Assembly: GCF_026339935.1 (NCBI RefSeq)
Contig: NZ_JAPEPX010000001.1
Span: 2,447,001 to 2,511,000 of the forward strand
Reading direction: 5' to 3'
DNA length: 64,000 bases
DNA from: Streptomyces sp. NBC_01551
GTDB lineage: Bacteria; Actinomycetota; Actinomycetes; Streptomycetales; Streptomycetaceae
The notes beneath the pieces are model-generated. The model did not search any database. It was not told the origin of the DNA and was given only the letters and a program-made list of their open reading frames with translations. Below, one piece after another: positions 1 to 64,000 of this stretch. The translations under genes were made by a program, and so were the position numbers. The stretch's first letter is position 1. Every line of letters starts with the position of its first letter.

Positions 1-546
1 CGCCAGCTGGCCGCCGCCCAGACGATCGGCGTGGTCGCGCTGGGCGGCCGTACGGTCTCCATGGGCGACCTGCTCGGCCCGGAGTTCGCCGCGAACCCGC
101 GCGAGATGTTCGGCCCGGACTCCTACCACCCCTCCGCCGAGGGGTACGCGACCGCCGCGATGGCCGTCCTGCCCACCGTGTGCGCCGTGCTCGGCGTCTG
201 GCCGGAGTCCGACCGGCTGGACCACACCCGCGACGAGGACATGCTCCCCGTGGCCAAGGCGGCGTCCGCGGCCGCCGGACAGGCGGGTACGGAGGTCACG
301 GCCGCCCGCGCCCCCTGGGCCCTGCTCAAGCACCGGCGGCGCCGGCGGATGCCCAGCGGGCCGGAGATCGGCCAGCCGGGAGACCACGAGGCAGACCACG
401 AGGAGCCGCCCGCCGACGCGCCCCCCGAGGACCCGTCGCGGGGCCCGGCACAGGGCCCGGTGCAGGACCCGGCGCGGGCCGGGGACGCGCCGAAGCGACC
501 CTCATCACACGCCAAGGCCGGTGACCTCGACGGTACGGGCCGGTAA
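1..546 (+). CDS. SGNH/GDSL-family hydrolase, C-terminal part (5' end outside window)
   Basis: Only the last 181 residues are present; the frame is open from base 1 and ends with TAA. Near residues 40-45 the sequence DSYHPSAEGYA holds the Asp-x-x-His pair that closes the catalytic triad of SGNH hydrolases (block V), so this is the end of a secreted or cytoplasmic esterase/lipase-like enzyme. After about residue 110 the protein turns basic (KHRRRRR) and then into a Pro/Glu/Asp/Gly-rich tail of about 65 residues, probably disordered. The nucleophile Ser block lies outside the window. A thiolase gene follows 51 bases later on the same strand and may be co-transcribed. The family is fairly sure; the substrate cannot be told. 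Confidence 0.75.
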   Translation, partial: RQLAAAQTIGVVALGGRTVSMGDLLGPEFAANPREMFGPDSYHPSAEGYATAAMAVLPTVCAVLGVWPESDRLDHTRDEDMLPVAKAASAAAGQAGTEVTAARAPWALLKHRRRRRMPSGPEIGQPGDHEADHEEPPADAPPEDPSRGPAQGPVQDPARAGDAPKRPSSHAKAGDLDGTGR

Positions 547-597
547 CTTCGCATGCGGTCCCGGTAAGAGCCGCAACTCAACCCCCTTGGAGCCCCG

Positions 598-1818
598 ATG
601 CCCGAAGCCGTCATCGTTTCGACCGCCCGCTCTCCCATCGGGCGCGCCGGCAAGGGGTCCCTCAAGGACGTCCGGCCGGACGATCTGACCGCGACGATCA
701 TCCAGGCCGCCCTCGCCAAGGTCCCGGAGCTGGACCCGCGCGACATCGACGACCTGATGCTCGGCTGCGGCCTGCCCGGCGGCGAGCAGGGCCACAACCT
801 GGCCCGCATCGTGGCCGTGCAGATGGGCATGGACTACCTGCCCGGCACCACGATCACCCGCTACTGCTCCTCCTCGCTCCAGACCTCCCGGATGGCGCTG
901 CACGCCATCAAGGCGGGCGAGGGCGACGTCTTCATCTCCGCGGGCGTCGAGACGGTCTCCCGGTTCGTGAAGGGCTCCTCGGACGGCCTGCCGGACACCC
1001 ACAACCCGTTCTTCGCCGACGCGGAGGCCCGTACGGCCGCCGTCGCGCAGAGCGAGGGCTCCTCCTGGCGCGACCCGCGCGAGGACGGCCTCGTCCCCGA
1101 CGCGTACATCGCGATGGGGCAGACCGCGGAGAACCTGGCCCGCCTCAAGGGCGTGACCCGCCAGGACATGGACGAGTTCGGCGTGCGCTCGCAGAACCTC
1201 GCCGAAGAGGCCATCAAGAACGGCTTCTGGGCCCGCGAGATCACCCCGGTCACGACCCCGGACGGCACCGTCGTCTCCGCGGACGACGGCCCGCGCGCCG
1301 GGGTCACGCTGGAGGGCGTCCAGGGTCTGAAGCCGGTCTTCCGTCCCGACGGCCTGGTCACGGCCGCCAACTGCTGCCCGCTCAACGACGGCGCCGCCGC
1401 GCTGGTCATCATGAGCGACACCAAGGCGCGGGAGCTGGGCCTGACCCCGCTGGCGCGGATCGTCTCCACCGGCGTCACCGCCCTCTCCCCCGAGATCATG
1501 GGACTGGGCCCGGTCGAGGCGTCCAAGCAGGCACTGAAGCGGGCGGGCCTGACCGTCGGCGACATCGACCTGTTCGAGATCAACGAGGCGTTCGCGGCCC
1601 AGGTCATCCCGTCCTACCGCGACCTGGAGATCCCGCTGGAGAAGCTGAACGTCAACGGCGGGGCCATCGCCGTCGGTCACCCCTTCGGGATGACCGGTGC
1701 CCGCATCACCGGCACCCTGATCAACAGCCTGCAGTTCCACGACAAGCAGTTCGGTCTGGAGACCATGTGCGTGGGCGGCGGCCAGGGCATGGCCATGGTG
1801 ATCGAGCGCCTCAGCTGA
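598..1818 (+). CDS. acetyl-CoA C-acetyltransferase (thiolase)
   Basis: A 406-residue thiolase, the normal length for the family. It joins or cleaves acyl-CoA units (2 acetyl-CoA to acetoacetyl-CoA, or the reverse as the last step of beta-oxidation). Visible motifs: the acylated cysteine in ITRYCSSSLQ (Cys90), the NEAFAAQ active-site loop, the general-base histidine in GHPFGMTGAR (about His361) and the second catalytic cysteine in CVGGGQG (about Cys391). The ATG follows a purine-poor leader, TTGGAGCCCCG, with GGAG 6 bases upstream. No 3-hydroxyacyl-CoA dehydrogenase is adjacent, so whether it works in biosynthesis or degradation is open. Cytoplasmic. Family assignment is secure; the exact chain-length preference is not. 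Confidence 0.93.
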   Translation: MPEAVIVSTARSPIGRAGKGSLKDVRPDDLTATIIQAALAKVPELDPRDIDDLMLGCGLPGGEQGHNLARIVAVQMGMDYLPGTTITRYCSSSLQTSRMALHAIKAGEGDVFISAGVETVSRFVKGSSDGLPDTHNPFFADAEARTAAVAQSEGSSWRDPREDGLVPDAYIAMGQTAENLARLKGVTRQDMDEFGVRSQNLAEEAIKNGFWAREITPVTTPDGTVVSADDGPRAGVTLEGVQGLKPVFRPDGLVTAANCCPLNDGAAALVIMSDTKARELGLTPLARIVSTGVTALSPEIMGLGPVEASKQALKRAGLTVGDIDLFEINEAFAAQVIPSYRDLEIPLEKLNVNGGAIAVGHPFGMTGARITGTLINSLQFHDKQFGLETMCVGGGQGMAMVIERLS

Positions 1819-2166
1819 GGCGGCGACCGGTCCGGACCCGGCCCGCGCCGGGTTTCAGCCGGTTTGATCGCCCCTGACCGAAGCGATCAAGACCGGAGGC
1901 CAGACGCCACAAGGGAATCCGCTCGATCCCTTGCGCCGTACTGACGCCGGATCTAATCCCGTCGCGGCCGACCTGTGACCGAATCTCCCCCAGGATGTGA
2001 CCTTTGTCCTGGGGGATCGGCATTTGCCCAGGTCAGACGGCATGCACTCAGACGTCCCAGGACGAAAGACCTGTCCAATTCATGACGTAATGCACTGCAT
2101 GCCATTCCCAGGTCGGGTCAAGCTGATGTAGGAAGTCGGGGGATCGAATCAACCAGGAGTTAGTCA
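1819..2166. other. intergenic region with hairpin and probable promoter
   Basis: No credible gene. A stem CCCCCAGGA / TCCTGGGGG (1987-1995 with 2007-2015, 11-base loop) could act as a transcription terminator for the thiolase or lie in the leader of the next gene. A short perfect palindrome, ATGCACTGCAT, sits at 2090-2100. The next gene has a clear ribosome binding site (CCAGGAGT) near 2153-2159. Confidence 0.5.
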
Positions 2167-2988
2167 GTGAGCGCCATGTCTCTTGCCCTGCTGCTGACCA
2201 CGGCCGCTGCCACGGCCGTGGGCGCTGCTGCTCTGCACGCCGTCCACGGACTGCGCAAGCAGGTCACCGCCCTGCGCGGTGACCTGTCGGTGTCGGCCCG
2301 CCCGCGCGGCGCCGCCGTCCCGCACGCCCGCAGCGCCGTGGAATCCCCCGCCGCCGAGATACGAGCCGCCGTGGCCGAGGCCCTGGCCGAGGAGCGCGAG
2401 CGCGAGCTGGCCGAGGCGCGGGCCTTCTGGGCCGCGCAGGAGGCCCGCGACGCCGCCGACGCGCCCTCCCTGCTGGGCGGGCTGACCGGCCTGGGCGAGG
2501 ACAGCCCGGTCTTCCTGCCCCGGCAGGCGGACATGGTCGGCCTGGAGCCCGTGCTGGGCGAGGAGCTCGACGACTACCCGGTGTACCCGGAGGACTCGGC
2601 CGAGCTGGCCGCCGCCCGCCGGCGCCACCCCTCGCACCCCGACTTCGTCCCCGTACAGGCCTCGCACCCGGGCGCCGACCACGAGCGCACGGTCAGCCGC
2701 CTGGAGGAGCTCGCGGAGGCCCGTACGGCCCTCGCGGACGTCCGCCCGGGCCCGCTGGGCACCCTGGACGTGTACGTCTTCACCGACGGCACCACGCTGT
2801 GCATGACCCCGGGACACCGCGAGACCGCGGAGCGCCTCGCCGAGGCCCTGCGCTCGGGCACCGCGCCGGTCCTGCTGGGCGGCTCGGGCATTTCCGGCGC
2901 CTACGCGCTGACCTTCTCCTGCGGTGACTCCGAGGACCCCGAGAGCAACGTCTACATCCTCGCGGACCGCGTCATCGCATCGCTCTGA
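2167..2988 (+). CDS. conserved hypothetical protein with N-terminal hydrophobic segment
   Basis: A 273-residue protein of unknown function. Residues 4-25 (LALLLTTAAATAVGAAALHA) form one hydrophobic stretch without a cleavage site or lipobox, so it is probably a membrane anchor; residues 70-105 are a charged Ala/Glu/Arg-rich helix that may form a coiled coil. The rest (about 140-273) looks globular and ends in a region with DVYVFTDGTTLCMTPGHRET. The GTG at 2167 is chosen because AGGAG stands 8-9 bases upstream; an ATG four codons in is the alternative. It ends in a 17-bp convergent overlap with the minus-strand gene that follows. No recognised domain; I assign no function. Confidence 0.7.
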   Translation: MSAMSLALLLTTAAATAVGAAALHAVHGLRKQVTALRGDLSVSARPRGAAVPHARSAVESPAAEIRAAVAEALAEERERELAEARAFWAAQEARDAADAPSLLGGLTGLGEDSPVFLPRQADMVGLEPVLGEELDDYPVYPEDSAELAAARRRHPSHPDFVPVQASHPGADHERTVSRLEELAEARTALADVRPGPLGTLDVYVFTDGTTLCMTPGHRETAERLAEALRSGTAPVLLGGSGISGAYALTFSCGDSEDPESNVYILADRVIASL

Positions 2989-3304
2989 CTTCCGCCCGCT
3001 CCACCAGCCGCACGGCCTCGTCCAGCATCCCGGACGGGGCCTTCGCGCTGTCCCGCAGCGCGTGGGCCAGGTCCTGCCCCGCGACCACCAGCTGATCCCC
3101 CACGACGAAGATCCCGGCGTCCGGCATCAGCCGCGGGCCGGCCGCCGCGTCCGGGTCTTCCAGCCGCTGCGCCCGTACGGAGAGCTCCCGGGCCACCTCC
3201 AGCGCCTCGGCGGCGGCGCCGCGCTGGAGCCGGCTCTGGGGCGCGGACCGCAGCCGGTCGGCGAAACGTTCCACGACGGCGGTCAGGGGCGAAGTATCAA
3301 GCAC
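2972..3304 (-). CDS. small conserved hypothetical protein
   Basis: About 110 residues, predicted helical and charged, soluble, with no domain I recognise. The GTG at 3304 (VLDTSPLTAVV...) is preferred because AAGG lies 9 bases upstream; a GTG at 3361 would add 19 residues (MPESSPVGNG...) but has no Shine-Dalgarno sequence. The 3' end overlaps the plus-strand gene 2167..2988 by 17 bp. It is divergent from the DUF4287 gene, with about 100 bases between the two starts for promoters. The coding potential is good (high GC at third positions, no rare codons), but the function is unknown. Confidence 0.55.
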   Translation of the reverse strand: MLDTSPLTAVVERFADRLRSAPQSRLQRGAAAEALEVARELSVRAQRLEDPDAAAGPRLMPDAGIFVVGDQLVVAGQDLAHALRDSAKAPSGMLDEAVRLVERAEVRAMR

Positions 3305-3405
3305 CCGGCCGACCTTACGCGCCGCCCGGGCACCATTGCCAACGGGCGAACTCTCCGGCACGGTGGCGTGAAGAGAACAGCACGGCGATACCTCCGGAGG
3401 CGCCC

Positions 3406-3636
3406 ATGTCCGTAGAGTTCTCCGAGCAGACCCACCGCAACATGATCGACAGAATCCCCCTGACCACCGGTCGTGAAGTGTCCGACTGGCTCCGCACCGT
3501 GGACGACGGCCCCTCCCTCGTCCGGTTCGAGGAGAAGGTCAGCTGGCTGCGCGGCGCGCACGAACTGTCGTACGGCCAGGCCAAGGCGATCATCCACGAG
3601 TACGACCTGCGCAGGGCCGCGAGAAAGTTCGGCTGA
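3406..3636 (+). CDS. DUF4287 domain-containing small protein
   Basis: A 76-residue protein that looks like the small DUF4287 family: the central HEYDLRRAARK end and the ELSYGQAKAIIHEY stretch are typical, as is the size. No enzyme motif is visible and the family role is not established as far as I know. The ATG at 3406 has a strong ribosome binding site, CGGAGG, 6-7 bases upstream. It is a single gene: the strong hairpin at 3698-3730 follows and separates it from the convergent Bax-inhibitor gene. Confidence 0.75.
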   Translation: MSVEFSEQTHRNMIDRIPLTTGREVSDWLRTVDDGPSLVRFEEKVSWLRGAHELSYGQAKAIIHEYDLRRAARKFG

Positions 3637-3697
3637 GCCCCGCGTCCCGACCGACCCCCGATCCCCTGCCCCCGACCCGTGACCCTCCAGACGCGGG

Positions 3698-3730
3698 AAG
3701 GCCCCGCGAGCGGTGTGCTCGCGGGGCCTT
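3698..3730. terminator. bidirectional terminator hairpin
   Basis: Perfect 14-bp inverted repeat AAGGCCCCGCGAGC / GCTCGCGGGGCCTT with a 5-base loop, placed between the stops of the convergent genes 3406..3636 and 3762..4622. Short A and T tails on either side suit a factor-independent terminator used from both directions. Confidence 0.85.
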
Positions 3731-3761
3731 CCCCATGCCGGACGGCGGTGCGCCGGTACGG

Positions 3762-4622
3762 CTAGTCGTCGCCGGAGAGGATCGAGAAGAGCCGCAGCAT
3801 CTCCAGGTAGATCCACACCAGGGTCATGGTGAGGCCGAAGGCCGCCAGCCACGCCTCCTCGCGCGGGGCGCCGTAGGTCACGCCGTCCTCGACCTGCTTG
3901 AAGTCGAGGGCGAGGAAGCAGGCGCCCAGGATGATGCCGATGACGCCGAAGAGGATGCCGAGGCCACCGCTGCGGAAGCCGAGGCCGTCACCGCCGCCGA
4001 ACACCGAGAACAGCAGGTTCGCCAGCATGAGCAGCATGAAGCCCACGGCGGCGGCCATCACGAAGCCGTAGAAGCGGCGGGTGACGCGGATCCAGCGCAT
4101 CTTGTACGCGAAGAGCACGCCCGCGAAGACGCACATGGTGCCGAGCACGGCCTGGATGACCACACCGTCGCCGATGTAGGTGCTGACGGCCGCGCTGATG
4201 ACACCGAGGAAGACGCCCTCGAAGGCGGCGTAGCCGATGATCAGCGCCGGCGCGGCCTTGGCCTTGAAGGACTGGACGATCGCCAGGACGAACGCGACGA
4301 GCGCGGCGCCGATGGCGATGCCGTACGACTTGTTGATGTTCGCGGGGTCGACGGGCAGCGCGATCCAGGCGAGCGTCGCCGTCAGGATCACGGTGCCGAG
4401 CGTCATGGCCGTACGGCTCACGACGTCGTCGATCGTCATCACACTGCCGCGGGCCGGAGCCTGCGGCATGCCCGTCGCCGCGTCGGTCGCGTAAGGGTTC
4501 GTCGCGTACGGGTTGGTCGCGGCCCCGGCCTGCTGCGCCTGGTGCTGCGCGCCGAAGCCCGCGTAGCCGCCGGCGTCGCGGCTGAACCCCCGTCGCGAGA
4601 AGACCGGGTTACTGCTCCTCAT
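3762..4622 (-). CDS. Bax inhibitor-1/YccA-family membrane protein
   Basis: A 286-residue integral membrane protein. After a polar N-terminal stretch of about 90 residues with a tandem YATNPYATD-type repeat, seven hydrophobic segments follow (for example MTLGTVILTATLAWIAL, AIGAALVAFVLAIVQSF, ALIIGYAAFEGVFLGVISA and AAAVGFMLLMLANLLFSVF), the layout of bacterial Bax inhibitor-1 (UPF0005) proteins. The start at 4622 (MRSSNPVFSRRGF) is preferred over an upstream ATG at 4661 because GGAGGAG stands directly before it and this N-terminus is the one I know from streptomycete homologues. The physiological role in bacteria is not settled; a calcium- or stress-related channel has been proposed for the family. 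It is encoded as a single gene, with the tRNA gene bldA upstream on the same strand. Confidence 0.88.
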   Translation of the reverse strand: MRSSNPVFSRRGFSRDAGGYAGFGAQHQAQQAGAATNPYATNPYATDAATGMPQAPARGSVMTIDDVVSRTAMTLGTVILTATLAWIALPVDPANINKSYGIAIGAALVAFVLAIVQSFKAKAAPALIIGYAAFEGVFLGVISAAVSTYIGDGVVIQAVLGTMCVFAGVLFAYKMRWIRVTRRFYGFVMAAAVGFMLLMLANLLFSVFGGGDGLGFRSGGLGILFGVIGIILGACFLALDFKQVEDGVTYGAPREEAWLAAFGLTMTLVWIYLEMLRLFSILSGDD

Positions 4623-4758
4623 CTCACTCCTCCATGGCCACCGTGCGCAGCCTTGCCACAAGAGTAATGCGCTCGCAAAGAAAGCACCCTACTGCTGGAG
4701 GAGGATCTTAGGAGAAGGCGCGGCGAAGCCACAGAGGATTAAAGGGGCGCTGCGGGAG

Positions 4759-4840
4759 TGCCCGAAGCCGGACTTGAACCGGCACGGCCCGAAGGCCAGC
4801 GAGGTTTAAGCTCGCCGTGTCTGCATTCCACCATCCGGGC
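4759..4840 (-). tRNA. bldA: tRNA-Leu (anticodon UAA), bldA
   Basis: The minus strand folds as an 82-nt class II tRNA: acceptor stem GCCCGGA / TTCGGGC with discriminator A, D arm, anticodon stem GCGAG / CTCGC enclosing loop CTTAAAC (anticodon UAA at 4808-4806), a long variable arm GGCCTTCGGGCC, and the T loop GTTCAAGTC. CCA is not encoded. This is the tRNA that reads UUA. In Streptomyces it is bldA, whose late accumulation controls translation of TTA-containing genes in development and antibiotic production. The position next to the Bax-inhibitor gene also fits the bldA locus. A minus-strand TAGGCT near 4889-4884 could be its -10 box, without a good -35. Confidence 0.97.
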
Positions 4841-5292
4841 AAGGCCCAGCAGCCCCCGCGTAAAAGCCATGAACGCTGCGTCGAGCCTATCCGGAACACC
4901 TACTCGGCGGTTCGGCCGTCAATCCGATGTTGTCTGATTTTATTGGCGCCTGAGGGTTCATCAGACACAAGAACACGGGGTCGGCCCGTTCTGGGCGCCC
5001 CTCGCCGACGATCACCGGCGACATGGGAATGACGTAATTTCGATGGCCCGCACAGGCGCCGCGCCACCTCTGGCGCCACCCGCGCGCCACCCCGGGCCAC
5101 CCCGGCCGCCGCGCGCCGCTTCTCGGGGCTCATGTCATACCAAAGGAGGAGGCGAACCGCCTCCCGGTCAGACTCCAGTGGGCCGGAGAACGGGCACCTC
5201 GGCTGATCCGGAGGGGGTAGGGGCGCCGTGAGGATGGATACGTCCCGCAAGTCCGCAGTCCGCGGCCGCCCCGCTCGACAGGAGTCCCCCCT
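4841..5292. other. intergenic region between bldA and the ABC operon
   Basis: No gene of its own. The bldA promoter must lie here (a minus-strand TTGACG at 4922-4917 and TAGGCT at 4889-4884 are the only hexamers near consensus, but their spacing to each other is wrong for one promoter). The segment 4930-5000 is unusually AT-rich for this genome (TGTTGTCTGATTTTATTGG). The plus-strand promoter for the ATPase gene should be in the last 200 bases; I cannot place it. The ribosome binding site ACAGGAG is at 5278-5284. Confidence 0.4.
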
Positions 5293-6066
5293 GTGACCAC
5301 CATGAACTACGCCCCGCACACCACCCAGGCCGTGGCCGCCCGCGCCACCCAGCTCTCCAAGGTGTACGGCCAGGGCGAGACCCAGGTGGTCGCCCTGGAC
5401 AACGTCTCCGTCGACTTCGCGCAGGGCCAGTTCACCGCGATCATGGGCCCCTCGGGCTCCGGCAAGTCCACGCTGATGCACTGCGTCGCGGGCCTGGACA
5501 CCTTCTCCGCCGGCTCCGTCCGCATCGGCGAGACCGAGCTGGGCACCCTCAAGGACAAGCAGCTGACCCAGCTGCGCCGGGACAAGATCGGCTTCATCTT
5601 CCAGGCCTTCAACCTGCTGCCGACCCTGACGGCCCTGGAGAACATCACGCTGCCCATGGACATCGCCGGCCGCAAGCCCGACCAGCAGTGGCTGGACAAC
5701 GTGATCGAGATGGTCGGCCTCTCCGGCCGCCTCGGCCACCGCCCGACCCAGCTCTCCGGCGGCCAGCAGCAGCGCGTGGCCGTGGCCCGCGCCCTGGCCT
5801 CCCGCCCCGAGATCATCTTCGGCGACGAGCCCACCGGCAACCTCGACTCCCGCTCCGGCGCCGAGGTCCTCGGCTTCCTGCGCAACTCCGTCCGCGAGCT
5901 CGGCCAGACCGTCGTGATGGTCACCCACGACCCGGTCGCCGCCTCCTACGCGGACCGCGTCATCTTCCTCGCCGACGGCCGGATCGTCGACGAGATGCTC
6001 AGCCCCACCGCCGACGGCGTGCTCGACCGCATGAAGGCCTTCGACGCCAAGGGCCGCACCAGCTGA
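5293..6066 (+). CDS. ABC transporter ATP-binding protein (LolD/MacB type)
   Basis: A 257-residue ATPase. Walker A GPSGSGKST, the Q-loop GFIFQAFNLLP, the signature LSGGQQQRVAVARAL, Walker B IIFGDEPTGNLD and the H-loop VMVTHDP are all intact, so it should hydrolyse ATP. The Q-loop and GNLD wording are typical of the MacB/LolD group that drives FtsX-like permeases rather than importers. The GTG at 5293 follows GGAG by 8 bases. The permease gene begins 55 bases after the stop, so the two make a transporter. A close paralogue lies at 38477..39265 on the other strand. Substrate unknown; lipoproteins, peptides or antibiotics are possible. Confidence 0.93.
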   Translation: MTTMNYAPHTTQAVAARATQLSKVYGQGETQVVALDNVSVDFAQGQFTAIMGPSGSGKSTLMHCVAGLDTFSAGSVRIGETELGTLKDKQLTQLRRDKIGFIFQAFNLLPTLTALENITLPMDIAGRKPDQQWLDNVIEMVGLSGRLGHRPTQLSGGQQQRVAVARALASRPEIIFGDEPTGNLDSRSGAEVLGFLRNSVRELGQTVVMVTHDPVAASYADRVIFLADGRIVDEMLSPTADGVLDRMKAFDAKGRTS

Positions 6067-6121
6067 CCCGGGACACCTCCCCAGCCCTCCTCCAGACTTC
6101 CAGCCCCAGGACTCGAATCCC

Positions 6122-8674
6122 ATGTTCCGTACAGCCCTGCGCAACGTCCTCGCGCACAAGGCCCGGCTGCTGATGACGGTGCTCGCCGTCACCCTCGGCG
6201 TCGCCTTCGTCTCAGGCACCCTCGTCTTCACCGACACCCTCAAGAAGTCCCTCTCCGGCCAGTCCGCCAAGGACTACGCGGGCGTGGCCGTCTCCGTCAC
6301 CTCGTACGGCCAGGGCCGCAACGACCAGGGCGAGAAGGAGGGCGAGCCGGGCCTGAGCCAGGCCACCCTCGACAAGGTCAAGGCGCTCCCGGGCGTCGAC
6401 TCCGTCTCCGGACGCGTCACCGGCTTCGCCGGCGTCGGCGACGAGAACGGCAAGCTGATCGGCGCCGGCTGGTCCAACCAGGGCGCCAACTACACGCCCG
6501 TCAAGGACGGCAAGAACCCGCGCTACAGCTTCGTCCAGGGTGCCGGGCCGGCCAAGGCCGACGAGATCGCGCTCGACAAGGCGACCGCGGACACGGGCAA
6601 GTACAAGGTGGGCGACAAGGTCCGCGTCGCGACCAACGGCCCGGTCAAGGAGTACTCCCTCGCCGGTGTCTTCACCACCGAGGACGGTGCCGTCCAGGCC
6701 GGCGGCAGCCTGGTGCTCTTCGAGACCAAGGTCGCCCAGGAGCTCTACCTCAAGCCCGGCTACTTCCAGGAGATGTCGGTCGCGGCCAAGGACGGCACCT
6801 CCGCCGACAAGCTGCTGTCCGACATCGAGCCGCTGGTCGACAGCAAGCACACCAAGGCGCAGACGGGCGCGGCCCTCGCCGCGAAGCAGGCCAAGGACAT
6901 CGAGGAGGGCCTCGGCCAGATGGGCACCATGCTGCTCGTCTTCGCCGGCATCTCGCTCTTCGTCGGCATCTTCCTGATCTACAACACCTTCACCATGCTG
7001 GTCACCCAGCGCACCAAGGAGCTGGCCCTGCTGCGCGCCGTCGGCGCCAACCGCGGCCAGGTCATGCGCTCGGTGCTCGCCGAGGCCCTGGTCGTCGGCG
7101 CCGTGTCCGCCGTCGTCGGCCTGATCAGCGGCATCGGCCTGGCGGTCGCCATGCGCTCCGTGATCGGCTCCTTCGGCGCCAAGCTCCCGGGCGGCGACAT
7201 CGTGATCGCCCCGGGCACGATCATCGCGGCCCTGGTCATCGGCATCCTGGTCACCACGATCGCCGCGGTGCTGCCCGCCTGGCGCACCGGCCGGATCGCC
7301 CCGGTCGCCGCCATGGGCAGCGCCCACCTGCCGGCCACCGCGAAGTCGCTGGTCGTGCGCAACGTCATCGGCTCGATCATCAGCGTCCTCGGCATCGGCC
7401 TGGTCATGATGGGCGTGTCCACGGGCGGCGACACCGGCCGCATGACCATCGGCGCGGGCGCCTTCTTCATGCTCATCGGCATGATCGTGCTGCTGCCGCT
7501 GCTGTCCAAGCCGGTCATCGGGGCCGTCCGCCCGCTGCTGCAGAAGGTGTTCGGGATCCCCGGCAAGCTGGCCTCCCAGAACGCCGTCCGCAACCCGCGC
7601 CGCACCGCCGTCACCGCCGCCTCCCTGGCGATCGGCCTGACCCTGGTCACCACCCTGTCGGTGCTCGGCATCACCGTGGGCAAGGTCGTCGACCGGATGA
7701 GCACCGAGAAGCTCAAGGCCGACTACAAGGTCTCCATGGCCGGCGGCATGGGCTACCTCGACAAGTCGGTGGCCGAGACCCTCACCAAGACCCCCGGCAT
7801 CAAGGCGGTCTCCCCGCAGACGGCCGGCTACTTCATGGTCGGCGACGACTTCCGGTCCGCCTCCGGCGTCAACCCGGCCGCCATCGGCCAGCTGCTGAAC
7901 ATCGAGACCGTCAGCGGCTCGGTGGACTCCCTCGGCAAGGGCGAGATCCTGGTCGCCGAGAAGACCGCGAAGAGCCAGAAGCTCGCCGTCGGCTCCACGC
8001 TCAAGGTGAAGTACGAGGACGGCAAGCAGGAAACCCTCAAGGTCGGCGCGGTCTACAAGGACATGGAGGGCCTGCTCTCCCCCTACGTCCTCGACGACAA
8101 GATCCTCACCCAGCACACCGATGAGAGCGCCGTCTCCGAGGTGTACGTCAACGTCGAGGGCGGGGCGTCCAAGGCCGGCCAGCAGAAGGTCGTCGACGCC
8201 CTGGGCAAGAACCCGGCCATCAACGTCGCCACCCAGCAGGACATGCGCAACGAGATGGGCGGCATGATCAACACCATGCTGAACGTCATGTACGGCCTGC
8301 TCGGCATGGCGCTGATCATCTCGGTGCTCGGCGTGGTCAACACCCTTGCGATGTCCGTCTTCGAGCGGACCCAGGAGATCGGCATGCTGCGGGCGATCGG
8401 CCTCGACCGGGGCCGGGTTAAGAACATGATCCGCCTTGAGGCCGTGGTGATCTCGCTCTTCGGAGCGGCCCTGGGCGTCGCCATCGGCGTCTTCCTCGCC
8501 TGGGCGGTCGGCACCACCATGGCGAAGTCCATGCCGAACTACGAGCTGATCCTCCCGTGGGACCGGATCGGGATCTTCCTCCTGCTCGCCGCCGTGGTCG
8601 GCGTCCTGGCGGCCATGTGGCCCGCCCGCAGCGCCGCCCGCCTGAACATGCTGACGGCCATCAAGACCGAATAG
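6122..8674 (+). CDS. FtsX-like ABC transporter permease, double-repeat type
   Basis: An 850-residue membrane permease. One N-terminal helix (about 17-36) is followed by an extracytoplasmic MacB-type domain, then three helices with the FtsX signature (IYNTFTMLVTQRTKELALLRAVGA), a second set with NAVRNPRRTAVTAASLAIGL, another extracytoplasmic domain, and a C-terminal FtsX unit (NTLAMSVFERTQEIGMLRAIG). This duplicated layout is typical of actinobacterial permeases of the family. It forms an operon with the ATPase 55 bases upstream. MacB-type pumps act by mechanotransmission from the cytoplasm and export lipids, lipoproteins or antibiotics; no substrate can be named here. A strong terminator follows at 8706-8740. 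Confidence 0.93.
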   Translation: MFRTALRNVLAHKARLLMTVLAVTLGVAFVSGTLVFTDTLKKSLSGQSAKDYAGVAVSVTSYGQGRNDQGEKEGEPGLSQATLDKVKALPGVDSVSGRVTGFAGVGDENGKLIGAGWSNQGANYTPVKDGKNPRYSFVQGAGPAKADEIALDKATADTGKYKVGDKVRVATNGPVKEYSLAGVFTTEDGAVQAGGSLVLFETKVAQELYLKPGYFQEMSVAAKDGTSADKLLSDIEPLVDSKHTKAQTGAALAAKQAKDIEEGLGQMGTMLLVFAGISLFVGIFLIYNTFTMLVTQRTKELALLRAVGANRGQVMRSVLAEALVVGAVSAVVGLISGIGLAVAMRSVIGSFGAKLPGGDIVIAPGTIIAALVIGILVTTIAAVLPAWRTGRIAPVAAMGSAHLPATAKSLVVRNVIGSIISVLGIGLVMMGVSTGGDTGRMTIGAGAFFMLIGMIVLLPLLSKPVIGAVRPLLQKVFGIPGKLASQNAVRNPRRTAVTAASLAIGLTLVTTLSVLGITVGKVVDRMSTEKLKADYKVSMAGGMGYLDKSVAETLTKTPGIKAVSPQTAGYFMVGDDFRSASGVNPAAIGQLLNIETVSGSVDSLGKGEILVAEKTAKSQKLAVGSTLKVKYEDGKQETLKVGAVYKDMEGLLSPYVLDDKILTQHTDESAVSEVYVNVEGGASKAGQQKVVDALGKNPAINVATQQDMRNEMGGMINTMLNVMYGLLGMALIISVLGVVNTLAMSVFERTQEIGMLRAIGLDRGRVKNMIRLEAVVISLFGAALGVAIGVFLAWAVGTTMAKSMPNYELILPWDRIGIFLLLAAVVGVLAAMWPARSAARLNMLTAIKTE

Positions 8675-8705
8675 CGGGCCTGCGAGAGACACGGGCAGGG
8701 ACACG

Positions 8706-8740
8706 GAAGGGCCCCGGGGCAACACGCCCCGGGGCCCTTC
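8706..8740. terminator. bidirectional terminator hairpin
   Basis: Perfect 15-bp stem GAAGGGCCCCGGGGC / GCCCCGGGGCCCTTC with loop AACAC, between the convergent permease and cfa genes. Confidence 0.85.
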
Positions 8741-8763
8741 CCGTTGCCCGCAGCGCCCAGGCC

Positions 8764-10107
8764 CTACGGGGGCGGCGGCGCGCCCCAGGTGCGCAGCCGC
8801 AGCGGCAGCCCCGACCGGCCCGTCCCCGCGGGCCGCACCGCGAGGACCTGGTTGACGCCGAGCCGGTTGTGCTCGAAGCCGAGCGCGCTGGCCGCCATGT
8901 ACAGCAGCCACACCCGGGCCCGCCCGGGTGAGGTGAGCCGGACGGCCTCCTCCCAGTGCCGCTCCAGCCGGGCAACCCAGGCCCGCAGGGTGAGCGCGTA
9001 GTGCTCGCGCAGCGCCTCCACGTCGCGGACCTCGAAACCGGCCCGCTCCAGCTCGCCGACGGTGCTGCCGAGCGGCGAGAGCTCCCCGTCGGGGAACACG
9101 TAGGCGTCGATGAACTCGTCGACGCGGTACGCCGCTTCGTCGGCCTCCGGGGGCCGGGCGATCTGGTGGTTGAGCAGCCGTCCGCCGGGGCGCAGCAGGC
9201 CGTGCAGGGTGCGGGCGTACTCCCGGTAGCGGGCGGCTCCGACGTGTTCGGCCATGCCGATGGACGAAATGGCGTCGTACGGGCCGTCCTTGACGTCCCG
9301 GTAGTCCTGAACCCGGATGTCGACCAGGTCGGCCAGGCCCTCCTCGGCGGCTCTCTTGCGGGCGTACGCGGCCTGTTCGCGCGAGAGGGTGATGCCGGTG
9401 ACCTGGACGCCGTACGCGCGGGCGGCGTGCAGGGCCATGGAGCCCCAGCCGCAGCCGACGTCGAGGAGCCGCTGGCCGGGCTCCAGGGCGAGTTTGCGGC
9501 AGACCAGGTCGAGTTTGTCGCGCTGGGCGTCCTCAAGGGTGCCGCCGGGGCTCCAGTAGGCGCAGGAGTACACCATGGAGGGGCCCAGGAGCCGCTCGTA
9601 GAACTCGTTGCCCACGTCGTAGTGGTGACTGATCGCCTGGCGGTCGCGGCCCTTGCTGTGGCGGGTGCCGCCGCGCCGGTCGGCCTCCTCGGGCGGCGGC
9701 GCGGGCGCCGGCCACGGCCCGGCGAGCGTGAGCAGCTCCCGTACGGCGGCCCGCCGCGCCGGGTCGCGCAGCAGCGCGAGGCCCCCGGCCGGCCTCGGCG
9801 GGGCGGCGGCCGGGACCGGTGCGCCGTCGGGGTCCGGGCCGCGCTCCCACAGCAGGCCCGCCACCCGGTCCAGCAGGGCGAAAAGGTCGCCCTCCACGGT
9901 CATGTCACCCGCGACCCACGCGCGGGCCAGGCCCATCTCGCCCGGCTTCCACAGCACGCGGCGCAGCGCGCGGCGGCGGCGGACCACGAGAACGGGCCCG
10001 CCGGGTGGACCGGCCTCGCTGCCGTCCCAGGCCCGGATGCGCACGGGCAGGGGAGCGCCCAGCAGGGTCTCGGCAACAACGGCCAGCCGCGGCGCGGCGT
10101 CGGTCAT
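8764..10107 (-). CDS. cfa: cyclopropane-fatty-acyl-phospholipid synthase
   Basis: A 447-residue SAM-dependent methyltransferase that would add a methylene bridge to unsaturated acyl chains of membrane phospholipids. The SAM-binding motif LLDVGCGWGSMALHAA lies about residues 205-220, preceded by HYDVGNEFYERLLGPSMVYSCAYW, the stretch typical of CFA synthases (bicarbonate/active-site region), and followed by SSIGMAEHVG. The first 130 residues match the usual N-terminal lipid-binding part. The ATG at 10107 has GGAGG 8 bases before it; a GTG nine bases further upstream overlaps the Shine-Dalgarno sequence and is unlikely. It lies alone between two hairpins. Confidence 0.92.
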   Translation of the reverse strand: MTDAAPRLAVVAETLLGAPLPVRIRAWDGSEAGPPGGPVLVVRRRRALRRVLWKPGEMGLARAWVAGDMTVEGDLFALLDRVAGLLWERGPDPDGAPVPAAAPPRPAGGLALLRDPARRAAVRELLTLAGPWPAPAPPPEEADRRGGTRHSKGRDRQAISHHYDVGNEFYERLLGPSMVYSCAYWSPGGTLEDAQRDKLDLVCRKLALEPGQRLLDVGCGWGSMALHAARAYGVQVTGITLSREQAAYARKRAAEEGLADLVDIRVQDYRDVKDGPYDAISSIGMAEHVGAARYREYARTLHGLLRPGGRLLNHQIARPPEADEAAYRVDEFIDAYVFPDGELSPLGSTVGELERAGFEVRDVEALREHYALTLRAWVARLERHWEEAVRLTSPGRARVWLLYMAASALGFEHNRLGVNQVLAVRPAGTGRSGLPLRLRTWGAPPPP

Positions 10108-10216
10108 GGCGCACACCTCCAGAAAGGCTCCGACCCATGGCTCTACCCCGCCGGGGCCCCGGGCAATCAGCGGCGCGGCGGACGAGTGGCCTCCACTCGT
10201 GCGGGCACGCCGAAGA

Positions 10217-10246
10217 GGCCGCCCGCACCACGGATGGCGGGCGGCC
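10217..10246 (-). terminator. terminator of ndh
   Basis: 10-bp stem GGCCGCCCGC / GCGGGCGGCC with a 10-base loop, 59 bases downstream of the ndh stop on the minus strand and before the cfa start. Confidence 0.65.
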
Positions 10247-10304
10247 CCTTCGGGGTCGTGCAGGGTCTAGCGGGTCGTGCGCGGGTCCTGCCGGACGAGC
10301 CGGG

Positions 10305-11687
10305 TCAGGACGCCTTGGCCTTCTGGGCCGGGGTGGCGGCGGCCGGGGCCGGCGCCGGCTTGGCGGCCTCGTAGAACTCCTCGCGCGGGCTCTCCAGAGC
10401 ACCGAGGGAGACGACCTCGCGCTTGAGGAACATGCCGAGGGTCCAGTCGGCGAAGACGCGGATCTTGCGGTTCCAGGTCGGCATGGCCATGCCGTGGTAG
10501 CCACGGTGCATGTACCAGGCGAGACGGCCCTTGAGCTTGATCTTCATCTTGCCCATGACGATCATCGCCACGCCCTTGTGGAGGCCGAGGCCCGCCACAG
10601 CGCCCTTGTTGGAGTGGCTGTACTCCTTCTGCGGGAAGCCCCGCATGCCGGAGACCACGTTGTCGCCGAGGACCTTGGCCTGGCGCAGCGCGTGCTGGGC
10701 GTTCGGCGGGCACCAGGCGTTCTCGACGCCGGCCTTGCGGGAGGCGACGTCCGGGACCTGGGCGTTGTCGCCGGCGGCCCAGATGTAGTCGCTGCCCTGG
10801 ACCTGAAGGGTCGGGGCGGTGTCGACGTGGCCGCGGGGGCCGAGCGGCAGGCCGTAGCGGGCCAGGGCCGGGTTCGGCTTGACGCCGGCGGTCCACACGA
10901 TGGTGTTGGAGTCGACCTCGAGGCCGTTCTTCAGCACGACGTGGCCGTCGACGCAGGAGTCCATGGAGGTCGAGAGGTAGATCTCGATGCCGCGGGACTC
11001 CAGGTGCTCCTTGCCCCAGGTGCCCAGCTTGGGGCCGACCTCGGGAAGGATCTTGTCGGCCGCGTCCACCAGGATGAAGCGCATGTCCTCGCGCTTGATC
11101 GTGGTGTAGTACTTCGCGGCGTCGCGGGCCATGTCCTCGACCTCGCCGATCGTCTCGGCACCGGCGAAGCCGCCGCCGACGAAGACGAAGGTCAGGGCCT
11201 TGCGGCGGACGTTCTCGTCCGTCGTGGACTCGGCCTTGTCGAGCTGCTCGAGTACGTGGTTGCGCAGGCCGATGCCCTCTTCGACGCCCTTCATGCCGAT
11301 GCCCTGCTCGGCGAGGCCGGGGATCGGGAAGGTGCGGGAGACGGCGCCGAGCGCGATCACCAGGTAGTCGAAGGGCAGCTCGTACGCCTCGCCGACGAGC
11401 GGCGTGACGACGGCGACCTTGCGGTCCTGGTCGATGGTCGTGACCCGGCCGGTGAGAACCTCAGCCTTGGGCAGCACGCGTCGCAGCGGGACGACGACGT
11501 GCCGAGGCGAGATGCTGCCTGCGGCCACTTCGGGGAGGAAAGGCTGGTAGGTCATGTACGAGCGCGGGTCGACGACCGTGACGGTCGCCTCGCCGTAGCG
11601 CATCTTCTTCATGATGCGCTTGGCTGCGTACAGGCCTACGTACCCACCTCCTACAACGAGGATCCTGGGACGCTCCGTGGTGCTCAT
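10305..11687 (-). CDS. ndh: type II NADH dehydrogenase (NDH-2)
   Basis: A 460-residue flavoprotein that passes electrons from NADH to quinone without pumping protons. The FAD-binding glycine loop LVVGGGYVGLYAAKRI lies at residues 9-24; the second dinucleotide fold (NADH) shows as FVFVGGGFAGAETIGEVE about 170-187; the C-terminal flavin contact is YIWAAGDNAQVPD. The last 80 residues contain the amphipathic membrane-attachment segment, and the tail is Ala/Pro-rich. The ATG at 11687 (MSTTERPRILVV) lacks a Shine-Dalgarno sequence, but GATACT lies 6 bases upstream, so the message may be leaderless; a GTG six codons upstream is possible. Two Rex-like operators stand in front of the gene, so expression probably follows the NADH/NAD ratio. 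Confidence 0.93.
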   Translation of the reverse strand: MSTTERPRILVVGGGYVGLYAAKRIMKKMRYGEATVTVVDPRSYMTYQPFLPEVAAGSISPRHVVVPLRRVLPKAEVLTGRVTTIDQDRKVAVVTPLVGEAYELPFDYLVIALGAVSRTFPIPGLAEQGIGMKGVEEGIGLRNHVLEQLDKAESTTDENVRRKALTFVFVGGGFAGAETIGEVEDMARDAAKYYTTIKREDMRFILVDAADKILPEVGPKLGTWGKEHLESRGIEIYLSTSMDSCVDGHVVLKNGLEVDSNTIVWTAGVKPNPALARYGLPLGPRGHVDTAPTLQVQGSDYIWAAGDNAQVPDVASRKAGVENAWCPPNAQHALRQAKVLGDNVVSGMRGFPQKEYSHSNKGAVAGLGLHKGVAMIVMGKMKIKLKGRLAWYMHRGYHGMAMPTWNRKIRVFADWTLGMFLKREVVSLGALESPREEFYEAAKPAPAPAAATPAQKAKAS

Positions 11688-11720
11688 GCAACGAGTATCC
11701 AGCACCCTCAGGGGTGATGC

Positions 11721-11738
11721 TCGTGAGCCCCTTCACAA
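11721..11738 (-). promoter_or_regulatory. Rex operator-like site (proximal)
   Basis: Minus strand TTGTGAAGGGGCTCACGA compared with the Rex operator TTGTGAA-N4-TTCACAA: the left half is perfect and the right half has two changes. It ends 34 bases upstream of the ndh start codon, at or just after the likely transcription start, where a repressor would act. Confidence 0.72.
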
Positions 11739-12005
11739 GGAGTGGGAACACCTCTGCTACACTCCGCCGCCCACGTGACCGAGGTCATGGCGCGAAACGG
11801 GAACCAACGTGTAACGGGAGTCGTTGTGCACCCGTCCTGAACTGGCCACACGGGCTGAAAGCGGAGTAGACCACCGGGTTCGTGGATACCTACCGACGCG
11901 ACCCGGCGACCTCCCCGATTCGCACGAACGCTCGCACAAATGGGGCCCGATGACCCCGGGAAGACCCCGAAGCACCCCTCGGGTGACCCGCCAGGCGTCT
12001 TTTCC

Positions 12006-12023
12006 TTGTGAAGAACTTCACGA
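12006..12023 (-). promoter_or_regulatory. Rex operator-like site (distal)
   Basis: Plus strand TTGTGAAGAACTTCACGA matches TTGTGAA-N4-TTCACAA with a single change, a better match than the proximal site. It lies about 320 bases upstream of the ndh start codon and may serve an upstream promoter or repression by looping with the proximal site. Confidence 0.75.
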
Positions 12024-12176
12024 ACCTTCTTTGCCCGACGCCACCTAAGACCCCCGTAAAGGCCCTCCCGAACCCCCGGAAACAGCGGAACGCCGGATTC
12101 CGGCCGCCCTCCCCATCGATTCCCAGGCCCCCGCCGCCCTGACCCTGCGGGGTCTCCCACAGGGCCGGGGCACGGG

Positions 12177-13130
12177 TCACGCGGGATCGAGGACGCAGCT
12201 CCAGGCGATGCCGTCGAGGATGTCGTGCTCCGAGACCACGACCTCCGAGGCGCCGAGGCGCTCCATGACGGCCAGCAGGACCAGCGCGCCCGCGCCGATG
12301 ACGTCCACCCGGCCCGGGTGCATCACCGGGATCGCCGCGCGTTCGGCGTGCGTCGCCGTCAGCATGCGCTCGCTGACCTCGCGGACCCGCTCGTAAGGGA
12401 TCCGGGCGTGGTGGATCGCCGACGAGTCGTACTCCGGAAGGCCGAGGGCGATGCCGGCCACCGTGGTCACCGAGCCGGCCAGGCCCACCAGGGTGCGGGC
12501 CTCGCCCAGCGGGACCGTCTCGGCCGCCAGGTCCAGCGCGGCCTCGATGTCGGCCCGTATGGCGGCGATCTGCTCCGGCGTCGGCGGGTCCGTGACGACC
12601 CCGTCGACCACCAGGTGGCGTTCGGTCATCCGCACGCAGCCCACGTCGACCGAGCGGGCGGCCCGCACGTGCTCCTCGCCGACCACGAACTCGGTCGAGC
12701 CGCCGCCGATGTCCACGACCAGGAACGGCCGTTCGAGGTGGTCCAGCCCGGTGAGCTCGCGCGTGGCGCCGGTGAAGGAGAACTCCGCCTCCTGGTCGCC
12801 GGTGATCACCTCGGGCTCGACGCCCAGGATGTCCAGCACGCCCCGGACGAACTCGTCGCGGTTCTCGGCGTCGCGCGAGGCCGAGGTGGCCACGAAGCGC
12901 ACCCGCTCCGCGCCCAGTTCCTTGATGACGGCCGCGTACTCACGGCAGGCGGCGAAGGTGCGCTCCAGCGCCTCCGGAGCCAGCCGGCCGGTCTTGTCCA
13001 CGCCCTGGCCCAGGCGGACGATCGTCATCCGCCGGTCCAGCTCGACCAGCATGCCCGTGGCGGGGTCGCAGTCCGCGACGAGCAGGCGGATGGAGTTCGT
13101 ACCGCAGTCGATGCCGGCGACCCGGGTCAC
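12177..13130 (-). CDS. ppx: exopolyphosphatase / pppGpp phosphohydrolase (Ppx/GppA family)
   Basis: A 317-residue enzyme of the sugar-kinase/actin fold. The N-terminal phosphate-binding loop VAGIDCGTNSIRLLVAD and the second one, FLVVDIGGGSTEFVVG, are intact, as is the catalytic E-x-Q region GDQEAEFSF. Members release phosphate from polyphosphate chains and/or convert pppGpp to ppGpp. The GTG at 13130 is chosen because its GTGA overlaps the TGA of the DUF501 gene (4-bp overlap), which implies translational coupling; the frame is open for 55 more codons upstream, but they lie inside DUF501. Probably one operon FtsB-like - DUF501 - ppx. Confidence 0.9.
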   Translation of the reverse strand: MTRVAGIDCGTNSIRLLVADCDPATGMLVELDRRMTIVRLGQGVDKTGRLAPEALERTFAACREYAAVIKELGAERVRFVATSASRDAENRDEFVRGVLDILGVEPEVITGDQEAEFSFTGATRELTGLDHLERPFLVVDIGGGSTEFVVGEEHVRAARSVDVGCVRMTERHLVVDGVVTDPPTPEQIAAIRADIEAALDLAAETVPLGEARTLVGLAGSVTTVAGIALGLPEYDSSAIHHARIPYERVREVSERMLTATHAERAAIPVMHPGRVDVIGAGALVLLAVMERLGASEVVVSEHDILDGIAWSCVLDPA

Positions 13131-13687
13131 GCCCGCTCCCCCGCCTGCTCCGCCGTCTGCTCCGCCTTCTGCGCGCACGGGGTGACGCAGGCGCCCTTGG
13201 CCCACCACTGCGGCAGCATCGCGAGGGCCTCGTCGCCGAACGGGTTCACGCCCGGACCGGCGGCCAGCGAGTGGCCGACCAGCACGTGCAGGCACTTCAC
13301 CCGGTCCGGCATGCCGCCGGCGCTCGGGAAGCCCTGGAGCACCTCGATGGCGTCGCGGCGCCGGATGTAGTCCTCGTGCGCGGCCTGGTAGGCGGCGGCG
13401 AGCTCCGGGTCCTCGGCGAGCCGGGCCTGCATCTCCTTCATCACGCCGTTGGCCTCCAGCGTGCCGATGGCGGAGGCCGCGCGCGGGCAGGTCAGGTAGT
13501 ACAGCGTCGGGAAGGGCGTGCCGTCGGGCAGCCGCGGGGCGGTCTCGACGACGTCCGGCTGACCGCAGGGGCAGCGGTGCGCGATGGCGCGGAGCCCGCG
13601 CGGCGGGCGGCCGAGCTGCTGCTCGAACGCCTCGATGTCCGCGTCGGTCGGCTCGGTCCGGTCGGTCTGGGGCGGGGGCGTCTGCAT
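13127..13687 (-). CDS. DUF501 domain-containing protein
   Basis: A 186-residue cytoplasmic protein of the actinobacterial DUF501 family, which is regularly found between a FtsB/DivIC-like gene and ppx, as here. The N-terminal part carries the conserved RCPCGQPDVVET and YLTCPRA elements; these three cysteines could bind metal or a cofactor. The function is unknown. The stop overlaps the ppx start by 4 bp. The ATG at 13687 has GGAGG within TTCCTCC complement 7-10 bases upstream. Confidence 0.88.
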   Translation of the reverse strand: MQTPPPQTDRTEPTDADIEAFEQQLGRPPRGLRAIAHRCPCGQPDVVETAPRLPDGTPFPTLYYLTCPRAASAIGTLEANGVMKEMQARLAEDPELAAAYQAAHEDYIRRRDAIEVLQGFPSAGGMPDRVKCLHVLVGHSLAAGPGVNPFGDEALAMLPQWWAKGACVTPCAQKAEQTAEQAGERA

Positions 13688-13732
13688 GCCTGGAGGAAGT
13701 CTCTTCGTTCTCGTGGATGGGTGCGGTACTCG

Positions 13733-14221
13733 TCAGTCGCCGGGGCGGTCGGCCTTGTCGACGCCGTCCCAGACGTTCGAGTACCAGGGGCGGTCGGAAG
13801 CGGCCTGTCCGGTACGGTGCCGCTCCGCGGCCTCGGCCCCGGGGTCCTTCATGATGTAGCCGATCTCTCCCGGCCGCAGGAAGTGCAGGTGCTTGCGCGC
13901 CTGCTGCTCCGCGTAGGCCGGGTCCTGCCAGCGGGCCTTCTCGTCCCGGAGTTCCTCCAGGCGCCGGCGCGCGTCGTCGGCGGCCCGCTGCTGCTCCGCG
14001 ATCTCCGAACGCTGGGACACGTACTGGCGCATCGGATACGCGAGGGCGACGACCAGCGTACAGAGGACGAGCACGAGCAGCGCGGCCCGGCCGGTGAGCC
14101 GGCTGCGGCGGACCTGGCGGCGCGACTGCGACCGGTAGACGTGTGCGGCGGTCCGCTCGCCGAGCTGCTTGAGCCTCGTCGCGGTCGAGAAGGTGGAGAA
14201 CCGGTCCCGGTTCCCGGCCAT
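13733..14221 (-). CDS. septum formation initiator (FtsB/DivIC-like) protein
   Basis: A 162-residue bitopic membrane protein: a basic cytoplasmic segment (1-43), one transmembrane helix (about 44-62, GRAALLVLVLCTLVVALAY), a coiled coil (about 66-100, rich in Glu/Arg/Gln) and an extracytoplasmic end with the family motif ARKHLHFLRPGEIGYIM. FtsB/DivIC proteins join FtsL and FtsQ/DivIB in the divisome. The ATG at 14221 (MAGNRDRFSTFS) has GGGAGG 8 bases upstream; the frame runs 16 codons further up without a better start. First gene of the likely operon with DUF501 and ppx. Confidence 0.88.
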   Translation of the reverse strand: MAGNRDRFSTFSTATRLKQLGERTAAHVYRSQSRRQVRRSRLTGRAALLVLVLCTLVVALAYPMRQYVSQRSEIAEQQRAADDARRRLEELRDEKARWQDPAYAEQQARKHLHFLRPGEIGYIMKDPGAEAAERHRTGQAASDRPWYSNVWDGVDKADRPGD

Positions 14222-14322
14222 TGGTCCCGCCTCCCCTCTGTACGCACTACGCACTACGTCCCCGCACACGGTACGGGACCGAGTGCGGGGACGTAGGGAG
14301 GCTTGCGCCCCTAAAGGACGGT

Positions 14323-15672
<1,350 letters not shown>

Positions 15673-15798
15673 CTAGAGCCTAACCGGATCCGGGGACTCG
15701 GCCGCCCGACCGCCCGGGTCCTGGGACGAAAAAGGGTCCGAATACCCGTCTTCCGGGACATACGGATCTTGATCATTCGGCCCGACCGGCACAAACGG

Positions 15799-15836
15799 CA
15801 CCGCCCGGCGCGTAGGGGAAGACGCGCCGGGCGGTG
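15799..15836 (-). terminator. terminator of the rpfA-like gene
   Basis: Perfect 14-bp stem CACCGCCCGGCGCG / CGCGCCGGGCGGTG, 10-base loop, 46 bases past the stop of the Rpf gene on the minus strand. Confidence 0.8.
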
Positions 15837-15882
15837 GGGATCCCGTGTGTTGCTGACCCTCTGTCGGTGGTTACCGAGAGAT

Positions 15883-16638
15883 TCAGCTGAGCTTCAGCTT
15901 CTGACCCGGGAAGATCAGGTCGGCGTCCGAGACGATGTCCTTGTTCAGCTCGAAGAGCTGCTGCCAGCCGCCCTTGACGCCGTTCGCCTCGGCGATGGTG
16001 CCCAGGGTGTCGCCCGGCTTGACCTCGTAGGAGCCGTTGCCGGTCTTCGGGGCGCTGGTCGTCGGCGCGGCGGGCTTCGGCGCGGCAGGCTTCGGCGCGG
16101 CAGGCTTCGGCGCGGGCTTGGACGGAGCCGGGGCCTGGGCGCGCTCGGAGCGGGTGACCGGGGCCTCGGAGCGCTTGGTCTCCTTCTTCGGCTCGGCCTT
16201 CTGCTGCTTCTTCGCCTCGGGCTTCGCCTTCGGCTTGGGGGCCTCGGCGGCGCCGCCCTTGTACGAGGAGGTGGACAGGCCCTTGCCGCAGACCGGCCAG
16301 GCGCCCTTGCCCTGGCCCTTGAGGACCTTCTCGGCGATGGCTATCTGCTGCGACTTGGAGGCCTTGTTCGCGGTCGCGGCGTACGCCTTGCCGCCGTAGC
16401 CGGCCCACGTGGAGGCCGAGAACTGCAGGCCGCCGTAGTAGCCGTTGCCCGTGTTGATGGACCAGTTGCCGCCCGACTCGCACGCGGCGACGCGGTCCCA
16501 CTCGGAGGCGGTGGCGGCGGAGGCGGAGCCCGCGGCCATCAGGGGCGCCGCGACGGCCACGCCGGCGACACCGGCGAGCGTGACGATGCGGACGGCCTTG
16601 GAACCGCGGCGGTGCTTGCCCTTGCCGGAAAGCAGCAT
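15883..16638 (-). CDS. rpfA: resuscitation-promoting factor, Rpf domain plus LysM
   Basis: A 251-residue secreted wall-lytic enzyme. The signal sequence spans about residues 1-45 (basic start, hydrophobic VTLAGVAGVAVAAPLMA, then SASA). The Rpf domain follows (about 46-120): WDRVAACESGGNWSINTGNG carries the catalytic Glu, with the paired cysteines of the fold. A Lys/Ala/Pro-rich linker with PAAPK repeats leads to a C-terminal LysM (YEVKPGDTLGTIAEANGV). Rpf proteins cleave peptidoglycan and aid spore germination in Streptomyces. The ATG at 16638 (MLLSGKGKHRRG) has GAGGAG upstream, inside the expression platform of the c-di-AMP riboswitch. Position beside eno fits rpfA. Confidence 0.88.
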   Translation of the reverse strand: MLLSGKGKHRRGSKAVRIVTLAGVAGVAVAAPLMAAGSASAATASEWDRVAACESGGNWSINTGNGYYGGLQFSASTWAGYGGKAYAATANKASKSQQIAIAEKVLKGQGKGAWPVCGKGLSTSSYKGGAAEAPKPKAKPEAKKQQKAEPKKETKRSEAPVTRSERAQAPAPSKPAPKPAAPKPAAPKPAAPTTSAPKTGNGSYEVKPGDTLGTIAEANGVKGGWQQLFELNKDIVSDADLIFPGQKLKLS

Positions 16639-16647
16639 GGAGTTCTC

Positions 16648-16806
16648 CTCACCGACGCCTACGAGGTGAGCTGTCGGGTTCGGGCGAGTGAGTGCCCGGC
16701 CACACGTGGCGTGTGGCTTAACCCCTAGCCGTTCCTGACCGTCTCTCAACGGCCCCTCCCGGCGCCTACCTTGGTTCCCCCGCTCCTGCCTTCGGCGCTT
16801 GACGCG
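16648..16806 (-). promoter_or_regulatory. ydaO/yuaA-type c-di-AMP riboswitch in the rpfA leader
   Basis: Read on the minus strand, the leader contains the hallmark pieces of the ydaO class in order: GCGGGGGAACCAAGG near the 5' side, the GGGGTTAAGCC element, the GGCCGGGCACTC stretch, CCCGAACCCGACAGCTCACC and the 3' strand CTCGTAGGCGTCGG, ending directly before the Shine-Dalgarno sequence GAGGAG and the ATG. These riboswitches bind cyclic di-AMP and usually turn expression off; they are known in front of rpf-type wall hydrolase genes in actinomycetes. Boundaries are approximate. Confidence 0.85.
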
Positions 16807-16890
16807 ACGACTGTTCTCTCCGGCCGCCGGCAGGATTCGGCGATGCGGTCGAAGAGGCCCGCGGTGGCGAGCGATTCAGAAGGTAGACAG

Positions 16891-16930
16891 GTCTCCCCCC
16901 GATGTTCAACGAGGAACATCGGGGGTAGAC
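16891..16930. repeat. strong hairpin between the two rpf genes
   Basis: Inverted repeat: GTCT-C-CCCCCGATGTTC and GAACATCGGGGG-T-AGAC around a 6-base loop (one mismatch in 17 pairs). It lies 150 bases past the stop of the second rpf gene and upstream of the rpfA riboswitch. It may be the terminator of the upstream gene, although no T-tract follows, or an operator in the rpfA promoter region. The rest of 16807-17083 holds no gene. Confidence 0.55.
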
Positions 16931-17083
16931 GACCCCTACTTGCGCTCTCCGCAAGGACGTTTGCGCAGGTGAGGGCGGGGTTTGCGGAACGCTACCGGCG
17001 TGACACGCCAGTTGAACGGAAGAGACGCATGTCTCACTTACGGATATCCGACATTCAGGCCATTCCGGATGTCCGAAGTGCCC

Positions 17084-18127
17084 CTATTTCTTAGCTAGAT
17101 CCAGGTTCTGGCCCGGCTTGATCAGATCCGCGTTCCCGCCGATGACCTGCTCATTGGCCTGGTAGAGCGCGTTCCAGCCGCCCTTGACGCCCTTGGCATC
17201 CGCGATGGCGGCCAGGCTGTCGCCCGCCTTGACGGTGTACGTGGGGTCCGACGCGGCGTCAGGCGCGCTGGCCGTCTCGACCGCGGGCGCCCCGCGGTGC
17301 TTTCCAGCACTCTCGCCCGCGGCGCCGGCCGCGCCGGACGGGCTCGGAGAGGCGCTGGGGCCGGTGGTGGCGCCCGGGGTCCCCGGGGCGGCCGGGTTGC
17401 CCGGCGTGCCGCTCGGGGAGGTCGGGGCCGTCGGCGAGGACGGGTCGACCGGAGTCGTGGGCGAGGTGGGGTCGGTCGACGGACCGCCCGGCGTCGTGGG
17501 GCTCGTCGGCGTCGTCGGGGTCGTGGACGGCAGGTCCGGCTCGGGCATGACGGGCAGTCCGAGCGAGGGGCCCTGCGGCAGGTCGGGCAGTCCGGTGGGC
17601 GAGCCGGACAGGCCGGGCTTCGGCGTCGGGGCGCCGTAGTCCCTGGCGGGCGTGTTGCCCTGCACCGGCACCTTGGCGTCCGGGCGGGACGGGCTCGGGG
17701 CGACCGGGCCGGGTGCGTCGGCGTTGCCCGGGTTGACGTCCGCCGACGGGCCGTCCTTGGTCAGACCCGCCGGGCTGGCGCACGTCGACCACGCCTCGGG
17801 GCCCTGGGAGGCCAGCACCCGCTCGGCGACGGCGATCTGCTGCGAGCGGCTCGCGAGGTCGGCGCGCTCGGCGTAGGACAGCCCGCCCGCGTTCTTCCAC
17901 TCCTCCTGGCTGAACTGGAGTCCGCCGTAGGCGCCGGTGCCGGCGTTGGCGCTCCAGCTGCCACCGCTCTCGCATTCCGCAACCTTGTCCCAGGTGGCGG
18001 CGTCAGCGGCGCTCGCGTTGGTTGCCGCGAGCAGCGGCAGCGCCAACGCGGAGCCTGTGACTCCGGCGGTGACGACTATGGCGGGCACCTGGCGGGGGCG
18101 TCTGTGGCGGCCGTTCCCGGAACGCAT
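17084..18127 (-). CDS. rpfC: resuscitation-promoting factor, second copy, Rpf plus LysM
   Basis: A 347-residue secreted protein built like its downstream neighbour: signal sequence (about 1-40, VIVVTAGVTGSALALPLLA type), Rpf lysozyme-like domain (WDKVAECESGGSWSANAGTG, catalytic Glu in the ECESGG element), a very long Pro/Thr/Ser/Gly linker (about 130-290) and a C-terminal LysM (YTVKAGDSLAAIADAKGV). The linker is twice as long as in the other copy and low in complexity. The ATG at 18127 (MRSGNGRHRR) is preferred: AAGG lies 8 bases before it, while the ATG at 18145 has no Shine-Dalgarno sequence. Unlike the neighbour it has no ydaO leader. The symbol rests on gene order and is less certain than the function. 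Confidence 0.82.
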   Translation of the reverse strand: MRSGNGRHRRPRQVPAIVVTAGVTGSALALPLLAATNASAADAATWDKVAECESGGSWSANAGTGAYGGLQFSQEEWKNAGGLSYAERADLASRSQQIAVAERVLASQGPEAWSTCASPAGLTKDGPSADVNPGNADAPGPVAPSPSRPDAKVPVQGNTPARDYGAPTPKPGLSGSPTGLPDLPQGPSLGLPVMPEPDLPSTTPTTPTSPTTPGGPSTDPTSPTTPVDPSSPTAPTSPSGTPGNPAAPGTPGATTGPSASPSPSGAAGAAGESAGKHRGAPAVETASAPDAASDPTYTVKAGDSLAAIADAKGVKGGWNALYQANEQVIGGNADLIKPGQNLDLAKK

Positions 18128-18229
18128 GAGCTGCACCTTTCGCATAACGGCGGGGTAACGGCAGAACCTAGCCGCGTTAGCACGATCGTGACAACTCCGG
18201 TCGGAAACTGACTTCGGGTCAAGCGCTCC

Positions 18230-19504
18230 TCAGTCGTTTCGGGGTGTGAAGCGCACCGGAAGAGTGCGCAGGCCACGCATGATCAACCCACCGCGCCAGC
18301 GCAGCTCTTGGGCCGGCACGGCGAGTTCCAGGTCGGGAAGACGCGTCAGCAAAGTCGCGAGCGCGGTCTGCCCCTCCAGTCGTGCCAGCGGAGCACCCAG
18401 GCAGTAGTGGATCCCGTGCCCGTAGCCGAGGTGCTGGTTGTCGGTGCGGGAGAGGTCGAGGGTGTCCGGGTCGGCGAACCGCGCCGGGTCGCGGTCGGCG
18501 GCCGCGAGGACCACCAGCACCGGGTCGCCCGTCGCGATGTCCTGCCCGCCGAGGGTCAGCGGCCCGGTGGCGAACCGCCACGTCGCCAGCTCCACCGGGC
18601 CGTCGTAGCGCAGGAGTTCCTCGATTCCGGTTTCCAGCAGCGCGCTCTCGCCGGCGGCGAGGGAGGACTGTAGGCGCGCGCGCTGGTCCGGGTTCATGAA
18701 GAGGGAGTGGACGCCGTTGCCGATGAGGTTGACCGTCGTCTCGAATCCGGCGAAAAGCAAGATAAAGGCCATGGCGGTGGCCTCGGCCTCCGTCAGGTGG
18801 TCTCCGTGGTCACTTGCCCGGATCAGATCGGAGATGAGGTCATTGCCCAGATCATCCCGTTTGCGGTGGATGAGTTCACCGAGATAGGTCCGCATCTGCT
18901 TCACGGAACGGGCGACGCCGCCGCGCGGGCCGCCGCCGTGCCGGATCATCATCCCGGCCCAGTCCCGGAAGTCGTCCTGGTCCTCGCGCGGTACGCCCAG
19001 CATCTCGCAGATGGCGTAGATGGGGAGCGGGAAGGCGAACTCGTGGATGAGATCCGCCTCGCCCTTCGCGGCGAACCCGTCGATCAGGTGGTCGGTCAGC
19101 TCCTGCACCCGCGGGGCGAACTCGGCCACCCTGCGCGGAGTGAACGCCTTCGACACCAGCCGCCGCAGCCGGGTGTGGTCCGGGGGGTCGATGTTGAGCA
19201 GGTGCGTCATCAGCTCCGCCTTGCGCTCCCCCGGGATCCCGGTCTTGCCCTTGGCGTGCGCCGGCTCCGCGTGGTGCGCCGGGTTCTTGCTCAGCCGCTG
19301 GTCGGCGAGGGCCTGGCGGGCATCGGCGTACCGGGTGACGAGCCAGGCCTCGACCCCGCTGGGGAGCTTGGTGCGGTGCACCGGGGAGTGCTCGCGCAGC
19401 CAGGCGTAGGCCGGGTAGGGGTCGGTCGCGAACTCCCAGTCGAACAGGGTCGGACCCTGCGGGGTCGGGGGGTCTGCGGGGGCTTCGGGAGTCTGCTCAT
19501 GCAC
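18230..19504 (-). CDS. cytochrome P450 (CYP107-like)
   Basis: A 424-residue soluble bacterial P450. The I-helix oxygen-binding motif is FAGFETTVN (Ala252-Gly-x-Glu-Thr256), the K-helix ExxR is EELLR (296-299), and the heme loop is LGYGHGIHYCLGAPLAR with thiolate Cys368. The wording of the heme loop and helix I fits the CYP107/CYP105 groups common in Streptomyces; gene order next to the rpf pair fits a CYP107U-type enzyme. No ferredoxin gene is adjacent, so redox partners must come from elsewhere. The divergent neighbour is a globin-reductase protein, but a functional link is only a guess. No clear Shine-Dalgarno sequence precedes the ATG. Confidence 0.92.
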   Translation of the reverse strand: MHEQTPEAPADPPTPQGPTLFDWEFATDPYPAYAWLREHSPVHRTKLPSGVEAWLVTRYADARQALADQRLSKNPAHHAEPAHAKGKTGIPGERKAELMTHLLNIDPPDHTRLRRLVSKAFTPRRVAEFAPRVQELTDHLIDGFAAKGEADLIHEFAFPLPIYAICEMLGVPREDQDDFRDWAGMMIRHGGGPRGGVARSVKQMRTYLGELIHRKRDDLGNDLISDLIRASDHGDHLTEAEATAMAFILLFAGFETTVNLIGNGVHSLFMNPDQRARLQSSLAAGESALLETGIEELLRYDGPVELATWRFATGPLTLGGQDIATGDPVLVVLAAADRDPARFADPDTLDLSRTDNQHLGYGHGIHYCLGAPLARLEGQTALATLLTRLPDLELAVPAQELRWRGGLIMRGLRTLPVRFTPRND

Positions 19505-19619
19505 CCGCAGACCGTATCCCGGCCGTCACCCGTCATCCCATATAGGTGGATCGTCGCGGCTGTCCGTAGATCCGCCATGACTTGACCTCGCGTGGTCCGC
19601 CGTTCCTACTTTCGGTTTT

Positions 19620-20846
19620 GTGGATGTGAGGATCTTGAAAAGCAGCTTCGCGGTGGTGGAGAGACGGGCCGAGCACGCGGTCAAGTTCTTCTACTCCCAC
19701 CTCTTCTGGCACAACCCCGGGATCCGCGCCCTCTTCCCGGCCTCCTTCGAGGACATGGAACGCCAGCGGGACCGGCTCTTCGCCGCGCTCACCCATGTGA
19801 TCGCCCACCTCGAACACGAGACCCTCCTCCCCTATCTCCGCGAGCTCGGCCGCGACCACCGCAAGTTCCTCGTCGGGCCCGAGCACTACGCGGCCGTCGG
19901 CGCCAGCCTGATGGCCGCCCTCGCCCAGACCTCCGGCGATGCCTGGACCCCGGACGTCGAGAAGGCGTGGGCCGAGGCCTACCAGGTGATCGCCGACGCC
20001 ATGACGGAGGGCGCCGCGGCGAGCGAGGACCCGCCCTGGTGGGACGCGGAGGTCGTGCGCCACCTCCAGTACGGCCAGGACATCGCCGTCCTCACCCTGC
20101 GGCCGCACGTCCCGCTCCCCTATCTACCGGGCCAGTACGTGAGCGTGAGCAGCGAGCGCGTGCCGACCACCTGGCGCACGTACTCCATAGGCAACGCGCC
20201 CCGCCCCGACCACACCGTCGACCTGCACGTCAGCCGGATCGAGCGGGGCCGGCTCAGCACCGCCCTGGTCCGCGAGGTACGGCCGGGCGAGACGCTCCGG
20301 CTCGGCGCGGCCGGCGGGCAGCTGACGCTGCGCCGCACCGACCGGCCCGTCAGCCTGATCGCCGCCGGGACGGGCTGGGCGCCGATCCGGGCGCTGCTGG
20401 AGGAGCTGGCCGAGCATCCCCCCGACCAGGACGTACGGCTCTTCGTGGTCGCCCGGGACGCCGCCCACCTCTACGACCGGCCGCTCATCGACCGGTACGC
20501 GGCCTCGCTCCGCCGGCTCGGCGTCACCTACATCACGCCCGCGCCCGGGCAGCACCGCAACCAGGCCACCGACCGGCTGACGACCGCGCTGGCCAACCGG
20601 GCGCTCTGGCCCGAGCATGACGTCTACCTCAGCGGGCCGCCCCAGTTCATCGACGAGACCGCGTACGTCCTGGAGGAGCTCGGCGCGCGGCCCGACCGCC
20701 TCTTCCACGACTCCGTACCCACCGGCGGGAAGGGCCACGGCCAGGGCGGGCGTCCGCTGGGGTTCGGCGAGTGGTTCCTGAACCGCCCGGCCCCGCACTG
20801 GCACAACCCCTCGGCCCGCGCGCCGCGCGCCCGCGAGGAGGGTTAG
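19620..20846 (+). CDS. flavohemoglobin-like protein (globin plus FAD/NAD reductase)
   Basis: A 408-residue fusion. Residues 1-130 are a globin: Tyr25 (FYSHLFW, B10 position) and proximal His80 (GRDHRKF) are in place. Residues 140-245 form the FAD-binding barrel with RTYS (186-189), and 235-370 the NAD(P) domain with IAAGTGWAP. The last 35 residues (GFGEWFLNRPAPHW...) are an extra tail. Classic flavohemoglobins detoxify NO with NADH and oxygen; this one differs in the tail and in the heme pocket wording, so the role may be different. The GTG at 19620 has no Shine-Dalgarno sequence; a TTGACC at 19582-19587 with TACTTT at 19608-19613 suggests a start of transcription at or near the GTG. It is divergent from the P450 gene and its stop overlaps mazG by 4 bp. 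Confidence 0.85.
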   Translation: MDVRILKSSFAVVERRAEHAVKFFYSHLFWHNPGIRALFPASFEDMERQRDRLFAALTHVIAHLEHETLLPYLRELGRDHRKFLVGPEHYAAVGASLMAALAQTSGDAWTPDVEKAWAEAYQVIADAMTEGAAASEDPPWWDAEVVRHLQYGQDIAVLTLRPHVPLPYLPGQYVSVSSERVPTTWRTYSIGNAPRPDHTVDLHVSRIERGRLSTALVREVRPGETLRLGAAGGQLTLRRTDRPVSLIAAGTGWAPIRALLEELAEHPPDQDVRLFVVARDAAHLYDRPLIDRYAASLRRLGVTYITPAPGQHRNQATDRLTTALANRALWPEHDVYLSGPPQFIDETAYVLEELGARPDRLFHDSVPTGGKGHGQGGRPLGFGEWFLNRPAPHWHNPSARAPRAREEG

Positions 20847-21823
20847 GGGGTGTCGACGCCCTCGGCGGCGCGGATCGCGTCCCGGTAGGCGCGGGCCGCC
20901 GCGCGCAGCGCGGCCTCGGGGTCCACCCCCGCCGACTCGGCGCGCGCCGCCAGCGCCAGCAGCTCGTATCCGATGCCCTCGCCGCGCGGCAGTTCGACGG
21001 CCAGTTCCCCCGCGCGCACCCGGCCGGCCAGCTTGGCCGCGAGGGCGAGGCCCGGCTGGCCGAGCGGGATGCCGTCGGTGACCGACTCGCGCTGCTTCTC
21101 GACCGCCTTGGTGCGCTGCCAGTGCGCGCTGACGTCCTCCGGGGTCCGCGCCTCGGCGTCCCCGAACACGTGCGGGTGGCGGTGGACCAGTTTCTCCACG
21201 AGGCTGCCGGCCACGTCGTCGACGGAGAACGGCTGGTCGGGGTGCTCCTCGGCGATGCGCGCGTGGAAGACCACCTGGAGGAGCACGTCGCCGAGTTCCT
21301 CCCGTAGTTCCTCCCGCTCCCCGGTCTCGATGGCCTCGACCAGCTCGTACGCCTCCTCGATGGCGTACTTCACCAGCCCCTCGTGGGTCTGGCGCGAGGT
21401 CCAGGGGCATTCCCTGCGGACCCGGTCCATCACCTGGACCAGGTCCAGCAGCCGGGCGCCCGGCAGGTCGTACGAGCCGGGCAGCAGCTCCAGGTCGGGC
21501 ATGGCGACGCGGCCGGAGCCGGCGAGGCGGGCCAGCCCGTCGGTGAGCCGCTGGTCGCCCTCGCCGGCCGGGATGACCACGACGGTGCGGCCGCCCGCGC
21601 AGGCCTCGACCAGGCTCTGCGCGTCGGGTGCCTCCCGCACGACCTCGACGCCCGCCTCCCGCAGGTACGGCAGCTGCGGGTGCTCCGGGTCGGCGCACAG
21701 CACCCGGTCCGCGGCGCGCAGGGTCTGCCACGCCGGCCAGGACAGCAGGCCGGGCGCCACCCGGTGGCTGGCGGTGAGCAGGACGATGCGGCCGGTGGGC
21801 TCGGCGGGTACGTGGTCGGTCAC
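20843..21823 (-). CDS. mazG: nucleoside triphosphate pyrophosphohydrolase MazG with remnant methylase-like domain
   Basis: A 326-residue protein. The MazG domain (about 125-260) shows WTSRQTHEGLVKYAIEEAYE, with the Glu pairs EEAYE and ELGD that bind Mg2+; MazG enzymes hydrolyse NTPs or dNTPs to the monophosphate and clean abnormal nucleotides. The first 120 residues resemble a shortened tetrapyrrole (corrin/porphyrin) methylase-type fold as in the YabN fusion (IVLLTASHRVAPGLLS, VIPAGEGDQ), lacking a clear SAM-binding GGDP motif. The ATG at 21823 is the first plausible start. It is convergent with the globin gene (4-bp overlap) and 29 bases downstream of the SurA-like lipoprotein gene, both on the minus strand, so probably co-transcribed. 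Confidence 0.9.
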   Translation of the reverse strand: MTDHVPAEPTGRIVLLTASHRVAPGLLSWPAWQTLRAADRVLCADPEHPQLPYLREAGVEVVREAPDAQSLVEACAGGRTVVVIPAGEGDQRLTDGLARLAGSGRVAMPDLELLPGSYDLPGARLLDLVQVMDRVRRECPWTSRQTHEGLVKYAIEEAYELVEAIETGEREELREELGDVLLQVVFHARIAEEHPDQPFSVDDVAGSLVEKLVHRHPHVFGDAEARTPEDVSAHWQRTKAVEKQRESVTDGIPLGQPGLALAAKLAGRVRAGELAVELPRGEGIGYELLALAARAESAGVDPEAALRAAARAYRDAIRAAEGVDTP

Positions 21824-21851
21824 CCTCCGAACCTACCTCCGCGCGTCCGGC

Positions 21852-22472
21852 TCAGACCCCGGCGGGGGGCTGCTCGGGCCGGGTCCGCTGGGTGATCCAG
21901 GGGGTCTCGCCCTCGCCGAGCGCGATCTGCTTGGCGTCCCAGCCGCCGTAGCGCGGGTTCACCTCGATGTGCAGGGCGCCGGAGGCCTTGGTCAGGGCCG
22001 GCACGAAGGCGTCGTCGCCGAACTTCTCCCGGATCTTGCCGAGGAGCAGCTGGAAGCGGATGTCCTCGTCGATCTGGTCCGGTGCGACCGGGAGCCGCCG
22101 CGCGAGCGCCAGCTGCTCCATCTTCTGCGCGCCGCCGCTCTGGGTGGCGGTGTCCTTGCGGACGTCCTCGATCTCCCGGGTGGTGACCGTGATGCCTGCG
22201 TCCTTCGCGGTCTTCTCCAGGATCCGCAGCTGGATCATGTTGTTGAGCTTCATCCGCTCCAACCGCGCGGTGCCCGCGGCCTGGGCGCTCTGCGCGGACC
22301 GGCTCTGCGCGGTGCGCACGTCGTTGACCTGGACCTGGAGCGCGGAGGTGGTGATCCGTTCCCCGCCGACGACGGCCGCGGTGCCGGGCCGGGCGTCACT
22401 GGAGCAGGCGGACAGCAGGGGGGCCGCCGCGAGCAGGACGGCGGAGACGGAGAGCGCAGTGCGACGGTGCAA
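21852..22472 (-). CDS. SurA N-terminal domain lipoprotein (foldase-like)
   Basis: A 206-residue exported lipoprotein. The signal sequence MHRRTALSVSAVLLAAAPLLSAC ends in a lipobox (LLSAC, Cys about 22), followed by a helical chaperone-like region (VVGGERITTSALQVQVND) as in the N-terminal part of SurA/PrsA-type foldases; no PPIase domain follows. The start is a TTG at 22472 with GGAGG 5 bases upstream; the frame runs further up but only TTG gives a proper signal peptide. It probably assists folding or assembly of secreted proteins outside the membrane. mazG follows 29 bases downstream. It is divergent from the YfhO-like gene. Confidence 0.85.
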   Translation of the reverse strand: MHRRTALSVSAVLLAAAPLLSACSSDARPGTAAVVGGERITTSALQVQVNDVRTAQSRSAQSAQAAGTARLERMKLNNMIQLRILEKTAKDAGITVTTREIEDVRKDTATQSGGAQKMEQLALARRLPVAPDQIDEDIRFQLLLGKIREKFGDDAFVPALTKASGALHIEVNPRYGGWDAKQIALGEGETPWITQRTRPEQPPAGV

Positions 22473-22665
22473 AGGAGCCTCCAGGGCCGGGAGATTGTGC
22501 GTCGGTGCACAAGGGCCGTGCGGTGATCGATGGTATGCAGTGTGGGGGTTCCGAGCCACCGGTTCGACCAACGATTCGCGGGGGTGTCGGGGTACGCCGC
22601 TGTTAGTGTTCCTGCCACTCTGCGGCCACGCTTCGTACGCCCTGCGCTGTCAGGGTCGGGCCACC

Positions 22666-25086
22666 ATGTCGACTCCGCACCCCTCCCCGCGGCGCCACAG
22701 CCTGTTCGGCTCGGCGCTCGCCGCCCTGCTCACGGCCGCGGCCGTGTGTGCCGGAGACGCCGTCGCGGGCGTCTTCCCGTACGGGCCGCGCAACCGCAGC
22801 ATCAACGACCTCGGCAATCAGTTCGTGCCCTTCCACGCGCACCTGTGGGACATGCTCCACGGGCAGGCGCGGGGCGGACTGCTGTTCAACTGGCAGTCCG
22901 GCTACGGCACCAGCTTCCTGCCCGACTTCGGGACGTACCTGACGAGCCCCTTCGCGGTGCTGGTCGCGCTCTTCCCGCGCGAGGACATCGACCTCGCGGT
23001 GTACGTCGTCACGGTGCTGAAGATGGCCGCCGCCGCGGCCGCGATGGCCTGGCTGCTACGGACCCTGCGGCGCGGGCCGTGGTGGGCGGCGGGGCTGCTG
23101 GGGGCCTCGTACGCGCTGTGCGGCTGGTCGGTGATCGAGGCCTCGTACAACCCGATGTGGCTGGACGGGCTGATCGCCTTCCCGATGCTGTGTCTGACGG
23201 GTGAGTGGGCGCTGCGGCGGCGCCGACTCGCGGTGGGGACGCTGGTGGTCGCCGTCTGCTGGACCGCCAACTTCTATACGGCGTACATGGCGACGCTGGG
23301 CGCGGCGCTGGTGCTGGTGGTACGGGTGGTGCTGACCCGGGACGGCGTACGGGAGCGGCTGCTCGTGATCGGCCGGGCGGCGGGGACCACGCTGCTGGGC
23401 ATCGCGCTGGCCTCGCCCGTCCTTGTCCCCCTCTTCCTCAGCTCGGGGCAGGCGTATCCGGGGCTGGTGCGGGAGTTCCAGCCGGTGTCGTGGGCGGACA
23501 CGTTCGCCCGGCTGCTGCCGGCGACGTACTCCTTCTCCTCCCCGGCGATCTTCGTGGGGACGGGGACGCTGCTGCTGGTCGCGGCGCTGCCGTTCCACCG
23601 GGCCGTGCCCAAGCGCGTGCGGTGGTGGTGGGCGGGGCTGACGGTGGCCGTGCTGCTCTCGTTCCAGTGGACGCCGACGCACCTGGCCTGGCACGTGTTC
23701 GCGACGCCGAACGGCAGCCCGTACCGGCAGACGTTCGTCCTCGCCGGGATCGTGGTGATCGCCGCGTGGACCGCCCTGGCGGCGGGCCTGCCGGGGCCCC
23801 GGGCGCTGGCGGCGGGCGCGGGCGTGCTGGTGGCGGTGGCGCTGTGGGCGAGCGGCAGCGAGCTGGTCACCGGCTGGACCTACGGGCTGTTCGGCGGCGG
23901 TCTGGCGATCGCGGCCGGGGCATGGTGGGCGCTGAAGCACCGCAGGCTGGTGCTCCCGGCGGCGGGGCTGCTGGCCCTGGTGCTGATCGGGCAGGGCGCC
24001 GCGACCACCGCGTGGGGGATGCAGGGCAAGCTCGGCGGGCTGGACGACTACCCGTCCTGGGGCGCCGCGCACAGCGCCCGCGCCAAGGCGCTGGCGGGGG
24101 CCGAGGGCTGGCCCGCGTACCGGACGGACCCGAGCCGGCCGGCGCTGAGCGGCAACGACCCGATGCTGCTCGGCGGCGAGGGCGGCGCGTACTACAGCAG
24201 CCACACCCCGGACGTGTTCACGCGCACGATGGTGGCGCTCGGCGCGGGCTGGACCTCGCGCGGGCGCAACGTACAGAGCATCGACAACCCGGTCACCGAC
24301 GCCGTCTTCGCGGTCGGCGCCCGCCTCCAGCCGAACGGCGCCGTCGCCAGGGCCGAGGTGCCGCCGCTGATCACGACGCGGCCGCCGGGGCCGGAGCTCT
24401 CCTACGCCGAGGACGCGCCGTTTCGCAACCAGGAACTCCTGCTGGGCGCGAAGGTGTACGAGGACCCGGTCGCGCCCGGGGTCTGCCGCGCGGGCACCGA
24501 GGCCTACCTGTGGGCGCCGGAGTACAACGCGTACGCCCGCCTCACGGGCGGCCCCGGCTTCCGCCTGGACGGCAACTCCCCTCGCAACCGGGCCGCCGTC
24601 CAGCGGCTCGGCGTCTCGCGCGGGCCGGCCTCGGCGCTGCGCTTCGACTCGGCCCCGCCGCCGCGCTGGACCCTGGCCTGCCTGGACCGGGAGAAGCTGA
24701 CGCGGGCGTCGGCCCTGCTGCGCGCCACGGCGGCCACCGGCATCAAGGTCGGCTCGTCGGGCATCTCGGCCACGGTGGCGCCGGGCACGAAGGGCACCGC
24801 GGTGCTCTCCTCCCCCGCGATCGCCGGCTGGACCTGCAACGGCCGCCCGGCCTCGGCCCACCTGGGCCTGGTCGCGATCCCGCTGGACGGCCGCACCACC
24901 ACCGTCGACTGCTCGTTCCGGCCGCCGGGGCTGGTCCCGGGCGCGGCCGTCGCGGGGGCGGCCCTGCTGGTGCTGGCCTGGCTCCTGGCCGTGGGCGCGC
25001 GGCGCGCGCGGCGGCGGCCGCAGGAGGCCGACGGGCTCCCGCCGGTCGCGGCCGACGCCGAGGTGGAAGCCTCCGTACCCGCCTGA
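22666..25086 (+). CDS. YfhO-family polytopic membrane protein (GT-C glycosyltransferase fold)
   Basis: An 806-residue protein with about 13 membrane helices, most in residues 15-480, a long extracytoplasmic part (about 480-770) and a last helix at 775-795 (AAVAGAALLVLAWLLAVGA). YfhO proteins belong to the GT-C membrane glycosyltransferase group; the family in firmicutes glycosylates lipoteichoic acid. The first-loop residues RNRSINDLGNQ (about 44-54), with an Asp after the first helix, are the expected place for the catalytic acid of GT-C enzymes. The ATG at 22666 (MSTPHPSPRRHSLFGSAL) is chosen from the protein start; the Shine-Dalgarno sequence is weak. Acceptor and sugar donor unknown, but a wall-polymer glycosylation role is likely. 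Confidence 0.82.
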   Translation: MSTPHPSPRRHSLFGSALAALLTAAAVCAGDAVAGVFPYGPRNRSINDLGNQFVPFHAHLWDMLHGQARGGLLFNWQSGYGTSFLPDFGTYLTSPFAVLVALFPREDIDLAVYVVTVLKMAAAAAAMAWLLRTLRRGPWWAAGLLGASYALCGWSVIEASYNPMWLDGLIAFPMLCLTGEWALRRRRLAVGTLVVAVCWTANFYTAYMATLGAALVLVVRVVLTRDGVRERLLVIGRAAGTTLLGIALASPVLVPLFLSSGQAYPGLVREFQPVSWADTFARLLPATYSFSSPAIFVGTGTLLLVAALPFHRAVPKRVRWWWAGLTVAVLLSFQWTPTHLAWHVFATPNGSPYRQTFVLAGIVVIAAWTALAAGLPGPRALAAGAGVLVAVALWASGSELVTGWTYGLFGGGLAIAAGAWWALKHRRLVLPAAGLLALVLIGQGAATTAWGMQGKLGGLDDYPSWGAAHSARAKALAGAEGWPAYRTDPSRPALSGNDPMLLGGEGGAYYSSHTPDVFTRTMVALGAGWTSRGRNVQSIDNPVTDAVFAVGARLQPNGAVARAEVPPLITTRPPGPELSYAEDAPFRNQELLLGAKVYEDPVAPGVCRAGTEAYLWAPEYNAYARLTGGPGFRLDGNSPRNRAAVQRLGVSRGPASALRFDSAPPPRWTLACLDREKLTRASALLRATAATGIKVGSSGISATVAPGTKGTAVLSSPAIAGWTCNGRPASAHLGLVAIPLDGRTTTVDCSFRPPGLVPGAAVAGAALLVLAWLLAVGARRARRRPQEADGLPPVAADAEVEASVPA

Positions 25087-25101
25087 GGCGGGGCGGGGCG
25101 A

Positions 25102-26607
25102 TCAGCCCCTGACCTGCCCCAGCCAGTGCAGGGTGCGCCGGATCTCCGCCGGGAACGGGTGGTTCGGGCCGTGCAGCCGCTCGGCGTCGAACAGCAGCCG
25201 GGCCAGGGTGTCGTGGGCCGCCGGACGGTCCCCCAGGGACAGCAGCAGGTGCGCGATCCGGCGGCGGACCTCCAGCGGCAGGCCCGGGTCCGGGTTGGCG
25301 TAGTGGTTCTCGAACAGCGGCAGCAGCGAGCGGTACTCCGCGAGGGCCGCCGCCGGTTCCCCGAGCTGCTCCAGGCATTGGGCCGCGTCGTAGCGGAAGC
25401 GGTGCGACTGGGGGTCCCCGGGCGGGAACTCGTCCGCCAGACGGCGCAGTTCGGGCAGCGCGCGGCGGTACTGGCCGTCGTCCATCAGCGTGGCGGCGTA
25501 CTGCTTGCGCAGCGAGCGCACCACCGGCGAGTGCTCCCCGTGCTGCGCGGCGGCCGCCGGGAGGATGCCGCCGAGGATGTCCACGGCCTGGGTCAGACGG
25601 CCCTGGTCCAGCAGCTGCCGGGCCTCGTCCACGGCCGCCGGGATGTCCGGGCGCTGCGGGGCGGGCGGCTGCGTCGGCTGCGGCGGGATCACGGCCGCCC
25701 GGTCCGGCCAGGGGGCCTGCGGGCGCAGGAAGGGGCGGGTGGGGTCGAGCGGGCCCGCCGGCGCGCCCTGCTTGGGCAGCAGCGGGACGAGCGACTCGTA
25801 CACCTCCTGGGCGGAGCCGGGGCGGTCCTGCGGGTCCTTGGCCAGCAGGTGCAGCAGGATCGCCTCCAGCTGGTGCGGGACCTCCGGACGCAGCTGGCGC
25901 ACCGGCACCGGCGGCTCGTACAGGTGGCGGTGCAGCACCCCGAGCGCGGTGGACCCGGCGAACGGGACGTTGCCGCTGAGGAGTTCGTACAGCAGGACAC
26001 CGAGCGCGTAGAGGTCGGTGTACGGGCCCACCGCGCCGCCCATGGCCTGCTCGGGCGCCATGTAGGCGGGGCTGCCGATGGGCGAGCCGGTGCTGGTGAG
26101 GCGGGTGGTGTCGGTGTCCATCACGGAGGCGACACCGAGGTCCAGGACGAGCACGGTGCCGTCCGGGCGGACCATCACGTTGCGGGGCTTCAGGTCGCGG
26201 TGGACGATCGGCACCGCGTGCACCGCGGACAGCACCCCGCACAGCTGCGCGACGACGGAGACCGCCCACTGCCAGGGGTACGGGTCGTGCTCGGCGAGGT
26301 GGTCGGCCAGGTCGGAGCCCTCGACGTAGCCCATGACGAGGAAGAGTTCGTCGCCGTCGCTGCCCGCGTCGTGCACGGTGACCAGCCCGGGGTGGTCCAC
26401 CTGCGCGGTGACGCGGCATTCGCGGACGAAGCGGCGGCGCAGTTCCTCGGCGACGGTGCCGGGGCCCGCCACCTTGTCGGGGCGCAGCAGTTTGACGGCC
26501 ACGCGCCGGTCCAGGCGCCGGTCGTACGCCGTCCAGACCTGGCCCATGCCGCCCTGGCCCAGGATGGTGGCCAGCTGGTAGCGCTCGCCGATGATCCGCT
26601 CGGTCAC
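25102..26607 (-). CDS. Ser/Thr protein kinase with C-terminal TPR region
   Basis: A 501-residue protein. The kinase domain (about 10-275) has the glycine loop ILGQGGMGQVWTAYD, Lys39 in VAVKLL, the catalytic loop HRDLKPRNVMV, DLG in place of DFG (LVLDLGVASV) and APEQ. Unlike most PknB-type kinases it lacks a transmembrane helix and PASTA domains: after a Pro/Gln linker, residues 320-501 are alpha-helical TPR-like repeats (for example YRRALPELRRLADEFPP), probably a protein-binding platform. The start ATG overlaps the stop of the upstream membrane-protein gene by 4 bp (ATGA), so the two are likely a unit in which the membrane protein may recruit the kinase. Confidence 0.92.
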   Translation of the reverse strand: MTERIIGERYQLATILGQGGMGQVWTAYDRRLDRRVAVKLLRPDKVAGPGTVAEELRRRFVRECRVTAQVDHPGLVTVHDAGSDGDELFLVMGYVEGSDLADHLAEHDPYPWQWAVSVVAQLCGVLSAVHAVPIVHRDLKPRNVMVRPDGTVLVLDLGVASVMDTDTTRLTSTGSPIGSPAYMAPEQAMGGAVGPYTDLYALGVLLYELLSGNVPFAGSTALGVLHRHLYEPPVPVRQLRPEVPHQLEAILLHLLAKDPQDRPGSAQEVYESLVPLLPKQGAPAGPLDPTRPFLRPQAPWPDRAAVIPPQPTQPPAPQRPDIPAAVDEARQLLDQGRLTQAVDILGGILPAAAAQHGEHSPVVRSLRKQYAATLMDDGQYRRALPELRRLADEFPPGDPQSHRFRYDAAQCLEQLGEPAAALAEYRSLLPLFENHYANPDPGLPLEVRRRIAHLLLSLGDRPAAHDTLARLLFDAERLHGPNHPFPAEIRRTLHWLGQVRG

Positions 26608-27278
26608 TGGTCGGGGTCCTGGAACGCGGTCTGGCTCGGGTCCTGGTACGGGTGGCCCGGGTTCGGGTTCGGCGCCGGGTTCTGGCTCGGCGTCTGGCGC
26701 CGCAGCAGCTCGCTGAGCTCGTCGAGTTCGGCGCGGACCTGCCCGATGCGCGGCGGCGGGGTGGTCGCCGGAGGCATGTTCGGGGCGGGGATCGGGGCGG
26801 GCGTGGGCGTCGGGGTCCGCGGGGCGGGCGGGTACCCGTAGCCGGGCACGGTCTGGTGCCCCTGCGCGTACGGGGCGGGCGCCTGGTAGGGGCCCGGGGC
26901 CGCCCAGTGCGCCTGCCCGGCCGCCGCCTTGGCCTCGTGGTGGCGGATGTCGCCGACGAGGAAGTACACGCAGATCGCGAAGCCCGACAGGATCGAGCCG
27001 CCGGCCCCGAGGTCGCTCTGCCAGCCGCTGGTGTCGGGCGTCTTGTCCAGCCCGACCAGCACGATGCAGGCGACGGAGACCACGAACCCGACCACCAGCA
27101 GGGTCCAGTCACGGTTCTTGCGGGTGACCAGGGCGAGCCGCAGCAGCGACCCCCAGGCGAAGAAGCCGCAGCTCAGGATGGGCAGCGCCGCGAACAGCAC
27201 GCGCAGTGCCACCACGCTCCCGGACTGGGGCCGGGGGGCCTGGTGACCATGCTGCGGCTGGAGGCCGGGGCCGTGCAT
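26604..27278 (-). CDS. membrane protein with proline-rich cytoplasmic tail, partner of the kinase
   Basis: A 224-residue protein, no recognised domain. Three hydrophobic segments are visible: about 23-45 (VALRVLFAALPILSCGFFAWG), 60-77 (LLVVGFVVSVACIVLVGL) and 92-110 (GGSILSGFAICVYFLVGDI). The remainder is Pro/Ala/Gln-rich (APAPYAQGHQ, TPTPTPAPIPAP) with a short helix QVRAELDELSELLRRQ near residue 185. The ATG at 27278 has AGGAG 7 bases before it. The 4-bp overlap with the Ser/Thr kinase gene suggests coupled translation and a shared role, such as anchoring or being a phosphorylation substrate. Confidence 0.75.
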   Translation of the reverse strand: MHGPGLQPQHGHQAPRPQSGSVVALRVLFAALPILSCGFFAWGSLLRLALVTRKNRDWTLLVVGFVVSVACIVLVGLDKTPDTSGWQSDLGAGGSILSGFAICVYFLVGDIRHHEAKAAAGQAHWAAPGPYQAPAPYAQGHQTVPGYGYPPAPRTPTPTPAPIPAPNMPPATTPPPRIGQVRAELDELSELLRRQTPSQNPAPNPNPGHPYQDPSQTAFQDPDQ

Positions 27279-27378
27279 CGCTGCTCCTGACGGGCCGTGC
27301 GGAAAGGGTTTCGGGTCTGAGCGTATACAGCCTTTCCGGCCGCCAGTGAGGGGATGCGCGCAACCGTTGCACGGTCGG

Positions 27379-29493
27379 TTACCCGGGCGTGACCGAGCCG
27401 TCCGACAGACCGTCGTACAGGCCCTGTACGAGCTGCTCCCCGAGGCGGCCCGCGAGCCGCAGCGCGTCCTCGAACTCGGCGAGGGCGCGGAAGCGGTCGC
27501 CGTAGTGCCGCTGTTCGGCCAGCGGCAGCCGGGGCAGCCGCAGCCGGCGCACGTCGAGGCGCGTCGCGGTGGAGGCGTGGCTGCTGGCGCGGCGGTTGTT
27601 GGCGGTGCCGCGCAGGAACCCGGCGAGGAACCAGGGGTCGAGCGCGGCCGGGTCGGGGCGCAGCAGGTGCAGGTTGCGGCCGAGCACCGCTCCCGCGGCG
27701 TCCGCGGTGATGACGCGGGCCGTTCCGCCGCCGCCGACGACGGGGACGACCACGTCGCCGGCCGCGGTGAGCACGGGCTCGTCGGTCGCGGCCGCGGTGC
27801 CGGCCGCCGTGGCGGTCGCCGCCCCTCCTCCGGTGCCGGTCGCCGCCCCGGTGGGGCCGCTTCCGGTGTACACGTCGTGTTCGGTGAGGACCGGGGCCCC
27901 CTCGGGGCCGGTCCCGGTCCCGCCGCGCAGCAGCAGCGCGCCCGCGCGGGCGAGTTCGCCGATGGTGGTCAGCGGCTGCCGCGCCCCGCCCGGGTCCGCG
28001 TCCGGCGCGGCCGAAGGCACCGGCGGGGTGGTGCGGGCCGCCCGGCCCAGCGTCTCGTCCAGCCGCTCCCGTACGGCGGCCAGTTCGGCGATCCCGCCGC
28101 CCGCGGCCGGCGGCGGCAGGTGCCGGGCGGGGGTCAGGTCGACCTCGTCGTCGAGCAGCTCGATGACGGGGACGGTCCGGCTCACCCCCGCCACCTCGGG
28201 CACCGAGCCGGACCGGTCGTAGGCGGTCCAGGCGTCCAGCACCGTCCGGTGCACGGCGGGCCACGCGGCCCGGCCGCCCTGCCCCTCGGCTGCGAGCGCG
28301 GCGGTGTCCACCAGGAGCAGCCCGGCCGGGGGCGCGGCCTGCGGCGCGGGCTTGCGCAGCACCCACAGCTGGAGCGGGATCCCGTACGGCGGCGCGGCCC
28401 CGGCCGGCAGGGCGACGACGGCCCGCAGCGCGCCGCGGCGCAGCAGGTCGGCGCGGATGCGGCGGCCGGAGCGGCGGGAGGCGACGGCGGGCGGCATCAG
28501 CAGCACGGCGGTGCCGCCCTCGCGCAGGTGCGCCAGCGCGTGCTGGATCCAGGCGAGTTCGGATTCCGTGCGGGCTGGGAAGCCGTACTCCCAGCGGGGG
28601 TCGTAGGCCAGTTCCTCGTGTCCCCAGTTGCGTTCGTTGAACGGCGGGTGGCAGAGCACGGCGTCGACCGGGCCGGTGGCGGAGGGCGCGAACGCGTCGG
28701 CGCGCAGGCTGTCGGCGGCGGCCGCTCGGACCTGGGCGGAGCCGTGCAGGGCGAGGCGCAGGGCGGCGAGCGCGGCGAGTTCGGGCGCGGAGTCCTGCGC
28801 GTACAGGGCGGTGGCGCCGGGGACGGCCCGCAGCAGGGTGCCGGTGCCGCAGGCCGGGTCGAGCACGGTGCGGGCGGCGGGCCCGGCGAGGGCGGCCATC
28901 AGCGCCGCGCAGCCGTCCGGGGTCAGCGTGTACTGCCGGGGGTTGGCGTCGAGGTGGCGGCCGAGGAGGAACTCGAAGGCCTTGCGGGCGCCGAGTTCGG
29001 CGGCCAGTTCGGCGGCGGCGCGCAGCAGCGGCATGCCCGCGGGACGCGGCGGGGCGGCCGCGGCGCCGGGCAGCGGCCGCCCGGGGCCGAGCCGGGTGGC
29101 GAGCACCCGGGCGAGCAGGGGCGCCAGCCGGGCGGCCATCCGTTCGTCGGAGCCGGCGGTCAGCTCCAGCCAGTCGGTGGGCCGCTCGTGTACGAGGAGC
29201 AGCGCGCCGCCGGTCTCGACGAGCGCGGCGACGGCCCCGGCGGGGTGGGAGGCGATCTGCTGCCAGACGCGTTCGCGCAGCGGGACCTCGGCGAGCTTGC
29301 CCTGGGCGCGCAGCCAGTCCTCGACTTCGGGCAGGGCGAAAGAGGGGCTGGTCTCGGTGCCGCCGACGGGTTTGGGGAAGTCGGCGTGGCGGCGGCGCCA
29401 GTTGCTCACGGCGGCGCGGCCGACCCCGGCGAGGCGGGCGATCTCGGCTGCGGTGACCTCGGGTGCGGCGTCTGCGGCGGTGTCCTCCAGCAT
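27379..29493 (-). CDS. HTH - N6-adenine methyltransferase (HsdM-like) - HsdS-like fusion
   Basis: About 704 residues from the ATG at 29493 (MLEDTAADAAP); an ATG at 29505 is also possible. Residues 14-65 form an AlpA/MerR-like HTH (EIARLAGVGRAAVSNWRRR). Residues 150-400 carry the HsdM-type methyltransferase: helical lead-in, motif I VLDPACGTGTLL (210-221) and motif IV in the form CHPPF (281-285). The normal first residue of motif IV is Asn or Asp; His is unusual and may change or abolish activity. Residues 480-704 hold a specificity-subunit-like part ending in PRLPLAEQRHYGDRFRAL and a helix, as in HsdS. No restriction (HsdR) gene is adjacent. It may be an orphan methyltransferase or a regulator of transcription. 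No Shine-Dalgarno sequence. Confidence 0.78.
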   Translation of the reverse strand: MLEDTAADAAPEVTAAEIARLAGVGRAAVSNWRRRHADFPKPVGGTETSPSFALPEVEDWLRAQGKLAEVPLRERVWQQIASHPAGAVAALVETGGALLLVHERPTDWLELTAGSDERMAARLAPLLARVLATRLGPGRPLPGAAAAPPRPAGMPLLRAAAELAAELGARKAFEFLLGRHLDANPRQYTLTPDGCAALMAALAGPAARTVLDPACGTGTLLRAVPGATALYAQDSAPELAALAALRLALHGSAQVRAAAADSLRADAFAPSATGPVDAVLCHPPFNERNWGHEELAYDPRWEYGFPARTESELAWIQHALAHLREGGTAVLLMPPAVASRRSGRRIRADLLRRGALRAVVALPAGAAPPYGIPLQLWVLRKPAPQAAPPAGLLLVDTAALAAEGQGGRAAWPAVHRTVLDAWTAYDRSGSVPEVAGVSRTVPVIELLDDEVDLTPARHLPPPAAGGGIAELAAVRERLDETLGRAARTTPPVPSAAPDADPGGARQPLTTIGELARAGALLLRGGTGTGPEGAPVLTEHDVYTGSGPTGAATGTGGGAATATAAGTAAATDEPVLTAAGDVVVPVVGGGGTARVITADAAGAVLGRNLHLLRPDPAALDPWFLAGFLRGTANNRRASSHASTATRLDVRRLRLPRLPLAEQRHYGDRFRALAEFEDALRLAGRLGEQLVQGLYDGLSDGSVTPG

Positions 29494-29565
29494 GCGGGCG
29501 AGCATACCCGTACACACGCCAGAGACCACTTCACAGCGTGAATCGAAGAAGCTTCGCAAATCGTG

Positions 29566-29594
29566 TTGACTCGGTTCACAGACTCTGTTGAGAT
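29566..29594 (+). promoter_or_regulatory. probable vegetative promoter of the lipoprotein operon
   Basis: TTGACT (29566-29571), 17-base spacer, TGAGAT (29589-29594). It would start transcription about 40 bases before the ATG at 29641. The segment is AT-rich compared with its surroundings and separates the divergent methyltransferase-like gene. Confidence 0.6.
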
Positions 29595-29640
29595 GATCCC
29601 GTCAACAGCAAGCAGGCACAGCGAGGCAGGAGTCACACCC

Positions 29641-30369
29641 ATGTCCCACACCCCGCGCACCGCCCGTAACGCCCAGACCGCCCGCCGCACGGTTCTCACG
29701 GGATGCGGCGTGCTCTTCGCGCTCGTCGCCGTGAGCGCGTGCGGCGGCGCCGACACCGCGAAGGACGGCGCCAAGAAGCCGGCCGCGTCCAAGAGCGCCC
29801 CGAAGGCGGCCGACGGCAAGAAGAAGGCCGCCGAAAGCAAGGACGGGGACCCGGCCGCGGTCGCCGTCAAGGGCAGCGGGACCTTCCAGGTCGGCAAGGA
29901 CGTCCAGCCCGGCACGTACCGCACCAGCGGCAACAAGAGCGGTGACAACTGCTACTGGGAGCGGGCCAAGGACTCCTCGGGCGAGCTGGAGTCGACGCTT
30001 GCCAACGACAACGTCACCGGCACGAGCTACGTGACCGTCAAGGCCACCGACAAGATCTTCAAGTCCAGCGACTGCAAGGGCTGGGAGGCGGTGGACCCCA
30101 AGGCCACAAACGGAACCCCTCGTTCCGAGTTCTCCGGTGACGGCGGTATGTTCAAGGTCGGCTCCGACATCGCCCCGGGCACCTACACGTCCGAGGGCCC
30201 CGCCGACGGCGGCGCCGGCTGCTACTGGGAACGCGCCAAGAACGCCGACCACGAGCTCGACTCGATCATCGCCAACGAAAACCCCGAAGGCTCGGCGGTC
30301 GTGACGATCGGCGCCAAGGACGCCTACTTCAAGACCACCGGCTGCACGAATTGGAAGAAGAGTTCCTGA
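29641..30369 (+). CDS. lipoprotein with two copies of a ~70-residue domain
   Basis: A 242-residue exported lipoprotein: the signal peptide ends at the lipobox VSAC (about Cys34), followed by a Lys/Ala-rich linker (37-75). Two homologous domains follow: copy 1 with GTFQVGKDVQPGTYRTSG and CYWERAKD, copy 2 with GMFKVGSDIAPGTYTSEG and CYWERAKN; each ends with a second cysteine (SDCKGW, TGCTNW), so each domain likely has one disulfide. The duplicated domain occurs widely in actinobacterial surface proteins as far as I know; its ligand is unknown. The ATG at 29641 has AGGAG 9 bases upstream. The stop TGA overlaps the next ATG (TGATG), so translation is coupled with the following lipoprotein. Confidence 0.82.
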   Translation: MSHTPRTARNAQTARRTVLTGCGVLFALVAVSACGGADTAKDGAKKPAASKSAPKAADGKKKAAESKDGDPAAVAVKGSGTFQVGKDVQPGTYRTSGNKSGDNCYWERAKDSSGELESTLANDNVTGTSYVTVKATDKIFKSSDCKGWEAVDPKATNGTPRSEFSGDGGMFKVGSDIAPGTYTSEGPADGGAGCYWERAKNADHELDSIIANENPEGSAVVTIGAKDAYFKTTGCTNWKKSS

Positions 30370-31097
30370 TGCGTTCCACCAGATCCGGCCTGAAGGCCAC
30401 CGCGGCCACCGCCGCCACCCTCCTCGGCCTGACCGCCCTCACCGGCTGCTTCCCGTCCGGCGACAAGGGCCCCTTCGCCGGCCAGAACGGCTCGCAGGTC
30501 GCCGACAAGTCGGTGGCCGCCCTGCGCACCGCCGACTCGCTGACCGTCAAGGGCTCGGTCCGCGACGAGGGCAAGGCGATCCGCCTCGACATGGCCGTCA
30601 GCAAGTCCGGCGACTGCAAGGGCACCATGCAGCTGGAGGGCGAGGGCTCCTTCGAGCTGATACGCAACTCCGAGTACGTCTTCATCAAGGCGGACGAGGC
30701 CTTCTACCGGACGCAGGTCAAGGACATGCCGAAGGACCAGGCCGACGAGGTCCTGAAGATGCTGGCCGGCCACTGGGTCAAGTCGAAGAACACGACGGAG
30801 GACTCCAAGGACCTGGCCGCGATGTGCGACCTGGACGAGCTCCTCAAGGAGTTCGACAAGAGCGCGGGCGCGAAGAAGGGCAAGGTCGTCACGGAGGGCG
30901 GCCAGGAGGCGCTGACGCTGGCCACCCGCATCAGCGACGACGACATCGAGACGCTCTACGTCGCCACGAAGGGCACCCCGTACCTGCTGCGGGCCGTCGA
31001 GACCGGCAAGGACCCGGCCGACCTCGCCTTCTCCGGGTTCAACGCGCCGGTCAAGGCCGAGGCCCCCACCGGGGACGTCATCGACGCCGACGAGTAA
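30369..31097 (+). CDS. lipoprotein of the LolA/LppX-like type, copy 1
   Basis: A 242-residue lipoprotein with lipobox LTGC (about Cys27). The body (SVAALRTADSLTVKGSVRDE..., TMQLEGEGSFELIRNSEYVFIK, AFYRTQ) has the alternating strand pattern of the LolA/LppX/LprG-type half-barrel that binds lipids in mycobacteria; the similarity is in outline, not in a strict motif. It starts at the ATG at 30369 that overlaps the preceding stop (TGATG). A paralogue follows at 31171. The pair with the two-domain lipoprotein probably forms an operon of cell-surface proteins. Confidence 0.8.
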   Translation: MRSTRSGLKATAATAATLLGLTALTGCFPSGDKGPFAGQNGSQVADKSVAALRTADSLTVKGSVRDEGKAIRLDMAVSKSGDCKGTMQLEGEGSFELIRNSEYVFIKADEAFYRTQVKDMPKDQADEVLKMLAGHWVKSKNTTEDSKDLAAMCDLDELLKEFDKSAGAKKGKVVTEGGQEALTLATRISDDDIETLYVATKGTPYLLRAVETGKDPADLAFSGFNAPVKAEAPTGDVIDADE

Positions 31098-31170
31098 CGG
31101 GGCGGCGGGCCGGGGGCGGGGCGGCGGTTAGGCTCCAGCGACACATGGTCTTTCCAGGGGGGAACTTCAC

Positions 31171-32007
31171 ATGCGCAGCCGCACGGTCGTCACCACGGCG
31201 ATCGGTACCACTGCCCTGCTCGCGCTGACCGGGTGCCTGCCCGGCGGCGACAAGGCCGCCGTCCTCGGCAAGGCGGCCCGGGCCTCGGCGGGCGCCACCG
31301 CCCCGGCGCCCTCCGCCTCGCCTTCCGCCCCGGCCTCCGGCAAGCTCGCGGACCTGTCCGGCCGGGAGATCCTGAGCCAGGCCTACGAGGCCACCCGCAA
31401 GGCCGAGTCCGCCCATGTCGTCGCCACGGTGCGGATGGACGGCAAGCCGATGGCCATCGACCTCTCGCTGGACAAGAAGGGCAACTGCAAGGGCGTGATC
31501 CGCCTCGACGGCATGGGGAAGATGGACCTCATCAAGTCCGAGGACCTCCTGCACTTCAAGGGCGACGAGGCCTACTGGCGGGGCGCGGCCAAGCTCAAGC
31601 ACGCGCCGAAGAAGCAGACGGACCAGATGGTGGCGGCGCTCGCCGACCGCTGGGTGAAGGTGTCCACCTCCGATCCGCAGGCCTCCTCGATGGCCGGCAT
31701 GTGCGACCTGGACAAGCTGACGCGCGACACCGGCCGCAACAGCCTCCTCGCCCGCAAGGGCGCCACGGCCACCGTCGACGGCAAGCCGACGGTGATGGTC
31801 ACCTCCCCGGTGAAGGAGGGGACGGAGACCGACTACGTGGCCACCGAGGGCACCCCGTACATCCTCAAGTCCACCCTGAGCGGCGACCAGGAGGGCGAGG
31901 TCGCGTTCTCGGAGTTCGGCAAGCCCGTCGACGTGACCTCGCCGAAGGACTCCGACGTCCTCGACATGGGCAAGGTGCGCGGCGGCGGCCCGGGCGAAGC
32001 GGTCTGA
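31171..32007 (+). CDS. lipoprotein of the LolA/LppX-like type, copy 2
   Basis: A 278-residue paralogue of the previous gene: same order of signal peptide, lipobox (LTGC, about Cys22), Ala/Pro/Ser linker and body (ESAHVVATVRMDGKPMAIDL, CKGVIRLDGMGKMDLIKSED, AYWRG, MCDLDKL). The shared CDLDEL/CDLDKL and GTPYLL/GTPYIL elements show descent from one ancestor. The ATG at 31171 has GGGGGG 8 bases upstream. The 73-base gap from copy 1 may include its own promoter. A strong terminator follows at 32025-32064. The function is unknown beyond likely lipid or hydrophobic ligand binding. Confidence 0.8.
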   Translation: MRSRTVVTTAIGTTALLALTGCLPGGDKAAVLGKAARASAGATAPAPSASPSAPASGKLADLSGREILSQAYEATRKAESAHVVATVRMDGKPMAIDLSLDKKGNCKGVIRLDGMGKMDLIKSEDLLHFKGDEAYWRGAAKLKHAPKKQTDQMVAALADRWVKVSTSDPQASSMAGMCDLDKLTRDTGRNSLLARKGATATVDGKPTVMVTSPVKEGTETDYVATEGTPYILKSTLSGDQEGEVAFSEFGKPVDVTSPKDSDVLDMGKVRGGGPGEAV

Positions 32008-32024
32008 CCCGGGCGCGATCGGGC

Positions 32025-32064
32025 CGCGTGCGGCCGGGGACCACGAGGTCCCCGGCCGCACGCG
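32025..32064. terminator. bidirectional terminator hairpin
   Basis: 18-bp perfect stem (32025-32042 with 32047-32064) and a 4-base loop ACGA, between the convergent lipoprotein and mfd genes. Confidence 0.88.
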
Positions 32065-32066
32065 TC

Positions 32067-35600
<3,534 letters not shown>

Positions 35601-35814
35601 GAATGGAGGCTTCCGTCCGGTGAAGGGGCAACGCGAAGGGCCCGACACGTCGCACGGGCCGGGGGTTCCCACCCTACGACGCCGGTCCGTCACTCGCGCG
35701 AGGGATTGAGGTCCCCCCGAGGAGTGAGCGAGCGGGCCCCGACCCCTCGACCCGCCCCGAACCCTCACCCTGCCCCGAACCCTCGACCGGCCTCGCGCCG
35801 GTCCCGGCTGAAAG

Positions 35815-35861
35815 CCCGCCGGCCCCGGACCGCCCTGGGTGGGCGGGCCGGGGCCGGCGGG
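35815..35861 (-). terminator. terminator of the second ABC operon
   Basis: Stem of 20 pairs with one mismatch (CCCGCCGGCCCCGG-A-CCGCCC against its complement), loop TGGGT, 34 bases past the permease stop. The remaining 35601-35814 is GC-rich spacer upstream of mfd with no gene. Confidence 0.8.
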
Positions 35862-35894
35862 TCCCCCGTACTACCAGCGGAGCACTCGGCGGAG

Positions 35895-38480
35895 CTACTC
35901 GCTGGCGATCGCGTTCAGGACGTTCATGCGGCCCGCCCGGAAGGCCGGGACCAGGGCGGCGAACAGGCCCACGAAGGCCGAGCCGATGAACACCCCGATG
36001 ATGGTCGGCCACGGGATCTCCAGGACCTTCAGGCCCTGCAGCTCCAGCAGCTTCTGCGCGGTCGCGCCCCAGCCCATGCCCAGGCCGAGGCCGAGGAGGG
36101 CGCCGAAGAGGGCGATGACGACCGACTCCAGGCGGATCATGCGGCGCAGCTGGCGGCGGGAGAGGCCGATGGCGCGCATCAGGCCGATCTCGCGGGTCCG
36201 CTCGACCACCGAGAGCGCCAGGGTGTTCACGACACCCAGCACCGCGACGATGATCGCGAGGGCCAGCAGCCCGTAGACCATGTTCAGCAGCGTGCCGACC
36301 TGGTCCTTGAGGGCCTGCTTGTAGTCGGCCTGGTTGAGCACCTGGTACTGCGGGTAGTCGGCCAGCGCCTTCTTGACCGCGGTGTACGCGGCCGCGTCGG
36401 ACTCCCCGTCCTTCGCCGAGGCCAGCAGCATGAACGGCCGCGGCATCTTGTCGGCCGGCACGAACTGCTCGGCCGTCGCGGTGCTGACGTACATCGAGCC
36501 CTTGTCGAGGTTGCCCTCGTCGGAGGTGATCGCGACGACCTTCAGCTTGGTCGTCCGACCGCCCTTGAAGGCGACCGCCATCTCGTCGCCGACCTTGACG
36601 CGGTGCTCGTCCGCGAAGTCCGAGCCGACCGACATCGCACCCTTGCCGTACGCCGCCGCGTGCTCCCCGGCGATCATCTTGCGCCGGACGTCCTGCGGGT
36701 ACGTCGGGTCGGTGACGCTCAGGCCGTCGTCCTTGACGCTCCCGTCGGGGGCGGTGACCTTGGCCTCCACCTGGCGGTACGCGGTGACGTGGTCCAGGCC
36801 CTTGGTGGCGCGCAGCGCCTCCTCGGCCTGCGGCACGACCGGCTGCCCCGTCTGGGACTGGACGATGTAGTCCGCGCCCACCGACTTGTCGAGCTCGTCG
36901 GTGGCGGAGGCCACCATCGAGGAGCCGACCACCGACAGGCAGGCGACCAGCGCCAGCCCGATCATCAGCGCGGCGGCGGTGGCACCGGTACGGCGCGGGT
37001 TGCGCAGCGCGTTGCGCTCGGCGAGCCGGCCGACGGACCCGAAGGGCCGCAGCACCGGGCCGGACAGGGCCCGTACGACGACGCCGGCGAGCAGCGGGCC
37101 GATGACGATGAACCCGATGAGCGTGAGGACCACGCCCAGGCCCAGCCACATCGATCCGGCGGCGGCCTTCTCCGCGGACCCGGCGAGGAACAGGGCCGCG
37201 CCGCCGATGCCGGTCAGGACCAGACCCAGCGCGGCGCGGATGCGGCCGGCCTTCTTGTCGCCGGGGGTGCCCGACTCGCGCAGGGCCGCCATCGGGGAGA
37301 CCTTGCCTGCCCGGCGGGCCGGGACGAAGGCGGAGACGACGGTGACGACGACACCGAGGAACACGCCGATGACCGGCGTGGTCCAGGCGACGGTCAGATC
37401 GTCGGTCGACAGGTGCATGCCCATCTGGCCCATGAGCTTCATCAGGCCGACGGCCAGGCCCACGCCCGCGCCGACGCCCAGCACCGAGCCGACGACACCG
37501 AGCAGGAAGGCCTCGACGACCACCGACTTGAGGACCTGGCCGCTGTCCGCGCCGATGGCGCGCATCAGGCCGATCTCACGGGTGCGCTGGGCGACCAGCA
37601 TCGAGAACGTGTTGAAGATCAGGAAGATGCCGACGAGGAAGGCGATGCCCGCGAAGCCGAGCATCACGTACTTCATGACGTCGAGGAACGAGCCGACGTC
37701 CTTGCGGTTGGCGTCAGCGGCTTCCTTGGCGGTCTGGAGCTTGTACGTGTCCGCGCCGACGGCGGCGGCGACGTTGCGCTTGAGCTGCTCGTCGCTCACC
37801 CCCTCCTTCGCGACCACGTTGACGTGCGTGAAGGCGTCGGCGGAGCCGAGCAGGCCGCGCTGGGCGGTGGCGGTGTCGAAGTAGACGACGGCCGCGCCCG
37901 GGTTGGTCACGGTGAAGGAGGCGATGCCGGAGATCTTGGCGCGGATGTCGCCGGTGACGGCGATCGTGCGCAGCTCGTCGCCCAGCTTCAGGTGGTGCTT
38001 CTTCGCGGTGTCGGCGTCGACCATCACCTCGGTGGGGCCGCGCGGGGCCTGACCGGAGGTGATCTTCATGGACTTGAGCTCGTTGTCGCTCCAGTTGCCC
38101 GCGATGGTCGGGGCGCCGGTGGTCGAGCCCATGTTCTCGTTCTTGGAGTTGACGACCGTGACGGCCATCGAGACGACGCCGCCCTCGGCGGACTTGACCC
38201 CCTGCGCCTTCCCGACCTTCTCGACGGCCGAGGCGGGCAGCGACTCGGGCTTGCCGGTGGCCGCGATCTCCTCGCCGCCCTCGGCCGCCTTCGGGCTGAC
38301 GGTGACGTTGGAGTTCGTGACCGCGAACAGCTTGTCGAAGGTGGTGTTCATGGTGTCGGTGAACACCAGGGTGCCGCACACGAAGGCGACGGAGAGCAGG
38401 ACGGCGACGGCGGAGAGCGCCATGCGCCCCTTGTGCGCGACGAAGTTGCGCCGCGAGGTCTTCAGGACGGTGTTGCTCAT
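35895..38480 (-). CDS. FtsX-like ABC transporter permease, paralogue of 6122..8674
   Basis: An 861-residue permease with the same duplicated MacB/FtsX layout as the protein at 6122..8674: N-terminal helix (GRMALSAVAVLLSVAFVCG) and extracytoplasmic domain, an FtsX unit with IFNTFSMLVAQRTREIGLMRAIG, the middle NALRNPRRTGATAAALMIGL, a second extracytoplasmic domain and the C-terminal NTLALSVVERTREIGLMRAIG. Its start overlaps the stop of the ATPase gene by 4 bp (ATGA), tighter coupling than in the other pair (55-base gap). Substrate unknown. Pseudosymmetry and closeness to the other system point to an old duplication. Confidence 0.93.
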   Translation of the reverse strand: MSNTVLKTSRRNFVAHKGRMALSAVAVLLSVAFVCGTLVFTDTMNTTFDKLFAVTNSNVTVSPKAAEGGEEIAATGKPESLPASAVEKVGKAQGVKSAEGGVVSMAVTVVNSKNENMGSTTGAPTIAGNWSDNELKSMKITSGQAPRGPTEVMVDADTAKKHHLKLGDELRTIAVTGDIRAKISGIASFTVTNPGAAVVYFDTATAQRGLLGSADAFTHVNVVAKEGVSDEQLKRNVAAAVGADTYKLQTAKEAADANRKDVGSFLDVMKYVMLGFAGIAFLVGIFLIFNTFSMLVAQRTREIGLMRAIGADSGQVLKSVVVEAFLLGVVGSVLGVGAGVGLAVGLMKLMGQMGMHLSTDDLTVAWTTPVIGVFLGVVVTVVSAFVPARRAGKVSPMAALRESGTPGDKKAGRIRAALGLVLTGIGGAALFLAGSAEKAAAGSMWLGLGVVLTLIGFIVIGPLLAGVVVRALSGPVLRPFGSVGRLAERNALRNPRRTGATAAALMIGLALVACLSVVGSSMVASATDELDKSVGADYIVQSQTGQPVVPQAEEALRATKGLDHVTAYRQVEAKVTAPDGSVKDDGLSVTDPTYPQDVRRKMIAGEHAAAYGKGAMSVGSDFADEHRVKVGDEMAVAFKGGRTTKLKVVAITSDEGNLDKGSMYVSTATAEQFVPADKMPRPFMLLASAKDGESDAAAYTAVKKALADYPQYQVLNQADYKQALKDQVGTLLNMVYGLLALAIIVAVLGVVNTLALSVVERTREIGLMRAIGLSRRQLRRMIRLESVVIALFGALLGLGLGMGWGATAQKLLELQGLKVLEIPWPTIIGVFIGSAFVGLFAALVPAFRAGRMNVLNAIASE

Positions 38481-39265
38481 GAGGTGCGTCCGCGCGCGTC
38501 GAAGTCCTTCATGCGGTCGAGGACCTGGTCCGCGGACGGCGCGTACATCTCGTCGACGATCCGGCCGTCGGCCAGGAAGATGACGCGGTCCGCGTACGAG
38601 GCGGCCACCGGGTCGTGCGTGACCATGACGATGGTCTGGCCGAGCTCGTCCACGGAGCGGCGCAGGAAGCCGAGCACCTCGGCGCCGGCCCGGGAGTCCA
38701 GGTTTCCGGTCGGCTCGTCACCGAAGATGATCTGCGGGCGGGCGGCGAGGGCGCGGGCGACCGCCACGCGCTGCTGCTGGCCGCCGGAGAGCTCGGTCGG
38801 GCGGTGCTTGAGGCGCCCCGCGAGGCCGACCGTCTCCACGACCCGGTTCAGCCACTCCGCGTCGGGCTTGCGGCCCGCGATGTCCATGGGGAGCGTGATG
38901 TTCTCCAGGGCGTTCAGCGTCGGCAGCAGGTTGAACGCCTGGAAGATGAAGCCGATCCGGTCGCGCCGCAGCTGGGTGAGCTTCTTGTCCTTCAGGCCGG
39001 TGATCTCGGTGTCGTCCAGGTGGATCTGGCCGCTGGTGACGGTGTCCAGGCCGGCGAGGCAGTGCATCAGCGTGGACTTGCCGGAGCCCGAGGGGCCCAT
39101 GATCGCGGTGAACTGGCCGCGGCGGATGTCCACGTCCACCTCGTCGAGGGCGACGACCCGCGTCTCCCCGGAGCCGTAGGCCTTGACGACCTTCCGCGCC
39201 CGGGCCGCGACGGCTTCATGCCCTCCAGTACCCCCGTGCCTGGTTTCGGTCATAGCCGTTGTCAC
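38477..39265 (-). CDS. ABC transporter ATP-binding protein, paralogue of 5293..6066
   Basis: A 262-residue ATPase with Walker A GPSGSGKST, Q-loop GFIFQAFNLLP, signature LSGGQQQRVAVARAL, Walker B IIFGDEPTGNLD and the H-loop MVTHDPVAASYADRVIFLADG. The last 50 residues are nearly identical to the ATPase at 5293..6066 (RIVDEM..., LDRMK.FDA.GRTS), a clear paralogue. The GTG at 39265 has GAGGGGAAG 5-8 bases upstream. It is the first gene of a two-gene operon with the permease. The palindrome GGGGTTAACCCC at 39367-39378 upstream could be an operator. Confidence 0.93.
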   Translation of the reverse strand: MTTAMTETRHGGTGGHEAVAARARKVVKAYGSGETRVVALDEVDVDIRRGQFTAIMGPSGSGKSTLMHCLAGLDTVTSGQIHLDDTEITGLKDKKLTQLRRDRIGFIFQAFNLLPTLNALENITLPMDIAGRKPDAEWLNRVVETVGLAGRLKHRPTELSGGQQQRVAVARALAARPQIIFGDEPTGNLDSRAGAEVLGFLRRSVDELGQTIVMVTHDPVAASYADRVIFLADGRIVDEMYAPSADQVLDRMKDFDARGRTS

Positions 39266-39590
39266 GGTGCTTCCCCTCGTTGATGTCCTGCGCCTGCTCT
39301 GACGTGGTTGAAGTCTGTTGCCCGGGGGGTCACGAACACCCTGGTGCCCGTGTCCGTATCCGTCCGGGGGTTAACCCCACCCCGGGGCTACCCGCCCCAT
39401 GTGAATCAGTTAAAGACGCGGAACGTCGCTCTTCGTCCTCCGCCGGGACGAACGGCCCCTGGGCCTCAGTGAGGAGCGCCCCCTAGGGGATGTCAGCCCT
39501 GCGGGGGATCCGGTGTAAGGGATACCGTCCGCCCGCCCGGAGTGAGAGGGTGTTCCCCGGCACATGCGTGCAGCATGAAAGGACTTTCGG
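39266..39590. other. divergent promoter region between ABC operon and MFS gene
   Basis: No gene. It contains a perfect 12-bp palindrome GGGGTTAACCCC (39367-39378), a possible operator, and the AT-richer stretch ATGTGAATCAGTTAAAGACG (39399-39418) that may hold a promoter for one of the divergent genes. I could not fix -35/-10 pairs. Confidence 0.4.
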
Positions 39591-41183
39591 GTGGGGACAG
39601 AGGAGAGCGCCGACCGCATACCCGGGGCGACGGTTTCGGCGGAATCCGCCGAAACCGACGCCGGCGCCGCCGATGCCGGGGCGCCGGCCGGCCGGCCGCC
39701 CACCCCCGTGGTGCTGTCCCTGATGCTCGGCATGGCCCTGGTCGCCCTCGACACCAGCATCGTCTCCACCGCCGTGCCCCAGATCGTCGGCGACCTCGGC
39801 GGGTTCTCCGTCTTCTCCTGGCTCTTCTCCGGCTATCTGCTCGCCGTCACCGTCACCCTCCCCGTCTACGGCAAGCTGTCCGACACCTTCGGCCGCAAGC
39901 CCGTGCTCCTCTTCGGCATCGCCCTGTTCCTCGTCGGCTCGGTGCTGTGCGCGTCCGCCTGGAACATGGCCTCCCTCATCGCCTTCCGGATCGTCCAGGG
40001 GCTGGGCGGCGGCGCCCTCCAGGGCACCGTGCAGACCCTGGCCGCCGACCTGTACCCGCTCAAGGACCGGCCCCGCATCCAGGCCCGGATGTCCGCCGTC
40101 TGGGCGACGGCCGCCGTGGCGGGCCCGGGGATCGGCGGGCTGCTCGCCTCGTACGCGAACTGGCGCTGGATCTTCCTGCTGAACATCCCGCTGGCCGGCA
40201 TGGCCCTGTGGATGGTGGCCCGTCACCTCGTCGAGCCCGCACGGTCCGTCGCGCGCCGGGGCCGCATCGACTGGGCCGGCGCCCTCGGCATCTTCGCCTG
40301 CGGCGGCCTGCTGCTGTTCGCCCTGGTCCAGGGCGGGGTCGCCTGGCCCTGGCTGTCGGCGCCGTCGCTGGGACTGCTGGGCGCGAGCGCGCTGCTGGGC
40401 GGCGTGGTGTTCTGGGTGGAGCGCCGGGCCGAGGAGCCGATCCTGCCCGGGTGGGTGTGGCGCAGGCGGACCATCGCCGCCGTCAACCTGGCCCTGGGAG
40501 CGCTCGGGCTGCTGATGGTCGCCCCGATGCTGTTCGTCCCGACGTACGCCCAGTCCGTGCTCGGCCTCGGCCCGACCGGCGCCGGGTTCGTCATGTCCAC
40601 CATGACCCTGAGCTGGCCCATCTCCGCCGCCCTGAGCCAGCACGTCTACCGGCGCATCGGCTTCCGCAACACCGCCGTGGTCGGCAGCTCGCTGGCCGCC
40701 GTGATCCTGTTCTCCTTCACCCTGCTGCCGCCGGACGCCGATCCCTGGCTGCCCGCGCTGATCATGCTGCTGCTGGGCGGGGCGCTGGGGCTGTGCCAGC
40801 TCCCGCTGATCATCGGGGTCCAGTCCACCGTGGGCTGGGCGGAGCGCGGGGTCGCGACCGCCTCGATCCTGTTCTCCCGTCAGGTCGGGCAGAGCGTCGG
40901 GGCGGCCCTGCTGGGCGCCGTCGCCAACGCGACCATCGCCGCCCGGCTGGCGGACGCCCCGATGCCGGGGCTCCCGGACAAGCTGGACGACGTGACCAAG
41001 GCCCTGGAGGCGCCCGCGCGCCTGCCCGCCGCCGGCGCCGGCTACCTGCGCGAGGCCGTGGCCGCCGCCGTGGAGCACGTCTTCTACGGGGCGACGGCGG
41101 CCGCCGTACTGGCGCTGCTCGCGCTGCTGTTGCTGGCGCCGCGGCGGTTCCCCGTACTGCCGGAGCAGCACGAGCAGGAGTAG
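39591..41183 (+). CDS. MFS drug exporter, 14-helix DHA2 (EmrB/QacA) family
   Basis: A 530-residue membrane transporter with about 14 helices. The DHA2 motifs are visible: motif C-like and D1 region LVALDTSIVSTAVPQIVGDLGG in helix 1 and GKLSDTFGRKPVLLFG (motif A, loop 2-3), then VQGLGGGALQ. Such pumps expel drugs or toxic metabolites by proton exchange. The GTG at 39591 has AAGGA 8 bases upstream. No TetR or MarR regulator gene adjoins it. Substrate unknown. Confidence 0.92.
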   Translation: MGTEESADRIPGATVSAESAETDAGAADAGAPAGRPPTPVVLSLMLGMALVALDTSIVSTAVPQIVGDLGGFSVFSWLFSGYLLAVTVTLPVYGKLSDTFGRKPVLLFGIALFLVGSVLCASAWNMASLIAFRIVQGLGGGALQGTVQTLAADLYPLKDRPRIQARMSAVWATAAVAGPGIGGLLASYANWRWIFLLNIPLAGMALWMVARHLVEPARSVARRGRIDWAGALGIFACGGLLLFALVQGGVAWPWLSAPSLGLLGASALLGGVVFWVERRAEEPILPGWVWRRRTIAAVNLALGALGLLMVAPMLFVPTYAQSVLGLGPTGAGFVMSTMTLSWPISAALSQHVYRRIGFRNTAVVGSSLAAVILFSFTLLPPDADPWLPALIMLLLGGALGLCQLPLIIGVQSTVGWAERGVATASILFSRQVGQSVGAALLGAVANATIAARLADAPMPGLPDKLDDVTKALEAPARLPAAGAGYLREAVAAAVEHVFYGATAAAVLALLALLLLAPRRFPVLPEQHEQE

Positions 41184-41274
41184 CGGGCCGGGGGTGCCGG
41201 GTTGTCATGGCCGGGGCGAGAGGGTATCTCTCTGCCAGGTACCTGATCCCAGGCACCGCATCCGGGGGGACAGC

Positions 41275-42198
41275 ATGACTTCCGCACTCTTCGCACTCGC
41301 CTTACTGGCCGCCGTGGCCACCCCGATCGGCCTGCGCCTGCGCCGCGCACCGGGCTTCGTCACCGGCCGCGACGGCCGGCTCTCCACCTCCACCACCCTG
41401 GCCCTGGCCTGGACGGTGATCCTGGTCTGGCTGCTGCTCACGATCCTCGCGTACGGCCTGACGGCGGGCGGCGGCGCCGACTACTTCCAGGGGGAGCACG
41501 GCCCGCTCTCCTCGCTGACGACGGTCTACCTGCCGCTGCTCGGCGGCCCGTACGTGGCCCTGATCGCCGCCAAGGCGGTCGTCGGCATCCGCGTCGAGAG
41601 CGGCACGATGGCCAAGCCCGCGCCGAAGCCCACCGCGACCGGGCGGCGCCCGCTGCGGGAGCTGATCGCGGGCGACGGCGGGCGCACCGACCTCGTCGAC
41701 CTGCAGTACGTCGCCCTCAGCGCGGTCACCATGCTCTACGTCGCGCTGTTCTTCCTCTCCGACGTGGGCGCGGGCCTGCCGAGGCTGCCCGAGGAGATCT
41801 GGGCCCTGACGGGCGCTCCGGCGGGGGCGTACCTGGTGAACAAGATGGCCACCCGGGCCAACCCGGTGATCACCCACGTGAGCGTCGCGGACGGGGACCT
41901 GACCGTCGAGGGCGGCGGCTTCGCCCCCGACCAGGCGGGAGTCCCGGCGCGGGTCACGGTCGACGACACCGCGCTGGCGACCACCCCGGACCCGCTGACC
42001 GGCGCCCTGACGGGCCCGCTGCCCGAGGGCACGGCGGCCCCGTTCACGGTCGTGGTCACCGCACGGGGGCTGCGCAGCGACCCGTACCGCTACGAGCCGA
42101 CGGCGGGGCCGGCCGGCCCGGCGGCCAGCCCGGCGACTGCGGGCCCGGCCGGCGCGAGTGCGGGCCCGGCGGCTGCGGGCCCGGCCGGCGCGGCTTAG
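41275..42198 (+). CDS. membrane protein with IPT-like extracellular domain; contains a TTA codon
   Basis: A 307-residue protein, no recognised family. An N-terminal hydrophobic segment (LFALALLAAVATPIGL), a second at about 42-62 (LAWTVILVWLLLTILAYGL), a third around 82-98 (VYLPLLGGPYVALIAAKAV) and a fourth (VALSAVTMLYVALFFLSDVG) are followed by a soluble part (about 198-285, ITHVSVADGDLTVEGGGFAP) that resembles an Ig-like/IPT fold, and an Ala/Gly/Pro-rich tail of repeated GPAGASAGPAAAG type. Codon 10 is TTA (41302-41304), the only in-frame TTA I found in the window, so its translation should depend on bldA. The ATG has GGGGGGA 4 bases upstream. Confidence 0.75.
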   Translation: MTSALFALALLAAVATPIGLRLRRAPGFVTGRDGRLSTSTTLALAWTVILVWLLLTILAYGLTAGGGADYFQGEHGPLSSLTTVYLPLLGGPYVALIAAKAVVGIRVESGTMAKPAPKPTATGRRPLRELIAGDGGRTDLVDLQYVALSAVTMLYVALFFLSDVGAGLPRLPEEIWALTGAPAGAYLVNKMATRANPVITHVSVADGDLTVEGGGFAPDQAGVPARVTVDDTALATTPDPLTGALTGPLPEGTAAPFTVVVTARGLRSDPYRYEPTAGPAGPAASPATAGPAGASAGPAAAGPAGAA

Positions 42199-42223
42199 GC
42201 AGCCCGCGGCTCAGGAAGGCAGC

Positions 42224-42801
42224 TCAGGAAGACTCGGACCCGCCCTTGCCGTGGCGGGCGTAATACCGGGCCACCCGGGCGCGGTTGCCGCAGACCGAGG
42301 CCACGCACCAGCGGCGGCGGGGGTTCGCCGGGAGGAACAGCAGGACGCACTCCGCCCCCTCGCACTCCCGGACCTCGCCCACCCGGGGGTCGGTCAGCAG
42401 CTCCGCCACCGCCTCGGCCAGCTCCGCCGCGAGCCGCCGGGGCGGGGCCGCCGTGCGGTGCGAGGCGGCCGCGAGGCCCCCGCCCCCGCCCTCGCCCCAC
42501 ACGAGCTCCCGGTGCGCGGGCGCGCCGGCCAGCGCCGCGTTCAGCGCGCGCAGCGCCCGGCCGGGGGCCGTTCACCGCGCCGCGCGGCGGCCAGCGCCGG
42601 ACTGGCGGCCTCCCGTACGGCGTGCACGGCGGCCACCTCGGCCGCGCCGACCTCGGCGACCGGGGTCAGCCGGCCCGCCTGGGCCTCCAGCCAGGCCGCG
42701 AGCCCCGGCGGGGCGGCGATCAGGTCCCCGGACTCGGCGGGCCGGGTGTTGAGCAGGTCCAAGGCCAGGGGTTCACCGGTGAGCGGAAAGGTCACTGTCA
42801 C
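42224..42801 (-). pseudogene. ABATE/CGNR zinc-finger regulator interrupted by a frameshift
   Basis: Two frames together give one CGNR-family protein. The N-terminal frame (from GTG 42801: VTVTFPLTGEPLALDLLNTRP) holds the ABATE domain and stops at 42541. The C-terminal frame (to the stop at 42224) carries the zinc finger: CEGAECVLLFL and WCVASVCGNRARVARYYAR with four cysteines. Within 42551-42570 (CGCCCGGCCGGGGGCCG) the reading shifts: one more base there would join the two as ...RALRALNAALAG. So either a one-base deletion inactivates the gene or this is a sequence error in a GC run. If intact it would be a transcriptional regulator, divergent from the alpha/beta hydrolase gene, probably its target. 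Confidence 0.72.
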
Positions 42802-42804
42802 GCC

Positions 42805-42858
42805 ACTAATGCTACCCAACCCCCTTGACCCATTACCGCCCCCGGGTCAAACTAATGC
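42805..42858. promoter_or_regulatory. divergent promoter region with repeated ACTAATGC
   Basis: ACTAATGC occurs at 42805-42812 and 42851-42858 in the short space between the CGNR-type regulator and the hydrolase. The copies flank a plus-strand TTGACC (42825-42830). They may be binding sites of the regulator for itself and the hydrolase; the evidence is only the repetition. Confidence 0.35.
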
Positions 42859-42882
42859 CACAGACACCCCTGGAGGCATGTG

Positions 42883-43761
42883 ATGAGCACCGCTGGCGGC
42901 ACCCTTCCGACTGTCCGGCACCGCACCGTCGAGGTGGCCGGCGTGCGCGTCGCCTACCGCGAGAGCGGCCCCGCGGACGCGCCGGTCATGCTGCTCCTGC
43001 ACGGCTTCCCGACCTCCTCGCACCAGTTCGCCCGCCTGATGGACGCCCTCGGCGACACCCCGTACCGCCTGATCGCCCCCGACTACCCCGGCTTCGGCCG
43101 GACCGAGGCCCCGCAGGGGTTCACGTACACCTTCGACCGGCTCGCGGACATCGTGGAGGGCTTCACCGACGCCCTCGGCCTGGACCGCTTCGCCCTGTAC
43201 GTCTTCGACTTCGGCGCCCCGGTCGGCCTGCGGGTCGCGGCGCGGCGGCCGGGGCGGGTGACGGCGCTGATCGTGCAGAACGGCAACGCGTACGAGGAGG
43301 GACTCTCGGACGCGGCCCGGGAGTTCGCCGGGCTGCGGCGCGAGGTGCCGGGCAACGAGGAGAAGGTGCGGGCCCTGTTCACCGAGGAGGGCACCCGCTT
43401 CCAGTACGAGACCGGCGTCGGCGACCCGTCCCTGATCTCGCCGGACTCCTGGACGCTGGACGTCCACTACCTCGGCCTGCCGGGGCGCGCCGACGCGCAG
43501 GCCGACCTGGCCTTCGACTACGCCTCGAACTTCGCGCACTACCCGGCCTGGCAGGCGTGGCTGCGCGCGGCGCGGATCCCGGTCCTGGTGCTGTGGGGCG
43601 CCGGCGACCCCTTCTTCACCCCGGCGGGGGCGAAGGCCTACCTCCGCGACGCCCCGGACGCGGAGCTCCACCTCTTCGAAGACGCGGGCCACTTCGCCCT
43701 GGAAACCCACCTCCCGGCGATCACCCCCCTGATCACCACGTTCCTCAGCCGCCTGCTCTGA
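42883..43761 (+). CDS. alpha/beta hydrolase with aspartate nucleophile (haloalkane dehalogenase/epoxide hydrolase-like)
   Basis: A 292-residue cytoplasmic hydrolase. The oxyanion-hole motif is LLLHGFPTSSHQF; the nucleophile elbow is YVFDFGAPVG, with Asp in place of Ser, as in haloalkane dehalogenases and epoxide hydrolases; the acid is in LWGAGDPFF and the base in DAGHFALE. So it should attack carbon-halogen or epoxide bonds, forming an ester intermediate. The ATG at 42883 has GGAGG 6 bases before it; the GTG at 42880 is too close. Divergent from the frameshifted regulator. Substrate unknown. Confidence 0.88.
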   Translation: MSTAGGTLPTVRHRTVEVAGVRVAYRESGPADAPVMLLLHGFPTSSHQFARLMDALGDTPYRLIAPDYPGFGRTEAPQGFTYTFDRLADIVEGFTDALGLDRFALYVFDFGAPVGLRVAARRPGRVTALIVQNGNAYEEGLSDAAREFAGLRREVPGNEEKVRALFTEEGTRFQYETGVGDPSLISPDSWTLDVHYLGLPGRADAQADLAFDYASNFAHYPAWQAWLRAARIPVLVLWGAGDPFFTPAGAKAYLRDAPDAELHLFEDAGHFALETHLPAITPLITTFLSRLL

Positions 43762-44098
43762 CCCCGCGGCGCCCCCCGCCCCAACCGATCCCGGTCGAGA
43801 CCCCGCCACCCCCGGGCGCCACCGCACCGCGACCCCACCGGAGCCGGGCCTCCACGACACCGCGGCGGCACCACACCGGGCCCCACCGGACCGGGGCTCC
43901 ACGGCGCTGCCGTGCCGGGGCTCCGCCCCGGGGAAGTTCTCCCCGCCCCGCCCTTTCACCGTTTCCCGGGGCAAGCCCCGGACCCCTTCCCATGCTGCGG
44001 CGCCGCTGCTGGGGGCCAACCCCCAGACCCCCGCGCCTCAAACGCCGGCGAGGCTGGAATTAAGCCGAGGCCGGAGCTGTCCTAGGGCCGGAGTTGAG
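43762..44098. other. GC-rich repetitive intergenic segment
   Basis: No coding potential that I would trust; Pro/Arg/Gly-rich frames are by-products of composition. It holds short inverted repeats such as GCCGGGGCTCCGCCCCGG (43912-43929) and CCGGGGCAAGCCCCGG, and ends with CCTCAAACGCCGGCGAGGCTGGAATT (44036-44061 region), a sentence I recall as recurring in intergenic regions of many Streptomyces genomes. Confidence 0.5.
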
Positions 44099-44234
44099 GG
44101 GGTGGGGGTGGGGTGGGTGTTGTCCGGGACGTAAAACGTGATTTGTGGCGCGGAACGCCGCCGCACGACGACAGCTCCCGAGCAGGCGCCATAAATCATG
44201 CAGTCCCGGACAACACCCACCCCACCCCCACCCC
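44099..44234. repeat. 136-bp imperfect palindrome with G-run arms
   Basis: The outer arms are perfect over 32 bases: 44099-44130 (GGGGTGGGGGTGGGGTGGG followed by TGTTGTCCGGGAC) and 44203-44234, its exact complement. Inside, the arms continue imperfectly: ACGTGATTTGTGGCGC on the left mirrors GCATGATTTATGGCGC on the right. The centre holds CCGCCGCACGACGACAGCTCCC. Each outer arm has four G-runs, so either strand could form a G-quadruplex as well as a cruciform or RNA hairpin. It lies about 95 bases past the stop of the coiled-coil gene. No gene is inside. Confidence 0.85.
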
Positions 44235-44295
44235 GGCCCCGGCACACCCCCGGCAGGGGAGCGGCACCAAGCCACCAGCGCACCGCCAACCGCCC

Positions 44296-44327
44296 GGCAG
44301 CGGCAGCGGCAGCGGCAGCGGCAGCGG
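44296..44327. repeat. hexanucleotide repeat (GGCAGC)5
   Basis: Five copies of GGCAGC plus GG, directly next to the stop codon of the minus-strand gene 44328..45221. Such an array can gain or lose units and may alter the 3' end of that transcript. Confidence 0.7.
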
Positions 44328-45221
44328 TCAGCCCTCCGCCGGCGCGCGCCCCGTCAACGCGGCCAGGCTGGAGCGGACGTGGTTCATGTGCGCCCGCATC
44401 TCCTCCTGCGACTCCGCGTGCTCCCGCAGGATCCGCTCCGTCTCCCGCCCCACCCGCTCCTCCCGCACCCGCGCCGCCGCCACCAGCTCCGCACCCCGCG
44501 CCTCCGCGTCCTCCTGCCCGTGCCGCGCCGACTCCTCCGCCTCCGCGAACGCCCGCCGCGCCTCCGCCAGACGCGCCTCCGCGTACCGGTCCAGCTCCAG
44601 GTGCCTCGCCTCCGACTCCTCCACCCGCGCCGCCAGCTCCCGCTCCGCCGCGTCCCGGCGCTCCACCCGCTCCTGCTCCCGCTCCGCGAGCAACGCCTCC
44701 GACCGCCGCACCATCTCCGCCAGCGCCGCCTGACCCTCCGCCCGCCACTGCGCAGCCGCGTCCCGCGCCTCGGCCCGCACCCCGTCCGCCTCCCGCTGCG
44801 CCCGCAGCAGCAACTGCCGCGCCCGCACCTCCGTCTGCTCGCGCACCGCCTCCGCGTCCTGCCGCGCCAGCTCCGCCGCCCGGTCCGCATGGGCCTCCGC
44901 CGCACCCTGGATGGCCAGGACGTCCGCCCGCGCCTCACCCCGTACCGCCTCGGCCTCCTCCTCCGCCAGCAGCAGGATCCGACGGGCCCGCTCGCTCAAG
45001 TCGTCGTACCGCTGCGGAGCCAACGCCGACACCGCTTCCCGCAGCCGCCCCGCCTCCGCCTCCATCCGCTTCGCGAGGACCGTCAGCCGCGCCACCCGCT
45101 CCCAGGCCTCGTCCCGGCCGTCCGACAGCCGCGCGAGATACCGGTCGACCTGATCCGTCCGATACCCGCGACCGCGCACGGTCCCGAAGCCCTGGCCGTG
45201 AGGTGACATGGGTGCACTCAT
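44328..45221 (-). CDS. DivIVA-like coiled-coil protein
   Basis: A 297-residue, almost wholly helical protein. The first 40 residues (GFGTVRGRGYRTDQVDRYLA) resemble the DivIVA/Wag31 N-terminal membrane-binding motif, including the Tyr/Arg pair. From about 40 to 285 there is a long charged Ala/Glu/Arg coiled coil with heptads. Streptomycete proteins of this type are often labelled cellulose-binding; I see no such domain. It may be a scaffold at membranes or tips. The start is uncertain: ATG 45221 or ATG 45209 (MSPHGQGF). It is downstream of the toxin-immunity cluster on the same strand, but a terminator at 45287-45328 separates them. Confidence 0.78.
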   Translation of the reverse strand: MSAPMSPHGQGFGTVRGRGYRTDQVDRYLARLSDGRDEAWERVARLTVLAKRMEAEAGRLREAVSALAPQRYDDLSERARRILLLAEEEAEAVRGEARADVLAIQGAAEAHADRAAELARQDAEAVREQTEVRARQLLLRAQREADGVRAEARDAAAQWRAEGQAALAEMVRRSEALLAEREQERVERRDAAERELAARVEESEARHLELDRYAEARLAEARRAFAEAEESARHGQEDAEARGAELVAAARVREERVGRETERILREHAESQEEMRAHMNHVRSSLAALTGRAPAEG

Positions 45222-45286
45222 CCTGGAAGCGCCTCTCTCGCGGGGATTCCTGTCAAGGATGCGTCATTTGCTCCCAGAAGCCGGAA

Positions 45287-45328
45287 TGGCCGGGCCGAGA
45301 CCCCCCGCAAGGGGTCCCGGCCCGGCCA
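45287..45328 (-). terminator. terminator after the deaminase/SUKH-4 gene
   Basis: 18-bp stem with one mismatch (TGGCCGGGCCGAGACCCC against its complement), loop CCGCAA, 29 bases past the stop of 45357..47909. Confidence 0.78.
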
Positions 45329-45356
45329 CCGAACCGATCACACGCTCAACAGGCGC

Positions 45357-47909
45357 TCAGAGCAGCCCGTCCCACATCTGCTCCAGCAACACCGACCACC
45401 AGTTCTCCGGCGAAGCCAGCGCCGCGCTGTCCAGGCCCGCCAGATTCGCCTGGAAATCGACGGTCCACCGGCCCGCCTGCTCCGGCGTCAAATGCTGACG
45501 CAGCCGCCACATGTGACCCAGCATCGCCAGCGAACGCGCGAACTGCGGCAGGCTCGAATTCACGAACTGCGGCGCCGCCGGCGCACCACCGGGCCCGGCC
45601 TCCACCGGGACCGCCACTATGTGCGCCGTCCCGTACTGCACGCACAGCGCCTTGCCGAAGTCGCTGCCGACCACCAGGTACGAACCCGCGTCCGACGCCG
45701 CCTGCACCTGCCGCTGCGCGGCCAGCTCGGCCAGCGTCGGCACCGGCGCGCCCGGCACCGCCTGCGCCCAGAAGAACGGCCCGAAGTCCGTCGGCAGACC
45801 CGCCCACACCAGGGTCTGAGCCACGATGTCCGGCACGCCCTGGCGGGACACGGCCCGCTGCTCGAACCGGAACACGCCCTGCGGACCGAACGCCCCGACC
45901 AGCTCCTGGCCGATGGCCTCCAGCGGAATCGCCGGCTGCAACGGCACCTGAGGCAACGGGGCGCGCACCGGCGCGGGACGCGCCGGACCGTCCGCCACCT
46001 GGTGCAGCTCACCCTGGTGGGTGAGCAGGTGCCGCATGCCCTGCTGACGTCCCGCGTGGTCCTTGCCGTACGGGGCCACGCTGGTGATGCGGACCTGCGG
46101 CCAGGTCTCCCGGATCATCCGGGCGCAGTAACCGCCGGGCAGCTCACACGACTCCAGCTCGGTGTGCAGCTCCAGCACCTGCTGCGGCGGCACGTTCATG
46201 GCGCGCAGCTCGTAAAGGATCTGCCACTCCGGGTGCGGAGTACCGGGCGCCGAGCGGCGGATGAGCTGCTGCTCGGAACCGTCGGGCGCGCGGTAGCGCA
46301 GTACGGCCTGGTAGCCGGGGCCGACCGTGGGCGCCCCGGAGGGAGCCGCAGCGGGACCGGGACCCTGCGGCGCCGGACCGGGCGGCTGCGGAACGACACC
46401 GGGACCCGCCAGCATCGTCGCGGCGTGATGCGCCCCGCCACCGGGAGCCCCGGGCGCACCCGGCGCACCGGGAGGACCGGGCGGACCGGGAGGCTGCGGA
46501 ACGACACCGGGACCGGCCAGCATCGTCGCGGCATGATCCAGCCCACCACCGAGCGACCCGGGAGCCCCGGGAGGCCCCGGAGGCGTCGGCGCACCAGGCA
46601 CCCCGGGCGGACCGGGAGGCCCGGGCGGCGTCGGCGCGGCACCGGGCGCCCCCGGCGGACCGGGAGGACCGGGCCGCTGCACGACGGCCGGACCGGCCAG
46701 CATCGTCGCGGCATGATCGAGCCCACCGCCCAGCGACCCGGGAGCCCCGGGGGGCCCGGGCGGCCCAGGAGGCGTCGGCGCACCGGGCACCCCCGGCGGA
46801 CCGGGAGGACCGGGAGGACCGGGAGGCTGCGGAACGACACCGGGACCGGCCAGCATCGTCGCGGCATGATCCAGCCCGCCACCGAGCGACCCGGGAGCCC
46901 CAGGAGGCCCCGGAGGCGTCGGCGCACCGGGCGGACCCGGCGGCTGCGGTACGACACCCGGACCGGCCAGCATCGTCGCGGCATGGTCCACCCCGCCACC
47001 GGGCGGCGGCGTCGGCGGACCCGGCGGCGTCCGCGGCGCGGCCTGCGCGCCCGGCCGCTTCACCGTGGCCTTGCCCGTCGGCGCGTCGGCGATGTCCGAC
47101 GCCCCCGTCACCACGGCGGGCGCGATCGCGGTCGCCGGCAGCCCGCTGCCCCCCGCCATCAGGGTGGTCTTCGCCTCCGGGGCGACCCCGGACGACAGCA
47201 CGTCCTCCAGGTCCGACCCGGACAACGGCGGCGCGAACACCGTCGCCGGCAACGGTACGGACGCGTCGTCCGCACCGGAGTTCACATCGGTCCCGGCCCA
47301 CGGCGTGGCCCCGGCCGGAACCCCGTCGTTGGCGGTCGGCTCGTACGCCACCTCGCCGCCCCGCCGCAACGGCACGGGGTCGCCCGGAGCCGGAGCCGGA
47401 GAAGCCACGGGCGCGGCCACCGCGGCCGGCACGGGCTCCGCATCCACCGGAGCCGAAACAGCCTCCGCGGCAGAAGCGGCAGGCCCGGCGGGAGCAGCGG
47501 GCACAGCAGGCGCGGCAGGCGCGGCCACCGGCGGAATCCCCGCCCGGTCCGCCGCCTCCTGCAACCACGCCGGCGGGCTCAGCATGAACGAGGTCTGCTC
47601 CGCGTCGATCCGCGGCGTCGGCACCGAAGCCTCCGCCACCGGCGCGGCCGCGACCCCGTACTCCTCCTCGTACCGGCGGATCACCTCACCCACCGGCAGA
47701 CCCGGCCACAGCGTCGCCTCACCGCTGTCCCGCGCGATGACCAGCCGCTGCCGGCCACCCCCGGACACCGGACCCGCCGCACGGTCCTCCGCCCACACCA
47801 CGAACCCGAGCCCGAACTCCCGCACCCGCACCTCACGGTGCTGGTACGCGGGCACGTCCCCGTTGATCCACTCCTCGGCGCGCTCCTGCGCCTGCGCAAA
47901 CGTCACCAT
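45357..47909 (-). CDS. Imm35-like - PPG-repeat linker - nucleic acid deaminase-like - SUKH-4 multidomain protein
   Basis: An 850-residue protein without signal peptide or membrane helix. Residues 1-85 look like a YrhB/Imm35 immunity domain ([31 protein letters not shown]). Residues 130-300 are Ala/Pro-rich; residues 305-505 are a collagen-like PPG linker with five HAATMLAGP boxes. Residues 520-620 fit a polymorphic-toxin deaminase: H559-P-E561 and C588-ELPGGY-C595 are the candidate zinc ligands and catalytic Glu. Residues 640-850 match a SUKH-4 immunity domain ([28 protein letters not shown]). Toxin-like and two immunity-like domains thus share one chain. Start ATG 47909, GGAGGGG upstream, 7 bases after the stop of the WHH/SUKH gene: one operon. 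Confidence 0.8.
46380..47010. repeat. tandem repeats encoding PPG and HAATMLAGP units
   Basis: In-frame DNA repeats within 45357..47909. Five units encode a [11 protein letters not shown] box, each followed by Gly-Pro-Pro triplets of variable number (with APTPPGPPG spacers). The units are close enough at the DNA level that slippage or recombination could change their number between strains. Confidence 0.8.
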
Positions 47910-47916
47910 CGCGCCA

Positions 47917-48930
47917 TCACCCCTCCACCTGCGCGGAACCCGCCGCCGCGGCCGTACCGGCCACGGGAACCGAGCGCGCGAATCCGCCGTCCACCATCAG
48001 ACCGGCCACCGTCTCCAGCTCCGGCGGGTTCCCCGCCAACCGCTCAAGAAAGGCGTCGAAATCGGCACCGCACGGCAGCAACAGACGCTCCACGCGCTCC
48101 TGCACCGACCAGCCGTCCCGGTCGCGCGCGTCGTCGTACGGGGAGAACCACACCGAGCCGAGACCCTCGCCCTTGACCTTCACCGCGAGCAGCCCGCCCT
48201 GCACGAAGGCCACGCACAGGTAATCCTTCGTCAGATGGTCCCGCAGACACTTGTTGACGTAGACCAGGTCGTTGACCGCGGCCTCCTCGCGCACCGTGAA
48301 GAACGGCTGGTCCACGAGCAGACCCAGCTCCACGTCCAGCCCCGCGCCCACCGGCGCACAGCCGCCCGCGGCCTTCAGGAACGCCCGGTACGCCTCCGGC
48401 AGCCGGTACCCGAGGTCCTCCTCGACGCCCTGCACCTGCTGCTCCGACACCGACACCACCGACTTCGGCAGCCCCAGGTGCACCGGACGCAACTCCTGCA
48501 ACGGCCGCGTCCCGCGCTTCTCGTGGTCCGCCGGCGCCGTCGCCAGCCCCGCGTGATGACGGAGCAGCGCCTTCACCTCGACCGGCACCAGTTCCATACG
48601 GCGAGAACCGGCCACGTGGTGCCACGTCCAGCCGTGCGGGGTCGCCACCGGACCGACCGTGTCCCACAACGCGTGCCCGGCGGCCTGCATCGCCGCGTTC
48701 GCCGACACGTAGTCCGTGAGCCGCAACTCGTCCACGCCGAAACCCTCCGGCGGCTCGGCGATGTCCACCGCGGCGCGCGCGTACGGCGCGAAGTCCGGAT
48801 GGCCCTCACCGTCCATCCGCACACCGTGGGGATGCCGAGCGGCCCGGACCGGGTCCGGGAAATGCACGACCTGCCCCGAGTAAGCGGCGTTGGGTGGCGC
48901 GGCCTGCTGCCCGAGCCGACCTGTCGTCAT
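47917..48930 (-). CDS. WHH-type HNH nuclease-like domain fused to SUKH-1 (SMI1/KNR4) domain
   Basis: A 337-residue protein without signal peptide. Residues 45-130 contain the WHH signature: TPHGWTWHH (Trp103-His104-His105), then MELVPVEV (112-119) and HH at 125-126, as in the WHH nucleases of the HNH/EndoVII group used as toxin tips. Residues 155-300 read as a SUKH-1 domain ([20 protein letters not shown] and [15 protein letters not shown]). In most toxin loci nuclease and SUKH immunity are separate genes; here they are joined. The ATG at 48930 has AGGGGG 9 bases upstream. First gene of an operon with the deaminase/SUKH-4 gene; divergent from the YwqJ-type gene. Confidence 0.78.
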
Positions 48931-49046
48931 GGCGGTAGCCCCCTGCTGGATCTGGCTGGTTCACCACAGCCTATGTGGTCCGGCAAGAGCCTCACCCGCC
49001 CGCGACCCGCCCACACGCACCAGGGCCGGGAACATCCGAATTGATA

Positions 49047-49056
49047 CGAATATTCG
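49047..49056. promoter_or_regulatory. palindrome in the divergent toxin-immunity promoter region
   Basis: CGAATATTCG, a perfect 10-bp palindrome in an AT-richer patch midway in the 227-base space between the two divergent transcription units. A plus-strand TTGACA stands at 49084-49089 without a matching -10. It may be an operator; nothing else supports this. Confidence 0.3.
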
Positions 49057-49157
49057 ACCCCGCTTCCACACGGCAGAGGACATTTGACAGGCTGTCCCCG
49101 CGGCACGGGGGCGTGCGCGACAGCGGCCACCACCGCAGCCACGGGAGGGAAACGACC

Positions 49158-49781
49158 ATGCACAACACGGCGACACGTACGGACCCGACACCCGCCGACG
49201 ACGACAACACCGCGGCCACGGCGGCCGGACACAACCCCGCCGCCCCCGCCACGGGCGCCACGGACACATCGGGCCCCACCAGCACCACGGGCCCCACCGG
49301 CGACCCCCGGCTGCGCTGGAGCGCCACCGACGGCCCCACCGTCCCCGTGCTCCGCTTCCGCCGCGACGGCATCCTCCCCACCGTCGCCGCCGCCCTCTCC
49401 GTACGCGGCGAAACCCTCACCAGCACCGCCGGCAAGGCCGACCAGCCACCCGCCCTGCACCCCCTCGTCCAGGACTTCCTCGACACCCTCACCAGCGGCC
49501 AGCGGGAACGCTTCACCGGCCGCTGCCCCGAAGCCATCCTCGTCTCCCGCCACCTCACCGCGGTCGAAGGCGCCCGCAGCAAACGCGCCTCCCGCAAACC
49601 CCTCACCGCGAGCGAAGCCCGCCGCTCGCTCAAGCAGGCCAAGATCACCGCCCGCCGCATCCGCGAGGACGGCGACCCCCTCCACGGCAGCTACGCACCC
49701 CCCTGCCGCTCCTGCGACGCCCTCCTCTCCCACTTCGGCGTCCGCTCCATCGACCTCACGCCCGCCCCCCAGAAGGCCTGA
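49158..49781 (+). CDS. YwqJ-type nucleic acid deaminase-like protein
   Basis: A 207-residue protein. The first 60 residues are Thr/Ala/Pro-rich and probably disordered, without a secretion signal. The rest carries the YwqJ deaminase pattern: GRCPEAILVSRHL (Cys123-x-Glu125) and PPCRSCDALLSHFG (Cys183-x2-Cys186), three zinc-ligand cysteines and the proton-shuttling glutamate. YwqJ-like domains are predicted deaminases of nucleic acid bases in polymorphic toxins. All key residues are kept, so it may be active. The ATG at 49158 has GGGAGGG 8 bases upstream. A SUKH-3 gene follows after 11 bases, the expected immunity partner. Confidence 0.82.
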   Translation: MHNTATRTDPTPADDDNTAATAAGHNPAAPATGATDTSGPTSTTGPTGDPRLRWSATDGPTVPVLRFRRDGILPTVAAALSVRGETLTSTAGKADQPPALHPLVQDFLDTLTSGQRERFTGRCPEAILVSRHLTAVEGARSKRASRKPLTASEARRSLKQAKITARRIREDGDPLHGSYAPPCRSCDALLSHFGVRSIDLTPAPQKA

Positions 49782-49792
49782 CCGCACCCACC

Positions 49793-50305
49793 ATGAGCGC
49801 CACCTCATCCGCGTCCTACGACCGCTCCTCGGCCACCCGCTTCCCGGCCGCCGTGGACTCCGCGCTGCGCACCGCCGGCTGGGAACCCGGCCGCTGGGAC
49901 ATCAAGCAGGCCGAATACTGGGCCGACGCCCTGCGCGACCACACCACCCCCGCCGGGCACCGGCACACCGTCTTCCCCGCCGCCGTCGAGGCCTGGGCCG
50001 AATTCGGCGGCCTCCACATCACCGCGCCCGGCCCCGGCCGCCAGATAGCCCCCACCCCGGTCCACCTCGACCCCCTCACGGGCCTCTACCTCGCCCGCAC
50101 CTTCGCCGACCTCGGCCGCGCCCTGTCCACCGAACTCTGCCCCCTCGGCGTCGACGCCGACGCCGGCTCCCACCTCGCCATCGACTGCGAGGGCCGCGTC
50201 TACGGCATCGACCACACCGGCGACTGGTTCCTGGGCCCCGCGGTAGACGAAGCCCTGACCCTCCTCCTCACAGGCCTCCAACCCACCCGCCTCACCACGC
50301 ACTAA
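49793..50305 (+). CDS. SUKH-3 family immunity-like protein
   Basis: A 170-residue cytoplasmic protein that fits the SUKH-3 family: FPAAVDSALRTAGWEPGRWD at the start, AAVEAWAEFGGLHI in the middle, and IDCEGRVYGIDHTGDWFLG near the end. SUKH proteins neutralise nuclease and deaminase toxins. The gene follows the YwqJ-type deaminase by 11 bases on the same strand, so it is the likely antidote. The ATG at 49793 lacks a strong Shine-Dalgarno sequence, so reinitiation from the deaminase gene is possible. Convergent with the histidine kinase gene. Confidence 0.85.
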   Translation: MSATSSASYDRSSATRFPAAVDSALRTAGWEPGRWDIKQAEYWADALRDHTTPAGHRHTVFPAAVEAWAEFGGLHITAPGPGRQIAPTPVHLDPLTGLYLARTFADLGRALSTELCPLGVDADAGSHLAIDCEGRVYGIDHTGDWFLGPAVDEALTLLLTGLQPTRLTTH

Positions 50306-50397
50306 CCCAGCCCACCCGGCCGCAGCCCGGGGCGGACGCGGCTCGGCCGGGCCCCGGCGCGGAAGGGGTCAGCCCCGCCCGTCCGGGCCGCCCGTCT

Positions 50398-51666
50398 TCA
50401 GGGCTGGGCGCACGGGAGGACCGCCGAGACCCGGAAGCCGCCCTCGTCCGTCGGGCCGGACACGAAAACGCCGCCCAGGCCGAGCACCCGCTCACGCATG
50501 CCGACCAAGCCGTTCCCGCCGCTCGGCAGACCCGGCTCCGCCGCCTTCCCGTCACACGGCCCGTTCTCCACCTGCATCGCCACCTCCCCCTCCCGATGCG
50601 CCAGCCGTACGACGACCCGCGCACCCGGCGCGTGCTTGTGGCAGTTGGTCAACGCCTCCTGCACCACCCGGTACGCCGTCTGCTCCACCTCCGGCGGATA
50701 CCCGTCCCCCGAAGCCACCCCACCCCGTACGTCCAGCTCCACGGCCATGCCCGCCGCCCGGGACTGCCCCACCAGCGCATCCAGCTCCGCCAGCGACGGC
50801 CCGTCCTCGAAACTCCCCGCCAGCGCCACCGCCGCCACCGCGACCACCGCCGGCTTCGGCGACTCCGCCCGCAGCACCCCGAGCATCTCCCGCAACTCCG
50901 TCAACGCCTGACGGCCCATGTCCCCGACCAACGCCGCGTTCCGCGCCGCCTTCACCGGATCCTTCGCCGCCACCGCCTGCAACGCCGCCGCGTGCACCAC
51001 CATCAGCGACACCCGGTGCGCCACCACGTCGTGCATCTCCCGCGCGATCCGCGTCCGCTCCTCCGTACGCGCCCACTCGGCCCGCTCCTCCGCCCGGTCC
51101 GCCAGCAGCGACAGCTCCCGCTCCAACGAGTCCGCCCGCTCCTGCAAGCTCTCCATCAGCCGCCGCCGCGCCCCGATGTACAGCCCGAACAGCACCGGCG
51201 GCACGGACAGCGCCACCGCCACGAAGACGGACAGCGAGATCACGAGCGTGTGCTCGTCCGCCGCGCCCTCGCGGGTCCGCAGGTACATCACCACGAACGT
51301 CGCGACCATCGACATCGACGTCAGCGTGGCCGTGATCCGCCGGGGCACCTCGGAGGAGGCCAGCGTGTACAGCCCGACCACCGACAGCAAGAACCCCATC
51401 GCCGCCGGCGACACCGCGATCCCGACGAGCACCACGGCGATCGGCCAGCGCCGCCGCAGCACCAGCACGGCCCCGACCACGATCCCGAACAGCGCCCCCA
51501 AGACGACCGGCACCCCGGCCTCGCGGGCGAACGCCACCCCCTCGAAGGCGCACTCGACGGCGGACACCGCGCCGAGCCCGACATCCAGAACGGCCTCCCG
51601 CGGCCGCTCCCACCACCAGGGCCCATCCCGCCCGGCCCCGCCCCGCTCTTCCCCCGTAATGGTCAT
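50398..51666 (-). CDS. sensor histidine kinase, NarL/DesK type (HisKA_3)
   Basis: A 422-residue membrane sensor. Four to five hydrophobic helices lie in residues 35-165 (VPVVLGALFGIVVGAVLVL, WPIAVVLVGIAVSPAAMGFLL and others), then a coiled coil, the HisKA_3 box RTRIAREMHDVVAHRVSLMV with the phospho-accepting His, and an ATPase domain (QEALTNCHKHAPGA, N box; GNGLVGMRERV, G box). All residues for autophosphorylation appear intact. The ATG at 51666 (MTITGEERGG) is chosen; the frame goes on 31 codons upstream. No response regulator gene is adjacent on either side, which is unusual for this class. Confidence 0.9.
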   Translation of the reverse strand: MTITGEERGGAGRDGPWWWERPREAVLDVGLGAVSAVECAFEGVAFAREAGVPVVLGALFGIVVGAVLVLRRRWPIAVVLVGIAVSPAAMGFLLSVVGLYTLASSEVPRRITATLTSMSMVATFVVMYLRTREGAADEHTLVISLSVFVAVALSVPPVLFGLYIGARRRLMESLQERADSLERELSLLADRAEERAEWARTEERTRIAREMHDVVAHRVSLMVVHAAALQAVAAKDPVKAARNAALVGDMGRQALTELREMLGVLRAESPKPAVVAVAAVALAGSFEDGPSLAELDALVGQSRAAGMAVELDVRGGVASGDGYPPEVEQTAYRVVQEALTNCHKHAPGARVVVRLAHREGEVAMQVENGPCDGKAAEPGLPSGGNGLVGMRERVLGLGGVFVSGPTDEGGFRVSAVLPCAQP

Positions 51667-51797
51667 GCCGTCCAGCCTACGCAGGGGCCCCAGCACAGAG
51701 CCCGGGGAAATTCCCGCAAACCCCGGGTAATCGCACATACGACTGAATCGTCCGCTCACCGAGACCTGAATCCCGCATTCCAGACGACATTGGCGAC

Positions 51798-52688
51798 ATG
51801 ACCGAAATTCGACGCCGCCCCGGCGACGGCACCGGCGGCCTGCGCAGCGGAGCCGCGACCTTCGACGAACTCCGCGAACAGGCCGTGGCCCTCCGCCGCG
51901 AGGGCCTCAGCCGCCGCCAGATCCGCGACCGCCTCCAGGTCCACAACAACGACATCCTCAACGCCCTGCTGCAGGGCGAGCCGCCACCCGCATGGACCAA
52001 GCGCCCCAACGCCAAGGACGACCTCCGCGACCGCGCCCGCGAGCTCCGCCTCCAGGGCATGACCTACGACCAGATCCAGGTCGAGCCGGGCTGCTCGAAG
52101 AGCTCCATCTCCCTCTGGGTCCGCGACCTCCCCAAACCAGAGCGCAGGCCCCCCGGGGAGCAGGGTCGGGACGCGGCCCGGAAGCGATGGGCGCACGAGG
52201 GGCCCATCCGGGAAGCCGCCCGGGACGCGGAGATCGAGGCGGCGCGCGACTCCGTCGGCGCGATGAGCGAGCGGGAGCTGCTCCTGGTCGGCACCGCGCT
52301 CTACTGGGCGGAGGGCAGCAAGAGCAAGACGTACCGGCGCTCCGAGACCGCGATCTTCATCAACAGCGACCCGGGAGTCATCGCCGTCTACCTCGCGTGG
52401 CTGAACCTCCTGGGGATCACCCCCGATCGGCTCCGCTTCCGAGTGATGATCCACGAATCCGCCGACGTCGTCGGCGCGGAGCAGTACTGGGCCGACTTCG
52501 TGGGCGTGGACCGGGGCCAACTCCAGCGGACGACCCTCAAGAAGCACAACCCCAAGACCGTCAGGAAGAACACCGGCGCCGACTACCGCGGATGCTTGAT
52601 CGTCCGCGTCTCCGCGAGCTGCGACTTGTACCGTCGCATTGAAGGCACTTGGTGCGGCATAGTTGGCTCCGCCGGTTCGACCAAGTGA
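51798..52688 (+). CDS. HTH protein with LAGLIDADG-like C-terminal domain
   Basis: A 296-residue protein of no firm family. Two helix-turn-helix-like segments: about 21-55 (LREQAVALRREGLSRRQIRD) and 75-110 (RARELRLQGMTYDQI then SKSSISLWVRDLP). After a charged helix the C-terminal part (about 160-290) starts with LLLVGTALYWAEGSKSK and continues with FINSDPGVIAVYLAWLNLLG, a pattern reminiscent of LAGLIDADG domains (compare WhiA, which pairs LAGLIDADG with HTH). So it may be a DNA-binding regulator or a former homing enzyme. It ends 29 bases before tRNA-Gln. No clear Shine-Dalgarno sequence before the ATG. Confidence 0.65.
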   Translation: MTEIRRRPGDGTGGLRSGAATFDELREQAVALRREGLSRRQIRDRLQVHNNDILNALLQGEPPPAWTKRPNAKDDLRDRARELRLQGMTYDQIQVEPGCSKSSISLWVRDLPKPERRPPGEQGRDAARKRWAHEGPIREAARDAEIEAARDSVGAMSERELLLVGTALYWAEGSKSKTYRRSETAIFINSDPGVIAVYLAWLNLLGITPDRLRFRVMIHESADVVGAEQYWADFVGVDRGQLQRTTLKKHNPKTVRKNTGADYRGCLIVRVSASCDLYRRIEGTWCGIVGSAGSTK

Positions 52689-52717
52689 CTAAATGTCCGG
52701 TTTCATCGGCTTTGCCA

Positions 52718-52789
52718 TCCCCTGTGGTGTAATCGGCAACACGGGTCACTTTGGATGATTTGTTCCAGGTTCGAGTCCTGGCAGGGGAG
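52718..52789 (+). tRNA. tRNA-Gln (anticodon UUG)
   Basis: 72-nt cloverleaf: acceptor TCCCCTG / CAGGGGA with discriminator G, D arm GTGT...ACAC, anticodon stem GGTCA / TGATT (two G-U pairs) around loop CTTTGGA giving anticodon UUG, and T arm CCAGG-TTCGAGT-CCTGG. CCA not encoded. UUG reads CAA and, by wobble, CAG codons. Confidence 0.93.
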
Positions 52790-52800
52790 CTTCGCGCGTT

Positions 52801-52828
52801 CGGGTCCCGACCTCACGGTCGGGACCCG
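52801..52828 (+). terminator. terminator after tRNA-Gln
   Basis: Perfect 12-bp stem CGGGTCCCGACC / GGTCGGGACCCG, loop TCAC, starting 12 bases after the tRNA. Confidence 0.85.
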
Positions 52829-52898
52829 CGCTCGTTAGGGGCCCGTAACGCCCCGGTATCCTTCACGGGTCCACCACCCAAAGCCGAAGGGCACACCC

Positions 52899-54365
52899 GT
52901 GAGCGCCAACCGCCCGGCAGCCGTCGTCGTACTCGCAGCGGGTGAAGGCACCCGCATGAAGTCGGCCACTCCCAAGGTCCTGCACGAGATCTGCGGGCGG
53001 TCGCTCGTCGGACACGTCGTCGCCGCCTCGCGCGAGCTCGACCCCGCGCACCTCGTGGTCGTCGTCGGCCACGCCCGCGAGCAGGTCACCGCGCACCTCG
53101 CCGCCGTCGACGCGGGCGTCCGCACCGCCGTGCAGTACGAGCAGAACGGCACCGGCCACGCCGTCCGCATGGCCCTGGAGGAGCTCGGCGGCGAGATCAC
53201 CGGGACCGTGGTCGTCGTCTGCGGCGACACCCCCCTGCTGACCGGCGAGACCCTCGCGCAGCTCACGGCCACGCACGAGGCCGACGGCAACGCCGTCACC
53301 GTGCTGACCGCCGAGGTCCCGGACTCCACCGGCTACGGCCGGATCATCCGGGGCGAGGACGGCGCCGTCACGGCCATCGTCGAACACAAGGACGCCACCG
53401 ACGCCCAGCGCGCGATCCGCGAGATCAACTCCGGTGTCTTCGCCTTCGACGGCGCGCTGCTCGCCGACGCCCTCGGCAAGGTCCGTACGGACAACAGCCA
53501 GGGCGAGGAGTACCTCACGGACGTGCTCGGCATCCTGCGTGAGGCGGGTCACCGCGTCGGCGCGGCCGTCGGCGCGGACCACCGTCAGATCCTCGGGATC
53601 AACAACCGCGTGCAGCTCGCCGAGGCCCGCGCGCTGCTGAACGCGCGCCTGCTGGAGCAGGCGATGCTGGCGGGCGTGACCGTGGTGGACCCGGCGAGCA
53701 CGTTCGTGGACGTGACGGTGACGTTCGGGCAGGACGCGATCGTCCACCCGGGCACGCAGCTGCTGGGCGCGACGCACGTGGCCGAGGGGGCCGAGGTCGG
53801 CCCGAACACCCGGCTGAAGGACACGCGGGTCGGTCCGCGGGCGCGGGTGGACAACACGGTGGCGGACACGGCCGTCATCGGCGAGTCCGCGACCGTCGGC
53901 CCGTACGCGTACCTGCGTCCCGGCACGAACCTGGGTCTGAAGTCGAAGGCCGGCGCGTACGTGGAGATGAAGAACGCGACGATCGGCGAGGGCTCGAAGG
54001 TGCCGCACCTGTCGTACGTGGGTGACGCGACGATCGGCGAGTACAGCAACATCGGCGCCGCGAGCGTGTTCGTGAACTACGACGGTGAGCACAAGCACCA
54101 CACCACCATCGGCTCACATTGCAGGACGGGTTCGGACAACATGTTTGTGGCTCCCGTCACGGTCGGGGACGGCGCCTACACGGCCGCCGGGTCCGTGATC
54201 ACGAAGGACGTGCCGGCCGGTGCGCTGGCCGTGGCCCGTGGTCAGCAGCGCAATATCGAGGGCTGGGTGGCCCGCAAGCGTCCGGGCAGCGCCGCGGCGA
54301 CGGCGGCCGAGTCGGCGGCCCAGGAGGACTCCGACCCGCGTCCGGGTACCGCTGAGGTGAACTGA
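52899..54365 (+). CDS. glmU: bifunctional UDP-N-acetylglucosamine pyrophosphorylase / glucosamine-1-phosphate acetyltransferase
   Basis: A 488-residue two-domain enzyme making UDP-GlcNAc for peptidoglycan. The N-terminal uridylyltransferase has VVLAAGEGTRMKSATPKVLH and GTGHAV; residues 255-450 are a left-handed beta-helix of hexapeptide repeats (for example VVDPASTFVDVTVTFG, AYVEMKNATIGEGSKVPHLS) with the acetyltransferase catalytic His in the KVPHLSYVGDA segment. Length is typical. The GTG at 52899 has AAGG 9 bases upstream. prs follows after 124 bases on the same strand; glmU-prs is a common order in Gram-positive bacteria. Confidence 0.96.
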   Translation: MSANRPAAVVVLAAGEGTRMKSATPKVLHEICGRSLVGHVVAASRELDPAHLVVVVGHAREQVTAHLAAVDAGVRTAVQYEQNGTGHAVRMALEELGGEITGTVVVVCGDTPLLTGETLAQLTATHEADGNAVTVLTAEVPDSTGYGRIIRGEDGAVTAIVEHKDATDAQRAIREINSGVFAFDGALLADALGKVRTDNSQGEEYLTDVLGILREAGHRVGAAVGADHRQILGINNRVQLAEARALLNARLLEQAMLAGVTVVDPASTFVDVTVTFGQDAIVHPGTQLLGATHVAEGAEVGPNTRLKDTRVGPRARVDNTVADTAVIGESATVGPYAYLRPGTNLGLKSKAGAYVEMKNATIGEGSKVPHLSYVGDATIGEYSNIGAASVFVNYDGEHKHHTTIGSHCRTGSDNMFVAPVTVGDGAYTAAGSVITKDVPAGALAVARGQQRNIEGWVARKRPGSAAATAAESAAQEDSDPRPGTAEVN

Positions 54366-54489
54366 CCGGAAACAGGTACGTCCGCGACGGCGTACCGTGA
54401 TAGGTGCACGCAATTCGGCTGGCTCACCGTGTGCGGGACGGACGCACATGGGGGCGAGCAGCTTTCCACACGTCTGAGGAGACAGTGCT

Positions 54490-55467
54490 GTGACCGGGAT
54501 CAAGACGACCGGCGAGAAGAAGCTGATGCTCTTCTCCGGCCGCGCCCACCCCGAGCTGGCCGAGGAGGTCGCACACCAGCTGGGAGTCGGCCTCGTGCCG
54601 ACCAAGGCTTTCGACTTCGCGAACGGTGAGATCTACGTCCGTTTCCAGGAGTCGGCTCGCGGCGCGGACTGCTTCCTGATCCAGAGCCACACGGCTCCGA
54701 TCAACAAGTGGATCATGGAGCAGCTGATCATGATCGACGCGCTGAAGCGCGCGTCGGCACGCTCCATCACCGTGATCATCCCGTCCTACGGGTACGCCCG
54801 TCAGGACAAGAAGCACAAGGGCCGTGAGCCGATCTCGGCGCGCCTGGTGGCCGACCTGCTGAAGACGGCGGGTGCGGACCGCATCCTGACGGTCGACCTG
54901 CACACGGACCAGATCCAGGGCTTCTTCGACGGCCCGGTGGACCACCTTTCGGCGCTGCCGGTCCTCGCGGACTACGTGGGCGCGAAGGTGGACCGCACGA
55001 AGCTGACGATCGTGTCTCCGGACGCGGGCCGTGTGCGCGTGGCCGACCGCTGGTGCGACCGACTGGACGCGCCGCTGGCGATCGTGCACAAGCGCCGTGA
55101 CAAGGACGTCGCCAACCAGGTGACGGTCCACGAGGTCGTCGGTGAGGTCAAGGGCCGCGTCTGTGTCCTGGTCGACGACATGATCGACACCGGTGGCACC
55201 ATCTGCGCCGCGGCCGACGCGCTGTTCGCGCACGGCGCCGAGGACGTCATCGTGACGGCCACGCACGGCATCCTGTCGGGCCCGGCCGCCGACCGTCTGA
55301 AGAACTCCAAGGTCAGCGAGTTCGTGTTCACGAACACCCTGCCGGATCCGTCCGACCTGGAGCTCGACAAGATCACGGTGCTGTCGATCGCCCCGATGAT
55401 CGCGCGCGCGGTGCGCGAGGTCTTCGAGGACGGTTCGGTCACCAGCCTCTTCGAGGAGCAGCAGTAA
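54490..55467 (+). CDS. prs: ribose-phosphate pyrophosphokinase (PRPP synthetase)
   Basis: A 325-residue class I enzyme making PRPP from ribose 5-phosphate and ATP for nucleotides, His and Trp. Motifs: FANGEIYVRFQES near residue 40, the catalytic flexible loop YGYARQDKKHKGREPISARL, DLHTDQIQGFFD (divalent metal) and the PRPP-binding loop VLVDDMIDTGGTI. The GTG at 54490 has GAGGAG 8 bases upstream. Length standard. Followed by a large hairpin before the L25 gene. Confidence 0.97.
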   Translation: MTGIKTTGEKKLMLFSGRAHPELAEEVAHQLGVGLVPTKAFDFANGEIYVRFQESARGADCFLIQSHTAPINKWIMEQLIMIDALKRASARSITVIIPSYGYARQDKKHKGREPISARLVADLLKTAGADRILTVDLHTDQIQGFFDGPVDHLSALPVLADYVGAKVDRTKLTIVSPDAGRVRVADRWCDRLDAPLAIVHKRRDKDVANQVTVHEVVGEVKGRVCVLVDDMIDTGGTICAAADALFAHGAEDVIVTATHGILSGPAADRLKNSKVSEFVFTNTLPDPSDLELDKITVLSIAPMIARAVREVFEDGSVTSLFEEQQ

Positions 55468-55490
55468 CCGCTCCGCGGTAGATCCTTTTT

Positions 55491-55548
55491 GGTACGGCCT
55501 CCCCTGCCGGGTACACTCGACGAGTTGCTCGGCGAGGGAGGCCGTACC
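55491..55548 (+). terminator. long hairpin between prs and the L25 gene
   Basis: Perfect 13-bp inverted repeat GGTACGGCCTCCC / GGGAGGCCGTACC; the 32-base inside can fold further (GCCG/CGGC and ACTCG-A-CGAGT). It is followed by TGTTTTCC. Probably the prs terminator; because it is long and only 100 bases from the L25 start, a role in the L25 leader is possible. Confidence 0.62.
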
Positions 55549-55649
55549 TGTTTTCCGGTACGGATGCTCCGTTATCGACGCGCTCTTCGTAGCAGGCCGT
55601 TCCGGCCGGGTGACTCTGTCCGTTTTCCGTCACCCCACGAGGAGTGAGC

Positions 55650-56234
55650 ATGTCCGAGATCAAGCTTGCCGCCAAGATCCGCAACGACTTCGGCAAGGGC
55701 GCTGCCCGTCAGGCCCGTCGTGACGCCCTGACGCCCGCCGTCATCTACGGCCACGGCACCGACCCGAAGCACGTCAACGTCGACGCCCACGCCCTGCAGC
55801 TGGCGCTCCGTACCCCGAACGTCCTGATCTCCCTGGACATCGAGGGCGACTCGGCCGAGCTGGTCATCCCGAAGGCCGTGCAGAAGCACCCGCTGAAGCG
55901 CTCGATCTCCCACGTCGACTTCCTGATCGTCAAGAAGGGCGAGAAGGTCACCGTCGACGTCGCGATCGTCACCGAGGGCGAGCTGGCGGCCGGCGGCAAC
56001 ATGCTGGAGACCCTCCAGAACACGATCTCCGTCGAGGCCGAGGCGACCCACATCCCGACCGAGGTCACCGTCTCCATCGCGGGCCTCGAGGCCGGCGACA
56101 CCATCCACGCCAAGGACCTGGTCCTCCCGGCGGGCACCACCCTGGCCGTCGACGGCGACATCGCCGTCCTGCAGGTCGTGGCCCCGCAGGCCGAGGAGCC
56201 GGCCGCCGAGGCCGCCGAGGGCACCGAGGCCTGA
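55650..56234 (+). CDS. rplY: 50S ribosomal protein L25/general stress protein Ctc
   Basis: A 194-residue protein of the long L25 (TL5/CTC) form: N-terminal 5S rRNA-binding domain (1-95, KIRNDFGKGAARQARR, VIYGHGTDP) and the C-terminal beta domain (96-185, HVDFLIVKKGEKVTVDV), then an Ala/Glu tail. It binds 5S rRNA at the central protuberance and, in bacilli, responds to stress. The ATG at 55650 is preferred to the GTG two codons up, because GAGGAG ends 5 bases before it. Next gene is pth. Confidence 0.95.
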   Translation: MSEIKLAAKIRNDFGKGAARQARRDALTPAVIYGHGTDPKHVNVDAHALQLALRTPNVLISLDIEGDSAELVIPKAVQKHPLKRSISHVDFLIVKKGEKVTVDVAIVTEGELAAGGNMLETLQNTISVEAEATHIPTEVTVSIAGLEAGDTIHAKDLVLPAGTTLAVDGDIAVLQVVAPQAEEPAAEAAEGTEA

Positions 56235-56266
56235 GCCTCGCCTTCCTCCCTCAGCAGTTGCTGACC

Positions 56267-56303
56267 GACCGCCGTCCGGCTCCACTGGAGCGGGACGGCG
56301 GTC
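56267..56303 (+). terminator. hairpin between L25 and pth genes
   Basis: Perfect 11-bp stem GACCGCCGTCC / GGACGGCGGTC with an inner GCTCC-type extension, then GTCTTCGTT. It would end the L25 transcript or lower read-through into pth, whose Shine-Dalgarno sequence is 19 bases later. Confidence 0.72.
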
Positions 56304-56333
56304 GTCTTCGTTCAAGGCCTTAAGGAGCTTTTG

Positions 56334-56924
56334 ATGTCGGACGACGCGGCACCCTGGCTGATCGTCGGCCTCGGCAATCCCGGACCGGAGTACGCGGGCA
56401 ACCGCCACAACATCGGCTTCATGGTGGCCGACCTTCTGGCGGAGCGGATCGGCGGGAAGTTCAAGGCGCACAAGGCGCGGGCGCAGGTGGTGGAGGGCCG
56501 CATGGGTCCTCCGGGTCCGGCGAACCGGCGGGTGGTGCTGGCGAAGCCGATGTCGTTCATGAACCTGTCGGGCGGGCCGGTGACGGCGTTGCGCGATTTC
56601 TACAAGGTGCCGTTGGAGCGGATCGTCGCGGTCCATGACGAGCTGGACATCGACTATCCGACGCTGCGGCTGAAGCTGGGCGGCGGGGACAACGGGCACA
56701 ACGGTCTGAAGTCGATGACGAAGTCGATGGGGCCGGATTACCACCGGGTGCGGTGCGGGATCGGTCGTCCGCCCGGCCGTATGCAGGTGGCGGATTTCGT
56801 GCTGAAGGACTTCTCGTCGACGGAGCGCAAGGAGCTGGACTGGTTCGTGGACCGGTCCGCCGATGCGGTGGAGTGCCTGATCGCGGAGGGTCTGGAGCGC
56901 GCCCAGTCGGCGTACAACTCCTGA
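56334..56924 (+). CDS. pth: peptidyl-tRNA hydrolase
   Basis: A 196-residue enzyme freeing tRNA from peptidyl-tRNA that dropped off ribosomes. Conserved blocks: [19 protein letters not shown] with the catalytic His, [10 protein letters not shown] with the substrate Asn, HDELDI with the catalytic Asp, and [11 protein letters not shown]. Length is typical. The ATG at 56334 has AAGGAG 6 bases upstream; a TTG one codon earlier is not needed. L25-pth adjacency is common. Confidence 0.96.
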
Positions 56925-56944
56925 GGCCCGTTCGCCGTACGGGG

Positions 56945-56983
56945 AAGCCCCCGCGCTCCGGTTGGTCCGGAGGGCGGGGGCTT
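56945..56983. terminator. bidirectional terminator between pth and ppc
   Basis: 17-pair stem with one mismatch: AAGCCCCCGC-G-CTCCGG against CCGGAG-G-GCGGGGGCTT, loop TTGGT, followed by T residues. Between convergent genes. Confidence 0.85.
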
Positions 56984-57013
56984 TCGTGTGTCCGCGGTGG
57001 TGTGTCGGAGGGG

Positions 57014-59779
<2,766 letters not shown>

Positions 59780-60155
59780 AGGTGCGGCTCCTTGCGGTGT
59801 TTCGAGCGCTACTGGGAGGTGGGTTCCCGGGGTGCGCGCGGCGGTACCTGTCTCCGGGCCCTGTCCGGTGGGGTTTCCCCCGGACGGGGTCTGGGGGGAG
59901 TACCTCCACCCTGATGCGCAGCTCGGGCTGCCCGTGCGGACCGCGCTGTCCGACGTGAACAGGATAGGTGTCCGCTCCCGGTGCCTCGGCAATACCGGCT
60001 GGTTGCCGGGGCGTCGTCTCGAAGGGTGGTCATGGACGGCCACGCTCCTCTTGCCGGGGAGCTCGGCTTTGCCATACTTACGTTGCCGTAGGTTACGGAT
60101 CCGTAGGTCTGTGATCAGGGCACCTGCCGACTCCTCACCCCCCAGGGGATGCCTC
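59780..60155. other. divergent promoter region of ppc and the desaturase operon
   Basis: 376 bases without a gene. The right part carries the double operator (60079-60105). Near 59870-59925 are GC-rich runs (GGGGTTTCCCCCGG) that can pair locally. I could not fix the ppc promoter. Confidence 0.45.
60079..60105. promoter_or_regulatory. tandem TACG-N4-CGTA operator
   Basis: Two sites, TACGTTGCCGTA (60079-60090) and TACGGATCCGTA (60094-60105, perfect palindrome), with 15 bases between centres, so nearly 1.5 helix turns. The spacing and symmetry fit two dimers of a TetR-type repressor. They stand 50-77 bases before the desaturase ATG; the TetR gene at 61136 is the likely source of the ligand. Confidence 0.68.
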
Positions 60156-61139
60156 ATGACCATCAGCCCGGATTTGATTGAGGACGCCTCGGCGCCCTCC
60201 GATTCCCCCGAGGCGCCGTCGGCGACGCTCGGGGGCGAGAAGAAGCGGTCGATCGAGCAGATCGCGCTGCTGCTGTTCATCACCGTCCCGTTCGTGGCGC
60301 TGCTGGCGGCGATCCCGCTGGCCTGGGGGTGGGGGGTGAGCTGGCTGGACGTCGGCCTGATGGTGTTCATGTACTTCCTGGCCTGCCACGGGATCACGAT
60401 CGGCTTCCACCGGTACTTCACGCACGGTTCCTTCAAGGCGAAGCGGCCGTTGCGGATCGCGCTGGCGGTCATGGGGTCGATGGCGGTGGAGGGTCCGCTG
60501 GTGCGCTGGGTGGCGGATCACCGCAAGCACCACAAGTACTCGGATCACGAGGGTGACCCGCATTCGCCGTGGCGGTTCGGGGAGACGGTGCCGGCGCTGA
60601 TGAAGGGCCTGTGGTGGGCGCACATCGGCTGGCTGTTCGACGAGGAGCAGACCAATCAGCAGAAGTACGCGCCGGATCTGATCAAGGATCCGGCGCTGCG
60701 GCGGATCTCGCGGGACTTCGTGCTGTGGACGGTGGTGTCGTTGGCGATCCCGCCGCTGGTGGGCGGTCTGGTGACCATGTCGTGGTGGGGGGCGTTCACG
60801 GCGTTCTTCTGGGGTTCGCTGGTGCGTGTGGCGCTGCTGCACCATGTGACGTGGTCGATCAATTCGATCTGTCACGCGGTGGGCAAGCGTCCCTTCAAGT
60901 CGCGGGACCGCAGTGGCAACGTGTGGTGGCTGGCGGTGCTGTCGTGCGGGGAGTCCTGGCACAACCTGCACCACGCGGATCCGACGTCGGCGCGGCACGG
61001 TGTGCTGCGCGGCCAGGTGGACTCCAGCGCGCGGCTGATCCGCTGGTTCGAGCAGCTGGGGTGGGCTTCCGACGTGCGGTGGCCGTCGGGTGCGCGGATC
61101 GACGCCCGGCGCAAGGAAAAGACATCGAACGCGGCATGA
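60156..61139 (+). CDS. acyl-CoA/acyl-lipid desaturase (delta-9 type)
   Basis: A 327-residue membrane di-iron enzyme. Three histidine boxes: HRYFTHG (H-x4-H), [18 protein letters not shown] (H-x2-HH), and [15 protein letters not shown] (H-x2-HH). Hydrophobic helices lie around 35-75 and 180-220. It introduces a double bond into acyl chains with oxygen and electrons from a reductase not coded here. The ATG at 60156 has AGGGGA 7 bases upstream. Its stop overlaps the TetR start (ATGA), so they are co-translated. Membrane fluidity control by feedback is likely. The cfa gene in the window could use its product. Confidence 0.92.
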
Positions 61140-61810
61140 TGGGGGACGTGGCGATCGACGGCAACAGTTCCAGCAGTGACAAGCCCAGGCGGGGTCGCCG
61201 GGTCCGGATGACGGGCGCCGAGCGGCGTCAGCAGCTGCTGGACATCGGCCGTGCCCTGTTCGCCGAGAAGGGCTTCGAGGGCACGTCGGTGGAGGAGATC
61301 GCGGCGAAGGCCGGGGTGTCCAAGCCGGTGGTGTACGAGCACTTCGGCGGCAAGGAGGGCCTGTACGCGGTCGTCGTGGACCGGGAGATGCGCCAGCTGC
61401 TCGACGGGGTGACGGGCGCGCTGACGGCGGGACATCCGCGGGAGCTGCTGGAGCAAGCGGCGTTCGCGCTGCTGGACTACATCGAGAGCTATACGGACGG
61501 GTTCCGGATCCTGGTGCGGGATTCTCCGGTGGCCCAGTCGACGGGTACGTTCGCCTCGCTGATCAGCGATATCGCCACCCAGGTCGAGGACATCCTGGGG
61601 ATGGAGTTCAAGAACCGCGGCTTCGATCCGAAGCTCGCCCCGCTGTACGCGCAGGCGCTGGTGGGGATGGTGGCGCTGACCGGTCAGTGGTGGCTGGAAA
61701 CGCGTCGCCCGAAGAAGGCGGAGGTGGCCGCCCACCTGGTGAATCTGGCCTGGCACGGGCTGGACGGGCTGGAGGCGAAGCCGCAGCTGGTGGGCCGCCG
61801 CAAGAGCTGA
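61136..61810 (+). CDS. TetR-family regulator of the desaturase operon
   Basis: A 224-residue repressor. The TetR HTH (about 25-70) shows RRQQLLDIGRALFAEKGFEG, TSVEEIAAKAGVSKPVVYEHF and GGKEGLYAVV. The ligand domain is helical (EQAAFALLDYIESYTDGFRI, VGMVALTGQWWLE). It starts at ATG 61136, overlapping the desaturase stop (ATGA), with a second ATG directly next; no separate Shine-Dalgarno sequence, so translation is coupled. It probably binds the TACG-N4-CGTA pair upstream of the operon and senses acyl-CoA or similar. Terminator follows. Confidence 0.9.
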   Translation: MMGDVAIDGNSSSSDKPRRGRRVRMTGAERRQQLLDIGRALFAEKGFEGTSVEEIAAKAGVSKPVVYEHFGGKEGLYAVVVDREMRQLLDGVTGALTAGHPRELLEQAAFALLDYIESYTDGFRILVRDSPVAQSTGTFASLISDIATQVEDILGMEFKNRGFDPKLAPLYAQALVGMVALTGQWWLETRRPKKAEVAAHLVNLAWHGLDGLEAKPQLVGRRKS

Positions 61811-61830
61811 GGGCGTGGCTGAAACCGCAT

Positions 61831-61860
61831 GGATGCCCGGGCCTGATGGCCCGGGCATCC
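61831..61860 (+). terminator. terminator of the desaturase-TetR operon
   Basis: Perfect 13-bp stem GGATGCCCGGGCC / GGCCCGGGCATCC, loop TGAT, 20 bases past the TetR stop. Confidence 0.82.
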
Positions 61861-62066
61861 GCATGCCCGGAGGGGTGCCGGGGAGGATGATCTGAACGTG
61901 ATCAAAATCCGGTTGGAAACCGCTTCTGTCACCCCTTCCCCAGAGGTACTCTTCGGTTACTTCCCGGGGGGGTAATGGCAACCTCTGCGCAATGTGCTGC
62001 GCCTTCGCGCGCCCTGCGCGAGTGCCTTCAACCCGGTTTCGCCTGATTTTTCAACAGGGAGACCTC

Positions 62067-63839
62067 TTGTCTTTCATGCGCCCCAAGCGCGCCGGCCGCA
62101 TCGCGGCCTGCACCGCCGTCGCCCTCGCGGCCGGCATGCTCCTCGCCGGCCCGGCGTCCGCCGACGGCACCCCGAAGGCCCCCGCCGACATCGAGCGGCC
62201 CACCCTCGACCAGCGGGCCGGCGGCCACCTGTCGGACGTCGCGCCGAAGGCGACTCCGAAGGCACAGAAGCAGCAGCTCCAGCGTGGAGCCGAGGGCGCG
62301 CCGTCCGTCGCGACCGCCGGGACCGCAGGCGGTCCCCTCTTCGACGTGGACGGTGACGGCCGCGACGACATCCTCTACCGCACGCTCAACGGCAAGTCCT
62401 ATCTCAAGGCCACGAAGAACGAGAACGGCGACACCGCTTTCGGCGTCCACAAGGCCGACGACAACGAGGACTTCAAGGACGTCGTCCCGGTGGGCGACCT
62501 CGACCACAACGGGCTCCCGGAGCTGCTCCAGCTGTCGGTCACGGGCCGCCTCTCGCTCGCCGAGGCCTCCACCACCGGCTCCGGCTTCTCGTCGTGGTCC
62601 GGCGGCGGCTGGGGCGTCTACAACAAGCTGATCGGGGCCGGCGACCTGACCGGCGACGGCAACCCCGACGTGCTGGCCCGCACGCCCGGCGGCTCCCTCT
62701 ACCTCTACCCGGGCAACGGCAAGGCCGGGTGGAACGACCCGTTCGGCGACCGCATCTACATCGGTGGCGGCTGGGACATGTTCTCCCAGATCATCGGTGG
62801 TGCCGACTACGACGCCGACGGCAAGGCCGATGTCCTGGCCACCACGCCGTCCGGCCTCATGTACTTCTACAAGGGCACCGGCGCAGCCGGCACCTTCGCC
62901 TCGGGCAAGAAGACCGGTACCGGCTGGACGATCTACAACCAGATCACCGCGCTGTCCGACCGCTCCGGCCTCAGCTGGGTCCTGGCGCGCGAGGTGAACG
63001 GCCAGACCTGGGTCTACCCGGTGCAGGGCGACGGCGTCCTGGGTGACCGCACCAAGCTCAGCTCCGGCTGGGAGTACGTCAACCTGATCTCCGGTCAGGG
63101 CGGCGTCCCCGCGCACGGCAAGTCCGAGGTCTTCGGCCGCACCAGCGGCGGCGCCCTCTACGGCTACTTCGGCCGCCAGAACGGCAACTTCGAAGACCGC
63201 CAGCAGCTCGCCGAGAACGGCAGCTTCCCGGCCGAGGTCGGAATGGCGCTGGTTTCCTCGCTGGACACCAACGCCGAAGCCAACATGCTGTGGTGGTACG
63301 GCGGCGACCTGTACAGCGGTGACACCTACATCGGCGGCGGCTGGGACATCTACAACTCCATCGTCGGCGTGGGTGACCTCAACGGCGACGGATACGGCGA
63401 CCTGCTCGCCCGGGACAAGTCCAACGTCCTGTGGTTCTACGAGAGCAAGGGCACCGGCACCGGCTTCTTCAGCCGCGTGCGCGTCGGCGGCGGCTGGGGC
63501 ATCTACAACAAGCTGCTCGGCGCCGGTGACGTCACCGGCGACGGCGTCGCGGACCTGGTGGCCCGCGGCACCGACGGCACCCTGTGGGCCTACCCGGGCA
63601 CCGGCCGCGACGCCGGCGTCCTGGGCGACCGCGTGCAGATCGGCAGCGGCGGCTGGAACAGCTTCAACAAGCTCGCCGCCGTCGGTGACATCACCGGTGA
63701 CGGCCGGGCGGACCTGATGGCCGTGGACTCCGCCGGTACGGCGTACCGCTACTCGGCCACCGGCCAGGGCGGTCTGAGCACCTTCAACGGCCGTTCCACC
63801 ATCGGCAGCGGCTGGAACACGTACAAGGAACTGCACTAG
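62067..63839 (+). CDS. secreted FG-GAP/VCBS repeat protein
   Basis: A 590-residue exported protein. The signal peptide spans about residues 1-35 (RPKRAGR basic start, VALAAGMLLAGPASA, cleavage after ASA). The rest is a run of about nine FG-GAP-like blades: DVDGDGRDDILYR, DLDHNGLPELLQL, DLTGDGNPDVLARTPGG, DLNGDGYGDLLARDKS and DVTGDGVADLVARGTDG, each with a D-x-D-G-D calcium loop. GGGWDMFSQIIG-type sequences between blades repeat. So a beta-propeller on the outside, binding calcium; no catalytic domain is seen. TTG at 62067 is preferred (AGGGAG 5 bases before); the ATG at 62076 is the other choice. Confidence 0.85.
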   Translation: MSFMRPKRAGRIAACTAVALAAGMLLAGPASADGTPKAPADIERPTLDQRAGGHLSDVAPKATPKAQKQQLQRGAEGAPSVATAGTAGGPLFDVDGDGRDDILYRTLNGKSYLKATKNENGDTAFGVHKADDNEDFKDVVPVGDLDHNGLPELLQLSVTGRLSLAEASTTGSGFSSWSGGGWGVYNKLIGAGDLTGDGNPDVLARTPGGSLYLYPGNGKAGWNDPFGDRIYIGGGWDMFSQIIGGADYDADGKADVLATTPSGLMYFYKGTGAAGTFASGKKTGTGWTIYNQITALSDRSGLSWVLAREVNGQTWVYPVQGDGVLGDRTKLSSGWEYVNLISGQGGVPAHGKSEVFGRTSGGALYGYFGRQNGNFEDRQQLAENGSFPAEVGMALVSSLDTNAEANMLWWYGGDLYSGDTYIGGGWDIYNSIVGVGDLNGDGYGDLLARDKSNVLWFYESKGTGTGFFSRVRVGGGWGIYNKLLGAGDVTGDGVADLVARGTDGTLWAYPGTGRDAGVLGDRVQIGSGGWNSFNKLAAVGDITGDGRADLMAVDSAGTAYRYSATGQGGLSTFNGRSTIGSGWNTYKELH

Positions 63840-63852
63840 CGGCTCCCGCACA

Positions 63853-63896
63853 CGACGGCGCCCCGTCACCGGATCTCCGGTGGCGGGGCGCCGTCG
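63853..63896. terminator. bidirectional terminator hairpin
   Basis: About 20-pair stem (one wobble): CGACGGCGCCCCG-T-CACCGG against its complement, loop ATCT, between the convergent FG-GAP and VOC genes. Confidence 0.82.
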
Positions 63897-63911
63897 CGTC
63901 GTCATGTCACA

Positions 63912-64000
63912 TCAGGCCGCGTCGTGCGGCTCCAGGAACTCCAGCCGGTTGCCCACCGGGTCCTCGGAGTAGAACCGCCGGTGCCCCGGCAGGCCGTCGT
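63912..64000 (-). CDS. VOC/glyoxalase-family protein, C-terminal end (5' part outside window)
   Basis: The last 29 codons of a minus-strand gene: LPGHRRFYSEDPVGNRLEF, then LEPHDAA and stop TGA. The FYSEDPVGNRLEFLE wording is typical of the end of vicinal oxygen chelate proteins, with Glu as the likely metal ligand. Enzyme type cannot be told. Confidence 0.75.
   Translation of the reverse strand, partial: DGLPGHRRFYSEDPVGNRLEFLEPHDAA

What the first reader, a model, noticed from the sequence alone, without database searches (positions are those of the whole stretch)
45357..50305. Four-gene divergent locus of deaminase- and nuclease-like domains with SUKH/Imm35 immunity domains
Three predicted nucleic-acid-modifying domains (WHH nuclease-like, one deaminase with H-x-E/C-x6-C, one YwqJ deaminase with C-x-E/C-x2-C) are placed in one divergent locus, each fused to or next to a SUKH-1, SUKH-4 or SUKH-3 domain, plus an Imm35-like domain. 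None has a signal peptide, TM helix, or a WXG/LXG/RHS trunk that would export it. Domain families are known from polymorphic toxin work; that they form an intracellular, self-restrained system (defence, abortive response or development) is inference.
Basis: partly seen in the sequence, partly recalled or inferred. Interest (0 to 1): 0.88.

Follow-up and report, generated by a model that had tools for sequence, protein, structure and literature searches.

The report
Domesticated toxin–immunity locus of Streptomyces
Four neighbouring Streptomyces genes carry two deaminase-like and one nuclease-like toxin domain, each paired with a matching antidote domain, and unlike the usual fast-changing bacterial weapons they are kept with intact active-site motifs in the same place across most of the family, which suggests toxins turned into a standing internal cell function.

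Summary
Four ORFs at 45357-50305 encode: A, an N-terminal domain, long variable linker, XOO_2897 deaminase and SUKH-4; B, WHH/HNH nuclease and SUKH-1; C, YwqJ deaminase; D, SUKH-3. These domains pass Pfam cut-offs; the Imm35 label for A's N-terminus is not established.

The main result goes beyond the finding: this is not a sporadic polymorphic-toxin cassette. A-type matches occur in 147 of 150 family genomes (4 weak) and B-type in 97 of 101 (3 distant); outside the genus under 2% of class genomes sampled have any match. Gene order is fixed in the nearest relatives. Active-site motifs are kept (A 205/205 rows, B 88/88, C 82/82). A's deaminase and B's nuclease evolve as slowly as nearby GlmU or slower; C somewhat faster. 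Gene trees largely follow GlmU.

Relatives look like conflict systems: a WXG100-type toxin array in one genus, and accessory operons of an NTPase with a mostly dead deaminase-SUKH-4 protein.

Best reading: a domesticated, cytoplasmic toxin-immunity locus, its enzymes restrained by SUKH in cis (A, B) and in trans (C/D).

The parts
45357..47909 (-). Gene A, 850 aa: N-terminal domain, variable Pro/Gly-rich linker, XOO_2897-type deaminase, SUKH-4
   Evidence: matches in 147/150 family genomes, 4 of them weak and 2 partial
47640..47909 (-). A residues 1-90: N-terminal domain of immunity type by context (Imm35-like at most). Relatives also occur standalone downstream of two compact A relatives and fused behind SUKH-3 in genus g5
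46335..47633 (-). A residues 93-525: linker of variable length with several recurring Thr motifs (T-x-[LMFIV]-[ALVSM], e.g. [24 protein letters not shown])
   Evidence: 80 linkers of 279-715 aa, mean 7.4 motifs against 0.86 after shuffling (motif class chosen after looking); AATMLA-P coding pattern only here in the genome, 5 hits; tandem repeats 46374-46966
46020..46322 (-). A residues 530-630: deaminase domain, proposed catalytic set H559, E561, C588, C595
   Evidence: Pfam PF14440 E 6.7e-37; residues kept in 204/205 aligned rows (197 distinct sequences), the last row L121 read by eye as a separate piece; dN/dS 0.092
45378..45908 (-). A residues 668-844: SUKH-4 immunity domain
   Evidence: PF14435 E 5.6e-47
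47917..48930 (-). Gene B, 337 aa: WHH/HNH nuclease fused to SUKH-1; ends 7 nt before A starts
   Evidence: matches in 97/101 family genomes, 3 of them distant; upstream of A on the same strand in 67/67 named and 19/19 family loci with enough flank
48535..48816 (-). B residues 39-132: colicin-DNase/WHH nuclease region with W103 H104 H105 and H125 H126
   Evidence: 88/88 sequences keep all five residues
48043..48450 (-). B residues 161-296: SUKH-1 (SMI1/KNR4)
48931..49157 (.). Divergent intergenic region between B and C; the block nearest B (about 48931-48985) is the best conserved
   Evidence: 75 of 83 sequences aligned
49158..49781 (+). Gene C, 207 aa: YwqJ deaminase, C123-P-E125 and C183-x2-C186
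   Evidence: four residues kept in 82/82; one further sequence, L133, dropped by a length filter, keeps them too
49793..50305 (+). Gene D, 170 aa: SUKH-3, proposed partner of C
   Evidence: C and D seen next to each other in 13 of 14 chosen family genomes including g2 and g5; D not seen within the short flank of the other, L174
44328..45221 (-). Gene F, 297 aa coiled-coil/DivIVA-like protein following A on the same strand
   Evidence: PF05103 25.7 bits, just below cut-off 28; follows A in 72/75 named and 18/20 family loci
50398..51759 (-). Histidine kinase convergent with D
   Evidence: HisKA_3 E 2.4e-17; present in 60/60 named loci with enough flank

Best explanation
The locus is a set of former polymorphic-toxin cassettes that became a fixed, largely vertically inherited, cytoplasmic function of the Streptomyces family. 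Two operons diverge: B-A(-F) and C-D. A and B each carry a toxin domain with intact active-site motifs followed by a SUKH immunity domain in one chain, so the enzyme is held in check in cis; C is held by the separate SUKH-3 protein D. A's long linker displays several copies of a recurring Thr motif and probably docks A on one or more partners (the adjacent coiled-coil protein F or a phospho-Thr reader are candidates). A signal then loosens the SUKH grip, and the deaminases and nuclease act on the cell's own nucleic acids or nucleotides. Shown: domains, gene order, family-wide presence, invariant motif residues, purifying selection, largely vertical inheritance. Inferred: cytoplasmic location, operons, inhibition by SUKH, enzymatic activity, docking, trigger, self-targeting.
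For: Presence: A in 147/150 (4 weak) and B in 97/101 (3 distant) genomes of the family; A 40/40, B 28/28, C 28/28 of the genus, against 5/354, 4/268 and 4/268 elsewhere in the class. Synteny in the named nearest relatives: B 67/67 and kinase 60/60, divergent C-D 60/60. Motif residues invariant (A 205/205 rows, B 88/88, C 82/82), whereas 8 of 9 compact relatives aligned have lost two or three of A's four. dN/dS 0.092 for the A deaminase and 0.164 for the B nuclease against 0.191 for GlmU. 17-24 supported splits shared with the GlmU tree, at most 2 under permutation. No recognised export signal. SUKH is a known partner of YwqJ, XOO2897 and WHH toxins and is sometimes fused to toxins (PMC3482391, passages). 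A homologous WHH-SUKH-1 / YwqJ / SUKH-3 array sits behind a WXG100-type toxin in genus g5, pointing to origin.
Against: No activity, inhibition or phenotype was tested. No fold model, so whether SUKH covers the active site is unknown. E561 stays in all nine compact relatives, eight of which lost other motif residues, so at least that residue can be kept for another reason. 7-12 supported splits per gene conflict with GlmU, so some exchange is possible. C's domain (dN/dS 0.245) is less constrained than GlmU. Of 19 diverse family loci with enough flank only 12 have C-D within 1 kb of B; L121, L122 and L124 have neither C nor D in the stretch and in L120 D lies 2.5 kb from C, so C-D need not work with A-B. 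In 9 of 87 loci the reading frame breaks within A, from assembly error or real loss. Three g2 genomes lack A and B and do without them.
Confidence: 0.55

Rival explanations
1. Non-enzymatic scaffold, decoy or poly-immunity locus: the toxin-like domains are kept as binding modules or metal-stabilised folds, and the SUKH domains protect the cell against toxins of kin.
For: SUKH domains are common in poly-immunity proteins (PMC3482391 passages). Inactive effector copies acting as decoys are discussed for other conflict systems (PMC7159879 passages). Eight of nine compact relatives of A keep the architecture with a degenerate deaminase. E561 is kept in all nine.
Against: The motif residues are invariant in the core genes counted (205/205, 88/88, 82/82). 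The toxin domains evolve as slowly as or more slowly than their SUKH partners (0.092 v 0.227, 0.164 v 0.163, 0.245 v 0.318), not what a pure immunity role would predict.
Confidence: 0.2
2. Ordinary interbacterial effectors delivered by a type VII or contractile injection system without a recognisable trafficking domain, with SUKH as self-immunity.
For: All toxin families come from polymorphic toxins (PMC3482391 passages). In genus g5 homologous cassettes follow a 2301-aa protein with WXG100 and papain-fold domains and a C-terminal WHH domain. A contractile injection system is reported as required for developmental cell death in S. coelicolor (PMC10020575, title and start of abstract in a listing).
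Against: No trafficking domain, repeats of the usual kinds or hydrophobic signal found. An antidote fused to the toxin in the same chain would travel with it. Near-universal, single-site, slow evolution instead of the diversity that defines these systems.
Confidence: 0.13
3. Antiphage or abortive-infection module: infection frees the enzymes from SUKH and kills or mutates the infected compartment.
For: Effector plus built-in inhibitor is a common defence logic (established knowledge). Compact relatives of A sit behind a P-loop NTPase gene in 6 of 10 fetched loci, reminiscent of NTPase-coupled conflict systems.
Against: No PADLOC match for A-D, nor for the four NTPases scanned. Defence genes are usually patchy and mobile (established knowledge); this locus is core and syntenic.
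Confidence: 0.12

Closest known systems
Polymorphic toxin systems with SUKH immunity (Zhang et al. 2012, PMC3482391; passages seen)
   Same: Same toxin families (XOO2897, YwqJ, Tox-WHH) and same immunity superfamily; fusions of SUKH to toxins noted there
   Different: No recognised trafficking module, no patchy diversity; fixed core locus with purifying selection on the toxin domains
Cassette array of genus g5 (L166, L167)
   Same: WHH-SUKH-1 fusion, YwqJ and SUKH-3 next to each other; SUKH-3 fused to an A-type N-terminal domain
   Different: Lies behind a giant toxin ending in WHH; B relatives only 37-40% identical; separate from that genus's own C-D orthologue
Compact NTPase + N-domain-deaminase-SUKH-4 operons (L161, L162, L168-L171)
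   Same: Same three A domains at 35-41% identity where aligned, no export domain found on the A-type protein
   Different: No long linker, accessory, coupled to a P-loop NTPase; deaminase motif residues partly lost in four of the five scored (L170 intact, L171 not scored)
Toxin-antitoxin modules
   Same: Enzyme with adjacent presumed inhibitor
   Different: Inhibitor fused in A and B; no evidence of antitoxin instability or autoregulation

Membership tests
Polymorphic toxin system | Toxin domain of a known polymorphic-toxin family | tested here: met
Polymorphic toxin system | N-terminal trafficking or repeat region (WXG/LXG, RHS, filamentous, signal peptide) | tested here: not met
   Pfam; hydropathy (no dedicated signal-peptide predictor run)
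Polymorphic toxin system | Linked immunity gene | tested here: met
   SUKH-4, SUKH-1, SUKH-3
Polymorphic toxin system | Patchy, rapidly diversifying distribution | tested here: not met
XOO_2897-like deaminase (PF14440) | Profile match above cut-off with metal ligands and catalytic Glu | tested here: met
   (126 bits, cut-off 27); H559/E561/C588/C595; motif roles assigned by analogy to the deaminase fold, recalled
YwqJ deaminase (PF14431) | Profile match, C-x-E and C-x2-C | tested here: met
WHH/HNH nuclease (PF14414) | WHH motif and downstream His | tested here: met
   weak sequence match to solved Rhs toxins 8bd1, 8h8a
SUKH superfamily | Profile match above cut-off | tested here: met
SUKH superfamily | Inhibits the neighbouring toxin | not testable with these tools
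   needs expression or binding test
Imm35 (PF15567) | Profile match above cut-off | tested here: not met
Imm35 (PF15567) | Distant homology by profile-profile comparison | tested here: inconclusive
   hhalign E 0.004-0.011, probability 3.5-3.7%, against E 0.09-0.83 for four controls; E 0.062 against 0.09-0.78 for eight controls
Known antiphage system | PADLOC model match | tested here: not met
Deaminase and SUKH folds | Predicted three-dimensional fold | not tested
   jobs interrupted, tool switched off

The most novel reading that the evidence does not exclude
A whole bacterial family keeps, as a core function, three active nucleic-acid-modifying toxin enzymes on a leash in its own cytoplasm and releases them in a programmed way to edit or cleave its own DNA, RNA or nucleotide pool, for example during hyphal development or sporulation. 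That would be a domesticated self-editing system, comparable in logic to eukaryotic deaminases that are thought to have been recruited from bacterial toxins (recalled; title of Iyer et al. 2011 seen in a reference list).
Probability: 0.2. Interest if true: 0.92.

Novelty: new variant of a known kind. Interest (0 to 1): 0.68.

Why it matters
Toxin domains of this sort are normally seen as fast-evolving weapons. A family-wide, single-site locus with invariant active-site motifs, two of whose three toxin domains evolve as slowly as or more slowly than a nearby cell-wall precursor enzyme (GlmU), says that these proteins do something the producer itself needs. It makes a testable case of toxin domestication in genetically tractable, multicellular bacteria, and offers deaminases of the XOO_2897 and YwqJ families with their presumed natural inhibitors.

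Tried and rejected
Rejected: (a) 'sporadic mobile toxin cassette': contradicted. (b) H582-T-E584 as the catalytic HxE of A: varies in 32 of 204 scored rows; H559-P-E561 is invariant. (c) A fusion of the compact relative with a large N-terminal part in L171: the extension was an out-of-frame artefact overlapping the NTPase gene. (d) Imm35 by Pfam: not found. (e) NCBIfam and PADLOC: no matches for A-D; PADLOC none for four NTPases (L161, L168, L169, L170), the L171 ORF and the L162 compact protein. (f) Solved structures by sequence: A1 profile and C nothing, D one irrelevant hit at E 0.095, B weak Rhs-toxin hits. (g) Regulatory sites in the divergent region: a simple pattern look-up gave nothing convincing. 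(h) Damage of C in L133, suspected: the domain piece is stop-free with both motifs and a short internal gap. (i) Literature: locus tags SCO3114-SCO3119, SUKH with deaminase and Streptomyces (13), SUKH-4 with Streptomyces (17), YwqJ with Streptomyces (18), domesticated polymorphic toxins (59, 15 of 28 listed), XOO_2897 (60), SUKH/KNR4 with Streptomyces (77, 25 of 651 listed), contractile injection with cell death (78). No listed title or abstract describes this locus; passages were seen only in PMC3482391, PMC2680258, PMC9739842, PMC13170358 (SCO3119 as a possible AtrA target) and PMC7159879. Two key earlier papers (PMC3239186, PMC3113570) are not held, so earlier mention cannot be excluded.
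Full report
What is there. B ends 7 nt before A on the minus strand, C ends 11 nt before D on the plus strand, and the two pairs diverge from a 227-nt region. Pfam places XOO_2897-type deaminase and SUKH-4 in A, WHH/colicin-DNase and SUKH-1 in B, YwqJ deaminase in C and SUKH-3 in D, all above curated cut-offs. NCBIfam and PADLOC give nothing for these four. No segment looks like a membrane helix. Beyond the locus are a coiled-coil, DivIVA-like gene F after A, and a histidine kinase after D. mfd, glmU, prs, an L25-family ribosomal protein gene, pth, ppc and enolase genes lie further out in the window, so the locus sits in housekeeping surroundings. By gene order F and the kinase should be SCO3114 and SCO3119 of S. 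coelicolor; this equivalence is recalled and inferred, no call matched the S. coelicolor sequence. SCO3114 is a rod-domain protein whose mCherry fusion is diffuse (PMC2680258, passages) and SCO3119 is listed as an orphan kinase (PMC9739842, table passage).

Distribution. A's deaminase plus SUKH-4 had a match in 147 of 150 genomes of the family; the three misses are genus g2, four matches (genus g5) are weak, and G084 and G074 are partial. B had a match in 97 of 101; the misses are the three g2 and one g5 genome, three g5 matches are 37-40% relatives, and a few genomes have the match in pieces. In the class, A is in 40 of 40 genomes of the genus and 5 of 354 others, four at 34-38% identity and one very weak. 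B is in 28 of 28 and 4 of 268, C in 28 of 28 and 4 of 268. In these class searches only up to 5, 7 or 10 first-look candidates per genome were scored, so weak relatives can be missed. C was found in 14 of 14 chosen family genomes including g2 and g5. The C-P-E/C-x2-C motif is intact in 13 of them; the exception is G074, whose reading frame is broken and whose completeness is 76%. So C-D is probably the older part and A-B came later or was lost in g2 and g5 (inference).

Synteny. A scan of the named genome collection (84,980 species) gave 420 relatives, of which the tool kept the best 80, 79 of them titled Streptomyces. These are therefore the nearest ones. In those with enough flank, B is upstream of A in 67 of 67, the kinase is present in 60 of 60 and F follows A in 72 of 75. 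The C-D figure (67 of 67) counted loci partly because D was seen; recounted by flank alone it is 60 of 60, 58 of them with C within 1 kb of B. In 20 loci chosen for diversity: B 19 of 19 and F 18 of 20, divergent C-D 15 of 19, 12 of them within 1 kb of B; none had enough flank for the kinase test. Of the four that fail, L120 has C beside B but D about 2.5 kb from C; in L121, L122 and L124 (G084, G140, G025) C lies about 5, 5 and 27 kb from B in the same chromosome.

Selection. Over 56 sequences with all genes needed (window included) the mean pairwise identity is 0.916 for the A deaminase, 0.855 and 0.850 for the two halves of B, 0.831 for C's domain and 0.866 for GlmU; A's linker has 0.589. 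The lowest A-deaminase pair (0.729) is below the lowest GlmU pair (0.770). Median dN/dS over 842 of 861 pairs of 42 loci (838 pairs for SUKH-3, 841 for the kinase): A deaminase 0.092, A N-domain 0.152, SUKH-1 0.163, WHH 0.164, GlmU 0.191, SUKH-4 0.227, YwqJ 0.245, SUKH-3 0.318, kinase 0.341, linker 0.432, F 0.553. Motif residues: B 88 of 88, C 82 of 82; one C sequence, L133, had been dropped by a length filter and keeps both motifs. For A, 204 of 205 aligned rows, and the remaining one, L121, shows H-P-E and both Cys when its deaminase piece is read in its own frame. The 205 rows hold 197 distinct sequences and some genomes are there twice. By contrast, in nine compact relatives aligned to A only one (L170) keeps all four residues, the other eight have lost two or three; E561 is kept in all nine. 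Trees of A, B, C and D share 24 of 42, 19 of 39, 18 of 34 and 17 of 34 supported splits with GlmU, with 10, 12, 7 and 9 in conflict; permuted labels share at most 2. Inheritance is thus mainly vertical, not free of exchange.

The linker of A. It runs from 279 to 715 residues in 80 sequences and is collagen-like in composition in the window (weak Pfam Collagen match below cut-off). Dropped before this count: six loci whose A ORF was too short because the frame breaks, and two frame-broken rows, L047 and L122. It holds on average 7.4 copies of T-x-[LMFIV]-[ALVSM] against 0.86 after shuffling, and in 77 of 80 rows no shuffle of 200 reached the observed number. The motif class was chosen after looking at the sequences, so the test is not blind; repeats inside one linker also raise the number. 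The exact AATMLA-P coding pattern occurs 5 times in the 7.05 Mb genome, all in this gene. A docking role, and disorder of the linker, are inference.

Relatives and origin. Genus g5 has, in L166 and L167, a giant protein ending in a WHH domain (2301 aa in L166, with WXG100 and papain-fold domains by Pfam; the L167 copy runs off its contig), then SUKH-1, a WHH-SUKH-1 fusion, YwqJ, and SUKH-3 fused to an A-type N-domain (Pfam on the L166 proteins). Ancestors of B, C and D in a polymorphic-toxin array are therefore plausible. Nine compact A relatives (L160-L165, L168-L170) consist of N-domain, deaminase and SUKH-4 without linker; L171, a tenth, was first misread as a large fusion and is compact too. 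In six of the ten (L161, L162, L168, L169, L170, L171) a conserved P-loop NTPase gene lies directly upstream; L160 and L163-L165 gave no hit, nor did the window or the 100 core loci searched within their flanks. Its Pfam AAA_16 matches are all below the cut-off.

Mechanism. The fusion order toxin-SUKH in A and B and the C-D pairing suggest inhibition in cis and in trans. That these proteins act inside the producer follows from absence of recognised export features and from the core distribution; it is not shown. The strongest argument for catalysis is that the motif residues never vary in the core genes counted while they decay in compact relatives. The strongest argument for caution is that no structure or assay was available, and that E561 persists in degenerate relatives.

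Novelty. The families and toxin-SUKH fusions are in print (PMC3482391, passages). The searches, two of them with capped lists, showed no title or abstract that describes this locus as a conserved core feature; two relevant 2011 papers could not be read. I file it as a new variant of a known kind: polymorphic-toxin-derived, but failing two defining features of that kind (trafficking module, variability).

Noticed in passing
L161:3226-6906, L162:3532-7213, L168:3346-7066, L169:5820-9439, L170:5934-9071, L171 about 6276-9442: Accessory two- or three-gene operons: P-loop NTPase of about 600-770 aa plus compact N-domain / (mostly degenerate) deaminase / SUKH-4 protein, in two cases (L162, L168) with a standalone N-domain gene after it. 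No PADLOC match for the members scanned. Could be an undescribed conflict system.
   Followed up: partly
L166:200-9809 and L167:1-6179: Genus g5 toxin array: giant protein with C-terminal WHH (WXG100 and papain-fold domains in the 2301-aa L166 copy), SUKH-1, WHH-SUKH-1, YwqJ, SUKH-3 plus N-domain; a possible picture of the ancestral state.
   Followed up: partly
L012, L014, L050, L066, L117, L119, L047, L122 (between N-domain and deaminase of A); L121 (after the deaminase): Reading frame of A breaks in 9 of 87 loci, in 8 of them in the repetitive linker; two of these stretches hold N. Assembly error or slippage in repeats not distinguished.
   Followed up: partly
A residues 582-584 in relatives (window about 46158-46166): The H-T-E beside the catalytic Cys has Y for H in 18, D for E in 13 and Q for E in 1 of 204 scored rows, the changed rows lying mostly in genus g14; a possible substrate-specificity position.
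   Followed up: partly
window 49084-49100: Short near-palindrome (GACAG-G-CTGTC) in the C-side of the divergent region, partly conserved; possible regulator site.
   Followed up: no
L133:9469-10008: C of this genome has a short internal gap and a stop upstream of the domain in the matched stretch; both motifs are kept, so it is probably intact with another start.
   Followed up: partly
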